In this document: positions 1 to 64,000 of the stretch, piece after piece | How positions within the stretch are numbered: position 1 is the first letter of the stretch | Layout: every line of letters begins with the position of its first letter | DNA from: Bradyrhizobium sp. | Lineage (GTDB): Bacteria; Pseudomonadota; Alphaproteobacteria; Rhizobiales; Xanthobacteraceae | DNA length: 64,000 bases | Assembly: GCF_030646015.1 (NCBI RefSeq) | Contig: NZ_JAUSLT010000106.1 | Span: 1 to 64,000, forward strand | Reading direction: 5' to 3' | Notes under the pieces: generated by a model | What the model was told of the DNA's origin: nothing | What the model saw: only the letters and a program-made list of their open reading frames with translations | Database searches by the model: none | Translations under genes and position numbers: made by a program

Positions 1-162
1 CTCAAGCTCGCCGACGACGGCCGCGAGGAAAACCCCGTCAACCTCGACCCCCGCATGGCCAAGCTCGCCGGCGGCGTGCACCGCCTCGACGGCCAGCTCA
101 TGGTCGTGCTCGACGTCGACCGCGTGCTCGAAATCGTGCCCAAGACCTCGCTCGCAGCATAG
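1..162 (+). CDS. cheW: Chemotaxis coupling protein CheW, C-terminal end only
   Basis: The window opens inside a reading frame whose last 53 residues are visible, ending at TAG (160-162). The segment GGVHRLDGQLMVVLDVDRVL matches the closing strands of CheW, the adaptor that links chemoreceptors to the kinase CheA at the membrane. The start lies outside the window. cheY and cheR follow on the same strand, as in alphaproteobacterial chemotaxis operons, which supports the call. The C-terminal part of another CheW-domain protein (a CheV- or CheA-like fusion) cannot be excluded from this fragment. Confidence 0.75.
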   Translation, partial: LKLADDGREENPVNLDPRMAKLAGGVHRLDGQLMVVLDVDRVLEIVPKTSLAA

Positions 163-201
163 TAATTGGCACAGGCCACTCGTGAAAGAAGGAGCCTAGA
201 A

Positions 202-579
202 ATGCAAACCTGTCTCGTTGTCGATGATTCCAGCATCGTGCGAAAGATCGCGCGCCGTATTCTGGAAGGACTCGATTTTCAGGTCATCGAGGCCGAGGAC
301 GGCGTGGACGCCCTGGTTGTCTGCAAGAAGGCCATGCCGGAAGCGGTGCTGCTCGACTGGAACATGCCCGTGATGGACGGCTATCACTTCCTTAGCCATC
401 TGCGCCGCATGCCCGGTGGTGACACGCCGAGGGTAGTGTTCTGCACTACCGAGAACGGCATCGAACATATCGAGCGCGCGCTTGAAGGCGGCGCCAACGA
501 ATACATCATGAAGCCGTTCGACAAGGAAATCATCGCGGCCAAGTTCCAGGAAGTAGGCCTGATCGCGGTACCGGAATAA
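202..579 (+). CDS. cheY: Chemotaxis single-domain response regulator CheY
   Basis: A 125-residue stand-alone receiver domain. The acidic pair is in LVVDDSS, the phosphoacceptor Asp in LLDWNMPVMDG, the conserved Thr in FCTTEN, and the Lys in MKPFD. CheY-type proteins carry the phosphoryl signal from CheA to the flagellar motor or act as a phosphate sink. The ORF track opens at 166, but the ATG at 202 has a strong ribosome-binding site (GAAGGAG, 188-194) and begins exactly where the receiver fold should begin, so I use 202. It sits between cheW and cheR, probably in one operon. Which flagellar or pili-based system it serves cannot be told from this piece. Confidence 0.9.
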   Translation: MQTCLVVDDSSIVRKIARRILEGLDFQVIEAEDGVDALVVCKKAMPEAVLLDWNMPVMDGYHFLSHLRRMPGGDTPRVVFCTTENGIEHIERALEGGANEYIMKPFDKEIIAAKFQEVGLIAVPE

Positions 580-622
580 TCCGGTTCTGCCCGTAGCGTT
601 AGCGTTGTAAGAGAGGCCGCCA

Positions 623-1504
623 GTGACCCCGCCCGATTATGAATATTTTCGCAAACTCCTCAAGGACCGCTCCGGTCTCGATCTGTCCGCCGACAAGCAG
701 TATCTGATCGAAAGCCGGCTGCTGCCGCTTTCGCGGAAGGCGGGACTGTCCGACATCACCGAACTCGTGCAGAAGATGAAGGGCGGATCCGCCGATCTCA
801 CCACCCAGGTGGTCGAGGCCATGACCACCAATGAGACGTTCTTCTTTCGCGACAAGGTTCCGTTCGATCACTTTCGCGATTCCATCGTGCCGGAGATCGT
901 GAAGGCCCGCGCAAGCCGCAAGAGCATTCGGATCTGGTGCGCCGCCGGTTCGACCGGCCAGGAGCCGTATTCACTGGCGATGTGCCTGAAGGAAATGGGC
1001 GCCATGCTCGCCGGCTGGCGGATCGAAATCATCGCCACCGACCTGTCGCAGGAAGTGCTGGAGAAATCCAAGGCGGGAATCTACAGCCAGTTCGAGGTTC
1101 AGCGCGGCCTGCCGATTCAGATGCTCGTCAAATACTTCAAGCAGACCGGCGAACTCTGGCAGATCAACCCCGACATTCGCTCCATGGTTCAGCATCGGCA
1201 GCTCAATCTGCTGCACGACTTCTCCCAGCTCGGCACCTTCGACGTGATCTTCTGCCGCAACGTCCTTATCTACTTCGACCAGGAAACCAAGGTGAACATC
1301 TTCAATCGCCTCGCCAAGATCACCGAGCCGGACGGCTTTCTGGTGCTGGGTGCGGCGGAAACCGTGGTCGGGTTGACCGATGTCTTCAAGCCGTTCCCGG
1401 ACAAGCGCGGTCTGTACCGGCCCAATGCCGCAGGCGCGACGCCGGCAAAGCTGCCGGCCGCGAGCGCAGCCGCGCCGAAGTTCGCTGCGATGGCGGGGCA
1501 TTGA
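623..1504 (+). CDS. cheR: Chemotaxis protein methyltransferase CheR
   Basis: A 293-aa protein with an N-terminal all-helical CheR domain (about residues 5-60) and a SAM-dependent methyltransferase domain after TTNETFFFRD. The SAM-binding loop is WCAAGSTGQEPYS, and FDVIFCRNVLIYFD is the typical CheR motif. CheR methylates glutamates of chemoreceptors, setting adaptation. The start is GTG at 623, preceded by AGAGAGG. The C-terminal 25 residues are Ala/Pro-rich and look like a flexible tail. It lies 43 nt after cheY and 3 nt before the PilZ-like gene, so co-transcription is likely. Confidence 0.93.
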   Translation: MTPPDYEYFRKLLKDRSGLDLSADKQYLIESRLLPLSRKAGLSDITELVQKMKGGSADLTTQVVEAMTTNETFFFRDKVPFDHFRDSIVPEIVKARASRKSIRIWCAAGSTGQEPYSLAMCLKEMGAMLAGWRIEIIATDLSQEVLEKSKAGIYSQFEVQRGLPIQMLVKYFKQTGELWQINPDIRSMVQHRQLNLLHDFSQLGTFDVIFCRNVLIYFDQETKVNIFNRLAKITEPDGFLVLGAAETVVGLTDVFKPFPDKRGLYRPNAAGATPAKLPAASAAAPKFAAMAGH

Positions 1505-1507
1505 CGA

Positions 1508-1831
1508 ATGGGCGATGATGCAAAAGCACCGGAGCGCGTGACGTTCAGCCGTGGCTATGGTGTCTGCATCATGGGCATCGACGGTACCTGGCGCCGCGAT
1601 TGCCTGCTCAACGCCATCTCCGACAACGACGCCATCCTGACCGTGGAAGGCTCGATTCAGGGGCTCAATCTCAAGGAGTTCTTTCTGCTGTTGTCGTCGA
1701 CCGGCCTCGCCTATCGGCGGTGCGAGCTGGTCCGCGTCAACGGCGCCGAGATCGACGTTTCCTTCCTGAAGGGAAAGAACAAGAAGAAGCGGGCGAACGC
1801 CATGTCAACGGATACGCTGATAGGCGCCTGA
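1508..1831 (+). CDS. PilZ-like domain protein at the end of the chemotaxis cluster
   Basis: A 107-aa protein beginning 3 nt after cheR. The size and beta-rich pattern (GYGVCIMGIDGTWRRDC, then NDAILTVEGSIQGL) resemble divergent PilZ-type domains found beside che genes in this group. The canonical RxxxR and D/NxSxxG c-di-GMP motifs are not clear: RRDC is present but the DxSxxG loop is degenerate. Binding of c-di-GMP is therefore uncertain. The C-terminus is Lys-rich (KGKNKKKR). Its place in the operon suggests a link between chemotaxis and motility control. An alternative is a conserved hypothetical protein with an unrelated small beta-barrel. Confidence 0.6.
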   Translation: MGDDAKAPERVTFSRGYGVCIMGIDGTWRRDCLLNAISDNDAILTVEGSIQGLNLKEFFLLLSSTGLAYRRCELVRVNGAEIDVSFLKGKNKKKRANAMSTDTLIGA

Positions 1832-1958
1832 GGGCGGACCGGGCCGGGCAGCCTGGCGGCAAGCGATCGCAGCAGGCGGTTGAATACAACAGAAACCTTT
1901 TGAGGGATGGCATCGCAAGTTTTCCGCGGCTCGGCCTCAAAAAGCCGAATCAGGCACT

Positions 1959-2315
1959 TCAGGCGTGATTGATCAGGCGAACCGGCCGGTGGTCGCTCGC
2001 CGTGAAATCGCCGGCCTGGTGTCTGGGTGCCCTGGCATCCAGCAGATGGTGAAGGGCGATGCCAAGGCCGGCATTGCAGGCGTTCAGCGCGGCGTTCACC
2101 TTCGCGTAGCGGGGGGTGACGTCGTCCAGGACGAAAACGTTGCCGGCAGCATCCTGGTTGCCGGGAGCGGATTCCCTGGTAATGGCGGCTTCAAGCTGCT
2201 TCATGCCGGCCTGGACGTGCTCGATCAGCGAAACCAGCTCCGAAACGATCGAATGGTGGCTGTGATTCCGGTCGCCGGACGGGTCCGGAACCCTGCCGTC
2301 AGTTGTCGCCTGCAT
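1959..2315 (-). CDS. Conserved hypothetical protein, 118 aa
   Basis: The reverse-strand frame from the ATG at 2315 has a strong ribosome-binding site (AGGAGAG about 6 nt upstream). The N-terminal 20 residues are polar and His-rich, followed by an amphipathic helix (SELVSLIEHVQAGMKQLEAAI) and a second helical part with NAALNACNAGLG. No signal peptide or membrane segment is evident. I do not recognise the family. A competing ORF on the plus strand (1965-2366) lacks a good RBS and has shadow-like composition. The gene is divergent from the FixJ-type regulator at 2454 and shares with it a short region containing a perfect palindrome. Confidence 0.6.
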   Translation of the reverse strand: MQATTDGRVPDPSGDRNHSHHSIVSELVSLIEHVQAGMKQLEAAITRESAPGNQDAAGNVFVLDDVTPRYAKVNAALNACNAGLGIALHHLLDARAPRHQAGDFTASDHRPVRLINHA

Positions 2316-2374
2316 GATTGCTCTCCTGCACACATTTTTATGCCCGCGGCGCTACTTGTGCGTTAAGGCTGCGT

Positions 2375-2390
2375 CCCGTACAAATACGGG
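2375..2390. promoter_or_regulatory. Perfect palindrome CCCGTA-N4-TACGGG, possible operator
   Basis: CCCGTACAAATACGGG has 6-nt arms and a 4-nt spacer. It lies in the 138-bp gap between the divergent hypothetical gene (start 2315) and the LuxR-type response regulator (start 2454). The position fits an operator read by the neighbouring regulator, but that link is inference. Confidence 0.4.
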
Positions 2391-2453
2391 TGGGCTCGAA
2401 TCTGCATTAGGGCAGTATCGTGCGGCGAATGGGCGTGTATTTTTTCACTGTCG

Positions 2454-3101
2454 ATGGACCGACACATGGCTGAGAACTCTGCTTCCCAACGCGAGATCTT
2501 CGTGGTCGACGACGACCCCGCCGTCCGCGACACCCTGTCGATGGTGTTGTCGGCGGGCGGCTATCAGGTGATTTGCTTTGCCGACGGCGCCGCGCTGCTG
2601 GCAGTGGCGCGCACGCGAACGCCGGCCTGTATCCTGCTCGACGTGAATATTCCCGGCAAATCCGGCCTCGACATCCTGAAGGAGCTGTCTGGCGAGGATT
2701 ATCCCGCGCCGATCTTCATGATCTCCGGCCAGGGCGACATCGCCATGGCGGTCAGCGCGATCAAGAATGGCGCGCTGGATTTCATCGAAAAACCGTTCCG
2801 CGGCAGCGAAATCGTGGCCCGGCTCGACGAAGCGATCGGGGCATATGCACGCCGGCAGGCAGAGAACTCCGCCTCACGAACCGCGTCGCTGCATTTTCCG
2901 GGACGGGAGCCGTTGACGCGGCGCGAACGCGAAGTGCTGGAGCAATTCACGTCGGGCGCTTCCAACAAGGAAGCCGGGCGCCATCTCGGAATCAGTCCGC
3001 GCACCATCGAAGATCATCGCGCCAACATCATGAAGAAGCTCGGCGCCAGGAATGCGGCCGATCTCATTCGAATCGTGATGACCGCCGCGCGCGACTCCTG
3101 A
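2454..3101 (+). CDS. FixJ/NarL-type response regulator (receiver + LuxR HTH)
   Basis: A 215-aa protein. The receiver domain spans about residues 12-125, with acidic residues in VVDDDPAVRD, phosphoacceptor in ILLDVNIPG, and Lys in IEKPF. A LuxR-type helix-turn-helix covers about 150-210 (LTRREREVLEQFTSG, then ISPRTIEDHRANIMKKL). This is the FixJ layout of a transcription factor controlled by phosphorylation. An in-frame ATG at 2466 is an equally plausible start; neither has a strong RBS. No histidine kinase is adjacent in the same orientation. The converging hybrid kinase at 3270-6776 could be the partner, but it has its own receiver and a receiver protein next to it. Confidence 0.88.
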   Translation: MDRHMAENSASQREIFVVDDDPAVRDTLSMVLSAGGYQVICFADGAALLAVARTRTPACILLDVNIPGKSGLDILKELSGEDYPAPIFMISGQGDIAMAVSAIKNGALDFIEKPFRGSEIVARLDEAIGAYARRQAENSASRTASLHFPGREPLTRREREVLEQFTSGASNKEAGRHLGISPRTIEDHRANIMKKLGARNAADLIRIVMTAARDS

Positions 3102-3122
3102 ACCGGCGCGTCAATGTCTTTG

Positions 3123-3262
3123 CGTCGTCCCGGCGAACGCAGGGACCCATAACCACCGATGATCGCGGTGAAGTAAGCCGTCTGACACCTTGCCTGAACG
3201 AGAGGCCCCGGCGTATGGGTCCCGGCGCCCCGTGCGCGATTGCGCACCAGGCCGGGACGACG
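3123..3262. repeat. Palindromic intergenic repeat, family B (CGTCGTCCC..GACGACG)
   Basis: The element begins CGTCGTCCCGGCGAACGCAG and ends with the inverse GCCGGGACGACG, with an inner inverted partner TATGGGTCCC. Related copies occur near 37.8, 38.3 and 42.4 kb. Here it lies between two convergent genes (the regulator and the hybrid kinase) and could fold into a long hairpin that ends transcription from both sides. Confidence 0.75.
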
Positions 3263-3269
3263 TCCGGAG

Positions 3270-6200
3270 TTAGCCGGCGAGCGCCTTGCGGATCATCGCG
3301 GCCAAATCCGACTTGCGGTACGGCTTGGCGAGCAGCAGGACTCCGGAGTCGAGCCGGCCGTGATGGATGATCGCGTTTTCGGTGTAGCCCGAGGTAAACA
3401 GCACCTTGAGCCCGGGCCTGGTTTTCTGCACTTCGTTGGCGAGCTGGCGGCCGTTCATTGCGCCCGGCATGATCACGTCGGTGAAAAGCAGATCGAAGTC
3501 CTTGCCGGCAGCGACGAAAGCAAGCGCTTCCGCCGCATTGGCCGCATCCAGCGTGACATAGCCCAGCGAATGCAGCTGGGTCAGCACATAATCCCTGACC
3601 AGCTTGTCGTCTTCAACGACAAGGATGGTTTCATGACCGCCCTCAACGGCCGCCGTGATCGCGGCTTCGGCCGCGGACAGGGCTCCGGTGCCCGGCGGCA
3701 GATACATCTTGATCGTGGTGCCGTGGCCCTCCTCGCTGTAGATCATGATGTGGCCGGCGGACTGCTTCACGAAACCATAGACCATGCTGAGGCCGAGACC
3801 GGTGCCTTTGCCGGGGCCCTTTGACGTAAAGAACGGGTTGAACACCTTGTCGAGTATGGCGGCGGGAATCCCGGTTCCGGTGTCGCTCACGGCAATCAGC
3901 ACGTAGCGTCCGGGCCGCACGTCGCCTTGCATGCTGGCGTAGCTTTCGTCGAGAAAGGCCATGCTGGTTTCGAGGATGAGCTTGCCGCCATTGGGCATCG
4001 CGTCGCGGGAGTTGAGCGCGAGATTGAGAATGGCGGTCGCCAGCTGACTGGGATCGACGGTCGCCATGCAGGCTTCGTCTTCAAACACCGATTCGATCTC
4101 GATCTGCTCGCCCAGCGTGGGCCGCAGCAGCTTGGCGGTGTCGATGATCAGCTCATTGACGTCGGTCTCCCGCGGCTGCAGCGGCTGCTTGCGGGCGAAG
4201 GCCAGCAGATGCTGGGTAAGATCCGCGCCCCGTGACGCGGCTTCGTCGATCATCCTGGTGATGGCGGCGAGTTGCGGGTCCTTTTCGACGGCCTCGGCCA
4301 GAATTTCGATAGTTCCGGTGATGACCGTCAGGATATTGTTGAAGTCATGGGCAATGCCGCCGGTGAGCTGGCCGACGGCTTCCATTTTTTCGGCCTGCCG
4401 AATCCGGTCCTCCGCCGCGATCCTGTCGGTCAGGTCGCGAATGAAACCGTTGAACACAAACCCGTCACGGCGCTTCAACGCGGTGACGCTGAGCTCGACC
4501 TTGATCTCTCGGCCGTCACGCCGCAGGGCCTCGATCTCGATGCGGCGGCCGAGGATCGGACCTTCGCCGGTGCTCAGGAAGCGCGCGATGCCCGACGCGT
4601 GGCCGGCACGGTGGATTTCCGGAATGATCAATTCGCCGAGCTTTTGTCCCAGCGCTTCATCGTGCGACCAGCCGAAGATCGTTTCCGCCTGCGAATTCCA
4701 GTTTCGGATGCGGCCGTTCTCGTCGATCTGGACGAAGGCGTCGAGCGCGGTATCGATGATGCCGCGCGCCAGTTGTTCGCTTTCGCGCAATGTCTCCTGC
4801 GCCAGCCGGCTTTCGATCATGTCGCGGCCGACGAAGAAATACCGCCGGACCGGCTCCGACCACGTGCCCATCCAGGACAGCGTCACGATCCGCCCGTCCT
4901 TGTGAATGTAGCGCGAATCGGTATTCCGCGCCCGCTTGCCGCGCCGCGCCAGGCGCATCTCGTCGCGGCTGATCTCGAGGTCGTCGGGGTGGAGGAATTC
5001 GCTGGCGTTGCGGCCGATCATTTCCTTCGGCGCATATCCCAGGATGGTTGCGGCGCTCGGGCTCACCTGAACCAGCACGCCCGTTGGATCGATCACCAGG
5101 ATCAGGTCCTGGGAGGTTTCGAAGATGCGGCGGCGCTCCTCGATCTGCTGGCGCAGCGCATGCTCGGTCCTTCGGCTTGCCGTGATGTCACGAGCGGTAG
5201 TCGATGCACCGATGATCAGTCCCGAGGGTGCCTTGATCGGGGAAATGGCGAGCGAGACCTGGACCAGGCTGCCATCCCGGCACAAGCGCTCGGTTTCGTA
5301 GTTCTCGATCGTTTCGCCCCAGCCGACCCGACGCAGGATGTCACGGATCTCTTCCGCACGGGTGGGCGGCACGATGAGGTCGATCTGCTGTCCGACCGCC
5401 TCCGTCGCGGGATATCCGAACAGCCGTTCCGCGGCCGGGTTCCAGCCGGTGATCGTGCCCTCGAGGGATTGTGTGACGATGGCGTCAATGGAGGATTCGA
5501 CGGCGGCGCTGAAAAGGCGCTCGCGCGAGGCGTAATGGTCGCGCGCGGCCTCGGTGCGGCGATGATCCTGAACCTCGCGCTCGAGCGCGGCGGCCTTTGC
5601 ATTCGCTTCGCCCATCACCCGGGCAAATGCGCGCGCGAGTACGCCGGTCTCGCCGCTGGCGTCGACCGGAATGGCGGTCAGCCCGTCGCGGCCGGCGCCC
5701 TCGACGGCCGCCGTCAATTGAATGATCGGCCGGGTCAGCGTCCTCGCAATGAACACGGCCAGTGCGGCCGCGCACAGCACGGCGATCAGTCCGACCAGGA
5801 GCGATGAATTTCGGATCGCCGAGGCGGACGCCATGAAGGCGGCGTTCGGACGCCGCTCGATGACGGCGACCCATTCGCCGCCGGCCAAACGCGCGGGAGC
5901 AAACGCTATTCCGTCCGGACGAGCGCCCCGTTCCGGGACGGCCTGTGCGAAGCTCCGGCTCGCGCCGAGCGATGATACCAGATTGGGGAAGTCGCTTCGC
6001 CAATCGTTAGGCTTACCCAGCTGCGAGCCGAATTCCCGCGTGCGATCGGGGTGAACCAGGTACTCGCCCCTGCCGTCGACCACATAGACGTGTTCGTCCG
6101 GCCGCACCGACGACCTGACGCGATCGAGTGCTTGCCGCATGTCGGCGTTGATAAGGACGATGCCGTACGGCTTGCCGTCGGGCGCCATGACCGGTTTGGC

Positions 6201-6776
6201 GATTAGCAACGTCGGCACATGGGGGGTCTCGACGGCACCGTTCTCCGCGTTCAGAGCGACATGCGAGACGTAAATTCCGTCCGCGGGCAGGCTGATTGTA
6301 TACCGGAAGTAGGGCGCATCGCCGACCCGCCGCATCTCGCTTTCCGGAACGATGCGCACCGCGCCATCGGGTCCGGAGCGGTCGACGCGAACGAGCTCCC
6401 GGTGGCCGTCCTCTACCCCGATGAACCGGAGCGAATGGGCCGGCTTGAGCGCCATCTGGGCAGCCAGCCGGGTTCCCAGCCGTTCGCGCCAGAGCGCCGC
6501 CGGGGTTTGATCGGTCGGATCGATCCCGCCATTGAGACGGGCGCGCATCAAGCCACTGACCGCCGCCAGGCCGTGAAAGGTGGCAATGTCGCCGGGTCCG
6601 CTGCGCACATGCGAGTCCAGTTCGGCGGCAACAAGCCGGGAATGCGTCTCGATGCGATCGAGCATGCGGGGCAGCAGCGCCTGCTCCAGGTTGCGATAGC
6701 TCAGCCATCCGACCGCGGATACCGCGAGCGCAACCAGCAGGATCATCGCGACGGCTAATCTGGTTGCAAGCGTCAT
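3270..6776 (-). CDS. Membrane-bound hybrid sensor histidine kinase (Cache-HAMP-3 PAS-HisKA-HATPase-REC)
   Basis: An 1168-aa protein. A first membrane helix lies at about residues 5-25, followed by a periplasmic Cache-type sensor region (about 30-310), a second helix (SSLLVGLIAVLCAAALAVF), HAMP, and three PAS domains (about 420-785, with WNPAAERLFGY and WNSQAETIFGW). The HisKA H-box is GGIAHDFNNILTVITG, the HATPase has NLALNSRDAMPNGG and GTGLGLSMVYGF, and a C-terminal receiver (about 1045-1168) has its Asp in LLFTDVIMPG. It is a multi-input kinase that senses an extracytoplasmic ligand plus cytoplasmic cues through PAS. A stand-alone receiver gene begins 68 nt upstream, so the two are probably co-expressed. 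The ligand is unknown. Confidence 0.93.
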   Translation of the reverse strand: MTLATRLAVAMILLVALAVSAVGWLSYRNLEQALLPRMLDRIETHSRLVAAELDSHVRSGPGDIATFHGLAAVSGLMRARLNGGIDPTDQTPAALWRERLGTRLAAQMALKPAHSLRFIGVEDGHRELVRVDRSGPDGAVRIVPESEMRRVGDAPYFRYTISLPADGIYVSHVALNAENGAVETPHVPTLLIAKPVMAPDGKPYGIVLINADMRQALDRVRSSVRPDEHVYVVDGRGEYLVHPDRTREFGSQLGKPNDWRSDFPNLVSSLGASRSFAQAVPERGARPDGIAFAPARLAGGEWVAVIERRPNAAFMASASAIRNSSLLVGLIAVLCAAALAVFIARTLTRPIIQLTAAVEGAGRDGLTAIPVDASGETGVLARAFARVMGEANAKAAALEREVQDHRRTEAARDHYASRERLFSAAVESSIDAIVTQSLEGTITGWNPAAERLFGYPATEAVGQQIDLIVPPTRAEEIRDILRRVGWGETIENYETERLCRDGSLVQVSLAISPIKAPSGLIIGASTTARDITASRRTEHALRQQIEERRRIFETSQDLILVIDPTGVLVQVSPSAATILGYAPKEMIGRNASEFLHPDDLEISRDEMRLARRGKRARNTDSRYIHKDGRIVTLSWMGTWSEPVRRYFFVGRDMIESRLAQETLRESEQLARGIIDTALDAFVQIDENGRIRNWNSQAETIFGWSHDEALGQKLGELIIPEIHRAGHASGIARFLSTGEGPILGRRIEIEALRRDGREIKVELSVTALKRRDGFVFNGFIRDLTDRIAAEDRIRQAEKMEAVGQLTGGIAHDFNNILTVITGTIEILAEAVEKDPQLAAITRMIDEAASRGADLTQHLLAFARKQPLQPRETDVNELIIDTAKLLRPTLGEQIEIESVFEDEACMATVDPSQLATAILNLALNSRDAMPNGGKLILETSMAFLDESYASMQGDVRPGRYVLIAVSDTGTGIPAAILDKVFNPFFTSKGPGKGTGLGLSMVYGFVKQSAGHIMIYSEEGHGTTIKMYLPPGTGALSAAEAAITAAVEGGHETILVVEDDKLVRDYVLTQLHSLGYVTLDAANAAEALAFVAAGKDFDLLFTDVIMPGAMNGRQLANEVQKTRPGLKVLFTSGYTENAIIHHGRLDSGVLLLAKPYRKSDLAAMIRKALAG

Positions 6777-6844
6777 CTTGGTCTTCGCACCACTCTATCC
6801 CGCCATGGTGCGCGGCTGGCCGGGACGCCCAACGCTATTCCGCT

Positions 6845-7285
6845 TTATGGGCGGGAAGCAACCTCACCGGCGGGCTGGGATGTTGACGACGCACGCTGTG
6901 CGGCCTCGAGGGACCCGGCAACGGCCGCCAGCAGCGCGGCCGGCTTGAAGGGCTTCTGCAGGCTCCTGACCGCGCCGAGCTTGGTGGCCATGGTCAGGAA
7001 ATCCGGGCCGGAGCCGGAATCGGAAGTTACGGGATTGCCTGATATCACGATGATCGGGATCAGGGGTTGTTGCTGATGGACCAGCCGCATGGTTTCCAGG
7101 CCGTCCATGCCCGGCATGAAGATATCGAGAAACAGCAGATCGAATTCACCTGTCTCGAATACCGCGAGCCCTTTGCGGCCATCGCCGGCGACGACAACGC
7201 TGTGGCCGGCCCGTTCCAGCAAAATCCGGATGGTCGCCTGCACGGCAATGTCGTCGTCCACGACCAGAATCTTTGCCAAGTCCAA
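6845..7285 (-). CDS. Stand-alone receiver-domain response regulator
   Basis: A 146-aa protein made of one receiver domain, with acidic residues in LVVDDDIAVQ, phosphoacceptor Asp in LLFLDIFMPGMDG, and Lys in LQKPFKP. It has a short polar C-terminal tail and no DNA-binding domain. The start is TTG at 7285, preceded by GCGGAGAG, a convincing RBS. It lies directly upstream of the hybrid kinase on the same strand, so it may be its phosphorelay partner. The output is unknown. Confidence 0.85.
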   Translation of the reverse strand: MDLAKILVVDDDIAVQATIRILLERAGHSVVVAGDGRKGLAVFETGEFDLLFLDIFMPGMDGLETMRLVHQQQPLIPIIVISGNPVTSDSGSGPDFLTMATKLGAVRSLQKPFKPAALLAAVAGSLEAAQRASSTSQPAGEVASRP

Positions 7286-7486
7286 CTCTCCGCTTCGAAT
7301 CTGGAATCAACACCGGTCTGTCGCAAAAGGGTTGCTGAATTTGCATTCACACGCAAGCATTTCCATCGGTGGACGACGCGTTGATTCTGTTGGAACGATG
7401 GCCGAGAACCCATTCCATCTGCACGGTTCAGGGCAGACACCGATCAAGGGGATGTGCAGGAGAATTTGATTCGGGAGAAAAAAATG

Positions 7487-7735
7487 TCACTGATCCCGAT
7501 CGAACGCGACTCCGATTCTCTTTTCCTTCCGCCAGACCACGTGGCAGGGCAAACACCGCCCCTCTGCCGGCAAGATCAAGCCAAAGCGATCGGGGATCCC
7601 GATCGGACTGGCCACGTCCAGCGCCGCTCCCGCCTCGGACATGTTGCGGACGGTGCAATCGATGGCCCCGCCGCCGAATTCTATGATTCCGGCCTTCAGG
7701 ACCCGGTGTCGCGGAGTTGCCCGGTGCTCTGCCAT
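7487..7735 (-). CDS. PilZ domain protein (c-di-GMP effector)
   Basis: An 82-aa single-domain PilZ protein. It keeps both c-di-GMP-binding motifs: RxxxR (RATPR, residues 5-9) and the NxSxxG loop (NMSEAG). Such proteins bind c-di-GMP and pass the signal to a partner. Its ATG overlaps the stop of the diguanylate cyclase gene by one base (TGATG), so the two are translationally coupled. This suggests the cyclase and PilZ protein form a local signalling pair. Confidence 0.88.
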   Translation of the reverse strand: MAEHRATPRHRVLKAGIIEFGGGAIDCTVRNMSEAGAALDVASPIGIPDRFGLILPAEGRCLPCHVVWRKEKRIGVAFDRDQ

Positions 7736-9666
7736 CAGGACACCAGCGAGGGTGTCAAACCCGGCGCGATCAGCCGGGGCGCCAGGACGGGTCCGGACAT
7801 CACCATTCGATCTCGCCCTTCATCCTTCGCAGAATACAGCGCCTGGTCTGCCGCTTCGATCAGCGACGAGCTTTGGGCTTGCGGGTCTTGCCAATCTATC
7901 GTCGCGCCACCGATGCTCACCGTCAGCTTTCGAGACGGGAGGTTGAATTCGTGATCAATTCCAAGGACAGCGAGGCAATCCCGGATCTTCTTTCCCATCT
8001 GTTCGCATCCTGCGGAGTCGGTATCCGGCAAAAGCAGAACAAACTCTTCGCCGCCGTATCTCGCAGCCATGTCTGCGGGCCGTCGAGCCTGCGCAGCCAG
8101 CGCTTGTGCAACTGACTTCAAGCATGCGTCACCCGCCTGATGTCCATACCGATCATTGTACTTCTTGAAATGATCGACGTCGATCAACAGCAGGGACAAT
8201 GTGGTGCCATCGCGTCGCGCCCGTGCCCATTCCCTTTCCAGATGCTCGTCGAAATGTCTGCGATTTGCCAGTCCGGTGAGGCCGTCGATGGTTGCGAGTG
8301 CTGCCAGTTTTTGTTCGAGGTCCTTATGTTCCGTCATGTCGCGCGAAATCGCGACGACACCGTTGATTTCTGCCGTGCCATACTCCTTGGTGACACGCAT
8401 GGTGGATTCGATCCAGATTTCCGCCTTCTCCCGATGACGGCTGCGATAGGCGATCCGGGCGTCTTCTTCGTCCCCCCACTTCAGCGTTGCGATCATCGCC
8501 TTAACCCGCGGCATATCCTCGGCATTCACCCCCGCCAACGCCGGCGTACCCAGGAGCTGTTCCGGCCGCCAGCCCACCACCCGTATCGATGACGGCGAAA
8601 CATAACGAATGCGTTCATCCATTCCGATGCGGGTCACCATGTCGCTGGATTCTTCCGCAAGCAGGCGGAAATCGGCCTCCTTTGCTTCGAGTGCGGCACC
8701 CATGAGATGACGCGCTTGCAACTGCCGCACGAAGTAAAAGCCGATCACGGCAATGATCGTCAGGAGTGCGACGACGATCATCGTGCGGGTGGCCGCATCC
8801 TGGCGCCATGGCGCCAGCACCTCTTCCTGAGCTTGGGTGGCCAAGATCATCAGGGGAAAATTTTCGCTTGTCTTGTAGAAGCTCAATCGCTGCACTCCGT
8901 CCAACGGCGATTTGAAGTAGTAGGGGGCTGACGCCGGATGTTTGTCACGCTCCTTGAACAGTGGGGTACTCGACAGGTCTCGGCCGATATAGACGTCGTT
9001 GTCGGGATGGCGCGCGAGAACAATACCGTCGGAGTTCAGCAGGCTAACCGCGCCGTTCCGGCCGATGTTGAATTTCTCGAAGAATTGCGCGAAGTATGCC
9101 GCGTCAAGAGAGGCCAATACGACGCCCGCAAATCGGCCGTCCGGATGGTTGAAGCGCTTTGAGGCGGTGATGATCCACTGTCCACCGGAACGGCTTTTGA
9201 CAGGCCGCCCGATCAGCATGGCGCGGTCGTCCAAATGAGCGTGATGACGGAAATAATCGCGGTCGCTGTTGTTGAAGTCTTTCAGACTCACTGTTTCGGA
9301 GGTTGCAAGCCAGCGACCGGTTTCGTCGTATACGAACAGGCCGCGAATACGACCCATACCGCGTTTGCGAAGGTCGATAAAGGTCTGAAGCCGTGCAATG
9401 GCTTCGATTCCGGCGCCGTCAATCTGCAGTCGATGGACCATGCCGATCAGGACGTTGTCGGTCAGTTCGAAGGTGTCGTTCGCGTGTTGCGCAAGAGATT
9501 GTGCAAGGTTCGCCATGTCGATTTCAGCATTCTGCAACTCCGCGTCCCGAGTCGACCACTCCCGCCAGCCGCTCAGCACGAGAATGGCGACACAAATCAG
9601 AGCCACGAATGCTCCGGCCCAGATCGGCAGATGGATGCGACCTCGGTTACCACGGGAAGAATACAT
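7735..9666 (-). CDS. Membrane diguanylate cyclase with Cache, PAS and GGDEF domains
   Basis: A 643-aa protein. The N-terminal membrane helix (GAFVALICVAILVLSGW) is followed by a periplasmic Cache-type sensor domain (about 45-290), a second helix (IVVALLTIIAVIGFYFV), a PAS domain (about 330-455) and a C-terminal GGDEF domain. The catalytic signature is RYGGEEF and the I-site RPAD lies five residues before GGEEF, so product inhibition is expected. It makes c-di-GMP in response to an extracytoplasmic signal. No EAL domain is present. The gene is the first of a coupled pair with the PilZ gene. Confidence 0.94.
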   Translation of the reverse strand: MYSSRGNRGRIHLPIWAGAFVALICVAILVLSGWREWSTRDAELQNAEIDMANLAQSLAQHANDTFELTDNVLIGMVHRLQIDGAGIEAIARLQTFIDLRKRGMGRIRGLFVYDETGRWLATSETVSLKDFNNSDRDYFRHHAHLDDRAMLIGRPVKSRSGGQWIITASKRFNHPDGRFAGVVLASLDAAYFAQFFEKFNIGRNGAVSLLNSDGIVLARHPDNDVYIGRDLSSTPLFKERDKHPASAPYYFKSPLDGVQRLSFYKTSENFPLMILATQAQEEVLAPWRQDAATRTMIVVALLTIIAVIGFYFVRQLQARHLMGAALEAKEADFRLLAEESSDMVTRIGMDERIRYVSPSSIRVVGWRPEQLLGTPALAGVNAEDMPRVKAMIATLKWGDEEDARIAYRSRHREKAEIWIESTMRVTKEYGTAEINGVVAISRDMTEHKDLEQKLAALATIDGLTGLANRRHFDEHLEREWARARRDGTTLSLLLIDVDHFKKYNDRYGHQAGDACLKSVAQALAAQARRPADMAARYGGEEFVLLLPDTDSAGCEQMGKKIRDCLAVLGIDHEFNLPSRKLTVSIGGATIDWQDPQAQSSSLIEAADQALYSAKDEGRDRMVMSGPVLAPRLIAPGLTPSLVS

Positions 9667-9856
9667 GACGAATTCGAACCTTTCGTCCCTCTTGCCGGTG
9701 CATCGAGAAGGCGACGGTGCAACGTCGCTCCTGCAGCGCAGCGCGACTCACCTCGGTGGGATATCGTTACGGGTCCGGTGCTCTTCGGGTGTTAAGTTAC
9801 GGACCCGTAGAACTACTGAAGGATCATCAGGCCGGAGACTTGCGCCTCCGCATGAA

Positions 9857-10576
9857 TCATTCGCTAAGATATTCCGGAAAACGCGCGCGAATTTCGGCCA
9901 GATACCCAAGCGTTCCCGACAAATGCTGGCGCAGGTGACGCTGGGCTTCATCAGGCTGGTTGGCGCTGATCGCCGCGACGATGAGTTTGTGATGGCGCAC
10001 GATGTCTTGCGCCTTGCCCGGCGAAGGCAGATGCAGCCGGCGCAGCCGATCGATATGGCCGCTGCGGCTGCGCACCAGATCCCAAAGCGCCCGGTTGCCC
10101 GTCGCGGCATAGAGCTGCGCATGGAAATCATTGTCGGCAGCCATGAATTTCTCGAAATCGCCGGCGCGAGTGAATTTCTGCTGCAGCGCAATGGTGCCGT
10201 TCAACTCGTCGATCAGGGCATCGACATGCTCCAGCGCGAGGGCCTTGACGATTTCCAGTTCCAGCGCCTGCCGCAGGAAGTGCGCCTGCTGGGCCAGCCG
10301 CACATCGATCCGGCTCACGACCGTGGCATGTTGCGGGAAGACGTCGACCAGGCCTTCCTCCTCGAGCCGCATCAGCGCGTCGCGGATCGGGGTCGAACTG
10401 ACGCCGAACTGCGTGGCAAGTGCTGCGCGCGACAAGGGCGATCCAGGCGGCAATTTGAGCGAGACGATCATGTCGCGCAGCCGCTCGAACACCTGGGGTG
10501 CGGCCTGACGGTCGCGATCGAGCCGGTCGGCGGAATGCGGGGTGGCTCGGCGGGAAGCGATTTGTGGTGAATCCAT
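9857..10576 (-). CDS. GntR-family transcriptional regulator (FadR/FCD type)
   Basis: A 239-aa protein with an N-terminal winged HTH (LPPGSPLSRAALATQFGVSS, then TPIRDALMRLEEEGLV) and a C-terminal helical FCD ligand-binding domain (ADNDFHAQLYAATGN, then HHKLIVAAI). FCD-type GntR proteins usually repress catabolic operons and respond to a carboxylate metabolite. It is divergent from the ABC transporter/dehydratase operon and a perfect palindrome lies between them, so it most likely controls that operon. I use the ATG at 10576; the track start at 10600 is a TTG. Confidence 0.9.
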   Translation of the reverse strand: MDSPQIASRRATPHSADRLDRDRQAAPQVFERLRDMIVSLKLPPGSPLSRAALATQFGVSSTPIRDALMRLEEEGLVDVFPQHATVVSRIDVRLAQQAHFLRQALELEIVKALALEHVDALIDELNGTIALQQKFTRAGDFEKFMAADNDFHAQLYAATGNRALWDLVRSRSGHIDRLRRLHLPSPGKAQDIVRHHKLIVAAISANQPDEAQRHLRQHLSGTLGYLAEIRARFPEYLSE

Positions 10577-10635
10577 CAGGGAACCGGGGTGGTCGGGCAA
10601 GGGTCAGGCAAGGGTCGGGAAAGGCGCTTGCAACA

Positions 10636-10659
10636 GATGCACTAATGTATTAGTGCATC
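10636..10659. promoter_or_regulatory. Perfect 24-bp inverted repeat, likely GntR operator
   Basis: Two 11-nt arms (GATGCACTAAT and its exact reverse complement) flank a 2-nt centre. The site lies in the short gap between the divergent GntR gene and the ABC operon. FCD-type GntR dimers bind AT-containing inverted repeats in such positions. Assignment to this regulator is inference from position. Confidence 0.75.
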
Positions 10660-10702
10660 TCCGCGAAACGGTCAACCAATGGCAGTGAAGGGGAGTGAGA
10701 TT

Positions 10703-11722
10703 ATGAACAAGATGATGTGGCGCGCCGGCGCCCTGGCGTCTGCGCTATTCGGCGTCGCACTGTCGGGATCGCAGGCGCTGGCGCAAGCCAAGACCGAGAT
10801 CGCGCTGTCGCGGCAGCCCGGCATTTTCTACATGCCGTCGCACATCATGGAGAAGCAGAAGCTGATCGAGAAGCACGCCGCGGCGCTGGGGCTTGCGGGC
10901 ATCACCACCAAGTGGCTCACCTTCAACAGCGGCGGCGCACAGACCGACGCCTTGCTGGCGGGCGGCGTCGACATCCTCAACACCGGCACCGGCAATCTGC
11001 TGTTGCTGTGGGATCGCACCCGCGGCGGCGTCAAGGGCATCGTCGCCACCTCGGCGCAGCCGATGACGCTGATCAGCCGCGACGCCAACATCAAGTCGCT
11101 CAGGGATATCGGCCCGAACGACAAGATCGCGGTGCCCACCGTCAAGGTCTCGACCCAGGCGATCGTGCTGCAGATCGCCGCTGCCGAGCTGTTCGGCGCC
11201 GATCAATGGTCGAAGCTGGACGCCAACACCGTGCAACTCGGCCACCCCGATGCCTATGTGGCGCTGTCGAACCCGCAGCACGAGGTTCGCAATCACTTCT
11301 CGATTCCGCCGTTCACGTTTTTGGAACTGAAGAATGTCCCCGGCGCCCATATTGTGCTGTCATCGCCCGACGTGATGGGCGGGCCGCTGAGCCAGGCGCA
11401 GTTCTTCACCACCACCAAATTCGCCGACGCCAACCCGAAGATCATCCAGGCGGTGCGCGACGCCACCAGGGAAGCGCAGGACCTGATCCGCAGCGACACC
11501 AAAACCGCCGTCGATATCTACAAGGAAATCACCGGCGACAAGACCAGCGCTGACGACCTCCTGGCATGGCTCAAGGAGCCCGGCATGATGGAGTGGAACC
11601 TGCAGCCGCAGGGCACCATGAAGTTCGCCGCCCATCTGTTCAAGACCGGCACGCTGAAGACCCAGCCGAAGGCCTGGACCGACTATTATCTGCCGGTCGC
11701 CCACGATCTGAAGGGCAACTGA
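10703..11722 (+). CDS. NitT/TauT-type ABC transporter substrate-binding protein
   Basis: A 339-aa periplasmic protein. The signal peptide ends near SGSQALAQA. The mature part has the SsuA/TauA/NMT1-like pattern (ALSRQPGIFYMPSHIMEKQK, then LLAGGVDILNTGTGN). This family binds sulfonates, nitrate, pyrimidine precursors or organic acids. The ATG at 10703 is chosen over 10679 because AAGGGGAG precedes it and the signal peptide then starts correctly. The ATPase and permease genes follow. Downstream dehydratase and RraA-type genes suggest that the ligand is a carbon source such as a sugar acid or other hydroxy acid rather than a sulfonate, but this is inferred. Confidence 0.88.
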   Translation: MNKMMWRAGALASALFGVALSGSQALAQAKTEIALSRQPGIFYMPSHIMEKQKLIEKHAAALGLAGITTKWLTFNSGGAQTDALLAGGVDILNTGTGNLLLLWDRTRGGVKGIVATSAQPMTLISRDANIKSLRDIGPNDKIAVPTVKVSTQAIVLQIAAAELFGADQWSKLDANTVQLGHPDAYVALSNPQHEVRNHFSIPPFTFLELKNVPGAHIVLSSPDVMGGPLSQAQFFTTTKFADANPKIIQAVRDATREAQDLIRSDTKTAVDIYKEITGDKTSADDLLAWLKEPGMMEWNLQPQGTMKFAAHLFKTGTLKTQPKAWTDYYLPVAHDLKGN

Positions 11723-11727
11723 GCCAG

Positions 11728-12492
11728 ATGGCCGCGCTCCTCGACGTCAGTGGCGTGACGCTGCGCTACAAGACTTCAAGCGTGGTGGTGACCGCGACCG
11801 AGAAGGTGTCGTTCAGCGTCGATCGCTCCGACCGCTTCGTGCTGCTCGGCCCCTCCGGCTGCGGCAAGTCGACGTTGCTGAAGGCGGTCGGCGGCTACAT
11901 GACGCCGGGCGAAGGCCAGATGCGGATCAACGGGCGCGAGATCACCGAGCCCGGCGCCGACCGCATGATGATCTTCCAGGAGTTCGACCAGCTGCTGCCG
12001 TGGAAGACGGTGCTGGAAAACGTCATGTTTCCGCTGCTGATGACGCGGCGGCTGCCGCGCAGGCAAGCCGAGGAACGCGCCCGCGCCTATCTCGAGAAGG
12101 TCAGTCTGACCCGCGTGGTCGACAGCTATCCGCATACGTTGTCCGGCGGCATGAAACAGCGCGTCGCCATCGCCCGCGGCATGGCGATGGAGCCGGACAT
12201 CCTCCTGATGGACGAGCCGTTCGCGGCGCTCGACGCCCTGACGCGGCGGACCTGTCAGGACGAATTGCTGCAGCTGTGGGAAGAGACAAAATTCACCGTG
12301 CTGTTCGTCACCCATACGATCGCCGAGGCCATCAAGATCGGCAACCGCATCCTGCTGCTGTCGCCGCATCCCGGCCGGGTCAAGGCCGAGATCGTCGATG
12401 TCAACAAGGTCTCGGGCGAGGACGGCAGCGCCGGCCGGCTCGAGAAGCAGATTCACGACCTTCTGTTCGCCGACGCCGCGACGGCACATTAG
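11728..12492 (+). CDS. ABC transporter ATPase (NitT/TauT type)
   Basis: A 254-aa ATPase with Walker A GPSGCGKST, signature LSGGMKQR, Walker B ILLMDEPFAALD and the switch His in LFVTHTIAEA. The start is the ATG at 11728, five nucleotides after the substrate-binding protein gene; the longer track ORF reads back into that gene. It energises the import system with the adjacent permease. Confidence 0.93.
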   Translation: MAALLDVSGVTLRYKTSSVVVTATEKVSFSVDRSDRFVLLGPSGCGKSTLLKAVGGYMTPGEGQMRINGREITEPGADRMMIFQEFDQLLPWKTVLENVMFPLLMTRRLPRRQAEERARAYLEKVSLTRVVDSYPHTLSGGMKQRVAIARGMAMEPDILLMDEPFAALDALTRRTCQDELLQLWEETKFTVLFVTHTIAEAIKIGNRILLLSPHPGRVKAEIVDVNKVSGEDGSAGRLEKQIHDLLFADAATAH

Positions 12493-12504
12493 GGAGCGCG
12501 CGCC

Positions 12505-13365
12505 ATGGGTGAAGCCAGAATTTTGATGCGCAGCGACGCGGTGGTGGCCAGCGACCCGGCGGCGGTCGAGCGCAAGCTGAGCCTTCCCGAACTGCTGTGG
12601 AATGACGGCTTTGTTCGCAAGGCGGCGATCATTGTTCTCCTCGCGGTGGTGTGGGAGGCCTATGGCAGCTTCCTCGACAATCCGCTGCTGTTTCCGACCT
12701 TCCACGACACCGTCATCACCATGTACGAGAAGGTCATGGACGGCACCATTCCGATGCGGGCCTGGGCCTCGCTCAAGGTGCTGTTCATGGGTTACGGCGC
12801 CGGCATCGTGCTCGCCGCCATCTTCACCATCCTCGCGATCTCGACCCGGATCGGCACCGACTTTCTCGAAACCATGACGGCGATGTTCAACCCGCTGCCG
12901 GCGATCGCGCTGTTGCCGCTGGCGCTGATCTGGTTCGGCCTCGGCAATGGCAGCCTGGTCTTCGTGCTGATCCATTCAGTGCTGTGGCCGGTGGCGCTCA
13001 ACACCCATTCCGGCTTCAAGAGCGTGTCCAACACGCTGCGCATGGTCGGCCGCAATTACGGCCTGCGCGGATTGCCCTATGTGGCCCGCATCCTGATTCC
13101 CGCGGCGTTCGGCTCGATCCTCACCGGCCTCAAGATCGGCTGGGCGTTTGCGTGGCGCACCCTGATCGCGGCCGAGCTGGTATTCGGCGTGTCGTCGGGG
13201 CAGGGCGGGCTCGGCTGGTTCATCTTCGAGAACCGCAACCTGCTGGACATTCCCGCCGTTTTCGCCGGCCTTCTGACGGTGATCGTGATCGGCCTGGTCG
13301 TGGAAAACCTGATCTTTCGTACCATCGAGCGCAACACCGTGCAAAAGTGGGGCACGCAGTCTTGA
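12505..13365 (+). CDS. ABC transporter permease (NitT/TauT type)
   Basis: A 286-aa inner-membrane protein with about six hydrophobic helices (for example AAIIVLLAVVWEAYG and AGIVLAAIFTILAIS). The ATPase-coupling segment is MVGRNYGLRGLPYVARILIP, the EAA-type loop of BPD_transp_1 permeases. The gene lies 12 nt after the ATPase and 19 nt before the dehydratase, so a single operon is very likely. Confidence 0.92.
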   Translation: MGEARILMRSDAVVASDPAAVERKLSLPELLWNDGFVRKAAIIVLLAVVWEAYGSFLDNPLLFPTFHDTVITMYEKVMDGTIPMRAWASLKVLFMGYGAGIVLAAIFTILAISTRIGTDFLETMTAMFNPLPAIALLPLALIWFGLGNGSLVFVLIHSVLWPVALNTHSGFKSVSNTLRMVGRNYGLRGLPYVARILIPAAFGSILTGLKIGWAFAWRTLIAAELVFGVSSGQGGLGWFIFENRNLLDIPAVFAGLLTVIVIGLVVENLIFRTIERNTVQKWGTQS

Positions 13366-13384
13366 GCCCAGGAATGACCCCGAC

Positions 13385-15124
13385 ATGACCGACAAGAAAA
13401 AGACCCCCGACCAGCTCCGCAGCGCGCGCTGGTTCGCGCCCGACGATTTGCGCGCCTTCGGCCATCGCTCCCGCGCGATGCAGATGGGCTACGCGCCGGA
13501 GGAGTGGAAGGACCGTCCGGTCATCGCGATCCTCAACACCTGGTCGGACGCGCAGCCCTGCCACATGCACTTCAAGAGCCGGGTCGACGACGTCAAGCGC
13601 GGTGTGCTGATGGCCGGCGGCTTCCCGATGGAATTGCCGGCGCTGTCGCTGTCGGAATCCTTCCTGAAGCCGACCACCATGCTCTACCGCAACATGCTGG
13701 CGATGGACGCCGAGGAGCTGTTGCGCGGCCATCCCGTCGACGGCGTGGTGCTGATGGGCGGCTGCGACAAGACCACGCCGGGCCTGCTGCTCGGCGCCAC
13801 CTCGATGAACCTGCCGACGGTCTACCTTCCCGCGGGGCCGATGCTGCGCGGCAACTGGAAGGGCAAGACCTTAGGGTCGGGTTCCGACGCCTGGAAGTAC
13901 TGGGACGAGCGGCGCGCGGGAAAAATCTCCGACAAGGACTGGGTCGATGTCGAGGCCGGCATTGCGCGGAGCTACGGCACCTGCATGACCATGGGCACCG
14001 CCTCCACCATGACCGCGATCGCCGAATCGATCGGCATGACCCTGCCGGGCGCGTCCTCGATCCCGGCCGCCGACGCCGGCCATATCCGCATGGCCTCGGA
14101 ATGCGGCCGCCGGGTCGTGGAGATGGTGTGGGAAGATCTCACGCCGCAGAAGATCCAGAGCCGCAAGGCGTTCGAGAACGCCATCACCGTGGCGATGGCG
14201 ATGGGCTGCTCGACCAATGCGATCATCCACCTGATCGCGCAGGCGCGCCGTGCCGGCCAGGACATCGGCCTCGACGACTTTGAAATTGCCAGCCGCAAGG
14301 TGCCCGTGATCGCCAATGTCCGTCCCTCCGGCGACAAATATTTGATGGAAGATTTCTTCTATGCCGGCGGATTGCCGGCGCTGATGAGCCGGATCAAGCA
14401 GCACCTGCATCTCGACGTCATGACCGTGACCGGCCAGACCCTCGGTGAGAACATCGCGCGGGCCGAAGTCTATGATGACGACGTGATCCGCACGGTCGAA
14501 AATCCGATCTACGCCGAGGGCGCGCTCGCGGTGCTCAAGGGCAACCTCGCCCCGGATGGCTGCGTCATCAAGCCGAGCGCCTGCGAGCCACGCTTCCTCA
14601 AGCACAGCGGTCCCGCGCTGGTGTTCGACGATTACCCCTCGATGAAAAAGGCGATCGACGATCCCGCTCTCGACGTGACGGCGGATCACGTGCTGATCCT
14701 GCGCAATGCCGGGCCGCAGGGCGGGCCGGGCATGCCGGAATGGGGCATGCTGCCGATCCCGACCAAACTGGTGAAGCAGGGCGTGCGCGACATGGTGCGG
14801 CTGTCGGATGCGCGCATGAGCGGCACCAGTTACGGCGCCTGCATCCTGCATGTCGCGCCGGAGTCCTATATCGGCGGGCCGCTGGCGCTGGTGCGCAATG
14901 GCGACCGCATCTCGCTCGATGTCGCCGCGCGCACCATCAACCTCGATGTGCCGGAAGCCGAACTGACAAAGCGCCGCGCCGAATGGCAGCCGCCGGAGCG
15001 CCGCTATGAGCGCGGCTATGGCTGGATGTTCACCAAACACATCAAGCAGGCCAATGAGGGCTGCGACTTCGATTTCCTCGAAACCGGTTTCGGCAAGCCG
15101 GTCGATGAGCCGTCGATTTACTGA
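13385..15124 (+). CDS. IlvD/Edd-family dehydratase (sugar-acid or dihydroxy-acid type)
   Basis: A 579-aa protein of the IlvD/Edd family, whose members dehydrate dihydroxy acids or sugar acids using an iron-sulfur cluster. The three expected cluster cysteines are visible in SDAQPCHMHF, MGGCDKTTPG and YGTCMTMGTAS. LSDARMSGTSYGACILH is a conserved C-terminal motif. Length and motifs resemble the arabonate/xylonate dehydratase branch more than biosynthetic IlvD, and the catabolic context (own transporter, GntR regulator, RraA-type gene) fits a degradative role. The exact substrate cannot be deduced. Confidence 0.88.
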   Translation: MTDKKKTPDQLRSARWFAPDDLRAFGHRSRAMQMGYAPEEWKDRPVIAILNTWSDAQPCHMHFKSRVDDVKRGVLMAGGFPMELPALSLSESFLKPTTMLYRNMLAMDAEELLRGHPVDGVVLMGGCDKTTPGLLLGATSMNLPTVYLPAGPMLRGNWKGKTLGSGSDAWKYWDERRAGKISDKDWVDVEAGIARSYGTCMTMGTASTMTAIAESIGMTLPGASSIPAADAGHIRMASECGRRVVEMVWEDLTPQKIQSRKAFENAITVAMAMGCSTNAIIHLIAQARRAGQDIGLDDFEIASRKVPVIANVRPSGDKYLMEDFFYAGGLPALMSRIKQHLHLDVMTVTGQTLGENIARAEVYDDDVIRTVENPIYAEGALAVLKGNLAPDGCVIKPSACEPRFLKHSGPALVFDDYPSMKKAIDDPALDVTADHVLILRNAGPQGGPGMPEWGMLPIPTKLVKQGVRDMVRLSDARMSGTSYGACILHVAPESYIGGPLALVRNGDRISLDVAARTINLDVPEAELTKRRAEWQPPERRYERGYGWMFTKHIKQANEGCDFDFLETGFGKPVDEPSIY

Positions 15125-15150
15125 TCCGTCGTTCCGGAGGCAAATTATCT

Positions 15151-15274
15151 CGTCATTCCGGGGCGTGGAGCGAAGCGGAACGAGCCCGGAATCCATACTC
15201 ACGATCGTGGTTATGGATTCCGGGCTCGCGCCTCAGGTCGGCAATTGCCGACCGAGGGCGCGCCCCGGAATGAC
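15151..15274. repeat. Palindromic intergenic repeat, family D (CGTCATTCCGGGGCG..)
   Basis: The element starts CGTCATTCCGGGGCG and ends CGCCCCGGAATGAC, with an inner inverted pair around GGATTCCGGGCTCG. It fills the gap between the dehydratase and RraA-type genes and would form a long hairpin in the transcript, possibly separating or stabilising the two messages. No transposase is present. Confidence 0.75.
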
Positions 15275-15295
15275 AAGTAGTGGAGAATAGGAATC

Positions 15296-16015
15296 ATGAC
15301 CAAACTCAGCGACGCCACCCGCGCCAAACTGAAAACCATGTCCACCGCCACCGTGGCCACCGCGCTGTTCAAGCGCGGCTTCAGAATGCAGTGCATCCAG
15401 GATGTCCACCCGCTTGGCGCCGATCAGCCGACGCTGGTCGGCGAAGCCTTTACCCTGCGCTACATGCCGGCGCGCGAGGACCTCAACAAGCTCGACGTGT
15501 TTCGCGACCGCTCCCACCCGCAGCGCAAGGCGGTGGAAGACTGTCCGCCAGGTGCTGTGCTGGTCATGGACAGCCGCAAGGATGCCCGCGCGGCGTCGGC
15601 CGGCGCCATTCTGGTGACCCGGCTGATGCAGCGCGGCGTCGCCGGCGTCGTCACCGATGGCGGCTTTCGCGATTCCGCCGAAATCGCAAAACTGGGCTTT
15701 CCCGCCTTTCACCACCGCCCGAGCGCGCCGACCAACCTGACGCTGCACCAGGCAATCGAGATCAACGGACCGATCGGCTGCGGCGACGCGCCGGTGTTTC
15801 CCGGCGACGTCATCCTCGGCGACAGCGACGGCGTGATCGTGATCCCCGCCCATCTCGCCGACGAAATCGCCAATGAAGCCTTTGAAATGACCGCATTCGA
15901 GGATTTTGTCACCGAGCAGGTGCGACAAGGCCGCGGCATCTTCGGCCTCTACCCCGCCACCGACGAGCAGACACTGGTCGATTTCGTGGCGTGGCGCAAA
16001 GCGACGGGACGATAA
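15296..16015 (+). CDS. RraA-family protein (HMG/CHA aldolase-like)
   Basis: A 239-aa protein of the RraA/HMG aldolase superfamily. The central motif GVVTDGGFRDS and the following GDVILGDSDGVIVIP are typical. Family members cleave 4-hydroxy-4-methyl-2-oxoglutarate or act on related oxo-acids; classical RraA instead inhibits RNase E. The length exceeds the about 160 aa of classical RraA and the gene sits in a catabolic operon, so an aldolase or decarboxylase-type role is more likely. The start at 15296 follows GGAGAATAGGAA, a good RBS. Confidence 0.85.
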   Translation: MTKLSDATRAKLKTMSTATVATALFKRGFRMQCIQDVHPLGADQPTLVGEAFTLRYMPAREDLNKLDVFRDRSHPQRKAVEDCPPGAVLVMDSRKDARAASAGAILVTRLMQRGVAGVVTDGGFRDSAEIAKLGFPAFHHRPSAPTNLTLHQAIEINGPIGCGDAPVFPGDVILGDSDGVIVIPAHLADEIANEAFEMTAFEDFVTEQVRQGRGIFGLYPATDEQTLVDFVAWRKATGR

Positions 16016-16022
16016 GCGATGC

Positions 16023-16583
16023 TCACAACATCTCCGGCCTGAACAGCCTGCGATATTTGCGCGTGTTGGCTCCTGATATCATGAACTCACCGTCGCCACG
16101 GTAGTGAATCGTCTTCGGAACTTTCGGCGAGGTCGCCACATGCGCCTTCACCACTTCGAAGATGAACATGTTGTATTTCCTGACCTGGCTGGCATCGACC
16201 AGCCGGCATTCGAAATTTGCGTAGCATTCGGCGATCAGCGGCGCCCGGACGTGTCTGCCGGGCTTTGGCGTCAGGCCATATTCGTCAAACTTGTCGATAT
16301 CGCGCCCCGATGAATTGCCGATCTTCACCACCGTGGCGGCGATATCCGCGGCCGGAATATTGATCACGCATTGCCGGCTTTTGCGGATCATCTCGAAACT
16401 GTGGTTGGCGCTCGAGATGATGCAGCCGACCAGCGCAGGCTGAAACTCCATCGCCATGTGCCAGCCCATGGTCATGATGTTGGTCGCGCCCTTGTGCGCG
16501 GAGCTGACCAGGACGACCGGTCCCGGCTCGAGCAAGCGGCAGACGTTTTCGACGGGAAAATCGGTCTTGGTGTACTTGGGCAT
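16023..16583 (-). CDS. Flavin reductase-like (FMN-binding) family protein
   Basis: A 186-aa split-barrel flavoprotein. NIMTMGWHMAMEFQPALVGC and SFEMIRKSRQCVINIP fit the flavin reductase-like domain that binds FMN. Such proteins supply reduced flavin to monooxygenases or act alone as NAD(P)H:flavin oxidoreductases. The ATG at 16583 is chosen because GGGAG precedes it; the track ORF to 16679 extends into an intergenic repeat and its extra N-terminus is repeat-derived. The gene converges on the RraA-type gene with a 7-nt gap. Confidence 0.85.
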   Translation of the reverse strand: MPKYTKTDFPVENVCRLLEPGPVVLVSSAHKGATNIMTMGWHMAMEFQPALVGCIISSANHSFEMIRKSRQCVINIPAADIAATVVKIGNSSGRDIDKFDEYGLTPKPGRHVRAPLIAECYANFECRLVDASQVRKYNMFIFEVVKAHVATSPKVPKTIHYRGDGEFMISGANTRKYRRLFRPEML

Positions 16584-16620
16584 GGTGCGCTCCCGTGCTC
16601 GCTCGGTCATCGAAAGCTCA

Positions 16621-16744
16621 CCTCGCCCCGCTTGCGGGGAGAGGTCGGCGCGTAGCGCCGGGTGAGGGGGACTCTCCACGAGTCTGCCTGTTGAGAGAGC
16701 CCCTCACCCCCAACCCTCTCCCCGCGAAGAGCGGGGAGAGGGAG
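16621..16744. repeat. Palindromic intergenic repeat, family A (CCTCGCCCCGCTTGCGGGG..)
   Basis: A compound inverted repeat built of CCCCGCTTGCGGGGAGAGG, GCGCGTAGCGCCGGGTGAGG and their inverse partners CCCTCACCCCCAACCCTCTC and GCGGGGAGAGGG. Other copies occur at about 18.95, 20.85, 39.4 and (variant) 63.8 kb. Here it lies between the flavin reductase and oligopeptidase B genes. Confidence 0.85.
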
Positions 16745-16747
16745 CAT

Positions 16748-18856
16748 CTACACCTCGCCCTTCTCCGCCATCCCCACCGCCCACAGCGCAAACGCGTAGG
16801 CGATCGCGACTTCGTCGAGCCGGTCGAAACGGCCGGAGGCGCCGCCGTGGCCGGCGCCCATGTTGGTGCGGAGCAGGACCGGGCCGCCTGATGTCATGGT
16901 GGCGCGCAGCCGCGCGATCCACTTCGCGGGCTCCCAATAGGTGACGCGCGGATCGGTCAGCCCGCCCATCGCCAGGATCTTCGGGTATTCCTTGGCCGCG
17001 ACATTGTCGTAGGGGGAGTAGGACAGAATGGTGCGAAAATCCTTCTCGCTCTCGATCGGGTTGCCCCATTCCGGCCACTCCGGCGGCGTCAGCGGCAGGG
17101 TGTCGTCGAGCATGGTGTTGAGCACGTCGACGAACGGCACTTCGGCGACGATGCCGGCGAACAGTTCGCCGGCGCGGTTGGCAACCGCCCCCATCAGCAT
17201 GCCGCCGGCGCTGCCGCCATGGCCGACGATGCGTTTTGCTCCGGTGTATTTCGCTTCGATCAGCGCGCGCGCCGACGCCGAAAAATCGTCGAACGAGTTG
17301 GTCTTCTTCTCGCGCTTGCCGTCGAGATACCAGCCCCAGCCCTTGTCGGCGCCCCCTCGGATATGCGCGATGGCATAGACAAAACCGCGATCGACCAGCG
17401 ACAGCCGGTTGGCGGAAAACGACGCCGGCATCGCCATGCCATAGGAGCCGTAGCCGTACAGCAGCAGCGGGGCGGTGCCGTCGCGCTTGAGGTTTTTGGC
17501 GTGCAGGATCGAGACCGGCACCTGCGCGCCGTCATGCGCGGTCGCCATGATGCGGGTGGTGACGTAGTCGGCGGGGTTATGGCCGGACGGGATCTCCTGG
17601 CGCTTGCGCAAGATTCGGCTGCGGCTCGCCATGTCGTAGTCGTAGACTTCCGACGGCGTCGTCATCGACGAATAGGAGAAGCGCAGGTTCGTCGTCTCGA
17701 ACTCGTAGCCGCCCATGGTATCCAGCGAATAGGCCGCTTCGTCGAAGGCGATGGCGTGTTCTTCCGAGGTCACGAGATCGCGGATGATGATGGCGGGCAG
17801 CGCGTTGGCGCGCTCCAGCCGCACCATGTGGCCGGCATAGAGTTCGACATCGAGGATGTAGACGCCCTCGCGATACGGGATCAGGTCGCGCCAATTGGCG
17901 CGCTCCGGCGAGTCAAGCGGTGCGGTGACGACCTTGAAGTCGATGGCGCCGCCGGCATTGGTGAGAATGAACAGCTCATTGCCGCGGTCGGCGACCGAGT
18001 ATTGCACGCCTTCCTCGCGCGCCGCGATCAGCCGCGGCGGTGCGGAGGGATCGGCCAGATCGATCAGCCGCTGTTCCGACGTCTCGTGGTCGCCGCCGGC
18101 GATCACGCAGAAGCGGCCGCTCGAACTTTCATGGATATGGGTGAACCAGCCGGCATCCTTTTCTTCATAGATCAGGACGTCGTCCGCCTGCGGCGAGCCG
18201 AGGCGGTGGCGCCACACCTGCATTGGCCGGTGGTTGTCGTCGAGCTTGACGTAGAAAAACGCCTTGCTGTCCGCGCTCCACACCACCGTGCCGTCGGTCT
18301 CCTCGACGAGGTCGTCGCGGTCGGCGCCATTGGCCCAGTCACGCACGCGGATCGAAAAATATTCCGAACCCTTGATATCTGCGCTCCAGGCCTGAAGCTT
18401 GTGGTCAGGCGAATGCCGCGCGCCGCCGAACCGGAAGTATTTGTGGTCGGCCGCGAGCTTGTCGCCGTCGAGAATGATTTCGGCCTCGCCGCCGTCGCGC
18501 GGCATCCGGCCGAACATCTCGTGCTGGCCGCCCTCGCGGTATTTGCGCAAATAGGCGAAGGGACCATCCGGCGCGGGCACGCTGGAATCGTCCTCCTTGA
18601 TGCGCCCGCGCATTTCCGCAACCAGCGTCTTCTGCAGGCCGGCGGTGTGGCCGAGCAGGCTTTCGGTATAGTCGTTCTCGGCTTCGAGATATTTGCGGAT
18701 ATCCGGGTCCAGCACCGACGGGTCGCGCAGCACCTCCTGCCAGTTGGCATCCTTCAGCCAGGCGTAATCGTCGACAATCGGGATGCCGTGGGTAGTGAAG
18801 GCATGCGGACGGCGCGGCGCCACGGGCGCCGGGTTGGATTTGTTCGACTGTGTCAC
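16748..18856 (-). CDS. ptrB: Oligopeptidase B (S9A prolyl oligopeptidase family)
   Basis: A 702-aa serine peptidase that cleaves short peptides after Arg/Lys. The N-terminal part (to about 420) has the beta-propeller pattern with WSADSKAFFYVKLD. The C-terminal alpha/beta-hydrolase domain carries GHGGSAGGML (nucleophile Ser), DPRVTYWEP (acid) and GAGHGGASGRFD (His). Length matches the family. The start is GTG at 18856 with CGAGGAA upstream. It is a monocistron flanked on both sides by family A repeats. No signal peptide is evident, so it is probably cytoplasmic. Confidence 0.93.
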   Translation of the reverse strand: MTQSNKSNPAPVAPRRPHAFTTHGIPIVDDYAWLKDANWQEVLRDPSVLDPDIRKYLEAENDYTESLLGHTAGLQKTLVAEMRGRIKEDDSSVPAPDGPFAYLRKYREGGQHEMFGRMPRDGGEAEIILDGDKLAADHKYFRFGGARHSPDHKLQAWSADIKGSEYFSIRVRDWANGADRDDLVEETDGTVVWSADSKAFFYVKLDDNHRPMQVWRHRLGSPQADDVLIYEEKDAGWFTHIHESSSGRFCVIAGGDHETSEQRLIDLADPSAPPRLIAAREEGVQYSVADRGNELFILTNAGGAIDFKVVTAPLDSPERANWRDLIPYREGVYILDVELYAGHMVRLERANALPAIIIRDLVTSEEHAIAFDEAAYSLDTMGGYEFETTNLRFSYSSMTTPSEVYDYDMASRSRILRKRQEIPSGHNPADYVTTRIMATAHDGAQVPVSILHAKNLKRDGTAPLLLYGYGSYGMAMPASFSANRLSLVDRGFVYAIAHIRGGADKGWGWYLDGKREKKTNSFDDFSASARALIEAKYTGAKRIVGHGGSAGGMLMGAVANRAGELFAGIVAEVPFVDVLNTMLDDTLPLTPPEWPEWGNPIESEKDFRTILSYSPYDNVAAKEYPKILAMGGLTDPRVTYWEPAKWIARLRATMTSGGPVLLRTNMGAGHGGASGRFDRLDEVAIAYAFALWAVGMAEKGEV

Positions 18857-18951
18857 TCGGTTCCTCGTTCGCCTCTGTGGGCGGCTGTTCTCAACACGCT
18901 ATATCGGGTCTCGCAAGCGAATTCCCATGCTCGCGGCGGCGGGATTGTCTT

Positions 18952-19055
18952 ACCTCTCCCATAGGGAGAGGTCGGCGCGCAGCGCCGGGTGAGGGGTTAC
19001 ACGCCAACGATAGACCGTACCCCCTCACCCCAGCCCTCTCCCATGGGAGAGGGGG
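18952..19055. repeat. Palindromic intergenic repeat, family A
   Basis: A second copy of the compound element, bounded by CCTCTCCCATAGGGAGAGG and CCTCTCCCATGGGAGAGG, with the inner GGCGCGCAGCGCCGGGTGAG. It lies upstream of oligopeptidase B and downstream of the iron-type permease gene, so it could end transcription of the latter. Confidence 0.85.
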
Positions 19056-19099
19056 CGCACCTTGCGCGTTGCAACAGTGCGCCATCAAATCTGACGAGT

Positions 19100-20821
19100 T
19101 TAGCTATTCCGCAATCTCGCCGTTGCGCCGGTCCCAAAGCCCGGGATCTGGTTGACTGCCAGCACCACCGCGAAGGTGATCACCAGCATCGCGATGCCCA
19201 GCACTGAAATCGCCGCGAGGTCGCCGCTCTCGTTGAGGTCGTAGATCAGAACCGACAGGACCTTGGTCTGCGACGTGAACAGGATGATCGCAGCCGAGAG
19301 TTCGCGCATCACGCCGATGAAGATAAAACACCAGGTCGCGATCACGCCGGTGCGCAGCAAGGGCGCGGTGATCTGGCGCAGCGACTGCAATCTGGTGGCG
19401 CCGAGGATGCGGCTGGCGTCCTCCAGCTCGGGATGGATGGTGGCGAACGCCGCCTGCAATTGCTGATAGGCCGACGGCAAATTGATGGTGAGAAACGCAA
19501 TCAGCAGGATCCACAGCGTGCCGTACAGCACGAAAGGCGGCCGCGTGTAACTCAGGAACAGCCCGACGCCGAGCACGATCCCGGGCACGGCAACCGGTGC
19601 GGTGGCGAGAAAGCCGAGCAGGCGATGGCCTGTGATGGCGCGGCGCGTGGTGACATAGGCGACGACCAGCGCCAGCACGGTGCCGATGGTCGCGGTGGAG
19701 GCGCCGAGAATCACCGTGTTCTTCAGCGCCAGCTGGGTCGATGACAGTTCGGTGAAGACGAAGACGATGTTGTGCAGCGTTGCGGTGGCCGGCGTCACCA
19801 GCGTGGTCGCGTTCGGCGAGAATGCGGCGTTGAGCAGCGCGAAATAGGGCAGGAATACCGGGCTCAGCAGGATCAGCAGGCAAAATCCCAGCGCGACCCA
19901 GCGCCACCCTCCCATCTCGACGCGGCGCGGCGCGCCATATTTGCCGCCGACCACCGAATATCCGCGGCGGCCGAGGATGAATTTTTGCGCCTGCAGCAGC
20001 AGGATGGTCAGCAGCAAGAGCGGCACCGCGGCAGCTGCGGCCAATTCCAGCTTCGGCGGATACTGGAACAGGCTCCAGATTTTCGTGGTCATGGTATGGA
20101 AGCCGGCCGGCAGCGCCAGGATCGCCGGTGAGCCGAACAGGGTCATGGCCTGCAGGAAGGCGATCAGCGCGCCGGCGACGAGGGCGGGCAGCGCCAGCGG
20201 AATGGTGACGCGCCGCGCCGTGGTCCACGCCCTGCCGCCGAGGATCGCCGAGGCATCCTCGAGTTCGCCCGGCATGTTGTCGAGCGCGTTGGCCACCAGC
20301 ACGAACACGAAGGGAAAGGTGTAGCAGGAGATGACGAAGATGATGCCGGTCAGCGAATAGATGTTGAACAAATGCACGCCGGCTTCCTGTCCGGTGACCA
20401 GGCGATACAGCTGGTTCAGCAACCCGCTGTTGGGCGCCGCCAGCAGTTCCCAGGCCACCGCGCCGAGGAACGGCGGCGTCACGAACGAAGCGGTGACCAA
20501 CGCGCGGATGAACTGACGCCCGGGCATGTCGGTGCGCGACACCAGCCATCCCATCGGCGCGGCGATCACGCAGCAGATCAGGGCCGAACTGGTGGCGATG
20601 ATGGCGGTGGTCATCAGCGGATCGAGGAAATCGGGATCCGAAAACAGCGTGACGAAGTTCTGCAGCGTGACGCGCCCGGCCTTGTCGGTGACGCTGTAGA
20701 CCGCGAGCCACGACAACGGCAACACGATCAGCAGCACCAGGCACGCCGCGAACAGCGCCAGCACCGGCCTGGTCCAGTCGAACGTGCCCTTGCTGCCGTC
20801 GATGGTGGTGGTGAGGGTCAT
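19100..20821 (-). CDS. Two-domain ABC transporter permease (FbpB/SfuB iron type)
   Basis: A 573-aa inner-membrane protein made of two tandem BPD_transp_1 units (about 12 helices), each with an EAA-type loop (LEDASAILGGRAWTTARRV and LEDASRILGATRLQSLRQI). This doubled layout is typical of ferric iron/thiamine/2-aminoethylphosphonate importers. The ATG at 20821 is preferred; the track start at 20848 is a TTG next to a family A repeat. It belongs with two substrate-binding genes and an ATPase upstream on the same strand, separated by repeats. Confidence 0.9.
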   Translation of the reverse strand: MTLTTTIDGSKGTFDWTRPVLALFAACLVLLIVLPLSWLAVYSVTDKAGRVTLQNFVTLFSDPDFLDPLMTTAIIATSSALICCVIAAPMGWLVSRTDMPGRQFIRALVTASFVTPPFLGAVAWELLAAPNSGLLNQLYRLVTGQEAGVHLFNIYSLTGIIFVISCYTFPFVFVLVANALDNMPGELEDASAILGGRAWTTARRVTIPLALPALVAGALIAFLQAMTLFGSPAILALPAGFHTMTTKIWSLFQYPPKLELAAAAAVPLLLLTILLLQAQKFILGRRGYSVVGGKYGAPRRVEMGGWRWVALGFCLLILLSPVFLPYFALLNAAFSPNATTLVTPATATLHNIVFVFTELSSTQLALKNTVILGASTATIGTVLALVVAYVTTRRAITGHRLLGFLATAPVAVPGIVLGVGLFLSYTRPPFVLYGTLWILLIAFLTINLPSAYQQLQAAFATIHPELEDASRILGATRLQSLRQITAPLLRTGVIATWCFIFIGVMRELSAAIILFTSQTKVLSVLIYDLNESGDLAAISVLGIAMLVITFAVVLAVNQIPGFGTGATARLRNS

Positions 20822-20850
20822 GCGTTTGTTCCGTATCTCGCAGCGCAAGC

Positions 20851-20983
20851 TCCCTCTCCCCGCTTGCGGGGAGAGGGTTGGGGTGAGGGGGACTCTCCGC
20901 GAGTCTGGTGCAACCGATAGTCCCCCTCACCCGCCGCGCATCTGGCGATGCGCGTCGACCTCTCCCCGCAAGCGGGGAGAGGT
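20851..20983. repeat. Palindromic intergenic repeat, family A
   Basis: A third copy, TCCCTCTCCCCGCTTGCGGGG through the inverse CTCCCCGCAAGCGGGGAGAG. It separates the permease gene from the first substrate-binding protein gene within the transporter run and could set different expression levels for the two parts. Confidence 0.85.
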
Positions 20984-21015
20984 GAAGAGGAAGCTGCGGC
21001 GCATGGCGTCATGCG

Positions 21016-22077
21016 TCACACCCGAAACAGCTTCGCGTAGCGCGTCTTGATCTCTTCCGCCATCTTCTCGACGCCTGCGGCATCCTCCTTCATCAGCTTG
21101 ATGTCGGAAATTTTCCGCCGGCCTGGCTTCGATTGCACCTGCGCGTGCGCCGAATACTGCGCGGTGTAGTCGGTGAAGAATTGCTGGGTCTCGCGGGTGT
21201 GCAGCCATGCCTGGAACAGCCGCGCGGCATTGGGATGCGGCGCACTAGCGAAGATGCCGGTCGGCCCCGCGATGGTCGGTGTGCCCTCGGTGGGATAGAC
21301 CGGCTCGACCGGCTGGCCGGCTTCCTTCAGCAATACCACGCCATACTCGTTGCCGTCGGCCATCACGGCGCGTTCGCCGAGCGAGAGCTTTTTCGGTGGG
21401 TCGGTCGAGGACTGCACCTGCATCACGCGCTGCTTCGAGAGCTTCTCGAGGTATTCCCAGCCCAATTCACGCACGATCTGGAAGGTCGCGGTCATGATCG
21501 TGCCGCTATAGGCCGGATGACCCTTGACCATTTTGCCGGCCCATTTCGGATCAAGCAGATCCGCGAAGCTTTTCGGGGCGTCTTCGGGCTTCACCAGGCT
21601 GGTATTGTAGGCGATCGACGACAGATAGATTCGGGACGTTGCGGACATGCCGTCGGGATCGCGAAACCCGGGAAGAAAATGCTGCGCGATGTCTTCGCTC
21701 ACGAACGGCGCCAGCCAATTGTCTCGCTTCCAGGTAATGAAGTGCGAGGCGTCCGAGCTGTTGATGATGTCGGCCGCGCGGATGCCCGAGCCGAATTCCT
21801 GCGCCACCCGCTGGAACAGCCGCTCCGACCCGGAGCGCTCGATCTGCACGGCCATCCCCGGATATTTCGCCTCAAAAGCTTTTCCCAGTTTCTCGCCTAC
21901 GGGGAGATCCATCGACGAGTAGAACACCACCTTGCCTTCTTTTCTTGCCGCCTCGATCAGCTGTGGCGTGATGGCGACAGGCTCGGGTGCTGCGGCCCTT
22001 GCGGGGGCAGCGAACAGTGTGAGCCCAAGGGCGGCTGAGCCCTTGATGAGATCGCGTCGGGTGAGGTCATTTGGCAT
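21016..22077 (-). CDS. Iron-type ABC transporter substrate-binding protein, copy 1
   Basis: A 353-aa periplasmic binding protein of the FbpA/extracellular solute-binding family. The N-terminus TRRDLIKGSAALGLTLF is a twin-arginine-like signal ending at APARAAA. It is a close paralogue of the next gene: both share DPPKKLSLGER and VMADG.EY. The family binds ferric iron or small organic solutes. The ATG at 22077 is chosen; an upstream in-frame start at 22089 is possible. It lies between a family C repeat and a family A repeat. Confidence 0.88.
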   Translation of the reverse strand: MPNDLTRRDLIKGSAALGLTLFAAPARAAAPEPVAITPQLIEAARKEGKVVFYSSMDLPVGEKLGKAFEAKYPGMAVQIERSGSERLFQRVAQEFGSGIRAADIINSSDASHFITWKRDNWLAPFVSEDIAQHFLPGFRDPDGMSATSRIYLSSIAYNTSLVKPEDAPKSFADLLDPKWAGKMVKGHPAYSGTIMTATFQIVRELGWEYLEKLSKQRVMQVQSSTDPPKKLSLGERAVMADGNEYGVVLLKEAGQPVEPVYPTEGTPTIAGPTGIFASAPHPNAARLFQAWLHTRETQQFFTDYTAQYSAHAQVQSKPGRRKISDIKLMKEDAAGVEKMAEEIKTRYAKLFRV

Positions 22078-22100
22078 CGTGGTTCCCATATCTCTGACCC

Positions 22101-22188
22101 GTCATTGCGAGCGCAGCGAAGCAATCCAGCTTTCTTGCTGCTGCACGAAAGGTGGATTGCTTCGTCGCAAGAGCTCCTCGCAATGACG
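22101..22188. repeat. Palindromic intergenic repeat, family C (CGTCATTGCGAGCG..)
   Basis: The element starts GTCATTGCGAGCGCAGCGAA and ends with the inverse CTCCTCGCAATGACG, with inner partners around GCAATCCAGC and GGATTGCTTCGTCGC. Copies also occur at about 32.9, 58.5 and 61.3 kb. It separates the two paralogous substrate-binding protein genes. Confidence 0.85.
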
Positions 22189-22196
22189 ATCTCGCA

Positions 22197-23279
22197 TCAC
22201 ACCCGAAAAATCTTCTGATACCTTGCCTTGATCTCTTCGCTCGCCTTCTCCGCGCCCTCAGCGTCTTCCTTCATCAGCTTGATATCGGCGAGCGGCTTGC
22301 GGCCGGCATGCTCCTTGACCTGCGCATGCAGCGAGCGCAGCCCGCCGGCATCGATCACGATCCGCTGCGCCTCAGGGGTGAAGCAGTAATTCTGGAACAG
22401 TTTTGCCGCGTTGGGATTCGGCGCCGCCTTGAAGATGCCGTTCGGCCCGACGATGAAGGGCGTGCCCTCGGCGGGATAGACCAGCTCGACCGGCTGGCCG
22501 GCCTCCTTGAGCAGCAGGACATTGTATTCGGTGCCGTCGGCCATCACGCTGCGCTCGCCCAGCGAGAGTTTCTTCGGTGGATCGGTCGCCGACTGCACCT
22601 GCATGATGTTCTGTTTCGCGAGCTTTTCGTAATATTCCCAGCCGATGTCGCGCACCATCTCGAAGGTCGCCGTCAAAATGGTGCCGCTGTAGCCGGGATG
22701 GGCCTTGACGATCTTGCCCTTCCATTTCGGGTCGAGCAGATCGGCAAAACTCTTCGGCGCATCCTCGGCCTTCACCAGTCTGGTGTTGTAGGCGATCGGG
22801 CTCAGCGTGGCGCGGAAGCCGGCATAGGTGCCGTCGGCGTCGCGGTGCTCGGGCTTGTAATGTTTCGCCACGTCCTCCGGCACGTAGGGCAGCAGCAGGC
22901 CCTGCCGCTTCCAGGACAGCAGGTGCGCGGCGTCGGACGAGTTGGCGATGTCGACGGCATGGACGTTGCTGGCATATTCCTGGCCGATGCGCTGGAATAC
23001 GCGTTCGGCGCCGGTGCGCTCGACCCGCACCTCGATGCCGCCGAATTTCTCCTTGAAGGCGGCGGCGATCTTCTCGGATACCGATAGATCGATCGAGGTG
23101 TACCAGACCACCTTGCCTTCCTTCCTCGCCGCTTCGATCAGTTGCGGCGTGATGGCTTCAGCGGGCGGCGCCGCGGCGCGGGCGGGCGAGGCGAACACGG
23201 TGCCGAGCGCCAGCGCGGCCGAACCCTTGAGCGAGGCCTTGAGAATCTCGCGCCTGGAAAGCCTTTGCTTCTTCTTCAT
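22197..23279 (-). CDS. Iron-type ABC transporter substrate-binding protein, copy 2
   Basis: A 360-aa paralogue of the preceding gene product. The twin-arginine-like leader SRREILKASLKGSAALALG ends at ASPARAA, and DPKWKGKIVKAHPGYSGTI matches the same segment in copy 1. It lies 21 nt after the ATPase gene and is probably the original partner of the transporter. Two binding proteins for one permease would widen substrate range or affinity; that is inference. Confidence 0.9.
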   Translation of the reverse strand: MKKKQRLSRREILKASLKGSAALALGTVFASPARAAAPPAEAITPQLIEAARKEGKVVWYTSIDLSVSEKIAAAFKEKFGGIEVRVERTGAERVFQRIGQEYASNVHAVDIANSSDAAHLLSWKRQGLLLPYVPEDVAKHYKPEHRDADGTYAGFRATLSPIAYNTRLVKAEDAPKSFADLLDPKWKGKIVKAHPGYSGTILTATFEMVRDIGWEYYEKLAKQNIMQVQSATDPPKKLSLGERSVMADGTEYNVLLLKEAGQPVELVYPAEGTPFIVGPNGIFKAAPNPNAAKLFQNYCFTPEAQRIVIDAGGLRSLHAQVKEHAGRKPLADIKLMKEDAEGAEKASEEIKARYQKIFRV

Positions 23280-23300
23280 CGCGTCCTCCGTCTCGTCGTA

Positions 23301-24362
23301 TCAGCGGCTCAGCGCCCGGCAGCGTTCCGGCGGCAGATGCAGCCAGACCTCGGCGCCCCGGGCCACGGCGTTCTCGGTCGCGGTCACCACGCGCAGGGTG
23401 GTGCCGTCAGCGGTCTCGACCATGTAGTCGCGGCTGGCGCCGAGAAAGACCTGGCGTGTCACGGTGACCTTCACCGCGTTCTGCGGATCCTGCGGCGCCT
23501 GCGTCGACAACTGGATGTCATGCTGGCGGATTGCGACGGCGCCGCTTTGGCCGGCGTTGAGCGCGGCACCCGTTACCCGCAGAGTGGCTCCGGCAAATTC
23601 GATATGGTTGCCGTCGCGGGCGGTGCCCTTGAGCACATTGCTGGCGCCGATGAAGCGCGCGACGAATTCCGATTGCGGCCGGTCGTAGATATCTTCGGGC
23701 GTGCCGAGCTGGTCGACCTTGCCGGCATTCATCACCGCGATCAAATCGGCGGTGGTCATCGCCTCGGATTGATCATGGGTGACGTAGACCGTGGTGTAGC
23801 GGTATTCGTCGTGCAGCCGCCTGATCTCGAACCGCATCTCCTCGCGCAGATTGGCGTCGAGGTTGGACAAGGGCTCGTCGAGCAGCAGCGTCTCCGGCTC
23901 GACGATCAGGGCGCGCGCCAGCGCCACGCGCTGCTGCTGTCCGCCCGACAATTCGCCGGGGTAACGCTGCGCCAGCACTTCGAGTTTCGTCGCCCGCAGG
24001 ATCACGTCGAGCTTTTTGGCGATGGTGTCGCGGTCCAGTTTCCGCAAGCGAAGCCCGTAGATGATGTTCTCGGTCACCGTCATGTGCGGCCATAGCGCGT
24101 AGCTCTGGAAGATCATCGACATCTTGCGCTGCTCTGGCGGCAGCGTGCGCGCTTTCGAGGACACCAGCCGGTCGCCGACCAGGATCTCGCCGTCCGAGGG
24201 CTCGAGGAATCCGGCCAGCAGCCGCAGCGTCGTGGTCTTGCCGCAGCCGGATGGGCCGAGCAGGCAGACCAGCTGGCCATGATCGATCCGTAAGCTGACG
24301 TCATCGACGACCGCCAGCGCTCCAAATCGCTTGGTCAGGCCGCGCAAATCCACGGACGCCAA
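23301..24362 (-). CDS. ABC transporter ATPase (FbpC/PotA type)
   Basis: A 353-aa ATPase with Walker A GPSGCGKTTT, signature LSGGQQQR, Walker B LLLDEPLSNLD, switch His in YVTHDQSEA and a C-terminal TOBE-type regulatory region (about 240-350). It powers import by the two-domain permease. The start is TTG at 24362, supported by a strong GGGGAGGA ribosome-binding site. First gene of the run ATPase - binding protein - binding protein - permease. Confidence 0.92.
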   Translation of the reverse strand: MASVDLRGLTKRFGALAVVDDVSLRIDHGQLVCLLGPSGCGKTTTLRLLAGFLEPSDGEILVGDRLVSSKARTLPPEQRKMSMIFQSYALWPHMTVTENIIYGLRLRKLDRDTIAKKLDVILRATKLEVLAQRYPGELSGGQQQRVALARALIVEPETLLLDEPLSNLDANLREEMRFEIRRLHDEYRYTTVYVTHDQSEAMTTADLIAVMNAGKVDQLGTPEDIYDRPQSEFVARFIGASNVLKGTARDGNHIEFAGATLRVTGAALNAGQSGAVAIRQHDIQLSTQAPQDPQNAVKVTVTRQVFLGASRDYMVETADGTTLRVVTATENAVARGAEVWLHLPPERCRALSR

Positions 24363-24607
24363 TCAGAGTCCTCCCCTATCGAGTCGCGGTTATTTATCGC
24401 TGGATCAATATAAGCACGAATGCAGGGGCGGCGGGAAGGCTTGGGGTCGGATTGGTTTGAAAGCATCCGCTATGCCCGGGCAGTGGCGGTGATCTCTGAA
24501 TGGGTTGCCCCGCCTCTGGCGACTCAGATCATCGGAGCCGGATATATCCGGCTTCGATCGGGAAAGGGCTGGAGTGATGGATCAAAGCCTGTTCTTTGGC
24601 CGCAACC

Positions 24608-25312
24608 TCACGTGGCGTGGGCACCCGCTTGGCTGACGGCGCTCATTGTCGGAACCGCCCGTGCAGATTGGTCTTTCCGCGTATCTTGCGCAGCCTGGAA
24701 GACAATCTGTTCCTGCTTTTCCATATTGCGGAGAAATGCTGCTACCTCCAACAAGGCCCTTCTTATCCAGGTCTTGACGGTATTAACAGGCACCCCGGTT
24801 CTCTTTGAGATCTGCTCCCGGCTTTCACCATGAATGTAGGCTGCGATGACAAGATCGCGTCTCATTGGATCGAGAGATTGCAAGGCTGACTGCATATTCT
24901 GTTGGTGCTTGAGCGCAGTTCGATGATCCTCCACCGCCTCGATTGCTTCAACAGCGGTGAGACCGTCACTGGGTATTTCGAGCAGTACTGAATCGTCGGA
25001 GTAACTTTCCCGCGCCGTCATCCTGATCAGGTCTATCGCCAGATTTCGGGCGATGGTGATCATCCAGGTCATCGGCGACCCGGATGATGAGCGGTATGAG
25101 TTCGCGTTCAGCCAGATGCGCACGTAAACGTCCTGGATAACCTCTTCGGCCAGATCCCAGCGCCTGACTATGAGGAGAACCGTCAAGAAGAGCTTGCCCC
25201 TGGTCGCAGTATAGAGTTCGGCAAACGCCATCTGATCTTGCATGACGGCAATTTGCGCCAACAGATATTCGAGTTGCTTCGATCCTGATGTGGCTGCGGT
25301 CATTACTTGCAT
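24608..25312 (-). CDS. ECF-type RNA polymerase sigma factor (second copy)
   Basis: A 234-aa group IV sigma factor. Sigma region 2 is visible in VIQDVYVRIWLNANSYRSS and GSPMTWMITIARNLAIDLIR, and region 4 in GESREQISKRTGVPVNTVKTW. A 35-residue polar C-terminal extension follows region 4. The ATG at 25312 (AGGA upstream) is chosen; 25303 is an alternative. It follows the DUF2177 gene, the ChrR-type anti-sigma gene and another ECF sigma gene on the same strand. No separate anti-sigma gene is next to it, so its control is unclear. Confidence 0.9.
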   Translation of the reverse strand: MQVMTAATSGSKQLEYLLAQIAVMQDQMAFAELYTATRGKLFLTVLLIVRRWDLAEEVIQDVYVRIWLNANSYRSSSGSPMTWMITIARNLAIDLIRMTARESYSDDSVLLEIPSDGLTAVEAIEAVEDHRTALKHQQNMQSALQSLDPMRRDLVIAAYIHGESREQISKRTGVPVNTVKTWIRRALLEVAAFLRNMEKQEQIVFQAAQDTRKDQSARAVPTMSAVSQAGAHAT

Positions 25313-25365
25313 GGCTTGTCCTGCCGACGAAAGGTTGAGGCCCGCTGGAGTCCAGTAACCGGGTT

Positions 25366-25765
25366 TCACTCGCCGGGTGGCAGTGTTCGGATTGCGCTAA
25401 AGCCCGCCAAGGCCGCGAGAGCCGTGACGAACGTCCCCCAAACCATGTCGACGAAGGTGAGCAGGAGAGGCCATCGATTTTGCGTGGCAAGATTGGTGAG
25501 GTCGTGGCTCGCGAATGCGACCAGGCGGCCCAGCATTAGGGCAAGCAATCCATCCGCCATTCCTGGCGACCGGCAGAACGGCGAATATTACAATTCCGAC
25601 AACATGGATCAGGTAGAGAGCCGCCGTCGCGGCGAGGTTCGGCTTCTCCGCCAACAGCCCGCCCAGGGAGCTTCGATAGAAGCTCATGGCTCGATTGAGC
25701 CAGATGAAATCGGCGCCGAGAAAGACACCCCCTGTACCGACATATGCCATAGCGTAGCGGAGCAT
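25366..25765 (-). pseudogene. DUF2177 membrane protein, interrupted by a +1 frameshift
   Basis: The N-terminal half (start ATG 25765; MLRYAMAYVGTGGVFLGADF, then EKPNLAATAALYLIHVVG) and the C-terminal half (LVAFASHDLTNLATQNRW, then FVDMVWGTFVTALAALAG) belong to one DUF2177 protein but lie in different frames. Both frames join near 25540-25560: removing a single base around GGATGGATTGC restores GGW-LLALMLGRLVAF and gives a 132-aa protein over exactly 399 nt. DUF2177 proteins are small integral membrane proteins of unknown function with four helices. Either the gene is newly broken or the sequence has a one-base error. It sits between the anti-sigma gene and the second sigma gene. Confidence 0.85.
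25582..25611 (-). promoter_or_regulatory. Possible internal ECF promoter (TGATCC-N18-TATTCG)
   Basis: On the reverse strand TGATCC is followed after exactly 18 nt by TATTCG, matching the spacing of the four intergenic sites nearby. It lies within the DUF2177 coding region, about 270 nt before the second sigma gene. It may drive that gene or may be a chance product of coding sequence. Confidence 0.3.
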
Positions 25766-25799
25766 GGTGATTACCTGTCTTTCGTTCTCACCATGGTCA

Positions 25800-26456
25800 C
25801 TAAATTCCGAACAGCGGTTGCAACAATCGGGCAAGCCTGCTCTTGAACCGCAGCGGAGCGTCGGTTACCGCGAGGCAGACACAGTCTTCGCCTGGGCCGG
25901 CGAAGGGCTGATGTTCGGTACGTTCGTCCGTTTCAGCGACGTCGCCGCGATACAGAATGGTATCGCGATCACACAAGCTTCCCGCAAGGACAAGGGTTAA
26001 TTCGCGACCGTTGTGCCCATGAGATGGAACCGTCAGGCCCTTCTGGAAACGCAGCAATCGCGCTCGCGAACGCTTGTCCCGTGTATCGATGGCAATTTGC
26101 TGAACACGAGGCGCGAGCCATTTCCATTGCAGGCCGTCGAGGTCCCCGCCGAGATAACTTCGGAGCGGATCGGGAATTACCGCATTTGCAGAAAAACGGG
26201 ACGGCTGCCTTGGCTCGGGATCCGTTACGTCGCTTCTGATTTGCGATGATATGGAAGCCATCAATGTCGGGGATACTGGTGTTGTTTCGAGAGAATCGAG
26301 CAAATAGCCGCCGAGAGAGTCAGCGGAACTGCTGCGTGCGCGACAGTGCGGACAGAGGGCAAGGTGGGTCGCAACAAGCAGGCTGGATGCCTCATCCAGA
26401 GTTCCCGCCGAGTAGCCCAGGAGGACATCATTGCTGATATGAAATCTGATTGTCAC
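25800..26456 (-). CDS. chrR: ChrR-type zinc anti-sigma factor with cupin domain
   Basis: A 218-aa protein with the two-domain ChrR layout. The N-terminal zinc anti-sigma domain has H6, H31, C35 and C38, the same numbers as in Rhodobacter sphaeroides ChrR. The C-terminal cupin domain has H146, H148, E152 and H182 (SHGHNGRE, then TEHQPF), the expected metal site. ChrR holds its ECF sigma inactive until singlet oxygen or organic peroxide triggers release and proteolysis. Its ATG overlaps the stop of the upstream sigma gene by 4 nt, so the two are translationally coupled. Confidence 0.94.
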   Translation of the reverse strand: MTIRFHISNDVLLGYSAGTLDEASSLLVATHLALCPHCRARSSSADSLGGYLLDSLETTPVSPTLMASISSQIRSDVTDPEPRQPSRFSANAVIPDPLRSYLGGDLDGLQWKWLAPRVQQIAIDTRDKRSRARLLRFQKGLTVPSHGHNGRELTLVLAGSLCDRDTILYRGDVAETDERTEHQPFAGPGEDCVCLAVTDAPLRFKSRLARLLQPLFGI

Positions 26457-27049
26457 CTGCCTGCTCCGTCTTGGGCATTGAGGGTGGAGCGAATCTTGGC
26501 GAACGCCAGTCGTATCCGGGATTTCACTGTTCCAACCGGGAGACTGAGTCGACGGGAAATCTCGCCGTGCGAAAGGTTTTCATAGAAAGAAAGCATCAGG
26601 ACATTTCGTTCGTTAGCAGAAAGCGAATCCATGACTTTCCGAACGTTCTCCTGCTTCTCGGTCTGTTCAATGAGACGATCGGGAGGCAGCTGGTCCTCGG
26701 GGACGAGCGCCGGATCGTTCGGATCGAATTGGGGTCGGCGCGTCCTGCGAAAACGATCGATGGCCAGATTTCTCGCGATCGTGAAGATCCAGGTTGAGGC
26801 CGATGATTTTGCCGGGTCGAATTGTTTCGCATTGCGCCAGATCGAAACCATTGCCTCTTGCGTGACTTCCTCGGCGCCGGAGGAATCGGCGCCCAGCCTC
26901 AGGCAGTAAGACTTTATGCGAGGCGCAAAGTATCGAAACAACATGTCGAATGCCGCCTCGTCTCGGTCATTTGCGACTTTTGAGATGGATTCGGCAAACT
27001 CCGATGCCTTAGGTCGCGGGTCAGCCTGCAGAATTTCTTTGGCGACCAT
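26453..27049 (-). CDS. ECF sigma factor, RpoE/ECF11 type paired with ChrR
   Basis: A 198-aa group IV sigma factor. Region 2 is seen in ADSSGAEEVTQEAMVSIWRN and STWIFTIARNLAIDRFRR, region 4 in LSHGEISRRLSLPVGTVKSR. The track ORF reaches 27562, but the ATG at 27049 is preceded by TGAGGACATT, a good RBS, and begins the sigma fold. The 4-nt overlap with the ChrR gene makes it the cognate sigma. In R. sphaeroides this pair directs the singlet-oxygen response; promoters there carry TGATCC-type -35 elements, and sites of that form lie upstream of several genes nearby. Confidence 0.93.
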   Translation of the reverse strand: MVAKEILQADPRPKASEFAESISKVANDRDEAAFDMLFRYFAPRIKSYCLRLGADSSGAEEVTQEAMVSIWRNAKQFDPAKSSASTWIFTIARNLAIDRFRRTRRPQFDPNDPALVPEDQLPPDRLIEQTEKQENVRKVMDSLSANERNVLMLSFYENLSHGEISRRLSLPVGTVKSRIRLAFAKIRSTLNAQDGAGR

Positions 27050-27228
27050 AATGTCCTCAGACCTGCTCCGCGCCAACTTGGCTCCGTATGGCAGTTCGGC
27101 GAATCGGACAGAAAATGCAATGTCGAATGTCAGTCTCGCGAGTAGATTGTGACCGAGGTGTGCGAGCCTGTTGGCCCAGTTTGCACGCCGATGCGAGCCC
27201 TCTACAATCAAACATGTGCCAATAAAGC

Positions 27229-27834
27229 TCATTGTTTGGTCATGGCCAGGAATTCTTGGCGGGTTGCTGCGTTGTCGCGAAAGCAGCCAAGCATGCAGCT
27301 TGTTACCATTTCCGCTCCAACCTTGTGAACGCCCCGGCTCGACATGCAGTGATGAACAGCCTTTATCACGACTCCAACACCTTGTGGCTGCAGTACGTCC
27401 TGGACTGCGGAAGCGATCTCCGAAGTCATCCGCTCCTGGATCTGCAGCCGCTTGGCGTAGGCGTCGACAACGCGAGCCAACTTGGAGAGCCCTACGACCC
27501 GGCCGCTGGGGACGTAAGCGACCCATGCCTGGCCGACGATGGGGGCGAGATGGTGCTCGCAATGGCTTTGGAACGCTATCCCACGGAGGATGACCATTTC
27601 CTCGTAGCCGCCGGTTTCGTCGAAAGTCTTATCCAGGATCGCCAGCGGGTCCTGTTCGTAACCAGCGAAATACTCCCGGAAAGCCCGAGCGGCTCTGGAC
27701 GGTGTTTCGAGCAATCCTGGGCGATCGGGGTTTTCCCCGGCCCAGCGGATAATGGTCCGGAACGCGGCCTCGGCCTCCTCGCGAGAAGGCATGCCACTGG
27801 ACTGCTGGGAAAAGTCATTGATCTGGATATTCAA
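27229..27834 (-). CDS. folE: GTP cyclohydrolase I
   Basis: A 201-aa enzyme that converts GTP to 7,8-dihydroneopterin triphosphate, the first step of pterin/folate synthesis. FQSHCEHHLAPIVGQAWVAY holds the zinc Cys and the catalytic His pair; SKLARVVDAYAKRLQIQERM and KAVHHCMSSRG complete the active site with the second zinc Cys. The N-terminus is short, as in bacterial FolE. It lies 180 nt upstream of the ECF sigma gene on the same strand, and a TGATCC-N18-TA site and a hairpin lie in its leader, so it may belong to the stress regulon. Confidence 0.95.
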   Translation of the reverse strand: MNIQINDFSQQSSGMPSREEAEAAFRTIIRWAGENPDRPGLLETPSRAARAFREYFAGYEQDPLAILDKTFDETGGYEEMVILRGIAFQSHCEHHLAPIVGQAWVAYVPSGRVVGLSKLARVVDAYAKRLQIQERMTSEIASAVQDVLQPQGVGVVIKAVHHCMSSRGVHKVGAEMVTSCMLGCFRDNAATRQEFLAMTKQ

Positions 27835-27924
27835 ACCCGCGTTTCCTTCTCATTTCGCATGCTGGACTTCGAGCATCCGATAGGCGGAAGTCTTAGAAGG
27901 CGCTTGCCCTTTTGAAGAAAAGTA

Positions 27925-27952
27925 CCCCGGTCGAGGGGCTTATCGACCGGGG
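27925..27952 (-). terminator. Perfect 10-bp hairpin with U-rich tail in the folE leader
   Basis: CCCCGGTCGA and TCGACCGGGG form a perfect 10-bp stem with an 8-nt loop. On the reverse strand it is followed by TACTTTTCTTC, so it resembles an intrinsic terminator. It lies after the proposed folE promoter and before the folE start, so it could stop readthrough from the HTH gene or attenuate folE. Confidence 0.5.
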
Positions 27953-28003
27953 CCTTGTTACCGGGGTGGGGGCGCAGCGGCGACGCTGCAGTCCCGGTAA
28001 TGA

Positions 28004-28033
28004 TCGATACGAGACCGAGCAAAAATTGGATCA
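28004..28033 (-). promoter_or_regulatory. Candidate ECF promoter upstream of folE (TGATCC-N18-TATCGA)
   Basis: The reverse strand reads TGATCC, 18 nt, TATCGA. The expected transcription start lies about 163 nt before the folE ATG. The same -35 and spacing recur upstream of trpB, the DCC gene and the HTH gene. Recognition by the ECF11-type sigma is inferred. Confidence 0.6.
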
Positions 28034-28114
28034 CAGGGAACTGAACAAATTTCCCGAGGCGCGGAAACTGTGCCAAATCTGGCCGCCGACCGCGTCCCAC
28101 GAAGCAACCTCTGC

Positions 28115-28477
28115 TCACGATGTCGGGGAGCGACGCGCGTTGATGACCTTGTGGGAAGCTATTCTGAGGTCTAACGGGGGTGTGTTACGCGGACCAATAT
28201 CGGCCATTTCGAGCACAATTCGGCAGCGATAGCCAAGCGCCCGCGCTATTCGAAGGTAATTGGTGAGAGTGACGCTCGAGGTGCCGTTCAAGTAGCGTGA
28301 TACCTGACTCGGGTCTGCTCCAAGCAGAAAGCCAATCGCTTCCAGGCTCATCGGATTTGTCCGACGAAGTTCCAGGATCTCATGGATGATGGCTTCCTCA
28401 TCGCGGGCGACGTCTAGCGTCAGTCGTTCGTTGGTCTCGCGATCGGCACCAGGAAAGTCTCGTGTGCGCGTTCTCAT
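28115..28477 (-). CDS. Small HTH (XRE-like) protein
   Basis: A 120-aa protein. A helix-turn-helix is evident at about residues 42-70 (SLEAIGFLLGADPSQVSRYL), followed by SVTLTNYLRIARALGYRCRI, the usual continuation in Cro/C1-type regulators. The N-terminal 30 residues are polar. It lies 82 nt after the DUF3429 gene on the same strand and has its own TGATCC-N18-TAAAAC site ending about 25 nt before the ATG. It is probably a regulator within this cluster; its target is unknown. It could also be an antitoxin-like HTH protein, though no toxin gene is next to it. Confidence 0.75.
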   Translation of the reverse strand: MRTRTRDFPGADRETNERLTLDVARDEEAIIHEILELRRTNPMSLEAIGFLLGADPSQVSRYLNGTSSVTLTNYLRIARALGYRCRIVLEMADIGPRNTPPLDLRIASHKVINARRSPTS

Positions 28478-28502
28478 GATTGTTCTCGTCGCATCTTGAA
28501 CT

Positions 28503-28532
28503 GTTTTACGAATTCAAGGCGGCCCCGGATCA
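28503..28532 (-). promoter_or_regulatory. Candidate ECF promoter upstream of the HTH gene (TGATCC-N18-TAAAAC)
   Basis: The reverse strand reads TGATCC, 18 nt, TAAAAC, just before the HTH gene start at 28477. Of the four intergenic sites this one lacks the AA that follows TGATCC in the other three, but it keeps the exact spacing. Confidence 0.5.
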
Positions 28533-28559
28533 CTTGGTGGGCCGTTGCGGCGGGCCGCA

Positions 28560-29048
28560 TCACGAAAACGTTCCCAAAAACAGTGCGGCAACTGCGCCGC
28601 ACGACAGTGGCCATCTGAGCTTCGGATACCAGGCCGGGGCTTCGTGCATGCGCGAGGCTCGGATGTCCACCACCAGCATCGCGACGAATGCTGCAGCAAG
28701 GACCAGGAAGCCAATGCTGAACGGCACCAACAACGCCACCCAGGCGACGAGCGAAGGCAGGATACTCAGGGCGATCCGACGCAACAGCGTGTTATCGGTT
28801 TGAGGAACCGCACCGATCGCAAGACCCCAATGAATGCCACCCAGGAACGACAGAATTATCGCGCCATATGCCAACAGCGCGAACAACAATTGTGTTTTCA
28901 AAGCATCACGTGTGAAGAATGTCGCAAGCGAGAGCCCGGCAAAGGGGAGAATGCCGAGGCCTCCCAGCCAGGCCGCGGCTGAGGGTACGCTCGAAGCATC
29001 CGATCTGGCCGCCTCGTTCCAATTCAAGATACCCGCCCGCTCGTCCAT
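28560..29048 (-). CDS. DUF3429 integral membrane protein
   Basis: A 162-aa protein with about five hydrophobic segments. AAWLGGLGILPFAGLSLATF and SFLGGIHWGLAIG are typical of DUF3429, a family of unknown function. GIHWG is the most conserved stretch. The ATG at 29048 is used; the track start at 29132 would overlap trpB. It follows trpB closely on the same strand and is probably co-transcribed. Its presence beside a ChrR/ECF pair suggests a membrane-stress role, which is inference. Confidence 0.8.
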   Translation of the reverse strand: MDERAGILNWNEAARSDASSVPSAAAWLGGLGILPFAGLSLATFFTRDALKTQLLFALLAYGAIILSFLGGIHWGLAIGAVPQTDNTLLRRIALSILPSLVAWVALLVPFSIGFLVLAAAFVAMLVVDIRASRMHEAPAWYPKLRWPLSCGAVAALFLGTFS

Positions 29049-29091
29049 GAAATACCGGATTGTCCGCGCCTGAAACGACAGACGCACCCGA

Positions 29092-30312
29092 TCATCGCTT
29101 GCTATCCGCGAGATAGCTGACGATATTCGCAAGGTCCTTGTCGCCCCGCCCGCACAGGTTGATCACCATCAGATGATTGCGGGGCATTTTCGGAGCAATC
29201 TCGATTGCCTTGGCGATCGCGTGCGCGGGCTCCAGCGCAGGGATGATCCCCTCCAGCCTGGCGCAGAGTTGCAACGCGCAAATGGATTCCTCGTCGGTGG
29301 CGGAGAGATATTTCACCCGGCCAACGGAATTGAGCCATGCGTGCTCGGGACCTACGCCCGGATAATCCAGACCTGCCGAGATCGAGTGCACATCCTCGAT
29401 CTGCCCATCGCCATCCATCAGGAGGTAAGTACGGTTGCCATGGAGAATCCCGGGGCGACCCTCCGCCAGCGAAGCGGCGTGTAACCCGCTGTTCAGGCCG
29501 TGACCCGCCGCCTCTACGCCATACATCATGACTTGTGTTTCATCGAGGAACGGATGGAATAAGCCTATCGCGTTGGAACCACCGCCAATACATGCAATCA
29601 GCGAATTCGGCAGCCGTCCCTCAGTCTGGATCATTTGATCCCGCGTTTCCCTGCCGATAATGCATTGGAAATCACGGACCATCAGAGGGTACGGATGGGG
29701 ACCGGCCACCGTACCGATGCAATAGAAGGTATTTTCCACGTTGGTGACCCAATCGCGCAGGGCCTCGTTCATGGCGTCCTTGAGCGTCCGGGAGCCAGAG
29801 TCGACGGACCGGACATCGGCGCCGAGCATCTTCATGCGTAGGACATTGGCCTCCTGCCGCTCCACATCGACCGAGCCCATGTAGACGATACATTCGAGAC
29901 CAAAACGGGCGCAGAGTGTGGCGGTAGCGACGCCGTGCATGCCGGCGCCGGTTTCAGCGATGATCCGCTTCTTGCCCATTCGCCGCGCAATCATGATCTG
30001 GCCAAGCACATTGTTCACCTTGTGAGCGCCAGTGTGATTGAGCTCATCGCGCTTGAAATAGATTTTGGCGCCCTTGAGGTGCTCGGTCATGCGCTCCGCA
30101 AAATACAGCGGGCTAGGACGGCCGATGTAATTGGTAAGATAGCTTTTCATTTCTTGCTGAAATATGGGATCCTTTCGCGCCTCGGCATAGGCAAACTCCA
30201 GCTCCAGAATCAAGGGCATCAGGGTTTCCGGCACAAAGCGGCCGCCGAACGCACCGAAGTGGCCGCGCTCGTCAGGTCCCGCACGAAAGGTCTTGGCTTG
30301 TTGGAAAGTCAT
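29092..30312 (-). CDS. trpB: Tryptophan synthase beta chain, stand-alone
   Basis: A 406-aa PLP enzyme that joins indole and serine to tryptophan. The PLP Lys is in [12 protein letters not shown], the phosphate loop is [10 protein letters not shown], and [13 protein letters not shown] is the conserved substrate loop. It is of full length for TrpB1. No trpA or trpF is nearby, which is unusual for an alpha2beta2 enzyme. The gene has a TGATCC-N18-TATGAG site about 85 nt upstream of its ATG. It may be a second, stress-induced copy, with the housekeeping trpFBA elsewhere, but the latter cannot be seen here. Confidence 0.95.
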
Positions 30313-30396
30313 GCTTTTCTCACATCAGCCGGCACAATTTGGTACCGATGTCCATCAACGGGCGCCGCCGCGCGGTGGTCATGTCGCGTCCAGAAG

Positions 30397-30426
30397 CTCA
30401 TACGCGCGCGGACCGGAATTGGATCA
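30397..30426 (-). promoter_or_regulatory. Candidate ECF promoter upstream of trpB (TGATCC-N18-TATGAG)
   Basis: The reverse strand reads TGATCCAATT and, 18 nt after TGATCC, TATGAG. It shares TGATCCAATT with the folE site. The leader to the trpB ATG would be about 80 nt. It lies back to back with the DCC-gene site on the other strand. Confidence 0.6.
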
Positions 30427-30570
30427 TTCGCAACCCCTGATCTGTCCAAGACAGGTCATTGCCACTGCTCACCAAGGCCGCGCTCTCCGCGATGATCCGG
30501 ATATCCACCAGAGTCTGCGGGGTCCAGGCGATTCATGTCCGCCAGAAGTCAAAATCTTGTTCGGCGCGAC

Positions 30571-30600
30571 TGATCCAAACCGATGGCAGGGTCGTATAGG
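30571..30600 (+). promoter_or_regulatory. Candidate ECF promoter upstream of the DCC gene (TGATCC-N18-TATAGG)
   Basis: The plus strand reads TGATCCAA and, 18 nt after TGATCC, TATAGG. It would drive the DCC gene at 30727 with a leader of about 120 nt. It is divergent from the trpB site within the 414-bp gap 30313-30726, in which I see no other feature. Confidence 0.6.
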
Positions 30601-30726
30601 ATTGCGGATAGCCAGGATGTTTGACCCCGCCCGATATTCATAATTGAGCTCGCTGTGCCGCTGGATATGGGGCGCGGGCGCGAAGGGGGGCGGCAGGCGC
30701 ACTGCCGGGCTGAATGGAGGCGCCGC

Positions 30727-31131
30727 TTGCAGTCCGACAGACAATCATTAACGGTGTACTTTGATGGAGCGTGTCCACTTTGCCAGGCGGAGATAAATCA
30801 CTATCGCAGGCAGGAAGGTGCCGGTGCAATCCACTTCCTGGATGTGTCTCGATCCGAAGGAACGCTTGCTGCGGATCTTACCAAACAGCAAGCCATGAAG
30901 CGGTTTCACGTTCGCTGCAATGATGGATCATTGTTGTCTGGCGCGGCGGCATTCGTTGCTGTTTGGAGCACTTTGCCGCGGTGGCGGCGTGCTGCACGTA
31001 TGGCGGCGCTGCCCGGAATTCTCGCGATTCTTGAAGTCGCATACCAGTTGTTTCTGCCGGTGCGACCGACCTTGTCGAAGCTGTTCAGGCGTCTACGGCG
31101 AATCCGGCAGCGAAGGCAGGAGGCGCTGTAA
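30727..31131 (+). CDS. DCC-family thiol-disulfide protein (DUF393)
   Basis: A 134-aa protein. FDGACPLCQAEI near the N-terminus is the DxxCxxC signature of the DCC/DUF393 family, thioredoxin-like proteins proposed to act in thiol-disulfide chemistry. SGAAAFVAVW and RPTLSKLFRR follow as expected. I choose the TTG at 30727 because GGAGG lies six nt upstream and the family begins close to the DxxCxxC motif; the longer track start has no RBS. The C-terminus is Arg-rich. A TGATCC-N18-TA site lies upstream, linking it to the adjacent ECF/ChrR genes. Confidence 0.82.
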   Translation: MQSDRQSLTVYFDGACPLCQAEINHYRRQEGAGAIHFLDVSRSEGTLAADLTKQQAMKRFHVRCNDGSLLSGAAAFVAVWSTLPRWRRAARMAALPGILAILEVAYQLFLPVRPTLSKLFRRLRRIRQRRQEAL

Positions 31132-31323
31132 GCGAATCGAATTCAGCAAGAACAAGGCTCGCCGCTTGGGTCGCTTTGCGAGCAACCTCACCATCGCAAT
31201 CCGGCGACTGAACGGTTGAAGCGCAGGTCTGTCCATGGCAGATAATCACGTTCCTGCGACCTCGGACATTTTGGGTGCAATGAGCCGACCGACAGGACGG
31301 ATAGCCGAAAGAAAGACGCGCGA

Positions 31324-31533
31324 ATGACATACGAAGAAAGAGTGGAACAGGCGATCGCAGCCAACGATATCGAGGCGCTGGTCAAGTTCACCTATGGCTA
31401 CCCTTGCAAATGCACAACAGTAAAGGGAGAGCCAATGTGCGTCTGCAAGATGCTGCAAAAAGCAGTCCGCGCGAAGGTAGTTCCGCTCCCCCTGTTTAGC
31501 GGAAAGATCGAACGGGTTTCAACGCCGGGCTGA
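31324..31533 (+). CDS. Small protein with two CxC motifs, 69 aa
   Basis: A 69-aa ORF whose middle holds PCKC and MCVC, two CxC pairs ten residues apart, after a helical N-terminus (TYEERVEQAIAANDIEAL). The cysteine spacing suggests metal binding or redox chemistry. AAAGAAAGA upstream may act as RBS, weakly spaced. It lies downstream of the DCC gene on the same strand. I do not recognise the family; the ordered composition argues against a shadow ORF. Confidence 0.55.
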   Translation: MTYEERVEQAIAANDIEALVKFTYGYPCKCTTVKGEPMCVCKMLQKAVRAKVVPLPLFSGKIERVSTPG

Positions 31534-31605
31534 ACTGTCCGCGTCGGGAAACTCTTGTCCCCTGCCGTCACGAACTGCGACGCCGGGCAGGCGGACTTTA
31601 ACGAA

Positions 31606-32793
31606 TCACGCTCCCACGCTCTCCCCCAGCCATTCGATCGCGGCTTCGGTGCCGCCATGGCCGTGGGGAATACCGAGCGCCTTCAATCCGACCTCGATCA
31701 CCCCGAGCGTGCCCAAAATCATCGGCGCGTTGACGTGGCCCATATGGGCGATCCGGAACGCCTGTCCGGCGAGGTCGCCGATGCCGGTGCCGATCACCAC
31801 GCCGCATTTTTCCTTGCAATAGCGCTGCAGCTCCACCGGACTGTGGCCGTTCGACATCGTCACGGTCGTGACCGTATTGGAGCGTTCGGCAGGCTCCGCG
31901 ATATTGAAGCCGAGCACCTGGCCCTCGGCCCACACCGCGACCGCGCGGCGCACCGCCTCGGCCAGCAGCCGATGGCGCAGGAACACGTTGTCGAGTTTTT
32001 CCTCGTACAGCATGTCGATGGCCTGGCGCAGCGCGAACAACAGGTGCACCGGTGCGGTGCCGGCATATTTCTGATAGTGCTCGCTGCCTTCGCGCGCGGT
32101 CCAGTCCCAATAGGGCGTGCGCAATCCGGCGGTCTTGTGCACTTCGCGGGCGCGGTCGTTGGCGGCGACGAAGCCGAGGCCGGGCGGCGCCATCAGGCCC
32201 TTTTGCGAGCCGGACATCGCGACGTCGATGCCCCAGGCGTCCATCTCGAACGGCATGCAGCCCAGCGAGGCCACCGCATCGACCATGAACAGCGCGGGGT
32301 GGCCCGCCGCCCTGATCGCCTTGCCGATCGCCTCGATGTCGTTATAGGCGCCCGAAGCGGTATCGACCTGCACCGCCAGGATCGCCTTGATCTCGTGATT
32401 TTTGTCCAGCCTTAACCGCGCCTCGACTTCCGCCGGGCGGATCGAACGGCGCCAGTCGCCCTTCAGCACCTCGACCTCGACGCCCATGGAGGCTGCGGCC
32501 TGGCCCCAGCCGATCGCGAAGCGGCCGCTCTCCAGCACCAGGATCTTGTCGCCGCGCGACAGCACGTTGGAGAGCGTGGCTTCCCAGGCGCCGTGGCCGT
32601 TGGAGATATAGATGTAGGAGCGGCCTTTGGTGGCAAACAGTTTCGACAGATCGCGCAGCAGGCTGTCGGTCAGCCCGATCATTTCAGCGGAATAGATGTC
32701 CAGCGCCGGACGATGCATCGCCCGCAGCACTTCGTCGGGCATGGTGGTAGGCCCGGGGATCGCCAGAAACTCCCGGCCCGCGCGAACGGTCAT
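31606..32793 (-). CDS. Serine-glyoxylate / alanine-glyoxylate aminotransferase (class V)
   Basis: A 395-aa PLP-dependent class V aminotransferase. IPGPTTMPDEVLRAM at the N-terminus and MSGSQKGLMAPPGLGFVA with the PLP Lys are typical of the serine-glyoxylate/alanine-glyoxylate branch. These enzymes transfer an amino group from serine or alanine to glyoxylate in C1/C2 metabolism. AAGGA precedes the ATG. It is monocistronic and followed by the convergent small CxC gene. Exact amino donor is not determinable. Confidence 0.9.
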   Translation of the reverse strand: MTVRAGREFLAIPGPTTMPDEVLRAMHRPALDIYSAEMIGLTDSLLRDLSKLFATKGRSYIYISNGHGAWEATLSNVLSRGDKILVLESGRFAIGWGQAAASMGVEVEVLKGDWRRSIRPAEVEARLRLDKNHEIKAILAVQVDTASGAYNDIEAIGKAIRAAGHPALFMVDAVASLGCMPFEMDAWGIDVAMSGSQKGLMAPPGLGFVAANDRAREVHKTAGLRTPYWDWTAREGSEHYQKYAGTAPVHLLFALRQAIDMLYEEKLDNVFLRHRLLAEAVRRAVAVWAEGQVLGFNIAEPAERSNTVTTVTMSNGHSPVELQRYCKEKCGVVIGTGIGDLAGQAFRIAHMGHVNAPMILGTLGVIEVGLKALGIPHGHGGTEAAIEWLGESVGA

Positions 32794-32883
32794 TTTGTTT
32801 GTCCTTGTTGCGAATGCTCGAGGGAGGGATGCCGGGGAATAGCGGGGAATTCAAGTCGGATTGGAATGATAATATATCAAACT

Positions 32884-32965
32884 CGTCATTGCGAGCGAAG
32901 CGAAGCAATCCAGCTTTGCCTCAGCAGGTTGGATTGCTTCGTCGCAAGGGCTCCTCGCAATGACG
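32884..32965. repeat. Palindromic intergenic repeat, family C
   Basis: CGTCATTGCGAGCGAAGCGA through the inverse GCTCCTCGCAATGACG. It lies between the LssY_C gene stop and the aminotransferase start. Confidence 0.85.
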
Positions 32966-32980
32966 GCTGGCACAGTTTGC

Positions 32981-33766
32981 TCACTTCCTCATAGCCGCCG
33001 CCACCGCCTGCCAGATCTGGTCCTTGATCTCGGTCGCGGCGGGGCTGGCGATCACCGCGGCGGGGCCGGTCTGCTTGTGGCAGGCCTCGACCAGCCGCAG
33101 GATCCAGACCTCGCCGTCGGTGTAATAGAGATCGCCGCCGCCGTTGCGCCCGGCCAGTGTCGGGCCGATGCCGGTGACCTGGTATTTCGCCTGCACCATG
33201 CCGGCCGCCTCCAGGTCGGTCAGGAGAAATTGCCGCTCGGCGTCGATATCGGCATCGATGTGGTGGGTGATGGCGCCGGTGTAATGGCTGACGCCGACGC
33301 TGCGATCGAAGGTGGCGTCGCCGAGCCAGACCGGGCGCTTTTCCTCGCCCTGCTCCAGCACCTTCCAGAACCGCACATGGTGGCGGTGATCGGCGCTGCG
33401 TCCATCCGCCTTCTCGAAGGCGAGGTCTTCGCGGCGGCCGAGGTAATACAGATTGCTGACCGGCGCCGCGCGATAGGGGCGGTCGAGCAGCACGCTGCCG
33501 GCGATTTCGATCGACGATTTCAGCGTGATCGGATCGGCCGGATACCAGCCGGCGGCATGCATGGCGCAGAGCACGTCTTTTGTGTCGCCGACCAGCCCGA
33601 CATTGACGGGATCGCCGGGAATGCCTTGCGCGGTGCGCGTCACCATCGGCAGCTCGGCGAGCCCCTTCTGGTGCTCGTAATGGGTCCAGAATGCCGGCAG
33701 CACGACATAGGCGAGGAGAACGTAGGCGGTGATGACCGACAGCAGCAGCCACGCGGCGCGCTTCAT
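32981..33766 (-). CDS. LssY C-terminal domain protein
   Basis: A 261-aa protein with one N-terminal membrane helix (AAWLLLSVITAYVLLAYVV) and a soluble domain matching the LssY C-terminal family (GDPVNVGLVGDTKDVLCAMH, then AGWYPADPIT and RVNWYW-like positions). The domain is found alone or fused to PAP2 phosphatases; its function is unknown. The start lies 4 nt after the upstream nuclease-like gene, so both are probably co-transcribed. Location is likely the periplasmic face of the membrane. Confidence 0.8.
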   Translation of the reverse strand: MKRAAWLLLSVITAYVLLAYVVLPAFWTHYEHQKGLAELPMVTRTAQGIPGDPVNVGLVGDTKDVLCAMHAAGWYPADPITLKSSIEIAGSVLLDRPYRAAPVSNLYYLGRREDLAFEKADGRSADHRHHVRFWKVLEQGEEKRPVWLGDATFDRSVGVSHYTGAITHHIDADIDAERQFLLTDLEAAGMVQAKYQVTGIGPTLAGRNGGGDLYYTDGEVWILRLVEACHKQTGPAAVIASPAATEIKDQIWQAVAAAMRK

Positions 33767-33770
33767 TGCG

Positions 33771-34493
33771 CTACCTTCGGGTCTCGCGGCAGCCGGCGGC
33801 CTCGGCCTCGTCGACCGAGCAGAACCAGCGCGTGCCCTTGCTGATCTTCATCTGGATCTTGGCGTACCAGCGGCTGGCCGGGGTGTGATAGATGCATACG
33901 CCGGAACGGTTGACGTTGCCCTTGATGGTGCAGTCGGGCGAGGGCGCCACCGGTCCGGAGGCCGAGGCCAGCAGGATGGCGCGGGCGTTCTCCGGCGGTT
34001 TGACGGCGCCGAGGATGGCGGTCTTCTTGTTGCGGACGCGCCAGTCCCACGGCGCGATGAAGGCGCCCTGCCACATCCCGGCCTTGGCCTCGCGCGCGGC
34101 CTTCTCGTCGGGGTCGTAGTCCTTGGAAACCCGCACCAGGGCCAGCGCCCAGCCGTTGCGGACCAGCCATTTCTGGATGTCCTCGCCGTCGACATCGCAG
34201 CGCGCCACGATGCGGCCGCGGCGATCGGTGACCTGGCGCCGGTTGCAGGACCATGTCCTGGTGCCGGCATATTTGATCAACTCGTCGCGGGCCGTTGCGC
34301 CGCAAGCCCAGCGCTCGCCCTTGGTGTTGAGGCAGAGCTGGTCCCCTTGCGGCGCGTCGATGCCGCCGAGGCGGATGCGGGCGTTGCCGATCTGGACGTG
34401 GTCGGCCTCGCGGATTTTGGGAACGCCGGTGATGTCGGCGGCGAAGGCTGTGGCAGGCAGCAGCAATGCGAACAGCGCAATCAGGAATTTCAT
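33771..34493 (-). CDS. Secreted thermonuclease-family (SNase-like) protein
   Basis: A 240-aa protein with a signal peptide (MKFLIALFALLLPATAFAA). The SNase fold is indicated by ARIRLGGIDAPQGDQLC and TDRRGRIVARCDVDGEDI, where family members cleave nucleic acids with two Arg and a Glu. The Glu usually found after GID(A/T)P is replaced by Gln here (APQ), so activity is uncertain. The C-terminal 90 residues carry extra cysteines. The ATG at 34493 is chosen because it starts the signal peptide; the RBS is poor. Confidence 0.78.
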   Translation of the reverse strand: MKFLIALFALLLPATAFAADITGVPKIREADHVQIGNARIRLGGIDAPQGDQLCLNTKGERWACGATARDELIKYAGTRTWSCNRRQVTDRRGRIVARCDVDGEDIQKWLVRNGWALALVRVSKDYDPDEKAAREAKAGMWQGAFIAPWDWRVRNKKTAILGAVKPPENARAILLASASGPVAPSPDCTIKGNVNRSGVCIYHTPASRWYAKIQMKISKGTRWFCSVDEAEAAGCRETRR

Positions 34494-34606
34494 GAAGCAG
34501 CGGCCGTCTACCATGAGGAATCGGCTAATCAGGCGCCACGATTGTGGTGCGGATTGGGCTGCCATGCCAGCGCGGACGCTTTCAACTTAACGCGATGTGT
34601 CGCTTC

Positions 34607-34706
34607 GTAGGGTGGGCAAAGGCGCTCTTCGCGCCGTGCCCACCATCATTTGCGCGGAGGAAGGATGGTGGGCACGGCGCGAAGCGCGCGCCTTTGCCCA
34701 CCCTAC
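34607..34706. repeat. Palindromic repeat, family E (GTAGGGTGGGCAAAGGCGC..)
   Basis: A near-perfect inverted repeat, GTAGGGTGGGCAAAGGCGC and its inverse GCGCCTTTGCCCACCCTAC, with inner GCACGGCGCGAAGCGC partners. Its right edge supplies the stop codon of the neighbouring 576-aa protein gene. Confidence 0.85.
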
Positions 34707-36433
34707 CTTGCGGCCATCATCGCCCGCCGCGCCAGCGCCAGGCCCATCAGCACGAAGGCCGAGGTGACTTCGGGGCCGCCGACCAGGATTCGGGTCGGGG
34801 TCTTCATCTTGTTCCACTCATAGGCCTTGAACGGCCCATGCCGGCCGCCTTCGCCAAGGCTCGCGACGATGCAATGCAGCGCCGGCGCGAAACTCGCAGG
34901 GGAGGCGCCGAGATGGCCGAGCGCGATCAGCGCCAGCGCGGCATCGAACGCATTCATCTCGTGCGCGATCAGCTCGGTCTGTACATAGGCCAGCACCTTC
35001 GCGCGGATGATCTCGAACGTGCCGTCGGGATCGACGGCGGCCTGCGCGGCCGGCGGCAGCGCGATGAAGGCGGCGTAGCAGCGGCCGAAATAGGCGCAGT
35101 AGAGCTCCGGCAGGTAATAGATATGCGAGCGCGGATTGGTGAAGGCGCCGCTCAGCACCAGCCGCTTCTGGAAGCCGATGATGCGGTGCACGGTCTCGAG
35201 CCGCGCCGGCGTCTCCCAAATCTTCCAGCGCGCAAAATTGCGGAAACTGACTTCGAGAATGTCGAGATTGAGCGTCGGATCGAGGTCATTGCCGAACGGG
35301 CGCTCGCCCCTGAGATTGTCGATCCAGGTGACGACGCCGCCCTCGTAATCGATGTTGTCGTTGAGCGGCACCGTGACCTTGGGCTCGTTGGCGCCTTCGC
35401 TCACCTGGTAGCCGGCATAGAAATCCAGCAGCGGCTGGTCGAGGATCGGATCGGTGGAGCCGGCCTGGGTTGCCGCCGAAAACGAGCAGGCGGTGGTGTC
35501 GCAGTCCGGCACGTAGATGCCGAAACCGAGGTCCTGCTTGATCTGCGCGAAGAACTTTGAAAAGCGCGGATGCGGCAGCGGCGCCAGTGCGGTGATGACG
35601 CGGACGGTCGAGCCGTCATGCGACTTCACATCCTCGGCGCTGGTGGTCAGGCAGAAGTCGACCATGTCGGCGATGGCGCGGCGGGAAGCGGTGGCTTCGT
35701 CCGGCGAGGCGAGGCCGGTCTCGGCAAAGCTCAGCAGCGCCTCGGTGAAGAAGGCGTCGTAATAGGCCGAGCGGTGGCGGATCTGCATCGGCTCCCACAT
35801 CGGCTCGGCGATGCCCTGCCACGGCGGGTTGATCAGTGCGCGGGCCGGCGAGCGCGCGATGAACACCCGCGCCAGGTTGAACAGCAGCGTCGAGTTCTTG
35901 TAGCCGCGCGAATTCAGCCCGGTCAGCGCCATCAGCATTTCGCGGCCGCGCAGATCGGCGTCGCCGATCAGATTGAAGGCGGCATAGGTCGGGATGAAGC
36001 CATTGCGGCCAAAGGATTTCAGCAGATGCGTAGCGCAGCCGCGGATCACGCTTTCGATCTGCGCCAGCTCCGGCGCACGCGCCGGCGCCGATGCGGCGAG
36101 GGGCCGGGGATGCGACAGCTCGATCGTATCCAGCAGGTCCGCGACCGGCGCGCCGATCGCGGCCCAGTCCGGCTCGGCATGGTCGCGCGCCTGGCCCAGC
36201 GCGTCGCGCAGGCGGCGCAGTTTGGCCTCGTCGCGCAATTCGACAAGCCCGGTCCGCCGCAGCAGCGGCCGCAGCGCCGGATTGCCCAGCGCGGTGCGAT
36301 AGAACTTGCCGAGATGCGGGTCGCCGCCGGAATATTTCAGCAGCAGGGGATCGCAGACGTCGTACAGCGACGGGCCGTGCTTGGCTGCCGTCAGTGCGCG
36401 GTAGGCGGCCCCGGCGATGCGGTGAAATGTCAT
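34703..36433 (-). CDS. Uncharacterised 576-aa protein
   Basis: A long, mostly helical, soluble protein with no signal peptide or clear membrane segment. Motif-like stretches are SFGRNGFIPTYAAFNLIGDA, NPRSHIYYLPELYCAYFGR and YEWNKMKTPTRILVGGPEVT. ATTAC.. (TTACSFSAATQAG) with aspartates around VPDCDTTA could be a binding site. The ATG at 36433 is preferred over the track start 36463. I do not recognise the family. Gene is monocistronic, divergent from the pseudo-caspase gene across a gap with a CRP-like site. Coding quality is high (long frame, ordered composition), so it is a real gene. Confidence 0.75.
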   Translation of the reverse strand: MTFHRIAGAAYRALTAAKHGPSLYDVCDPLLLKYSGGDPHLGKFYRTALGNPALRPLLRRTGLVELRDEAKLRRLRDALGQARDHAEPDWAAIGAPVADLLDTIELSHPRPLAASAPARAPELAQIESVIRGCATHLLKSFGRNGFIPTYAAFNLIGDADLRGREMLMALTGLNSRGYKNSTLLFNLARVFIARSPARALINPPWQGIAEPMWEPMQIRHRSAYYDAFFTEALLSFAETGLASPDEATASRRAIADMVDFCLTTSAEDVKSHDGSTVRVITALAPLPHPRFSKFFAQIKQDLGFGIYVPDCDTTACSFSAATQAGSTDPILDQPLLDFYAGYQVSEGANEPKVTVPLNDNIDYEGGVVTWIDNLRGERPFGNDLDPTLNLDILEVSFRNFARWKIWETPARLETVHRIIGFQKRLVLSGAFTNPRSHIYYLPELYCAYFGRCYAAFIALPPAAQAAVDPDGTFEIIRAKVLAYVQTELIAHEMNAFDAALALIALGHLGASPASFAPALHCIVASLGEGGRHGPFKAYEWNKMKTPTRILVGGPEVTSAFVLMGLALARRAMMAAR

Positions 36434-36555
36434 GCAGTTTCTTGCCCAGCCGCGCCGTCGCACGTCCCGCCAGGCCGCGTCGAAACCGCGAAACCGGCAA
36501 AATCTCCAACCCTATAAGCCCTTGAAAAACTACACGAAAACGAAGGGATTACAAA

Positions 36556-36571
36556 TGTGACCGAGGTCACG
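36556..36571. promoter_or_regulatory. CRP-like palindrome TGTGA-CCGAGG-TCACG
   Basis: TGTGACCGAGGTCACG matches the CRP consensus TGTGA-N6-TCACA except for the last base, and its GTGACC-GA-GGTCAC core is perfectly symmetric. It lies between the divergent 576-aa protein gene and the pseudo-caspase gene. A Crp/Fnr gene and a nucleotide cyclase gene lie within 11 kb. Confidence 0.5.
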
Positions 36572-36588
36572 GCAAAATCGCCCGTTTT

Positions 36589-36604
36589 GGCGCCAGCTGG
36601 CGCC
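36589..36604. repeat. Perfect palindrome GGCGCCAGCTGGCGCC
   Basis: A 16-nt perfect palindrome with no spacer, 17 nt after the CRP-like site and flanked by TTTT and AAAA. It could be an operator or a hairpin. The rest of the gap to the pseudo-caspase gene shows nothing I can identify. Confidence 0.45.
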
Positions 36605-36850
36605 CGCAAAAGCGGCGCGACGCCGGCCGTAACCCTATGTAGGATCGAAGGAATTCATCTTGCGCGCGGCCCGCAGGGCTGCCTTCCCCAAACGAGGTTG
36701 CCGATGCGGGTCCTGCAGGTTAAGACTTCTTTTGTTGCAATGCCGCAAATAGAGCGCAATTGGGCGACACACCGCCCGGCAACTCCTCAAACCTAATCGG
36801 TTTTGGCGCGACTAACTGGCGCGCTTATGCCGATGACCGGGAATGAACCG

Positions 36851-37720
36851 ATGAACCTTTGGCAGATCAGCATCTCCCGCCGCAGCCTCACGATTGCCTC
36901 CGTGCTGGTGGCCACGGTGTCGCTGGGCATCGGTGCCCATGCCGCGCTCAACAAGCGCGCGCTCGATGCCGCCAAGGCGATCGCCTCCGAGCAGGGCGAA
37001 GCCGCCGCCGCCAGGGGTTCGAAAATCGCGCTGGTGATCGGCAACGGCCATTATCCCGACGCCCATGCGCCGCTGGCGCAGCCGATCAACGACGCCCGCG
37101 CGCTCACCGCCACGCTGCGCAGCAGCGGTTTCGACGTCGACGTCGTCGAGGACGCCAGCAAGGACGACATGCGCCGCGCCGTCGCGCGGCTGCAGGCCAA
37201 GGTCGGGCCGGATAGCGTGGTCATGCTGTTCTTCGGCGGCTACGGCGTGCAGGCCCGTCGCGAGAGCTACATGATCCCGGTCGACGCCCAGATCTGGAAG
37301 GAAGCCGACGTGCGCCGCGACGGCATCAGCGTCGAATCCGTGCTCGACGCGATCAGCGAAAAGGGCGCCCGCGCCAAACTGGTCGTGGTCGACGCCAGCA
37401 GGCGCAATCCCTGGGAGCGCCGCTTCCGCGCCTTCTCCCACGGCCTCGCCCCGATCACCGCCCCCGACAACGCGCTGATCCTGACCTCGGCCACGCCGGG
37501 CAAGGTCGCCGACGATTCCAAGAGCGCCAACAGCGTGCTGATGACCGAGCTGCTCAGGGAGCTCAACCCGCAGCTCGCCGGCATCGAATCCGCCTTCAAC
37601 AAGACCCGCATCGCCATCTCCCGCGCCACCGACGGCGAACAGGTGCCGTCGGTCTCCTCCTCGCTCCCGGAAGACGTCAGCTTCACCGGCACCGTCGCGA
37701 GCGACAAGGCGGGAAGCTAA
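36851..37720 (+). CDS. Caspase-fold protein lacking the catalytic His and Cys (pseudo-caspase)
   Basis: A 289-aa protein with an N-terminal signal anchor (RSLTIASVLVATVSLGIGAH) and a peptidase C14 fold: KIALVIGNGHYPD, then LFFGGYGVQ, YMIPVDAQIW and VVVDASRRNPWERRF. In active family members the third motif reads GHG and the last DAC; here they are GYG (Tyr131) and DAS (Ser183), so both dyad residues are lost. The protein is therefore probably a non-peptidase scaffold or regulator in the periplasm or membrane. It is a paralogue of the TPR-fused protein at 55343-56869. ATG 36851 is chosen; 36833 and a TTG at 36803 are alternatives. Confidence 0.85.
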   Translation: MNLWQISISRRSLTIASVLVATVSLGIGAHAALNKRALDAAKAIASEQGEAAAARGSKIALVIGNGHYPDAHAPLAQPINDARALTATLRSSGFDVDVVEDASKDDMRRAVARLQAKVGPDSVVMLFFGGYGVQARRESYMIPVDAQIWKEADVRRDGISVESVLDAISEKGARAKLVVVDASRRNPWERRFRAFSHGLAPITAPDNALILTSATPGKVADDSKSANSVLMTELLRELNPQLAGIESAFNKTRIAISRATDGEQVPSVSSSLPEDVSFTGTVASDKAGS

Positions 37721-37773
37721 GCTCCCTCGTCGTCCCTGCGAACGCAGGGACCGCAACCGGCAATCTCCATCAA

Positions 37774-37909
37774 CGTCGTCCCTGCGAACGCAGGGACCCA
37801 TACGCCGCGGCCCATCGATATTGCAGATGGTGTTAACCGGCTTGTTGAACCACTGCGCTACTGCCTCAGATGACCGGGATTATGGGTCCCTGCGTGCGCA
37901 GGGACGACG
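37774..37909. repeat. Palindromic repeat, family B, left copy
   Basis: CGTCGTCCCTGCGAACGCAG at the left end and its inverse CTGCGTGCGCAGGGACGACG at the right. An extra half unit lies just before it (37728-37752). It abuts the 3' end of the GIY-YIG gene. Confidence 0.85.
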
Positions 37910-37914
37910 AGAGA

Positions 37915-38196
37915 TTAAACCAGCAAATCACTCAGATCGCGCCATTCCAGATTCTCGCGCTCGATCAGCTCGATCTTCCAGTCCCGCTTCCAGCGTTTCA
38001 GCTGTTTCTCCCGCGCGATCGCTTCGTCCGCGCGCTCGTAAACCTCGACATAAACCAGCCGGTAAACGCCGTATGTCTTGACGAACGAGGAGCCCTCGCC
38101 CTCGCGATGCTCCGCCAGCCGCTTCTGCAGGGAATTGGTCACCCCGATATACAGGGTCCCGTGACGCCGGCTCGCGAGGATGTAGACGTAATACAT
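37915..38196 (-). CDS. GIY-YIG nuclease domain protein
   Basis: A 93-aa single-domain nuclease of the UPF0213/YhbQ type. YYVYILASRRHGTLYIGVTN holds the GIY-YIG strands, the catalytic Arg is in LQKRLAEH, and the metal-binding Glu is in AIAREKQLKRW. All expected catalytic residues are present. The ATG at 38196 begins the domain; the track ORF to 38301 runs into the flanking repeat. The gene lies between two copies of the family B repeat in the same orientation, an arrangement like a small mobile cassette. Confidence 0.9.
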   Translation of the reverse strand: MYYVYILASRRHGTLYIGVTNSLQKRLAEHREGEGSSFVKTYGVYRLVYVEVYERADEAIAREKQLKRWKRDWKIELIERENLEWRDLSDLLV

Positions 38197-38251
38197 GCGC
38201 GAAATTGAGGGGGCTGTTGAAGCAGGCGTTGAGCCTACAACAAAATACCTT

Positions 38252-38371
38252 CGTCGTCCCTGCGAACGCAGGGACCCATACGCCGCGGCCCCTCGGTTCA
38301 AGCAAAGTGGTCGACGACCTTCTTAAATAACCAACACCTGTGATTATGGGTCACTGCGTGCGCAGGGACGA
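38252..38371. repeat. Palindromic repeat, family B, right copy
   Basis: CGTCGTCCCTGCGAACGCAG..TGCGTGCGCAGGGACGAAG, in the same orientation as the left copy. Both copies continue with CCCATACGCCGCGGCC after the left arm, so they are close relatives. Confidence 0.85.
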
Positions 38372-38393
38372 AGAGGGATGGGAGCGCGCCGCC

Positions 38394-39284
38394 CTACTTC
38401 TTCACATCCACGCTCGCCGTCACCGGCCGCACCGGATCGCCTTCGCGCAGCAGCGCGCCGGCGCGGGCCACCACGATGTCGCCTTCCTCGATGCCGCGGC
38501 GGATTTCCACCTGGCCCGACGACATCAGCCCGACCTCGACCTGCTTGGTCTCGACCCGCGCCCGCCGCACCACCTGCACCACGGTGCCGGCCGATGAGTA
38601 GAGGATCGCGGTCAGCGGCACCGAGATGCCGCAGCTCTGTCCGGTCTTGATCAGCGCCCGGCCGGACGAATTCACCAGCAGGCGCCGCGGCACCACCACC
38701 GAGACGAACACCTGGCCGAGCTGGCTGTTGGGCTCGATGGTCGAGGCCACCCGGCGCACCTTGCCCTCGACCTCGCCGGCGCCGATGATCTTGATCCGCG
38801 CGGTCTGGTTGACCGCGAGCTTGGAAATATCCCGCACCGGCACCATGCCGACCAGGTCGAATTCGCTGCGCGCGATGATCGAAAACAGCGCCTCGCCCTT
38901 GGCCCCCGCCACCGAGCCGACCACCGCCGTCGAGGCCGAGACCAGCCCCGCGGTCGGCGACGCCACCAGCGTCAGCCCGCCCTCGGGCAGCGACAGCCGG
39001 GCCAGCAGCTGGCCGGCAGTGACGGTATCGCCGGGCTCCGCCAGCACCTCCGCCACCTTCAGCCCCGGCCGCTCCGAGCGCACCGAGGTCTCCTCCCGCG
39101 GGATCAGGATGCCGGACACCTCGACGATATTGTTGAAGCAGGCTTTTGCCGCCTTGATCACGGTGACCGCGGCGCCCTTCGGCCCGCCCTCGGGCGGCTC
39201 GTCCGCGGCGAGCGCGGGGGAGGCGAGGACGAGGAGGGCGGCGAGGAGGGTCCGCGAGAGGCTGAGGGTGGGGAAATGATTCAT
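38394..39284 (-). CDS. HlyD/RND-type periplasmic adaptor, without adjacent pump
   Basis: A 296-aa exported protein (signal peptide SRTLLAALLVLASPALAA). It has the adaptor order: barrel-sandwich (VSGILIPREETSVRSERPGL, then AEPGDTVTAGQLLARL), beta-barrel and C-terminal membrane-proximal part. It is a distant paralogue of the adaptor at 53422-54333; both have a Cys in the first strand (KACFNN / NACFSD) and in SCGI. No RND or ABC pump gene is next to it, so it may work with a distant pump such as the one at 50279-53422. ATG 39284 is chosen; TTG 39290 has a better-spaced RBS. Confidence 0.8.
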   Translation of the reverse strand: MNHFPTLSLSRTLLAALLVLASPALAADEPPEGGPKGAAVTVIKAAKACFNNIVEVSGILIPREETSVRSERPGLKVAEVLAEPGDTVTAGQLLARLSLPEGGLTLVASPTAGLVSASTAVVGSVAGAKGEALFSIIARSEFDLVGMVPVRDISKLAVNQTARIKIIGAGEVEGKVRRVASTIEPNSQLGQVFVSVVVPRRLLVNSSGRALIKTGQSCGISVPLTAILYSSAGTVVQVVRRARVETKQVEVGLMSSGQVEIRRGIEEGDIVVARAGALLREGDPVRPVTASVDVKK

Positions 39285-39416
39285 CGGCAATACGATCCCG
39301 TTTCGGGGGCTATCGATATCAGAAGGCGGGCTGACGGGCCAAGCGAAGGTTGAATGATCCTCTAAAACACGTATATTATGTATTCTTGAGGCTGCAACTA
39401 AAGCTAGCGTTCAGCC

Positions 39417-39480
39417 ACCTCGCCCCGCTTGCGGGGAGAGGTCGAAATTCGCGTTAGCGAATTTCGGGTGAGGGGACTCA
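39417..39480. repeat. Family A repeat, half copy
   Basis: ACCTCGCCCCGCTTGCGGGG followed by a hairpin of AAATTCGCGTTAGCGAATTT and GGTGAGGGGACTC. It corresponds to the left half of the family A elements. It lies just before the antitoxin gene. Confidence 0.75.
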
Positions 39481-39513
39481 CAACGAGCCCCGCTATCTCG
39501 ATTCGAGGCCGTC

Positions 39514-39861
39514 ATGCGCGAGTTCTCATCCCTCGATCTGCAACAGCAATCCGGTGAGATCCAGCGCTCGGCCGCCGGGTCTCCCGTGCTCATCCTCAAT
39601 CACGGCAAGCCGCGCTCGGTGATGATGTCCGTCGAGGAGTTTCGCCGCTTGAAACTCGCCGCCGCCGAAGCCTTGCCGAGCGAGGTGGCAAAACCGCGCG
39701 CGATCGTGCGGCGCGGCGCGTTGAAGGATCCGTTGGGATACGACACCGCAGACCTCCGGCAAGTCGCGCTCGCCATGGCGGAGGCCGCCGAAAGCGGCCG
39801 CAACCGCGATGCCGTGCGCGCCGAGATCGCGGCGGTCGAGCGCCGCTTGGGAATCTCGTGA
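39514..39861 (+). CDS. Phd/YefM-type antitoxin
   Basis: A 115-aa protein. The N-terminal half matches the Phd/YefM fold (FSSLDLQQQSGEIQRSAAGS, then VLILNHGKPRSVMMSVEEF), a DNA-binding antitoxin domain. The C-terminal half is helical and likely neutralises the toxin. Its stop overlaps the GTG of the next gene by 4 nt, the usual arrangement of a toxin-antitoxin operon that is autoregulated. Confidence 0.88.
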   Translation: MREFSSLDLQQQSGEIQRSAAGSPVLILNHGKPRSVMMSVEEFRRLKLAAAEALPSEVAKPRAIVRRGALKDPLGYDTADLRQVALAMAEAAESGRNRDAVRAEIAAVERRLGIS

Positions 39862-40484
39862 CCGGGCCCGACGATGACATAGCGCGGCGCTCGCGACTCC
39901 TGATTCCCGATACCACGCCGTTGTCGCTGCTCGCGCTGATCGGCAGCGATGCGCTCGACTGGCTGTTCGTGCCGGGGGCCGACGTCTGGATTTCGGACAT
40001 GGTGAAAGAGGAAGCCGTTCGCGACCCGGACCCCGGCGACGATCAACGCATGCAGCAACGCGCGGTGCTGAAACAATGGTTCGCCCGCAACGCCAACCGT
40101 ATTCACATCAAGGCCACGCGCGAAGGCGAGGAGTACGCCAAGGCCATGCAGAACTGGCAACTGGCTGGCTCGAAAGCCGAACTGAAGCCTTCGTGGAAGG
40201 ACCGTGGCGAGCGCAGCGTGCTGCAGGTGCTCGAAGTGGTCGAAAGCGTGCTGGCCGACGGCGAAGCCGTCGTCGTACTGGTCGACGACAACAAGGCCCG
40301 CATCGCGATCCAGCTCGAAAACGAATTCGATATCGACCTGATGGGCACGGAGAGTTTTGTGACGTGGATGCGAGAACGCTTCAAGATGCCGAATGCGGAG
40401 AATGCCTGGGCGGCGATCCGGATTGCGGCGCGGAATAACGTGCCGGATACGAGGGATGATGATCCGGTTTATGTAAGGAAGTGA
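39858..40484 (+). CDS. PIN-like toxin of a type II toxin-antitoxin pair
   Basis: A 208-aa protein. The first acidic residue of a PIN-like nuclease is in LLIPDTTPLSLLALIG, further acidic residues are in SDMVKEEAVRD and VLVDDNKARIAI, in the order expected for a PIN-like metal site. It is about 70 residues longer than classic VapC. Start is GTG at 39858 overlapping the antitoxin stop. PIN toxins cut RNA. The family assignment rests on pattern and on the partner gene, so activity is likely but not certain. Confidence 0.78.
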   Translation: MTGPDDDIARRSRLLIPDTTPLSLLALIGSDALDWLFVPGADVWISDMVKEEAVRDPDPGDDQRMQQRAVLKQWFARNANRIHIKATREGEEYAKAMQNWQLAGSKAELKPSWKDRGERSVLQVLEVVESVLADGEAVVVLVDDNKARIAIQLENEFDIDLMGTESFVTWMRERFKMPNAENAWAAIRIAARNNVPDTRDDDPVYVRK

Positions 40485-40566
40485 GTTGCCCGCATCCCCT
40501 TGCCTCGTGTCCCCTGCGCTGGTTACCTGACCGGGCAACATCCCATCTCAAAAAGAGGATCCCGCC

Positions 40567-42195
40567 ATGTCCCCCACCTACGACTACATCATCGTCGGCG
40601 CGGGCTCGGCAGGCGCAGTCGTCGCGAGCCGCCTCAGCGAGAGCGGCGCCCACCGCGTGCTGCTGCTGGAAGCCGGCACCAAGGGCTCCAATCATTTCTG
40701 GTCGCGCGTGCCGGTCGGCACCTCGAAGATGATCGACGATCCCGCGGTCAACTGGTGTTACCGGTCGGAGCCGGATGAGGGCTCCGGCGGACGGCGCATC
40801 GATGTGCCGCGCGGCAAGATGATGGGCGGATCGAGTTCGATCAACGGCATGGTCTATATCCGCGGCCAGGCGCGCGATTACGATCACTGGGCCCAGCTCG
40901 GCAACCGCGGCTGGAGCTATCAGGACGTATTGCCGATCTTCAAGCGGATGGAGCGTTACGCCGGCGGCTCCGATGAATTTCGCGGCCGCGACGGGCTGCT
41001 GCGGGTCACCGATACGCCGCGCAACAAGCTGCCGCTGCTGGAGAAGATCATCGAGGCCGCCGGCCGCATTGGCCTGCCGTTCAATCCCGACCAGAACGCC
41101 GAGACCCAGGAAGGCGTCGGCATGTCACAGGTGACGATCGCGAAGGGGCGCCGCCAGAGCACGGCGGTCTGCTATCTCGATCCGGCCCGGGGGCGGCCGA
41201 ACCTCGCGATCGAGCAGGGCGCGCTGGCCGAGACGCTGGTGCTGGAAGGCAAGCGCTGCGTCGGCGTGCGCTATTCCGTTGAAGGCGTGCGGCGCGAGGC
41301 GAGGGCGGCGCGTGAGGTCATCGTCTGCGGCGGCTCGATCAATTCGCCGAAACTGCTGGAGTTGTCCGGCATCGGCCAGAGCGAGCGCCTGCGCGCGCTC
41401 GGCATCGCGCCGCTGCATGAATTGCCGGGCGTCGGCGAGAATCTGCGCGACCACTATTCGCCGCGGGTGAAGTTCGCGATTGTGGAGCGCAACCTCACCT
41501 TCAACGACAATGCGCGCGGCTGGCGCCTGGCGCGGGAAGCCCTGAAGTACGCGCTGTTCGGTACCGGCTTTCTCGCCTCGACGGCGGTCCCGATCCGGAT
41601 CTATTTCCGCACCCGCGAGGGACTGGAAACCACTGATGCCACGATCTCGATCCTGCCTTTCCTGTATGAGATGGTCGGCGGCGTGCGCCGGGTCGCCAAG
41701 CGGCAGGGCATCACGATGAACGTCAACGTGCTGCGTTCGGAGAGCACGGGTTCGATCCACATCACCTCGTCCGATCCCGCCGCACCGCCCGCCATCCGGT
41801 TCAACTTCCTCTCCACCGAGCACGACCGTGCCGGTGTCATCGCCGCGATCCGCAAGGGCCGCGAACTGATGGCGACGTCGCCGCTGAAGGAGATCACCGG
41901 CGAGGAAATTGCGCCCGGCGCGCAAATTCAGAGCGACGCCGACATGCTGGAGTGGGTGCGCCACAATGCCGAAACCACGTTCCATCCGGTCGGCACCTGC
42001 AAGATGGGCTCCGACGCCATGGCCGTGGTCGACAGCGAATTGCGGGTGCATGGCATCGAGGGCCTGCGGGTGGCGGATGCCTCGATCATGCCGATGCTGA
42101 TCTCGGGCAATACCAACGCGCCCGCCATCATGATCGGCGAGAAATGCGCCGAGATGGTGCTGGCCGCCGCGACGGCGCGGCAGGCGGCGGCGTAG
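40567..42195 (+). CDS. GMC-family FAD oxidoreductase (choline dehydrogenase-like)
   Basis: A 542-aa flavoprotein. The FAD loop is YIIVGAGSAGAVVASRLSE, the GMC signatures are GGSSSINGMVYIRGQARDYD and GGSINSPKLLELSGIG, and the active-site His is in HPVGTCKMG; the Asn-rich end SGNTNAPAIMIGEK is typical. These enzymes oxidise alcohols such as choline, glycol or aromatic alcohols. AGAGGA precedes the ATG. Neighbours give no clue to the substrate. Confidence 0.93.
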   Translation: MSPTYDYIIVGAGSAGAVVASRLSESGAHRVLLLEAGTKGSNHFWSRVPVGTSKMIDDPAVNWCYRSEPDEGSGGRRIDVPRGKMMGGSSSINGMVYIRGQARDYDHWAQLGNRGWSYQDVLPIFKRMERYAGGSDEFRGRDGLLRVTDTPRNKLPLLEKIIEAAGRIGLPFNPDQNAETQEGVGMSQVTIAKGRRQSTAVCYLDPARGRPNLAIEQGALAETLVLEGKRCVGVRYSVEGVRREARAAREVIVCGGSINSPKLLELSGIGQSERLRALGIAPLHELPGVGENLRDHYSPRVKFAIVERNLTFNDNARGWRLAREALKYALFGTGFLASTAVPIRIYFRTREGLETTDATISILPFLYEMVGGVRRVAKRQGITMNVNVLRSESTGSIHITSSDPAAPPAIRFNFLSTEHDRAGVIAAIRKGRELMATSPLKEITGEEIAPGAQIQSDADMLEWVRHNAETTFHPVGTCKMGSDAMAVVDSELRVHGIEGLRVADASIMPMLISGNTNAPAIMIGEKCAEMVLAAATARQAAA

Positions 42196-42311
42196 GCGCG
42201 GCCTGACGTACTATATCTTGTGGTGGGACGAGTGCCGCCAGTCCAGCCATTCTGTTCATGGGGTTGTTTTCGACATTTTGTGGTGCGGCTCCCGCCCGCC
42301 ACACCCGTGGT

Positions 42312-42431
42312 GTCGTCCCTGCGAACGCAGGGACCCATAACCACAGGTGTTGGTGATGGTGAGAAAGCCATTCAACAGCGTCGTACAAACGAGAGGCCAC
42401 GGCGTATGGGTCCCTGCGTTCGCAGGGAGGA
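42312..42431. repeat. Palindromic repeat, family B
   Basis: GTCGTCCCTGCGAACGCAGG at the left and TCCCTGCGTTCGCAGGGAGGAC at the right. It lies between the convergent GMC oxidoreductase and nucleotide cyclase genes and may stop transcription from both. Confidence 0.85.
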
Positions 42432-42447
42432 CAGCGCGGGGTGTTGC

Positions 42448-44934
42448 CTACACCGGCTGCTGCCGCCGCCGCGGCGCCTCGGTCTCCGCCACCTCTGCCG
42501 CCGCCGCCACCTCACCCTCGTCGCGCCACCGCAAAATCTCCACCGCCAGGATCGGATGGTTGAAGCCCTTCAGCGTCAGGTCCTCCAGCTGGCGGCCCTC
42601 GGCCCAGGGCTCGACCATACCGAACACGCGCTGGCTGACCACGATCTGGCCGGCCTTGGCCTCGTCGCACAGCCGCGAGGCCAGGTTGGTGACGCTGCCG
42701 ATCGCGGCGTATTCCAGCCGCTGCTCGAAGCCGATCTGGCCCAGCGTCGCATAGCCGAGCGCGATGCCGACGCCGAAGCCGAGGCTATGCCCGCGGTTGC
42801 GCCATTTCTGGGTCAGCACGCCGATGGTGTCGCGCATCTCCACCGCCATCTTCACCGCGCGCTGCACGTGATCCTCGAACTGGATCGGCGCGTTGAACAG
42901 GATCATCACGCCGTCGCCGGCATAGCGGTCGAGCGTTCCCTCGTAGCGGAAGATCAATTCGCCGAGTGCGGCGTGATATTCGCGCAGCACGTTCATGGCC
43001 TCTTCCGGCTCGGTGGTCTCGGTGAAGGCGGTGAAGCCGCGCAGATCGCAGAACACCACCGTCACCTCGCGGCGATGGCTGTCGAGCAGCGAATCATGGC
43101 CGTCGGAGGAGGCGATCAGCTGCGCCACCTGCGGCGGCAGGAAGCGCTCCAGCCGGCGGATGCGCTCGATCTCGCCGAGCTGCTTCTCGACCCGCTCCTC
43201 CAGCGACCTGTTCCAGTTCTTCAGTTCGTCGGTCTGTTCCTGCAGCTTGGCGGCCTGCTGCTGCACGGTGGAATGCGCCGAAGCGAGTTCGCGGCCCTTG
43301 GCGTCGACTTCCGAAAACAGCCGCGCATTGCGCATCGCCAGCACCGATTGATGCGCAAAGGTCTTCATCAGCCCGATCAGGTCGGCTGAGAACTCGCCGG
43401 CCTCTTTGCGCAACACCACCAGCGATCCCAGAACGCCCTTCTGGTCGACCAGCGGCACCACCAGCACCGAATGGAATCCGGCTTCCATCACGACGTCGCG
43501 CAGCCGGTTTTCGACGGCCCCGGCGAGATCGGGGATCGCGATCGGCTCGCCTTGCGCCGCGGCCTCGCCGAGCACGCTGTCGGCCTCGTCGATGACAAGA
43601 TGATTGCCTCCGGCCGCCTTGTCGATGCCGATCGCCTCGGTGAGGTTGAACTGATGCTTTGCCGCGTCATGGCCGTAGATCAGCACCGCGTCGGCATGGG
43701 TGATTTCCAGCGCCCGCGCCGCCACCGTCGGCAGCACGGCGTTGAGATCGAGCGAGGAGGCCACCGCGCGGCCGACTTCCTCGAGCACCTTGAGCTCGTT
43801 GATCGAGCGCGCCAGATCCCGCGTGCGCGCCTCGACCTTGGATTCGAGGCCGGCATAGGTTTCCTGCAGCTGGCCGGCCATGCTGTTGAACTGGTCGGAC
43901 AGTTCTTCCAGCTCATCCCTGGTGCGCACCTCGATGCGATGGCTGAAATCGCCGGCACCGAGCCGCCGCGCCCCGGCGCGCAAGGCCGTGATCGGGATCA
44001 GCATCCGCCGCGCCAGCACGGTGCCGGCGAGAATCGCGACCACCAGGCCGAGCCCGATCAACAGCGCGCTCCGCACCAATTGGTCGCGGATCGGCGCCAG
44101 CGCCTGCGCGGTCGGCTGCTCGAACAGCGCATGCCAGCCGAGTTTTGCAACAGCGCTCGATGCGGTCAACACCGCCTCGCCATCAAAGCCGGTGCCGGAG
44201 GTGAGCGGTGTGCCGTCCGGCTTCAGCAGGGCTGCGACCTGCGGCAGCCTGGCGAGTTCGTTGCCGACCTCCGGGCCCTTCGAGCCCGCCAGCACCTGGC
44301 CGCGGGCATCGACCACATAGGCGTAGCCGACCTTGCCGATCTGGGCCTCGCCGAGGAAATCGTTGAGAAAGCGCAAATCGATTTCGGCCAGCGTCACCCC
44401 GGCATTGACGCCGGAATGCGACACCGCGATCGACATGAACGGACGGGAGCCGACGAAATAGGCCGGCGCGAAGGTGACGCCCTTGGCGTTGGTCTCGATG
44501 AAGCGGACGTCGCGGGAAAAATCGCCGTCGCTGTCGGTCACCACCTGGGTGCGCGACATCCGCAGCAATTCGCGGCCACTTCCGCTGAGAAATGTGAGCT
44601 GGCTCACCGCCGGCAGCTGGTTCAGCAGCTGCGCATAATCGGCGCGGCGCTGCTGCAGGGTGCGATCGAGGCTCGCGGCCGTCGCGCTGGCGCGCGTCAC
44701 CCAGCTGATCTGCCGCTCCAGCTCGAAGATCGACTGCTCGATCCGCCGCGCGGTGGCCTCCGCCTTCTCGCCCATGGCCTCGACCAGCGCGACGCGAGTA
44801 CCGCGATAGCTGATCCAGGTTTCCATCGCGCCGTTGACCGCCAGCACGAACACCACGAGGCCGACCAGCGAGACGACGTATTTGGCGAACAGCCCTTCGC
44901 GCAGAAACCAAGTTTTGTCCTTGACCGCGCTCAT
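42448..44934 (-). CDS. Class III adenylate/guanylate cyclase with Cache, HAMP and GAF domains
   Basis: An 828-aa membrane protein. Helix 1 (YVVSLVGLVVFVLAVNGAM), a periplasmic Cache sensor (about 45-270), helix 2 (SALLIGLGLVVAILAGTVLA), HAMP, GAF (about 395-545), a coiled coil, then the class III cyclase domain. Metal Asp residues are in VVFCDLRGFTAF and AGDGVMILF; the transition-state Asn and Arg are in AAIGSVTNLASRL. It makes a cyclic nucleotide in response to a periplasmic cue. The substrate-selecting Lys position reads Arg (DRYAGD), as in other rhizobial cyclases of this type. A Crp/Fnr gene lies 2.5 kb away. Confidence 0.9.
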   Translation of the reverse strand: MSAVKDKTWFLREGLFAKYVVSLVGLVVFVLAVNGAMETWISYRGTRVALVEAMGEKAEATARRIEQSIFELERQISWVTRASATAASLDRTLQQRRADYAQLLNQLPAVSQLTFLSGSGRELLRMSRTQVVTDSDGDFSRDVRFIETNAKGVTFAPAYFVGSRPFMSIAVSHSGVNAGVTLAEIDLRFLNDFLGEAQIGKVGYAYVVDARGQVLAGSKGPEVGNELARLPQVAALLKPDGTPLTSGTGFDGEAVLTASSAVAKLGWHALFEQPTAQALAPIRDQLVRSALLIGLGLVVAILAGTVLARRMLIPITALRAGARRLGAGDFSHRIEVRTRDELEELSDQFNSMAGQLQETYAGLESKVEARTRDLARSINELKVLEEVGRAVASSLDLNAVLPTVAARALEITHADAVLIYGHDAAKHQFNLTEAIGIDKAAGGNHLVIDEADSVLGEAAAQGEPIAIPDLAGAVENRLRDVVMEAGFHSVLVVPLVDQKGVLGSLVVLRKEAGEFSADLIGLMKTFAHQSVLAMRNARLFSEVDAKGRELASAHSTVQQQAAKLQEQTDELKNWNRSLEERVEKQLGEIERIRRLERFLPPQVAQLIASSDGHDSLLDSHRREVTVVFCDLRGFTAFTETTEPEEAMNVLREYHAALGELIFRYEGTLDRYAGDGVMILFNAPIQFEDHVQRAVKMAVEMRDTIGVLTQKWRNRGHSLGFGVGIALGYATLGQIGFEQRLEYAAIGSVTNLASRLCDEAKAGQIVVSQRVFGMVEPWAEGRQLEDLTLKGFNHPILAVEILRWRDEGEVAAAAEVAETEAPRRRQQPV

Positions 44935-45069
44935 CCAGACCCTCGTGCGCCGCCCCGCCTTGAGGTTCGCGCCCAGCCGGCCCTGTTTAGCACAATTTGT
45001 CGCGCCCGGACGGAGTCGCCCCCAGCATGGTTAGCCATGATTTTAGGCATTGGGAGGGTGCTCCAACCC

Positions 45070-45163
45070 CGTCATGGCCGGGCTTGACCCGGCCATCCAC
45101 GCCTTTCTTGCTTCCGATGAGCGGAAGGAAGACGTGGATGCCCGGGTCAAGCCCGGGCATGAC
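45070..45163. repeat. Palindromic repeat, family F (CGTCATGGCCGGGCTTG..)
   Basis: CGTCATGGCCGGGCTTGACC and its inverse GGTCAAGCCCGGGCATGACG, with CATCCACG/CGTGGATG inside. It lies between the AsmA-like gene stop and the cyclase start on the same strand and could act as a terminator for the AsmA transcript. Confidence 0.85.
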
Positions 45164-45173
45164 GGGTCTTCCT

Positions 45174-47231
45174 TCAGCGGTTGAACAACTGCCGCAGCAC
45201 GTCGTTCATCGCCGGGCTGTCCTGGGCACCGTCCGGGATCGTTTCGTTGGGCGATGCCGGCGCCGGCGGGATCGACGGCACCGGGGAAGCCGGCGCGGCG
45301 AGGCTGCGGCCCTGGCTTGGCCGTTGCGCCGGCGGGGGTTGCCCAATTCCGCCTTGCCCCAATCCGCCTTGGCCCAGCCCCTGCTGGATCAGATTACCCA
45401 GCGTCTCGCCGAGCTTGCCGCCGAGCATGTCGTTCAATCCGCCGCCGGGCGCGGCTCCGCCAGCCGCCGCGCCGCCGCCAGGTTGCGCGCCGCTCAACCC
45501 GCCCAACAGCGCGTCCAGTCCGCCGCCGTCCTTGCCGAACAGGCCCTTGCCCATCTCCTTCAGCTTGGCATAGGCCGCATCGGGATTATCCAGCATGCCG
45601 GCCATATCGGGATAGATGCGCGGCTCGGACCACGGCCCGTCGATCATCACGGGAATGCCGAGCCCGACCGGATCGGCGGCGCGGCCCTGGCCCTGGGTGG
45701 TCAGGACCAGCTTGGGCTCGACCCGGAACGCGATCTGCTTGGTGCCGAGGTCGATGGTGCCGATGCCGGTCATCTTCACCAGCGGGCCGACCAGATTGAG
45801 ATCGGTGGTGGCGGCCTGGCCCTTGTCGATCTTGAACGAGGCGGAGAGCTGGCTAAGGTCGGTGACCTGGTCCGGCCCTTGCTGCCAGCCCGACAGCGTG
45901 CCCGAGGTCAGCGAGCGAATCATCTTGGCGACGTTGAGCCCGCGGATGGCGCCGTCCTGGAATACGGTGAACACCGTGCCGTTGAGGTTGGACATGATAG
46001 CGCGCGGGCTGGCGCCGGTGGAGCGTACGGCAATCTTCGCCTGCATCTTGCCGTCCAGCTTGTCGAAGTCGGCGACGCTGCTCAAAAGCGGCAGCGCGCG
46101 GACGCCCGCTAGATCGCTGCGCAGCGCGAAGCTCGGCTCGGCCGCCGACGCATCCGCGGTGATCTCGCCGCTGGCCTGGCCGCCATAGGCGCCGAGATTG
46201 GAAAACCGCACCTTGAGCGCGCCGCTGGCGAGCGTGGCGTCGATCGCGGCCGGCGCGAATTGCGCGCCGCCCACTTTGAGTTCGGCGGCGGAGGCGCGCA
46301 CCTGCGCGTCGACATAGTTCAGGCCGCTGACGTCGAAGGTCGCGTTGCTCCAGGGCTGCGCGCCCGATGCGCCGCTCGGCGTGGCGCCGCCGAGATCGAG
46401 CCGCTGGAAGTCGAGATCGAGTTTGACCAGCGGCTTGCTGGCGAGATCGACCGAGGCCCAGCCGTTGAACGCGCCGTCGCCGAGCGTGCCCGACAGGCCG
46501 TTGATCATCACCGTCGAACCGTTGAGCCGGACCTCGGCTTTGGCCGACACCGGCGCCTGCAACATGCCGGGTGCGTCGAGCACGATTTCGACGGGAATGT
46601 TCTGCCGCTCCAGCGGCGGCACCGGCGCGGTGGCGTTGATGTCGAATTTGAGCGGACGATCGCCGACCTTGGCGCTGCCGGCAATCTTGACCTTGCGGTC
46701 GGCGCCGATTTTGGCTTCGGCGTTGATGCCCTCGATGCGATTTTCCACGCGGTCGCGCAAATTGGAAAACACCACCGTGCCGTCGGTCACCTTGATGCGA
46801 TCGATCGCGGCCTTGTCGGCGCCACCGGGGGGCGGCGCGGGCCTCGCCGATGAGATCAGCTGTCCCGAGCGTTCGCGCAGCAGCGGCACATGCAGCACCG
46901 GCTTCCTGATGACGAGTTCGGTGACCTGCGGGCGGCCCGACCACAGGCTCGCCAGCGTCACGTCGGCCTGCACGCTGCCGACGGTGACGCGGCTGGAGCC
47001 GTCGCGGTCTTTCGGGTCCTGCAGCGTGACGTCGTTCAGCGTCACATTGAGCGACGGCCAGATCCCGATCTTGCTGGAGCCCGCGATGGTGAGCCGGTAG
47101 CCGGTTTCGCGCTCGACCCGCGCCTGGATTTCCGACGTCAGGAAACCCGAGGGAACGCCGATGATCAACAGCAAGCCGGCCACCACGATCACGGCGACGA
47201 TGGCGGCCCCGGCGATTTTCAGTACTCTCAT
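45174..47231 (-). CDS. AsmA-family protein
   Basis: A 685-aa protein with one N-terminal membrane helix (GAAIVAVIVVAGLLLIIG) and a long periplasmic part. The start resembles AsmA (SGFLTSEIQARVERETGYRL, then GIWPSLNVTLNDVTL), and the C-terminal AsmA repeat region ends with a Gly/Pro/Gln-rich tail. AsmA-like proteins are now linked to phospholipid transport to the outer membrane. The ATG at 47231 is chosen; the track start reads further upstream without RBS. It is divergent from the Crp/Fnr gene. Confidence 0.88.
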   Translation of the reverse strand: MRVLKIAGAAIVAVIVVAGLLLIIGVPSGFLTSEIQARVERETGYRLTIAGSSKIGIWPSLNVTLNDVTLQDPKDRDGSSRVTVGSVQADVTLASLWSGRPQVTELVIRKPVLHVPLLRERSGQLISSARPAPPPGGADKAAIDRIKVTDGTVVFSNLRDRVENRIEGINAEAKIGADRKVKIAGSAKVGDRPLKFDINATAPVPPLERQNIPVEIVLDAPGMLQAPVSAKAEVRLNGSTVMINGLSGTLGDGAFNGWASVDLASKPLVKLDLDFQRLDLGGATPSGASGAQPWSNATFDVSGLNYVDAQVRASAAELKVGGAQFAPAAIDATLASGALKVRFSNLGAYGGQASGEITADASAAEPSFALRSDLAGVRALPLLSSVADFDKLDGKMQAKIAVRSTGASPRAIMSNLNGTVFTVFQDGAIRGLNVAKMIRSLTSGTLSGWQQGPDQVTDLSQLSASFKIDKGQAATTDLNLVGPLVKMTGIGTIDLGTKQIAFRVEPKLVLTTQGQGRAADPVGLGIPVMIDGPWSEPRIYPDMAGMLDNPDAAYAKLKEMGKGLFGKDGGGLDALLGGLSGAQPGGGAAAGGAAPGGGLNDMLGGKLGETLGNLIQQGLGQGGLGQGGIGQPPPAQRPSQGRSLAAPASPVPSIPPAPASPNETIPDGAQDSPAMNDVLRQLFNR

Positions 47232-47366
47232 GTCGTCATTCCAGATCGGCCAGCCGCATGCGAATTCAGCCCGGCCGTATCGGCGCGGACCCTTGACCCC
47301 CAAGCTTATCCCGAAGGGGAAACCGCTCAAAGCCAGCAAAAATAATCCGGAGGTGCTGCAAAGATA

Positions 47367-47382
47367 TGTGACTTATGACACA
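47367..47382. promoter_or_regulatory. Imperfect CRP/FNR-like palindrome upstream of the Crp/Fnr gene
   Basis: TGTGACTTATGACACA has TGTG/CACA ends and a partly symmetric centre. It lies 68 nt upstream of the Crp/Fnr gene and about 135 nt from the divergent AsmA-like gene. Autoregulation is plausible but inferred. Confidence 0.4.
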
Positions 47383-47449
47383 CTTCGGGGCGGGCAAGAT
47401 TTGCTAACGCCCATCTGACGATCTCGCATCCTCGCTGGAAGGCATTGCA

Positions 47450-48124
47450 ATGAGTAAAGCGGCCGAATTTGCGGTCATTCTGAAGATGAATCCGATGTTC
47501 GCGGACCTGGGGCCCGATGAATTGCAGCGGATCTCCAGCCTCTGCCACACCCAGCACCTTGGGGTCGGCGAGATGCTGTTCCAGAAGGGCGACGCCGGCG
47601 ACGCCCTGTTCGGGGTCCGCCGCGGCCAGATCCGGATCGAGACCGGGGCATCGGACGGCAGCCGCCTGACCCTGAATTTCCTCGGCCCCGGCGATCTGTT
47701 CGGCGAGGTCGCGGTACTCGACGGCCAGAGCCGCACTGCGGATGCCACCGCCGGCGAGCCGACCGAATTATTCGTGCTGCGGCGCGAGGATTTCCTGGCC
47801 CATCTCGAGCGCGAGCCCCGCGTCGCGGTCAAGCTGATCATGCTGCTGTGCCAGCGCATCCGCTGGATGAGCGAGCGGATGGAGGAATCCATGCTGCAGC
47901 CGCTGCCGGTGCGGCTGGCGCGCCGGCTCTGCGCGCTGTCGTCGGATTTCGGCTCCGAGGTGCACATCTCGCAGGAGCAACTCGGCGTCTTCGTCGGCGC
48001 CGCCCGCGAAAGCGTCAACCGCCAGCTGCAGCTGTGGCGCAAGGACGGCATTCTCGATCTGCAGCGCGGCCGAATCCTGCTTCAGAACATGACCAAGCTG
48101 ACGGCGGTGGCGCGGAACGACTAG
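47450..48124 (+). CDS. Crp/Fnr-family transcription factor
   Basis: A 224-aa protein. The cyclic-nucleotide-binding fold covers about residues 10-125, with the phosphate-binding cassette FGEVAVLDGQSRTADATA keeping Glu and Arg. The C-terminal winged helix is HISQEQLGVFVGAARESVNR. No Fnr-type cysteine cluster is at the N-terminus, so cAMP or another small ligand is a more likely signal than oxygen. It lies alone with a palindrome upstream; the nucleotide cyclase at 42448 could supply its ligand. Confidence 0.9.
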   Translation: MSKAAEFAVILKMNPMFADLGPDELQRISSLCHTQHLGVGEMLFQKGDAGDALFGVRRGQIRIETGASDGSRLTLNFLGPGDLFGEVAVLDGQSRTADATAGEPTELFVLRREDFLAHLEREPRVAVKLIMLLCQRIRWMSERMEESMLQPLPVRLARRLCALSSDFGSEVHISQEQLGVFVGAARESVNRQLQLWRKDGILDLQRGRILLQNMTKLTAVARND

Positions 48125-48210
48125 AACCGGCCGAAAACGCTGTGCCTGCCCACGGAACCATACGGCCAGAACCGGGTTTCCCAAGGTTGGGGTTGGCCGG
48201 GGAGTATTCA

Positions 48211-50136
48211 ATGCGAGGAAGTCAGCTGTTCGACGCGTCATTGTCCGACAATGGCCGTTACCGCATGCTGATCGAGGCCATCACCGATTACGCGATCTAT
48301 ATGCTTGATTCCAACGGCATCGTGTCGAGCTGGAACCCGGGCGCGCGGCGCTTCAAGGGCTACGAAGCCTCCGAAATCGTGGGCGAACATTTCTCGCGCT
48401 TTTACACTGAGGCCGATCGCGCTACGGGATTGCCGCAAAGGGCGCTGGAGACCGCGGCACGCGAGGGAAAGTTCGAGAGCGAGGGATGGCGTGTCCGCAA
48501 GGATGGTACCCGGTTCTGGGCCTTTGTCGTCATCGACCCGATCAGGGATGGTTCCGGCAACGTCGTCGGTTACGCCAAGATCACGCGCGACCTGACCGAG
48601 CGGCGAGCCGCCGAGGAACAGCTCAGGCGAAGCGAGGAGCAGTTCAAGCGTCTTGTTCAGGGCGTCACCGACTACGCTATCTACATGCTGACGCCGGAGG
48701 GCCTGGTGTCGAGCTGGAACGCGGGTGCGGAACGGATCAAGGGCTACGAGGCCTCCGAAATCATCGGGCAGCATTTCTCCCGATTCTATATCGAGCAGGA
48801 CCAGCGCGCGGGAGCCCCGCAAGCCGCGCTCGAAACGGCGGCGCGCGATGGCAGGTTCGAAAAGGAAGGCTGGCGCCAGCGCAAGGACGGCAGCAAATTC
48901 ATGGCCAGCGTCGTCATCGATCCGATCCGCGCCGACGATGGAACATTGCTGGGCTTCGCCAAGATCACCCGCGACATTACCGAGCGCAGAAAGTCCGAGC
49001 GCGCACTGCAGGAGACCCGCGAAGCCCTGTTCCAGTCGCAGAAAATGGACGCGATCGGACAGCTCACCGGCGGCGTCGCGCATGATTTCAACAATCTCCT
49101 GATGGCGGTGCTGGGCAGCCTCGAACTGCTGCGCAAGCGTCTTCCCGACGATCCCAAGACGTTACGTCTGGTTGATAACGCCATGCACGCCGCCCAGCGC
49201 GGCGCCGGGTTGACGCAGCGGATGCTGGCCTTCGCGCGCCGGCAGGAGCTCAATCCGGTGGCGCTCGACGTTGCGGACCTCGTTCGCGGCATGACCGATC
49301 TGCTGCACAGTTCGCTCGGCGCCACCGCGCAGATCACGATGGAGTTCGCCTCCGGGCTGAACAAGGTTCTCGCCGATCCGAACCAGCTGGAACTGGCCAT
49401 CCTCAATCTCGTCGTCAATGCGCGGGACGCGATGCCGAAAGGCGGCTTGGTCGTCATCACCGCGAAGGAGGAGACCATCGCGGGCGCGCCGGACCTGAAG
49501 GACGGAAATTATGTCTGTCTGTCGGTGACCGACAACGGATGCGGAATGGACGAAGCCACGCGCCGGCGGGCGCTGGAGCCCTTCTTCACCACCAAGGGCA
49601 TCGGCAAGGGCACCGGACTGGGGCTGTCGATGGTTCATGGCATGATCCAGCAGTCCGGCGGCAAGTTCATGCTCAGGAGCAGCAAGGGCGACGGCACCAC
49701 GGCCGAGCTTTGGCTTCCGGTAGCGGACGGTCCTGACCATGTTCGGAACGAAGCCGCCTTGAGGCCATCGAATGGAAAGGAAGGTCCTCTCCTGATCCTC
49801 GCGGTGGATGACGATGCGCTGGTGCTGCTCAATACCGCGGCCATGCTGGAAGACCTCGGCCACACCGTGCTGGAGGCGGTCTCCGGCAAGGACGCCCTCG
49901 ACATCATCCGGCGCGACGACACCATCGATCTCGTGATCACCGACCAGGCCATGCCGCACATGACGGGCTCGGATCTCGCCGCCGCGATCAGGGCGGAAAA
50001 GCCCTATCTGCCGATCATCCTGGCGACCGGATTCGCCGAGCTGCCGCCCGGCGCGGACGAGGGCCTGCCCAAACTGTCGAAGCCGTTTCTGCAGCAGCAG
50101 CTCGCGGATGTGATCGCGAAGACGGTGGCGGGTTGA
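48211..50136 (+). CDS. Cytoplasmic hybrid histidine kinase (PAS-PAS-HisKA-HATPase-REC)
   Basis: A 641-aa protein without membrane helices. Two near-identical PAS units (about 15-135 and 145-265) share YAIYML, SSWN.GA.R.KGYEASEI and FSRFY.E, a tandem duplication. The H-box is GGVAHDFNNLLMAVLG, the ATPase has NLVVNARDAMPKGG and GTGLGLSMVHGM, and the receiver Asp is in LVITDQAMPHMTG. The start at 48211 follows GGGGAG; the track ORF extends back through the Crp/Fnr gene in another frame. Ligand and output are unknown. Confidence 0.92.
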   Translation: MRGSQLFDASLSDNGRYRMLIEAITDYAIYMLDSNGIVSSWNPGARRFKGYEASEIVGEHFSRFYTEADRATGLPQRALETAAREGKFESEGWRVRKDGTRFWAFVVIDPIRDGSGNVVGYAKITRDLTERRAAEEQLRRSEEQFKRLVQGVTDYAIYMLTPEGLVSSWNAGAERIKGYEASEIIGQHFSRFYIEQDQRAGAPQAALETAARDGRFEKEGWRQRKDGSKFMASVVIDPIRADDGTLLGFAKITRDITERRKSERALQETREALFQSQKMDAIGQLTGGVAHDFNNLLMAVLGSLELLRKRLPDDPKTLRLVDNAMHAAQRGAGLTQRMLAFARRQELNPVALDVADLVRGMTDLLHSSLGATAQITMEFASGLNKVLADPNQLELAILNLVVNARDAMPKGGLVVITAKEETIAGAPDLKDGNYVCLSVTDNGCGMDEATRRRALEPFFTTKGIGKGTGLGLSMVHGMIQQSGGKFMLRSSKGDGTTAELWLPVADGPDHVRNEAALRPSNGKEGPLLILAVDDDALVLLNTAAMLEDLGHTVLEAVSGKDALDIIRRDDTIDLVITDQAMPHMTGSDLAAAIRAEKPYLPIILATGFAELPPGADEGLPKLSKPFLQQQLADVIAKTVAG

Positions 50137-50160
50137 GGCGGGGGGTCTTCAAGTAAAGTC

Positions 50161-50268
50161 CGTAGCCCGGATGGAGCGCTTGCGAAATCCGGGGCCGCCG
50201 CCGCGTTCGTCCCGGATTGCGCCAGCGGGCGGCGCTTCGCGCCGACCGTGGGCTCCATCCGGGCTACG
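50161..50268. repeat. Palindromic repeat, family G (CGTAGCCCGGATGGAGC..)
   Basis: CGTAGCCCGGATGGAGC and its inverse GCTCCATCCGGGCTACG, with inner partners. It lies between the convergent hybrid kinase and RND pump genes. Confidence 0.85.
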
Positions 50269-50278
50269 GAGCCCCATC

Positions 50279-53200
50279 CTACTCCGCCGCGGGCGAATGC
50301 GCGATGGCCGGTGCCGGCTTGTGGCCGCCGGAATGATCGCCCGGTCCGGGCTCGTTCTCGCCGCTGGAGGCCAGCAGCTTCTTGCCGAAGCGCCAGATCA
50401 GGGCGCCGAGGTCGTCCATCAGGATGAACATCGCGGGCACGAACACCAGCGACAGCAACGTCGAGAACACTAGGCCGCCGATCACCGCCAGCGCCATCGG
50501 CGAACGGAATTCGCCGCCGGCGCCGAACGCCAGTGCCGAGGGCATCATGCCGGCTGCCATCGCGATGGTGGTCATGACGATGGGACGCGCGCGCTTGATG
50601 CCGGCGTCGATGATCGCCGCGTCGCGCGGCGCGCCCTCGCGGATCGACTCGACCGCGAATTCCACCAGCATGATGGCGTTCTTGGTGACGATGCCCATCA
50701 GCATCAGGATGCCGATCCATACCGGCGTCGTCAGCTGCTTGCCGGTCAACAGCAGCGCCGCGATGGCGCCGCCGATCGAGAGCGGCAGCGAGAACAGGAT
50801 GGTGATCGGCTGCAGGAAGGTGCCGAACAACAACACCAGCACTGCATAGACCATCATCAGGCCGGTGGTGATCGCGGTGGCGAAACCTTCCGACAGTTCG
50901 TTGAGGCTTTCGGCGTCGCCCGAGGGGCTGACCTTGACGCCCTTGGGCAGGCTCTTCATGACCGGCAGGTCGTAGATTTTCTTGGTGGCGTCGCCGAGCG
51001 CCGCGGAGCCGACGAGGTCGGCGGCCACGGTGGCCTGACGTTCCCGGTCGTAGCGGTTGATGCTGGTCGGCCCCTGATCGAGCCGGATGTCGGCGACCAC
51101 CGAGAGCGGCACGCCGCCCTTTTCGCCGCGCTGGCCCAAAGGCACCCGCAACTGTTCGAGGATCTGCAGGTCGCCGCGCGCGCCGTCCTCGAGCTGGACC
51201 CGGATCGGCACCAGCCGGCCGCCGGCGTCGAATTTCGCCAGCGCCGGGCCGACGTCGCCGATGGTGGCGACGCGGATGGTCTGCGACAGGCTTTCGGTGG
51301 AGACGCCGAGCCTTGCCGCCAGCTCTGCCCGCGGCTGGATGCGAAGCTCCGGCCGGTCGAGCGAGGTTTCGGAGATCACGTTGGAGATGATCGGAATCCG
51401 CTTCATCTGCGTCGCCAGCTCGCTGGCGACATTGCCGACGATGTTGCTGTCGACGCCGGTGACGACCAGCGAGATCGCGCGCAGGCCGTTTTCGTCGAGG
51501 AACCAGAACCGGATGTCCGGAACGTTCTCGAGATCGCCCGAGATTGCCAGCTCCAGCTCGCGCTGGGTAATCTTGCGGTCGCCCTTCGGCGTATAATTGA
51601 TGATCAGCGCGGCGCGGCGCACTTCGAAGATGCCCGGAGGCACACGGCCGCCGTCGACGAACACGCTCTTGATCTCGGGCCGCTTGCGCAGGCGCGTCAC
51701 GATCTCCTCGGTGACCTTCTCGGTATAGGCAAGCTGCGACCCCGGCGGCAGCTCCATCGCCAGCAGCGAGCGCGCGGTGTCCTGCGCCGGCAGGAAGCCC
51801 TGCGGCAGCAGCGTGATGCTCCAGATCGAGACGGCGAGGGTGCCGAAGCCGGCCAGCACGGTGATGAAGTAGTGTTTCACCGACCAGGTCACGAGCTTGG
51901 TATAGGTCTTCAGGATGCGGCCCGGCGGCGGGTCCTCGTGCGGATGGTCCTTCAGGAAGTAGGCGGCCAGCACCGGCGTGACGAAGCGGGCGGCCAGCAG
52001 CGAGAAGAACACCTGCACCGACACCGTGATGCCGAATTGCTTGAAGAATTGCCCGGCGATCCCCGACATGAAGCTTGCCGGCGCGAAGATCGCGATGATG
52101 GTCAGCGAGATCGCGATCACGGCGAGGCCGATCTCGTCGGCGGCTTCCAGTGCGGCGCGATAGGGCGACTTGCCCATTCGCATGTGGCGCACGATGTTCT
52201 CGATCTCGACGATGGCGTCGTCGACCAGGATGCCCGTCGACAGCGTGATGGCGAGGAAGCTGACCAGGTTCAGCGAGAATCCCAGCATGTCCATCGCCCA
52301 GAACGCCGGGAAGATCGACAGCGGCAGCGAGACCGCAACGATGATGGTGGCGCGGATGTCGCGCAGGAACAACAGCACGACGATGACGGCGAGGATGGCG
52401 CCTTCGAACAAGGTCGAAATCGCCGCTTCATAATTGCCCTTGGTGAAATCCACCGAGGTATCGATCAGCTTGAGGTCGACGTCGGGATAGGCGCTCTTCA
52501 GCGCTTCGATGCGCTTCTGCACGGCGGCGGCGACCACCACGTCGCTGGCGCCCTTGGAGCGCTTGATGCCGAGCGCCACCACCGGCTCGCCGTTCAGGCG
52601 CGCGAAGGTGCGGCGGTCGGCGATGGTGTCGGTGACGGTGCCGAGATCGTCGAGACGAACCTCGCCGCCGCCGAACAGCGGGATCATAGTGCCGGCGAGA
52701 TCGTTCAGGGTCTTGGCACCGGCCAGCGTACGGATCGCCTGGTCGTTCTTGCCGATCTCGGCACGGCCGCCGGCGAGATCGACATTGGTGCCGCGCAGGA
52801 TCTGGCTGACATTGACCGCGGTCAGGCCCGCGGCCTGCAGCCGGTCGGGATCCAGCGACACCAGGATTTCGCGCTCGACACCGCCGATCCGCTCGACCTG
52901 GGCGACGCCGCGCACACCCTGCAGCGCGCGCTTGACCACGTCGTCGACGAAATAGGACAGCTGCTCGGGCGTCTTGCCGGGCGAGATCGCGGCATAGGTG
53001 ACGATCGGCAGGCCGATCACGTCGACGCGCTGGATCAGCGGCTCGTTGACGTTCTGCGGCAGGTTGGAGCGCACCCTTGTGACGGCGTCCTTGACGTCGT
53101 TCAGCGCCCGGTCGGTGTTGGTCTCGAGCGCGAACTGGATTGTGGTCAGCGACAGCCCGTCGGTGATCGACGACGAAATGTGCCGCACGCCCTCGACGCC

Positions 53201-53422
53201 GGACACGCCGTCCTCGATGGTCTTGGTGACCTGCGATTCCAGTTCGGCGGGTGCCGCGCCGAACTGCGACACCGCGACCGAGATCACCGGGATGTCGGCG
53301 CTCGGCAGCCGCGTCACCGCGAGCTTGGTGAAGCTGACCCAGCCCAGTACCAGAAGGATGATGGAGAAGACGATCGACGGCAGCGGGTTTCGGATCGACC
53401 AGGCCGAGATATTGAGAGCCAT
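50279..53422 (-). CDS. RND efflux pump, inner-membrane transporter (HAE1/AcrB family)
   Basis: A 1047-aa protein of normal RND length with about 12 helices and two large periplasmic loops. IRNPLPSIVFSIILLVLG is the first helix, and GILVDDAIVEIENIVRHM with the proton-relay acidic pair (VDDAIV) lies in TM4; TM10 holds the Lys-type segment MGIVTKNAIMLVEFA. It exports drugs, detergents or metabolites using proton flow. Its ATG overlaps the adaptor gene stop by one base (TGATG), so both are coupled. No TolC-type outer membrane gene is next to it. Confidence 0.94.
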   Translation of the reverse strand: MALNISAWSIRNPLPSIVFSIILLVLGWVSFTKLAVTRLPSADIPVISVAVSQFGAAPAELESQVTKTIEDGVSGVEGVRHISSSITDGLSLTTIQFALETNTDRALNDVKDAVTRVRSNLPQNVNEPLIQRVDVIGLPIVTYAAISPGKTPEQLSYFVDDVVKRALQGVRGVAQVERIGGVEREILVSLDPDRLQAAGLTAVNVSQILRGTNVDLAGGRAEIGKNDQAIRTLAGAKTLNDLAGTMIPLFGGGEVRLDDLGTVTDTIADRRTFARLNGEPVVALGIKRSKGASDVVVAAAVQKRIEALKSAYPDVDLKLIDTSVDFTKGNYEAAISTLFEGAILAVIVVLLFLRDIRATIIVAVSLPLSIFPAFWAMDMLGFSLNLVSFLAITLSTGILVDDAIVEIENIVRHMRMGKSPYRAALEAADEIGLAVIAISLTIIAIFAPASFMSGIAGQFFKQFGITVSVQVFFSLLAARFVTPVLAAYFLKDHPHEDPPPGRILKTYTKLVTWSVKHYFITVLAGFGTLAVSIWSITLLPQGFLPAQDTARSLLAMELPPGSQLAYTEKVTEEIVTRLRKRPEIKSVFVDGGRVPPGIFEVRRAALIINYTPKGDRKITQRELELAISGDLENVPDIRFWFLDENGLRAISLVVTGVDSNIVGNVASELATQMKRIPIISNVISETSLDRPELRIQPRAELAARLGVSTESLSQTIRVATIGDVGPALAKFDAGGRLVPIRVQLEDGARGDLQILEQLRVPLGQRGEKGGVPLSVVADIRLDQGPTSINRYDRERQATVAADLVGSAALGDATKKIYDLPVMKSLPKGVKVSPSGDAESLNELSEGFATAITTGLMMVYAVLVLLFGTFLQPITILFSLPLSIGGAIAALLLTGKQLTTPVWIGILMLMGIVTKNAIMLVEFAVESIREGAPRDAAIIDAGIKRARPIVMTTIAMAAGMMPSALAFGAGGEFRSPMALAVIGGLVFSTLLSLVFVPAMFILMDDLGALIWRFGKKLLASSGENEPGPGDHSGGHKPAPAIAHSPAAE

Positions 53423-54333
53423 CAGCGCACCCGCGTTCGATCTAGTTCCTCGGCGAACATGGTCTTGATCTGGTCGCCGTCATGCAGCGAGGTGCCCGCG
53501 TCGGCGACGACGATTTCGCCGACGTCGAGGCCCTCGAGGATTTCCGTTGATGTGTCGGACACCAGCCCGACCCTCACTTTCCGCGTCTCAACGATGTTTC
53601 CTTTGACCACCTGAACGGTCGAATGGTCAATGGCGGTGCGCGGGATCGCGACGCCGCAACTGCGCTTGGCGTCGATGCTGGCGCGCGCAAACATGCCGAT
53701 CTTGAGCGACGGGTTGTTGGTCAGCGCGATCCGGATATGGCCGAGCTGGGTGGCGCGGTCGATCTGCGGCGAGACCAGCCGCACGCGCCCGATCAAATCG
53801 GGCACGTTGTCCCGGCTGATCCGCGCGCCGGCGCCGGGATTTAGCTTCAGCATATGGATCGCCGGCACTTCGGCATCCAGTTCGATCTCGTTGTTGACGG
53901 AAATCCGGAACATCGGGCCGGCCTGCGGCGAGGCGGGCGCGCCGGCGATGGTCCTGACTTCGGTAACGAGGCCGGCGGCCGGCGCGCGCAGCACGGTCGG
54001 GCCGGGCCGCGTCCCGGGCTGCTGCGGCGGCGGTGTCAGCCGCGCCAGTTCCTGATTGTCGGTGACGATGTCGCCTTCGCGCACCAGCACCTCGGAAACC
54101 CTGGAGCCCTCCTGCTCGACGCCGACCACCGCTTCGCGGCGCGGCACGATAAAGCCGGTGACCCGGACCAGGTCGGAGAAGCAGGCGTTGGTGCTCTTGG
54201 TGACGATGACCATCGCCTTGGTCGGAATTTCCTTTTCCTCGGGACGAGGACGGTGCCCAAGCCAGTAGTAAACCCCCACCGCGACCACGACGACCACTCC
54301 GATCGCAGGCTTGAGATATTCGGAGAGCTTCAT
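53422..54333 (-). CDS. RND periplasmic adaptor (membrane fusion protein)
   Basis: A 303-aa adaptor with an N-terminal membrane anchor (AIGVVVVVAVGVYYWLG). Barrel-sandwich motifs are VTGFIVPRREAVVGVEQEG and VREGDIVTDNQELARL; RTAIDHSTVQVVKGN lies in the membrane-proximal part. It links the RND pump (next gene, coupled) to an outer membrane channel. ATG 54333 is used; the track start 54372 is a TTG. It is a distant paralogue of the protein at 38394-39284. Confidence 0.9.
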   Translation of the reverse strand: MKLSEYLKPAIGVVVVVAVGVYYWLGHRPRPEEKEIPTKAMVIVTKSTNACFSDLVRVTGFIVPRREAVVGVEQEGSRVSEVLVREGDIVTDNQELARLTPPPQQPGTRPGPTVLRAPAAGLVTEVRTIAGAPASPQAGPMFRISVNNEIELDAEVPAIHMLKLNPGAGARISRDNVPDLIGRVRLVSPQIDRATQLGHIRIALTNNPSLKIGMFARASIDAKRSCGVAIPRTAIDHSTVQVVKGNIVETRKVRVGLVSDTSTEILEGLDVGEIVVADAGTSLHDGDQIKTMFAEELDRTRVR

Positions 54334-54396
54334 CGCCGGATCGATCCAGACCTGTCGGGAGGGAGGTATCAAGACGCTTTATCGCGTTTTCTTTAT

Positions 54397-54450
54397 AGCG
54401 TTTTCCGGCGAAGTGGATACCGGCTCGCGCGGGGAAAATGCGTCAAATAA
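54397..54450. repeat. Dispersed repeat, family I (GAAGTGGATACCGG..)
   Basis: AGCGTTTTCCGGCGAAGTGG followed by ATACCGGCTCGCGCGGGGAA. A close copy lies inside the MarR gene N-terminus at 59194-59250. Here it is upstream of the RND adaptor gene. Confidence 0.7.
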
Positions 54451-54507
54451 ACACAGAGCCTCCGTTCCGGCGCGATCGGAACGGAGGCCCGTGATGGAAA
54501 AAATCTA

Positions 54508-55176
54508 CTATTGCTTGGACGCCGTGGTCTTGTTGGCCATGTTGACGACCTGCACGCGGCGGTTGGCTTCCGCCAGCGGCTGGCTCGGATCCTTCAGCTT
54601 GCTCTCGCCGTATCCGACGGTCACGAGGTCAGCGCCAGCGATGCCGTATTTTTCGGTCAAATAGCGCTTGATCGAGTCGGCGCGCCGCTCCGACAGGTCC
54701 TGGTTGTAACCGTCGCTGCCCGCGGCGTCGGTGTGGCCGGCGACGATGAAGGTCGAGCCCTTCAGATCGGCACTGCTCAGCGCCTTTCCGAGCGCCTGCA
54801 CCGAAGCCAGCGATTTGGCGCTGATCTCGGCCGAATTGTAATCGAAGGTGATCTCCAGATCGATATTCGGCTTGTCCTTGGCGAGGGTGGCGATTTCCTC
54901 GCGCTCGCTGGCCGAGAGCGAACGGCTGGGCCGGCCGCGGATCTTCTGGACGAAACGCCCTTCCTCGGCGGAGATCACCGGTTCAGCCTGCTGCGGACCG
55001 ACCGACAGGCCGCGGGTCAGCGGCTTCTTGGCCGGCGGCGCCAGCGCCCGCAGGATCTGATCCTCGGTGACCTCGTCGGCGGCGATCGCCCCGGTCATTC
55101 CGAAAGACAACGTGGCGCCGATCGTCACGATCGAAAGGATTGCCGTGAGATTGTTCCTTCCAGAGATCTTCGACAT
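54508..55176 (-). CDS. OmpA-family peptidoglycan-associated protein
   Basis: A 222-aa exported protein (signal peptide up to GAIAA). The C-terminal OmpA domain (about 105-215) has ITFDYNSAEISAKSL, VAGHTDAAGSDGYNQDLSER and ANRRVQVVN, with the Asp and Arg that bind peptidoglycan. The middle region (about 40-100) is polar. There is no N-terminal beta-barrel, so it is a periplasmic or lipoprotein-like linker. It lies 166 nt downstream of the TPR pseudo-caspase gene on the same strand. Confidence 0.9.
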   Translation of the reverse strand: MSKISGRNNLTAILSIVTIGATLSFGMTGAIAADEVTEDQILRALAPPAKKPLTRGLSVGPQQAEPVISAEEGRFVQKIRGRPSRSLSASEREEIATLAKDKPNIDLEITFDYNSAEISAKSLASVQALGKALSSADLKGSTFIVAGHTDAAGSDGYNQDLSERRADSIKRYLTEKYGIAGADLVTVGYGESKLKDPSQPLAEANRRVQVVNMANKTTASKQ

Positions 55177-55342
55177 TGCCAGTCCCTCCTGCGCGCCTCG
55201 CGCGGTTGCAATCCGTTCTCAAATACGCCGCCGGAAAATCGGGCGCAGGCCCGTCGCCTGCCCGGCCCGGCAACTTTCCTGGATTCGTCTCTGCTGCCTG
55301 CTCCAGGGTTCAGGCAGCGCCGGTCCCTGCCTCAAATAATCC

Positions 55343-56869
55343 TCAGCGTATCCCGTAACTCGCGAATTCCTTAACAATATTCGGATCCATCGCCTTGGCA
55401 TTGGTGATGTCCAGCTCGCCCTCGGAAATCGAGCCGTTTCGCTGCTTGGCGAGGCCGCGGCCGTACAGCGACGAGGTCAGCCGCGGGTTGATCTTGAGGG
55501 CGGCGTCGAAATCAGCAATTGCATTCTTGGTCTGCCCACTCTTCAGGTTGACGAGGCCGCGGCTGTCGAGGGCATCGACGAAGTTCGGGCGTAGCCGCAG
55601 CGCTTCGTTGCAATCCTTCAGGGCGGCCTGCAGGTCGCCGATCACGGCGCGGGCCCAGCAGCGGTTGTTATGGGCTTCCACGTCCTTGGGGTTCAGCCGC
55701 AGCGAGTTGTCGAAATCCTTGATGGCAAGGCTGTAGGCGCCCTTGCTGGCATAGACCTGGCCCCGCCGGTACAGCGCGCCGCCGTCATCCGGATTGGCGG
55801 CAAGCTTAGCGGTCAGGCTCTTGATGGTCGGATCCTCGGCCAGCGCCAGAGCCGTCGGCGCCTCGGTTTTTTCCGCTTCGGGCGGAGTGGCGACGATTTC
55901 GGGCGGCTTTGGCGGTGCCGGCGGCGGCGTTTCGACACGCGGCAGCGGCGGCGGTTCGACCTTTGCGGCCGGCGGCGGTTGGGGGGGGGCCTGAGGCGTG
56001 GCCTGAGGCGTGACTTGAGGGGTGATTTGGGGCGGCGGGGGCGGCGTCACGGGAGGCTTCACCGGCGGAGTAACCTGGGGTACCGCCGCCACCTGACCCT
56101 GGCCGGCCGGCTTCGCGCCCGGGATGAAAGAAAAATCCTCGGCCAGGGAGGACGAAATCCACGGCACCTGCTCGCTGCGGGAGGCGCGGGTGACGCCGAC
56201 CCGGGTCCGGTTCAGGGTTTCCTCGGCCATCAGGTCGGGAACGCGAATTTCCTTGAGCAATTCCTTCACGAACAGGCTGCGGTCGCCGCCATTGTCGCTG
56301 ACAACGGAAGACAACGCGGCCGAATACATCACCAGCGTTCCGTTCGGCGCGATCACGGGAGCGAGGCCCGCGGAAAAGCTGCGGAACCGGCGCTCGAACG
56401 GGTTGCGCCTGGAGGCGTCGATCAGGGCGATCTTGACGCCGGCGCCGCGGCTGTTGATTTCGCCGAGCACCGTCTCCAGGCTGAAGCCATCGCGGCGAAC
56501 ATCGGGTTCGGTCCAGATCTGGGCGTCGACCGGAATCATGTAGCTCTGGCGGCCGGACTGGATGCCGAACCCGCTGAAGAAAACCAGCGCCACCGAGCCG
56601 GGCTTGATCTTTCCGTAAAGCTTGTCGAAGGCGCGCCGCATCGCGTCGCCGGTCAGGTTTTCGCCGATCTCGACGTTGAAGCCGTCGCGCTTGAGCTCGT
56701 CGGCGACGGCGCGGGCATCGTTGATCGGCTCCTTCAGCGGCGCTTCGGCGTCGGGATATTTGGCGTTGCCGATAACCAGCGCAAACCGTTCGGCGCCCGC
56801 GGCGGCGGCCGGGACAATCGGAAGCACCGACAAAGCCGAAATCAGCAACAATGCAAGGCGGATTCTCAT
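55343..56869 (-). CDS. Pseudo-caspase with Pro-rich linker and TPR repeats
   Basis: A 508-aa exported protein (signal peptide ending PAAAAGA). The caspase-fold domain (about 28-250) has RFALVIGNAKYPD, LVFFSGFGIQ, YMIPVDAQIW and LIDASRRNPFERRF. The catalytic His is Phe101 (GFG) and the Cys is Ser153 (DAS), so it is not expected to cleave peptides. A Pro/Thr/Gln-rich linker (about 260-340) leads to at least three TPR units (about 365-490, for example AIADFDAALKINP). It is likely a protein-interaction scaffold in the periplasm. OmpA-type gene follows. Confidence 0.88.
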   Translation of the reverse strand: MRIRLALLLISALSVLPIVPAAAAGAERFALVIGNAKYPDAEAPLKEPINDARAVADELKRDGFNVEIGENLTGDAMRRAFDKLYGKIKPGSVALVFFSGFGIQSGRQSYMIPVDAQIWTEPDVRRDGFSLETVLGEINSRGAGVKIALIDASRRNPFERRFRSFSAGLAPVIAPNGTLVMYSAALSSVVSDNGGDRSLFVKELLKEIRVPDLMAEETLNRTRVGVTRASRSEQVPWISSSLAEDFSFIPGAKPAGQGQVAAVPQVTPPVKPPVTPPPPPQITPQVTPQATPQAPPQPPPAAKVEPPPLPRVETPPPAPPKPPEIVATPPEAEKTEAPTALALAEDPTIKSLTAKLAANPDDGGALYRRGQVYASKGAYSLAIKDFDNSLRLNPKDVEAHNNRCWARAVIGDLQAALKDCNEALRLRPNFVDALDSRGLVNLKSGQTKNAIADFDAALKINPRLTSSLYGRGLAKQRNGSISEGELDITNAKAMDPNIVKEFASYGIR

Positions 56870-57231
56870 AAATCAGCAGTCCAGCCAACTAGGCGCCGAC
56901 ACCAGCTTGCGCCTCGGCGACCTTACTCTACGGAAACCCCATTATCAAACCGGGCCGGCAAGCCCTGTCAACCGTTTGCGAAGCCGATCGTAGCAGCGAC
57001 AATTAACCGCGACGTGTCAGGGGAATAAATCCCACCCCGGCGGCGGCCTTCTCCGCCCATCAAACAATGTGGGTTCCGCGCGTGTTGCGTCGCAGCGGCC
57101 CAGCGAAGGTCAACGGAAGGTCGCCGCGGCGGCTGCGGCGAAGCGTCCGGTTTGACCTTTCCGGGCGGCGGTGGCTTAGCTCCAGGGACCATCTCAACAA
57201 ATCGGACAATCCAGACAAAGAAGAAGCACCG
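56870..57231. other. Intergenic region, no recognised feature
   Basis: This gap lies between the divergent pseudo-caspase and lactonase-like genes. I see GC-rich sequence with several short direct repeats (GAAGGTC) and no convincing ORF, hairpin or promoter. Confidence 0.5.
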
Positions 57232-58038
57232 ATGGGAAACGCCTACGAAATCTACGCCCTGCGCTATGCCACGATGTCGCCGCGCACCCCCCACATGAAT
57301 TACCTGCAGCCGGATCCGCACGAAACCACGGCCCAGGATCTCGACTATTTCGTCTGGCTGATCCGGGGTGGCGGCCGCGACATTCTGGTCGACACCGGTT
57401 TCAACGCCGAGGAGGCGCAGGCGCGCGGCCGCAAGCTGACGCTCAATCCGGTCGATGCGCTGGCGCGCTTCGGCGTCGATGCCGACGCCATCAAGGATGT
57501 CGTCGTGACCCATCTGCATTACGACCATGCCGGCAATCTCGATCGCTTTCCCAAGGCGCGGTTTCATCTGCAGGATCGCGAGATGAGCTACGCCACCGGA
57601 CGCTGCATGTGCCACGGCACGCTGCGCCATCCGTTCTCGGTGGAGCACGTCACCTTGATGGTCCGTCACGTCTTCAATGAGCGCGTCACCTTCCACAATG
57701 GCGATGGCGAGGTGGCGCCCGGCGTGACCCTGCATCGCGTCGGCGGCCATTCCGACGGCCTGCAGGTGGTGCGGGTCGAGACCGCGCGCGGCCCTGTCGT
57801 GCTGGCGTCGGACGCCTCGCATTACTACGGCAACATGCATCGCCGCAGCCCGTTTCCGATCATCTATAACCTCGGCGACATGTTCGATGGCTGGGACATC
57901 GCGCACCGGCTGGCCGGTCATCCCGACCGCGTCATCCCCGGGCACGATCCTGTTGTCACCGAGATCTATCCGCGCGTCAGCGACAAGGTGGATGCCTGGT
58001 CGCTGCACCTGGCGCCATCGCGCTCATTCGCGAAGTAA
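57232..58038 (+). CDS. Metallo-beta-lactamase-fold hydrolase (AHL lactonase-like)
   Basis: A 268-aa enzyme. The metal motif HxHxDH is intact (THLHYDHAGNLDRF), with a further His in RVGGHSDG and Asp in ASDASHYYGN, and a last His in PGHDP. Length and layout resemble N-acyl homoserine lactonases of the AttM/BlcC branch, but other cyclic ester or amide substrates are possible. The ATG at 57232 is chosen; the track start lies upstream in non-coding sequence. A RidA-family gene follows after 14 nt. Confidence 0.85.
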   Translation: MGNAYEIYALRYATMSPRTPHMNYLQPDPHETTAQDLDYFVWLIRGGGRDILVDTGFNAEEAQARGRKLTLNPVDALARFGVDADAIKDVVVTHLHYDHAGNLDRFPKARFHLQDREMSYATGRCMCHGTLRHPFSVEHVTLMVRHVFNERVTFHNGDGEVAPGVTLHRVGGHSDGLQVVRVETARGPVVLASDASHYYGNMHRRSPFPIIYNLGDMFDGWDIAHRLAGHPDRVIPGHDPVVTEIYPRVSDKVDAWSLHLAPSRSFAK

Positions 58039-58052
58039 CTTCGGAGCTGACC

Positions 58053-58397
58053 ATGATCACACGCTTTCCCGGCCTTACATCGACCCGCAGCCGCGCCGTC
58101 GTTCACGACGACCTCGTGCTGACCGTGGCAGTGGCGCCCGATCCGGTGTCGTCCTCGATGTATGAACAGAGCGCCAAAGCGCTGGCCCGCATCGACGAGA
58201 GCCTCGCGCTGTGCGGCTCGGACAAGAGCAGGATCCTTTCAGCGATCGTCTACATCGCCGACATGAAACGCAAGGGGGAGATGAACCGCGCCTGGGACGA
58301 ATGGGTTGACAGCAAAAATCCGCCGATGCGCGCCTGCCTCGGCGTCGAGCTCGAACCGCCGCATATCGTGGAGATCGTGGTGACGGCGGTGAAGTGA
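58053..58397 (+). CDS. RidA/YjgF-family protein
   Basis: A 114-aa protein of the Rid family. The substrate-binding Arg is in PPMRACLGVE, the family signature stretch ends EIVVTAVK, and ILSAIVYIADMKRKGEMN is typical. RidA hydrolyses reactive enamines/imines from PLP enzymes or oxidases. It is the second gene of a short operon with the MBL hydrolase. Confidence 0.9.
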   Translation: MITRFPGLTSTRSRAVVHDDLVLTVAVAPDPVSSSMYEQSAKALARIDESLALCGSDKSRILSAIVYIADMKRKGEMNRAWDEWVDSKNPPMRACLGVELEPPHIVEIVVTAVK

Positions 58398-58450
58398 GGG
58401 CGGTCGGGATGGTGCACGGGCGGGTGACGTTGAAGCGCGACTGCGTCAAC

Positions 58451-58547
58451 CGTCATTGCGAGCGAAGCGAAGCAATCCATCTTTCCTGAAACGCCACAGA
58501 AGAAAGAAAGCTGGATTGCTTCGTCGCAAGCGCTCCTCGCAATGACG
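58451..58547. repeat. Palindromic repeat, family C
   Basis: CGTCATTGCGAGCGAAGCGA and its inverse CGCTCCTCGCAATGACG. It lies after the RidA gene. Confidence 0.85.
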
Positions 58548-58569
58548 TTGATAGTACTGAGCACTCCGT

Positions 58570-58697
58570 CCTCATCCTGAGGAGCCGCGCGCGCTTCGCG
58601 CGGCGTCTCGAAGGATGGCAGCAAGCGATGTGCCAGATGGTTCGAGACGTGCGCGGGCCAGCGTAAGCGCTGGCCGGACGCACTCCTCACCATGAGG
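58570..58697. repeat. Palindromic repeat, family J (CCTCATCCTGAGGAG..)
   Basis: CCTCATCCTGAGGAGC at the left, CTCCTCACCATGAGG at the right, with GTCTCGAAGGATGG and its partner inside. Together with the family C copy it fills the gap between RidA and the convergent MarR gene. Confidence 0.75.
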
Positions 58698-58715
58698 CAG
58701 CGAGGCGTGTCGCCC

Positions 58716-59288
58716 TCAATACGCGTCCGTGGCCCCCGCATCCTTGGCCGTCTGCACCAGTTCGAGGCTGTTCTCGATCTTGCCCAGCAGGTTCGCAAAA
58801 TCCTTGCGCTCCTGCGCGGAGAGACAGGACAGGATCTCCTGCTCCCGGCGCAGCAGCCGCGGGATCAGTTCCTCGTACAGCGCCTTGCCCTTGCGCGTCA
58901 TGCGCAGCGCAAATTCGCGGCGGTCGTCGGCGTTCTCGACGCGTTCGACCATTTGCCGCTTCATCAGCGCCGTGACGGCGCGGCTGATGGTGGATTTGTG
59001 GGTCCGGGTGCAGTGCGCAATGTATTGCGCGCTGCAGGGCTCAACGCGGAAACCGAGCGTCGCCAGCACGCGCCATTCCGGAATGTCCAGCCCGTAGCGC
59101 TCCTGATACTCGACCGAGAGCGCGGAGGAGACCTCGGCCGCCAGCCGGTTCAGCCGGAACGGCACGAACCTGAAGAGGTCGAGTTTTGAGCCTTTTTTAG
59201 ACGCGTTTTCTTCACGCGAACCGGTAGCCACTTCGCTTGAAAACGCTTTTGGCAAAAATCGCTCCAAATTGAGTTGACGGGCGAACAA
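58716..59288 (-). CDS. MarR-family regulator of the homogentisate cluster
   Basis: A winged-helix MarR protein (about 165-190 aa depending on start). IPEWRVLATLGF, KSTISRAVTALMKRQMVERV and the wing DDRREFALRMTRKGKAL are typical. Divergent from the FAD monooxygenase gene, it probably represses the aromatic pathway until an intermediate binds. The track start is TTG 59288; residues SEVATGSREENASKK near the N-terminus are encoded by a dispersed repeat (family I), and an in-frame GTG inside that repeat is an alternative start. True start is uncertain. Confidence 0.85.
   Translation of the reverse strand: MFARQLNLERFLPKAFSSEVATGSREENASKKGSKLDLFRFVPFRLNRLAAEVSSALSVEYQERYGLDIPEWRVLATLGFRVEPCSAQYIAHCTRTHKSTISRAVTALMKRQMVERVENADDRREFALRMTRKGKALYEELIPRLLRREQEILSCLSAQERKDFANLLGKIENSLELVQTAKDAGATDAY
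59194..59250 (-). repeat. Dispersed repeat, family I, inside the MarR reading frame
   Basis: On the reverse strand it reads AAAGCGTTTTCAAGCGAAGT then GGCTACCGGTTCGCGTGAAG, closely matching 54397-54450. Here it falls in frame within the proposed MarR N-terminus. Confidence 0.75.
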
Positions 59289-59300
59289 GCGTGACGTTTA

Positions 59301-59322
59301 GATAGTTGCAAGTGAGACTATC
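59301..59322. promoter_or_regulatory. Inverted repeat GATAGTT-N8-GACTATC, likely MarR operator
   Basis: Arms match at six of seven positions. The site lies in the 75-bp gap between the divergent MarR and FAD monooxygenase genes, the usual place for a MarR operator that controls both. Confidence 0.55.
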
Positions 59323-59363
59323 ATAGCCGGTATCCCGGCCATTGGCCAGAACCAGTTGAGCGC

Positions 59364-60980
59364 ATGGCGAAGCCGTCGAAAATCCAGTTCGGCTACCATC
59401 GTCACCCCGATCAGGATCGGGCTGCCGGCGACGCCGCGCGTCACCCGATTGTGGTGGTCGGCGCCGGACCAGTCGGACTGTCGCTGGCGATCGATCTGGC
59501 GCAGCGCGGCCAGTCCGTCGTGCTGCTCGACGATGCCGACCGGATCGGCGAGGGCTCGCGCGCGATCTGCTTCTCGAAACGCTCGCTGGAATACTGGGAC
59601 CGGCTCGGCATCGGCCAGCGCATGGTCGACAAGGGCGTGGTCTGGAGCGTCGGCAAGATCTTTCACGGTGACTCGCAGCTCTATCAATTCGACCTGCTGC
59701 CGGAGGAAGGCCACAAGCGGCCCGCCTTCATCAACCTGCAGCAATTCTATGCCGAAGCCTATCTGGTGGACCGGGTGCAGGAATTGGACGGCGTCGACCT
59801 GCGCTGGCGCAACAAGGTGACCGGACTGGAGCAGCGCAACGATCATGCGGTGCTGACGGTCGAGACGCCGGACGGACCCTACCGGATCCAGGCCGATTTC
59901 GTCGTCGCCTGCGACGGCGCGCGCTCGTCGCTGCGGCAGATGGTCGGCGCGGAATTCGCAGGCCAGGTGTTCGAGGACCAGTTCCTGATCGCCGACGTCA
60001 AGATGACGGCGGCATTCCCGACCGAACGCTGGTTCTGGTTCGACCCGCCGTTCCACGCTGGCCGCTCGGCGCTGCTGCACAAGCAGCCGGACGATATCTG
60101 GCGGATCGATCTGCAACTCAGCCGGTTTGCGGATCCGGCGTTCGAAAAGCAGCCGGAGAACGTGCGGCCGCGAATCGCGCGTATGCTCGGGCATGACGCG
60201 TTCGACTTCGAATGGATCTCGCTCTACAAATTCCAGTGCCGCCGGATGGATAAATTCGTCCATGGCCGCGTGCTCTTTGCCGGTGACGCCGCCCATCAGG
60301 TTTCGCCATTCGGCGCCCGCGGCGCCAATTCGGGTCTCGAGGACGCCGAAAATCTCGCCTGGAAACTCGATCGCGTGCTGAGGAAGACTTCGCCGGAAGC
60401 GCTGCTCGAGAGCTATCACATCGAGCGAAGTGCTGCGGCCGACGAGAACATCCGCGAATCGACCCGCTCGACCGATTTCATGGCTCCCAACTCGCACCAG
60501 GAAGCGCGGCTGCGCAAGGCCGTGCTGTCGCTGGCGAAGGAAACCGAATTCGGCAAGCGCATGGTGAATGGCGGACGGCTGTCGGTACCCACGTCCTATG
60601 ACTCGCCGCTGTCGACCGCCGATACCGAGGTGTGGCGCGGCGGCCCGCGGCCGGGCGCTTCGATGCCGGACGCGCCGGTGACCGCGCCATCAGGCGATTG
60701 CCCCTATTTGACCGATGCCTTCATCAGGACGGGAAAGCGCTTCACGCTGCTCGCCTTCGCCAATGGCGCTGATGTCGAGGCTCCCGATGGCGTCGGCGTG
60801 ATTCGTGTCGGCCGTCATGACGGGCTTTCCGATTCCGCGGGCCTGCTCGCCGCCCGCTACGATGCCGAGCCCGGCTCCGCCTATCTGCTGCGCCCCGACG
60901 GCTATGTCGCGGCGCGCTTCCGGCGGCCGACCCGCGCAGCGATCGACGCCGCGCTGGCGCGCGCCACCGGTCATAGTTGA
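59364..60980 (+). CDS. FAD-dependent aromatic-ring hydroxylase (MhpA-like)
   Basis: A 538-aa flavoprotein monooxygenase of the PheA/MhpA class. The FAD loop is VVVGAGPVGLSLAIDLAQRG, the DG motif is FVVACDGARSSLRQMVG and the second FAD motif GRVLFAGDAAHQVSPFGARG. A C-terminal thioredoxin-like part (about 400-538) is typical. The cluster with hmgA suggests that it hydroxylates a phenolic acid to homogentisate or gentisate-type product, for example 3-hydroxyphenylacetate; the exact substrate is inferred. ATG 59364 is the first good start. Confidence 0.9.
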   Translation: MAKPSKIQFGYHRHPDQDRAAGDAARHPIVVVGAGPVGLSLAIDLAQRGQSVVLLDDADRIGEGSRAICFSKRSLEYWDRLGIGQRMVDKGVVWSVGKIFHGDSQLYQFDLLPEEGHKRPAFINLQQFYAEAYLVDRVQELDGVDLRWRNKVTGLEQRNDHAVLTVETPDGPYRIQADFVVACDGARSSLRQMVGAEFAGQVFEDQFLIADVKMTAAFPTERWFWFDPPFHAGRSALLHKQPDDIWRIDLQLSRFADPAFEKQPENVRPRIARMLGHDAFDFEWISLYKFQCRRMDKFVHGRVLFAGDAAHQVSPFGARGANSGLEDAENLAWKLDRVLRKTSPEALLESYHIERSAAADENIRESTRSTDFMAPNSHQEARLRKAVLSLAKETEFGKRMVNGGRLSVPTSYDSPLSTADTEVWRGGPRPGASMPDAPVTAPSGDCPYLTDAFIRTGKRFTLLAFANGADVEAPDGVGVIRVGRHDGLSDSAGLLAARYDAEPGSAYLLRPDGYVAARFRRPTRAAIDAALARATGHS

Positions 60981-60989
60981 GGTTCTGAT

Positions 60990-61217
60990 ATGGCCTTGTC
61001 CACCAGTTCGAATTTCGCCCGGCCGGACGATGCGTTTCGCGCCGTGGTCGAGGCGCATCGCGGATTGAGCGACGAGCAGAGCGCCGATCTCGATGCCGCG
61101 CTGGTGTTGATCCTCGCCAATCACATCGGCGATCTCGACGTACTGTGCGAGGCGATTGTGCTGGCGCAACGGCGGATGGTGGATGCAAGTCAGCAGCAGC
61201 AACAGCAGCAGCAGTAA
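60990..61217 (+). CDS. DUF2783 protein with poly-Gln tail
   Basis: A 75-aa protein. FARPDDAFRAVVEAHRGLSD and ADLDAALVLILANHIGDL match DUF2783, a small family found beside homogentisate genes. Function unknown; perhaps an accessory subunit of the hydroxylase. It ends in eight glutamines encoded by a CAG/CAA tract just before the stop. It begins 9 nt after the monooxygenase gene. Confidence 0.8.
   Translation: MALSTSSNFARPDDAFRAVVEAHRGLSDEQSADLDAALVLILANHIGDLDVLCEAIVLAQRRMVDASQQQQQQQQ
61191..61215 (+). repeat. CAG microsatellite at the end of the DUF2783 gene
   Basis: Eight CAG or CAA codons in a row, ending at the stop codon. Such a tract can change length by slippage, which would alter only the C-terminal tail. 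Confidence 0.8.
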
Positions 61218-61244
61218 TAGAAACAGCACGAACATGCCTACAGC

Positions 61245-61360
61245 CGTCATTGCGAGGAGCGCCCGCCGAAGCCCGTCTTCGGGCGAAGGCGGGTGCGACG
61301 AAGCAATCCATTTTGCAGCACAAAGAAAGAATGGATTGCTTCGCTTCGCTCGCAATGACG
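61245..61360. repeat. Palindromic repeat, family C, long copy
   Basis: CGTCATTGCGAGGAGCGC at the left and CTTCGCTCGCAATGACG at the right, with an extra inner hairpin of GAAGCCCGTCTTCGGGCGAA. It sits inside the pathway operon between the DUF2783 and MBL genes. Confidence 0.85.
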
Positions 61361-61393
61361 TTGATAAAGTTATCACACAGGAAAGTTGAATTA

Positions 61394-62347
61394 ATGGCCA
61401 AAGGTTTCGCGTCCACCACCGACATGGCGGAGAAGAAGATCACCTTCTCCGAGATCGGCACCGATCTCTATGCCTTCACCGCCGAGGGCGATCCCAATTC
61501 GGCTGTGATCGTCGGCGACGACGGCTGCATCGTGTTCGATGCCCAGGCGACGCCGGCGATGGCGAACAAGGTGATCGAGCGGGTGCGCACCGTCACCGAC
61601 AAGCCGATCAAATATGTCGTGCTCTCGCACTACCACGCGGTGCGCGTGCTCGGCGCCTCCGCCTATCACGCGCAAGCCGTGATCGCCTCGTCGGAAACCT
61701 ACCGGCTGGTCGAGGAGCGCGGCCAGCAGGATTGGGATTCGGAGTTCGGTCGCTTTCCACGCCTGTTCCAGGATGCGCAGAGCATTCCCGGCCTGACCTG
61801 GCCGACGCTGACGTTCGAGGGCGAGATGTCGCTCTATCTCGGAAAACGCGAAGTGCGGCTGATGCAGCTCGGCGCGGGGCATACCTCCGGCGATATCGTC
61901 GCCTGGGTACCGGATGCCGAGGTGATGTTCTCCGGTGACCTGATCGAATATCATTCGGCCTGCTATTGCGGCGACGCGCATCTGCGCGAATGGCCGATGA
62001 CGCTGAACGAAATCCGTTCCTTCAATCCCAAGGCGATCGCGCCGGGACGCGGCGACGCACTGAAGGGTGTGTCGACGGGCCGCGATGCCATCGCGATGAC
62101 CCGCGATTTCGTCACCACGCTTTACGGCGCGGCCGAATCGGCGGTCGCCAGGGGCCGTAATCTCAAGGAGACGATGGCGTCGACCCGCGAAGTGATGGAT
62201 CCGAAATTTTCCAGCTTCGCGATCTATGAGCACTGCCTGCCATTCAACGTCTCACGCGCCTTTGACGAAGCCTCGGGGATCGACGATCCCGTGATCTGGA
62301 CCGACAAACGCGACCAGGAAATGTGGGCCGCGTTGCAAGGCGCATGA
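61394..62347 (+). CDS. MBL-fold protein of the homogentisate cluster, atypical metal motif
   Basis: A 317-aa metallo-beta-lactamase-fold protein. The usual HxHxDH motif reads [10 protein letters not shown], so the Asp and second His of the DH pair are missing. A later His (GAGHTSGD) and Asp ([11 protein letters not shown]) remain, as does HSACYCGD, which is Cys/His-rich. Metal binding may therefore be altered or use other ligands. The ATG at 61394 follows AGGAAAG; the track start lies in the previous gene. It lies directly upstream of hmgA, so it likely serves the same pathway; function unknown. Confidence 0.85.
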
Positions 62348-62386
62348 TCCCGAAAAGTGGGAACCGGTTTTCGGAAGAGATCATGC
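62342..62386. repeat. Palindromic repeat, family H (GCATGATCCCGAAAAGTGGG..)
   Basis: GCATGATCCCGAAAAGTGGG and the partner CGGTTTTCGGAAGAGATCATGC. Its left edge contains the TGA stop of the MBL gene. It lies 20 nt before the hmgA start. Confidence 0.8.
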
Positions 62387-62405
62387 GCATGATATGGAGG
62401 ATGAC

Positions 62406-63752
62406 ATGAACATCAATACCTCGCCTGATATCATCAACCGAAGCGCGGTCGGTGTGACGCCCGGCTATATGTCGGGCTTCAAGAACAGCTTCGAGACCGA
62501 GGCGCTGCCCGGAGCGCTGCCGATCGGGCGCAACTCGCCGCAGCGTTGCGCCTACGGGCTCTACGCCGAACAGTTGTCGGGCTCGCCGTTCACCGCGCCG
62601 CGCGGCAGCAACGAGCGCTCCTGGCTGTACCGGATCAGGCCTTCGGTAAGGCACTCCGGCCGCTTCGCCAAAGTCGATGCCGGGCTGTGGCGCACCGCGC
62701 CGTGCTTCGAACAGGAAATATCGGTCGAGCAGTTGCGCTGGGATCCGGCGCCGATTCCGAAAGCCGACATGACCTTCCTGCAGGGCGTGCAGACCATGAC
62801 CACGGCGGGCGACGCCAACACGCAAGCCGGCATGGCCGCGCATGTCTTCCTGATCACCCAGTCGATGGTCGACCAGCATTTCTACAATGCCGACGGCGAG
62901 ATGATGTTCGTGCCGCAGCAGGGGTCCTTGCGCTTCGTCACCGAGTTCGGCCGGATCGATGCCGAGCCGGCCGAAATCGTGGTGATCCCGCGCGGGGTCA
63001 AATTCCGTGTCGAGCTCACGGGCGGCCCGGCGCGCGGCTATCTCTGCGAGAACTACGGCGGCGCCTTCACGCTGCCGGAGCGCGGGCCGATCGGCGCCAA
63101 CTGCCTCGCCAATGCGCGCGACTTCCTCACCCCGGTCGCGGCCTATGAGGACAAGGACACGCCGACCGAACTGTTCGTGAAGTGGGGCGGACAGCTGTTC
63201 AAGACCACGTTGCCGCATTCGCCAATCGACGTCGTCGCCTGGCACGGCAATTACGCGCCGTACAAATACGATCTGCGCACCTTCTCGCCGGTCGGCGCCA
63301 TCGGTTTCGATCACCCCGATCCGTCGATCTTCACGGTGCTGACGGCGCCGTCGGAAACCCCCGGCACCGCCAACATCGACTTCGTGATTTTCCCGGAGCG
63401 CTGGATGGTGGCGGACAACACTTTCCGTCCGCCGTGGTATCACATGAACATCATGTCGGAGTTCATGGGCCTGATCTACGGCGTCTACGACGCCAAGCCG
63501 CAAGGCTTTACGCCCGGCGGCATGAGCCTGCACAACATGATGCTGCCGCACGGCCCGGACCGCGAAGCCTTCGACCACGCCAGCAACGGCGAATTGAAGC
63601 CGGTCAAGCTGACCGGCACCATGGCCTTCATGTTCGAAACCCGGTTTCCCCAGCGCATCACGACCCATGCCGCGACCTCCGCGACGCTGCAGGACGATTA
63701 CGCGGATTGCTGGAAGGGACTGGAGAAACGGTTCGATCCGAACAAGCCGTGA
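62406..63752 (+). CDS. hmgA: Homogentisate 1,2-dioxygenase
   Basis: A 448-aa enzyme that opens the ring of homogentisate to maleylacetoacetate using Fe(II) and oxygen. The iron ligands lie in [14 protein letters not shown] (His and Glu) and [12 protein letters not shown] (His). Length and start ([20 protein letters not shown]) fit the family. The ATG at 62406 has GGAGG five nt upstream, which decides against the track start at 62394. Last gene before a repeat; the next enzyme of the pathway probably starts at the window edge. Confidence 0.96.
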
Positions 63753-63760
63753 CCTTTCTT

Positions 63761-63935
63761 ACCCTCCCCTGAAGGGGGAGGGTCGCTCGCGTCCGGCGAT
63801 GCGCAGCATCGTCCGAAGCGAGCGGGGTGGGGTGACGGTCTCTCGTTTCAAGCGGTGCCGGAGTTGAAAGACTGTCACCCCACCCCGTCTCGCATCTTGC
63901 GATGCGAGCCGACCCTCCCCCTCCAGGGGAGGGTG
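63761..63935. repeat. Palindromic repeat, related to family A
   Basis: ACCCTCCCCTGAAGGGGGAG and the inverse CCCCTCCAGGGGAGGGTG, with inner partners TCACCCCACCCCG and CGGGGTGGGGTGAC. It separates hmgA from the next reading frame. Confidence 0.8.
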
Positions 63936-63978
63936 AAGAGAAGTCGCTGGTCGCTAACAATCCCACATCGGAATCACG

Positions 63979-64000
63979 ATGCCCCATCCCAACGATCCCG
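63979..64000 (+). CDS. Possible start of fumarylacetoacetase (first 7 codons)
   Basis: An ATG at 63979, preceded by GGAATC, opens MPHPNDP to the window end. Homogentisate operons usually continue with fumarylacetoacetase, and this short N-terminus is what I recall for rhizobial members. With seven residues the call rests mainly on context. Confidence 0.35.

Follow-up and report, generated by a model that had tools for sequence, protein, structure and literature searches.

What does a caspase homologue do once its catalytic residues have been replaced? The question is raised by a gene at 36851..37720 (+) in the window, by which we mean the whole 64,000-nucleotide stretch analysed here (positions 1 to 64,000 of NZ_JAUSLT010000106.1, Bradyrhizobium sp., GCF_030646015.1), and by a second gene at 55343..56869 (-). 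Klemencic et al. 2019 (PMC6426788) named such proteins pseudo-orthocaspases, mostly from Rhizobiales, and gave a rule for their architecture: forms with a Tyr/Ser dyad (YS) are without further domains and mostly have an extended C-terminus, while forms with Phe/Ser (FS) always occur with TPRs. The window pair are one YS and one FS member of the class already defined in that study. Nothing separates the window YS protein from the published Rhizobiales YS proteins, which have the same C14 p20, the same Tyr/Ser dyad and no further recognised domain, its presence here not following photosynthesis genes; likewise nothing separates the window FS protein from the published Rhizobiales FS class, with its Phe/Ser dyad and C-terminal TPRs (PMC6426788). 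What is new here is the near genus-wide occurrence of the pair, a conserved gene block, the missing Cys, the exchange of Tyr and Phe, a diagnostic motif and a negative test of the link to photosynthesis. The assignment to the pseudo-orthocaspases rests on tested features; the scaffold mechanism proposed below is inferred.

The catalytic dyad in the YS and FS proteins

The ORF at 36851-37720 (+) is present as predicted and encodes a 289 amino acid Peptidase_C14 protein, starting at an ATG at 36851 that is kept in relatives. A longer ORF from a TTG at 36803 was set aside as mechanical, and an antisense ORF at 36812-37801 (-), having no family match, was taken as a high-GC shadow. The nearest named record, from a Bradyrhizobium MAG, is 95 % identical. 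We identified this gene as YS from its match to PF00656 (E=5e-37), Foldseek comparison, the dyad columns and the conserved start; PF00656 is the only Pfam domain found, in keeping with the YS class rule (PMC6426788). The 508 amino acid FS protein was assigned from PF00656 (E=3e-35), TPR family matches (C-terminal repeats, TPR_1 E=2e-22), alignment and the dyad columns. Against the p20 profile the pair score 128 and 122 bits, with a curated cut-off of 21.4; neither has a separate p10 match, but PF00656 spans the whole domain. The nearest solved fold to the YS model is MALT1 (Foldseek E=1.5e-12), with a probability of 1.00 to both MALT1 and caspases, the model itself being weak overall (mean pLDDT 56.6, core 70-88).

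In the YS protein a hydrophobic segment (about aa 12-32), preceded by S-R-R at aa 9-11, is followed by a spacer and then the p20 domain (aa 58-276) carrying GYG (Y131) and DAS (S183). The FS protein consists of a predicted signal peptide, the p20 domain (aa 27-248) with GFG (F101) and DAS (S153), a Pro-rich linker and TPRs at about aa 346-508. The original prediction had noted GFG/DAS in this second protein and a constant 30-residue offset between the two; the offset is exact, FS having F101/S153 where YS has Y131/S183. Dyad columns were read from a 168-sequence p20 alignment including true paralogues, in which these residues occupy the H and C columns, and the same motifs align with GHG and DMC of MALT1, whose catalytic residues are H415 and C464. 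The host genome encodes 17 C14 proteins, the remaining 15 of which retain H and C. The predicted loss of His and Cys thus stood, while the description of the replacement as Tyr plus Ser applies to YS only; FS has Phe and relatives swap both, so that "aromatic plus Ser" describes the dyad better.

Across 80 named loci of the Bradyrhizobium group the Cys position was Ser wherever it was read, mostly within GYG or GFG plus DAS, and the dyad loss is therefore not a sequencing accident; the His position was Tyr in 66 loci and Phe in six, with a few GYA and a few unread by pattern. Relatives with an intact dyad at these loci were looked for among the 80 named loci and in the p20 alignment, and none was found; one subgroup further removed retains His with Ala in the place of Cys. 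Ser never reverted to Cys in the orthologues read, while Tyr and Phe interchanged repeatedly. Cys is missing altogether from the window YS protein and, together with His, from the window FS p20, which excludes a displaced catalytic Cys in the p20 domains of this pair. More widely, 44 of 46 YS and 14 of 14 FS p20 domains are Cys-free, and 5 of the 14 FS domains are free of His.

A rewired enzyme, using Ser183 as nucleophile with another base or performing a different chemistry altogether, would account for a Ser that is fixed in YS and FS orthologues and for the nearly invariant RRNPxERR segment beside it. We consider this quite improbable, as Ala stands in for Ser in related subgroups (12/142 pseudo forms), Tyr and Phe are exchangeable and the FS p20 has no invariant His. 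The Tyr/Phe swap and the Ala replacements also make Tyr-Ser unlikely as a new catalytic pair. On the tree the His position changed at least 19 times, chiefly by exchange of Y and F, and no change to H occurred in either the YS or the FS clade, a pattern that likewise speaks against such a pair. From these sequence comparisons we infer that the window pair are inactive as proteases.

Acidic pocket, branch motif and descent

In contrast to the dyad, the acidic residues of the S1 pocket are kept, as D81/D181 in YS and D51/D151 in FS, and align with those of the MALT1 paracaspase, in which D365 and D462 line the Arg-binding pocket. MALT1 itself differs in being active, eukaryotic and equipped with Ig and death domains. 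Each of the 142 pseudo forms has Asp at the D365 equivalent, and at the D462 equivalent 137 have D and five have E; this conservation may be structural. Conservation of the pocket Asp in pseudo-orthocaspases has been reported previously (PMC6426788). Beside the dead dyad lies a branch-specific segment common to YS and FS, DA[SA]RRNP[YF]ERR, in which, counting from the dead Cys, all 142 pseudo forms have E at +6 and 139 of them have R at +2. True paralogues read DACR[DN]NPF, their +2 residue being D or N and their +6 residue variable.

The kept pocket is also compatible with a regulatory role, in which YS and FS would control the 15 true orthocaspases by pairing or by substrate competition, as FLIP(L) does with caspase-8. 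Their 15 potential targets are encoded in the same genome and there are precedents in FLIP(L) (PMC7586951) and Trypanosoma TbMC4 (PMC6426788), a pseudo-caspase and a pseudo-metacaspase respectively, TbMC4 likewise being a YS form (PMC6426788). These precedents differ however in being eukaryotic and in working with active relatives. No true orthocaspase is linked to the pair within the window, the C14 match count ranges from 7 to 21 among same-genus genomes keeping the pair, and there are cyanobacteria with a pseudo but no true form (PMC6426788); regulation of the true orthocaspases is, in our judgement, unlikely. A defence function was also considered and rejected: the PADLOC caspase model matched only weakly (E=1e-9 and 2e-7; 36 and 29 bits), and no defence partner was present among the examined neighbours of the pseudo-caspase genes.

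In a tree built after removal of the active-site columns, the pseudo forms split once from the His/Cys paralogues (SH-aLRT 98). As the pseudo sequences were gathered with a YS profile, this single split holds for the sampled sequences only; several independent origins of pseudo forms across bacteria have been suggested (PMC6426788). The Cys position requires six changes on the tree. In one genus (g34; L257, L258, L260 and L272), which forms its own clade, GHG occurs with DAA, the His being kept and the Cys lost; this state is compatible with the Cys having been lost first or with the His having been regained, the placement of the branch not being firm. Some orthologues of the FS protein read YS, so the TPR class is not tied to one dyad letter. 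Cyanobacterial YS forms such as SyOC, in which the dyad is also replaced and which as a class also have an N-terminal signal-like extension (PMC6426788, PMC7889975), fall mostly into different clades of the published tree. Cells from which SyOC was deleted tolerate oxidative stress better (PMC6426788, PMC7889975). Our literature search found no functional test of the class in Alphaproteobacteria.

Median dN/dS values were 0.32 for the YS p20, 0.11 for the FS p20 and 0.10 for the FS TPRs, indicating purifying selection; the YS spacer reached 0.75, while the YS N-terminus (0.30) was about equal to the YS p20. Together with the single tree split, these values lend support to the inactive conserved branch originally proposed. 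Decay of true orthocaspases into pseudogenes would explain the catalytic loss, and the FS gene is indeed split by a frameshift in one relative (G032) into frames of 171 and 465 amino acids (L071 and L102). The ORFs are nevertheless intact in nearly all genomes, dN/dS lies well below 1, and the invariant motifs and synteny are maintained, leaving decay a negligible prospect that conservation, dN/dS and synteny refute.

Distribution in the family and the photosynthesis link

YS orthologues were found in 34 and FS orthologues, some split or partial, in 35 of the 36 same-genus genomes searched, with one genome (G006) holding neither. Extra pseudo-orthocaspase paralogues (L104-L109, L110-L115) occur in some same-genus genomes, YS-like copies of about 300 amino acids, in some of which E-A-S replaces D-A-S, and FS-like copies of about 460 amino acids with FDGFG or FDGFA. 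In a draw of 200 genomes from the family, full-length YS, set at 412 bits or more, was present in 52 genomes from nine genera. Other strong matches scored 229-301 bits and, after a gap, the next reached 154 bits or less; every match in the 229-301 bit band for which the residues were read is a pseudo form. An order-level draw (298 genomes) yielded only two more genomes outside the family above 200 bits, both from one family (f41) and both with pseudo forms. Outside the family we observed GFA/DAS in a frame of over 1000 amino acids (L275, G389) and GYG/DAA followed by N instead of R (L274, G426).

Klemencic et al. 2019 proposed that pseudo forms serve photosynthesis or photosynthetic membranes, as they are concentrated in cyanobacteria and in orders that contain phototrophs and, within Alphaproteobacteria, occur in photosynthetic organisms only (PMC6426788). 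In the 200-genome draw, 25 genomes carry the reaction-centre gene (Photo_RC) and full-length YS is indeed somewhat commoner among them (12/25 vs 40/175, Fisher p=0.013, a comparison that ignores kinship). Nevertheless, 40 of the 52 YS genomes are without a reaction centre, 13 of the 25 phototrophs are without full-length YS, and within the nine YS genera YS is present in 12/14 phototrophs vs 40/41 others (p=0.16). No Photo_RC gene was found in the window's own genome, and among 37 same-genus genomes only four have a reaction-centre gene, one of them being G006, which has neither YS nor FS. The published link is contradicted genome by genome in this family; the presence of YS does not follow phototrophy, and we reject a photosynthetic role at genome level, regarding it as very unlikely for YS and FS. 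Setting this hypothesis aside leaves testable alternatives, the genes being near-universal in a genetically tractable genus, set among conserved neighbours and marked by a short diagnostic motif that can be mutated.

Neighbouring genes and a possible envelope scaffold

The original prediction of export or membrane anchoring is supported by an N-terminal hydrophobic segment in both proteins. The FS N-terminus resembles a cleavable signal peptide with an Ala-rich end and is three times less constrained than the FS p20. S-R-R before the YS segment is common, with KR or GR in some orthologues, which makes Tat export uncertain. Conservation of the YS N-terminus at the level of its p20 hints at a retained anchor; we reject it as proof of an uncleaved one.

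A block of genes recurs across YS genera in which an aminotransferase, the LssY_C-domain protein (32981..33766 (-); PF14067 E=6.7e-69), the SNase-domain protein (33771..34565 (-); PF00565 E=2.5e-9) and a gene of 586 amino acids (34703..36463 (-)) lie on one strand, with YS divergent from the 586-aa gene and an HlyD-family gene (38394..39290 (-); PF13437) convergent with YS. In most genomes the string FS-OmpA-HlyD-RND is also present. In the window the first gene downstream of FS, in the same orientation, is the OmpA-family gene (54508..55176 (-); PF00691), an adjacency seen across genera; it is followed co-directionally by genes for an HlyD-type membrane fusion protein (53422..54372 (-)), assigned from Pfam and synteny, and an AcrB-type RND pump (50279..53422 (-); PF00873 E=1.6e-225). 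Members and order of the block vary, and the FS-OmpA-RND order is not kept in every genome.

On these grounds (the fold, the dyad loss, the kept acidic pocket, the motif, selection, synteny and the published class) we consider it reasonably probable that these two pseudo-orthocaspases act in the cell envelope as scaffolds that bind Arg/Lys peptides but do not cleave, and that they are not tied to photosynthesis. With His and Cys replaced by Tyr or Phe plus Ser, the p20 domains would cut nothing and would act as binding modules, with YS tethered to the inner membrane and FS, which bears the TPRs, in the periplasm. A basic (Arg/Lys) stretch of a partner would sit uncut in the acidic pocket, and the FS TPRs may recruit further envelope proteins, for example the neighbouring OmpA, HlyD and RND products. 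It is possible, if on the whole doubtful, that the branch was re-purposed in a different manner, the near-invariant arginines and glutamate of DA[SA]RRNP[YF]ERR forming a new binding surface and YS and FS an envelope module with OmpA/HlyD/RND and the terpene-cyclase-like gene described below; an arginine would then perhaps fill the protein's own acidic pocket.

The 586-aa gene has no Pfam or NCBIfam match. It is divergent beside YS in 75 of the 80 named loci, the remaining five having less than 2 kb of upstream sequence. In the family draw it was found in 63/200 genomes, including 51 of the 52 with YS (the exception being G200). Of the 12 genomes that carry it without full-length YS, eight hold another pseudo-type caspase match and four none; two genomes (G149 and G251) have the gene with neither YS nor FS. 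As each is found alone, the link is strong without being obligatory, and is explained in part by common descent. The predicted fold of the 586-aa protein resembles class II terpene cyclases and comes closest to drimenol synthases of bacteria (13 % identity; Foldseek E=9e-5); its DCDTTA motif (aa 320-325) is invariant, and cyclisation by AsDMS uses a DxDTT motif (PMC9128629). The gene possibly represents an unannotated class II terpene-cyclase family. Two further genes lie near the pair, a small GIY-YIG nuclease-domain protein just downstream of YS (37915-38301 (-)) and, between the two pseudo-caspases, a dCache-HAMP-GAF-adenylate/guanylate cyclase protein (42448-44934 (-)) that is kept in several genera.
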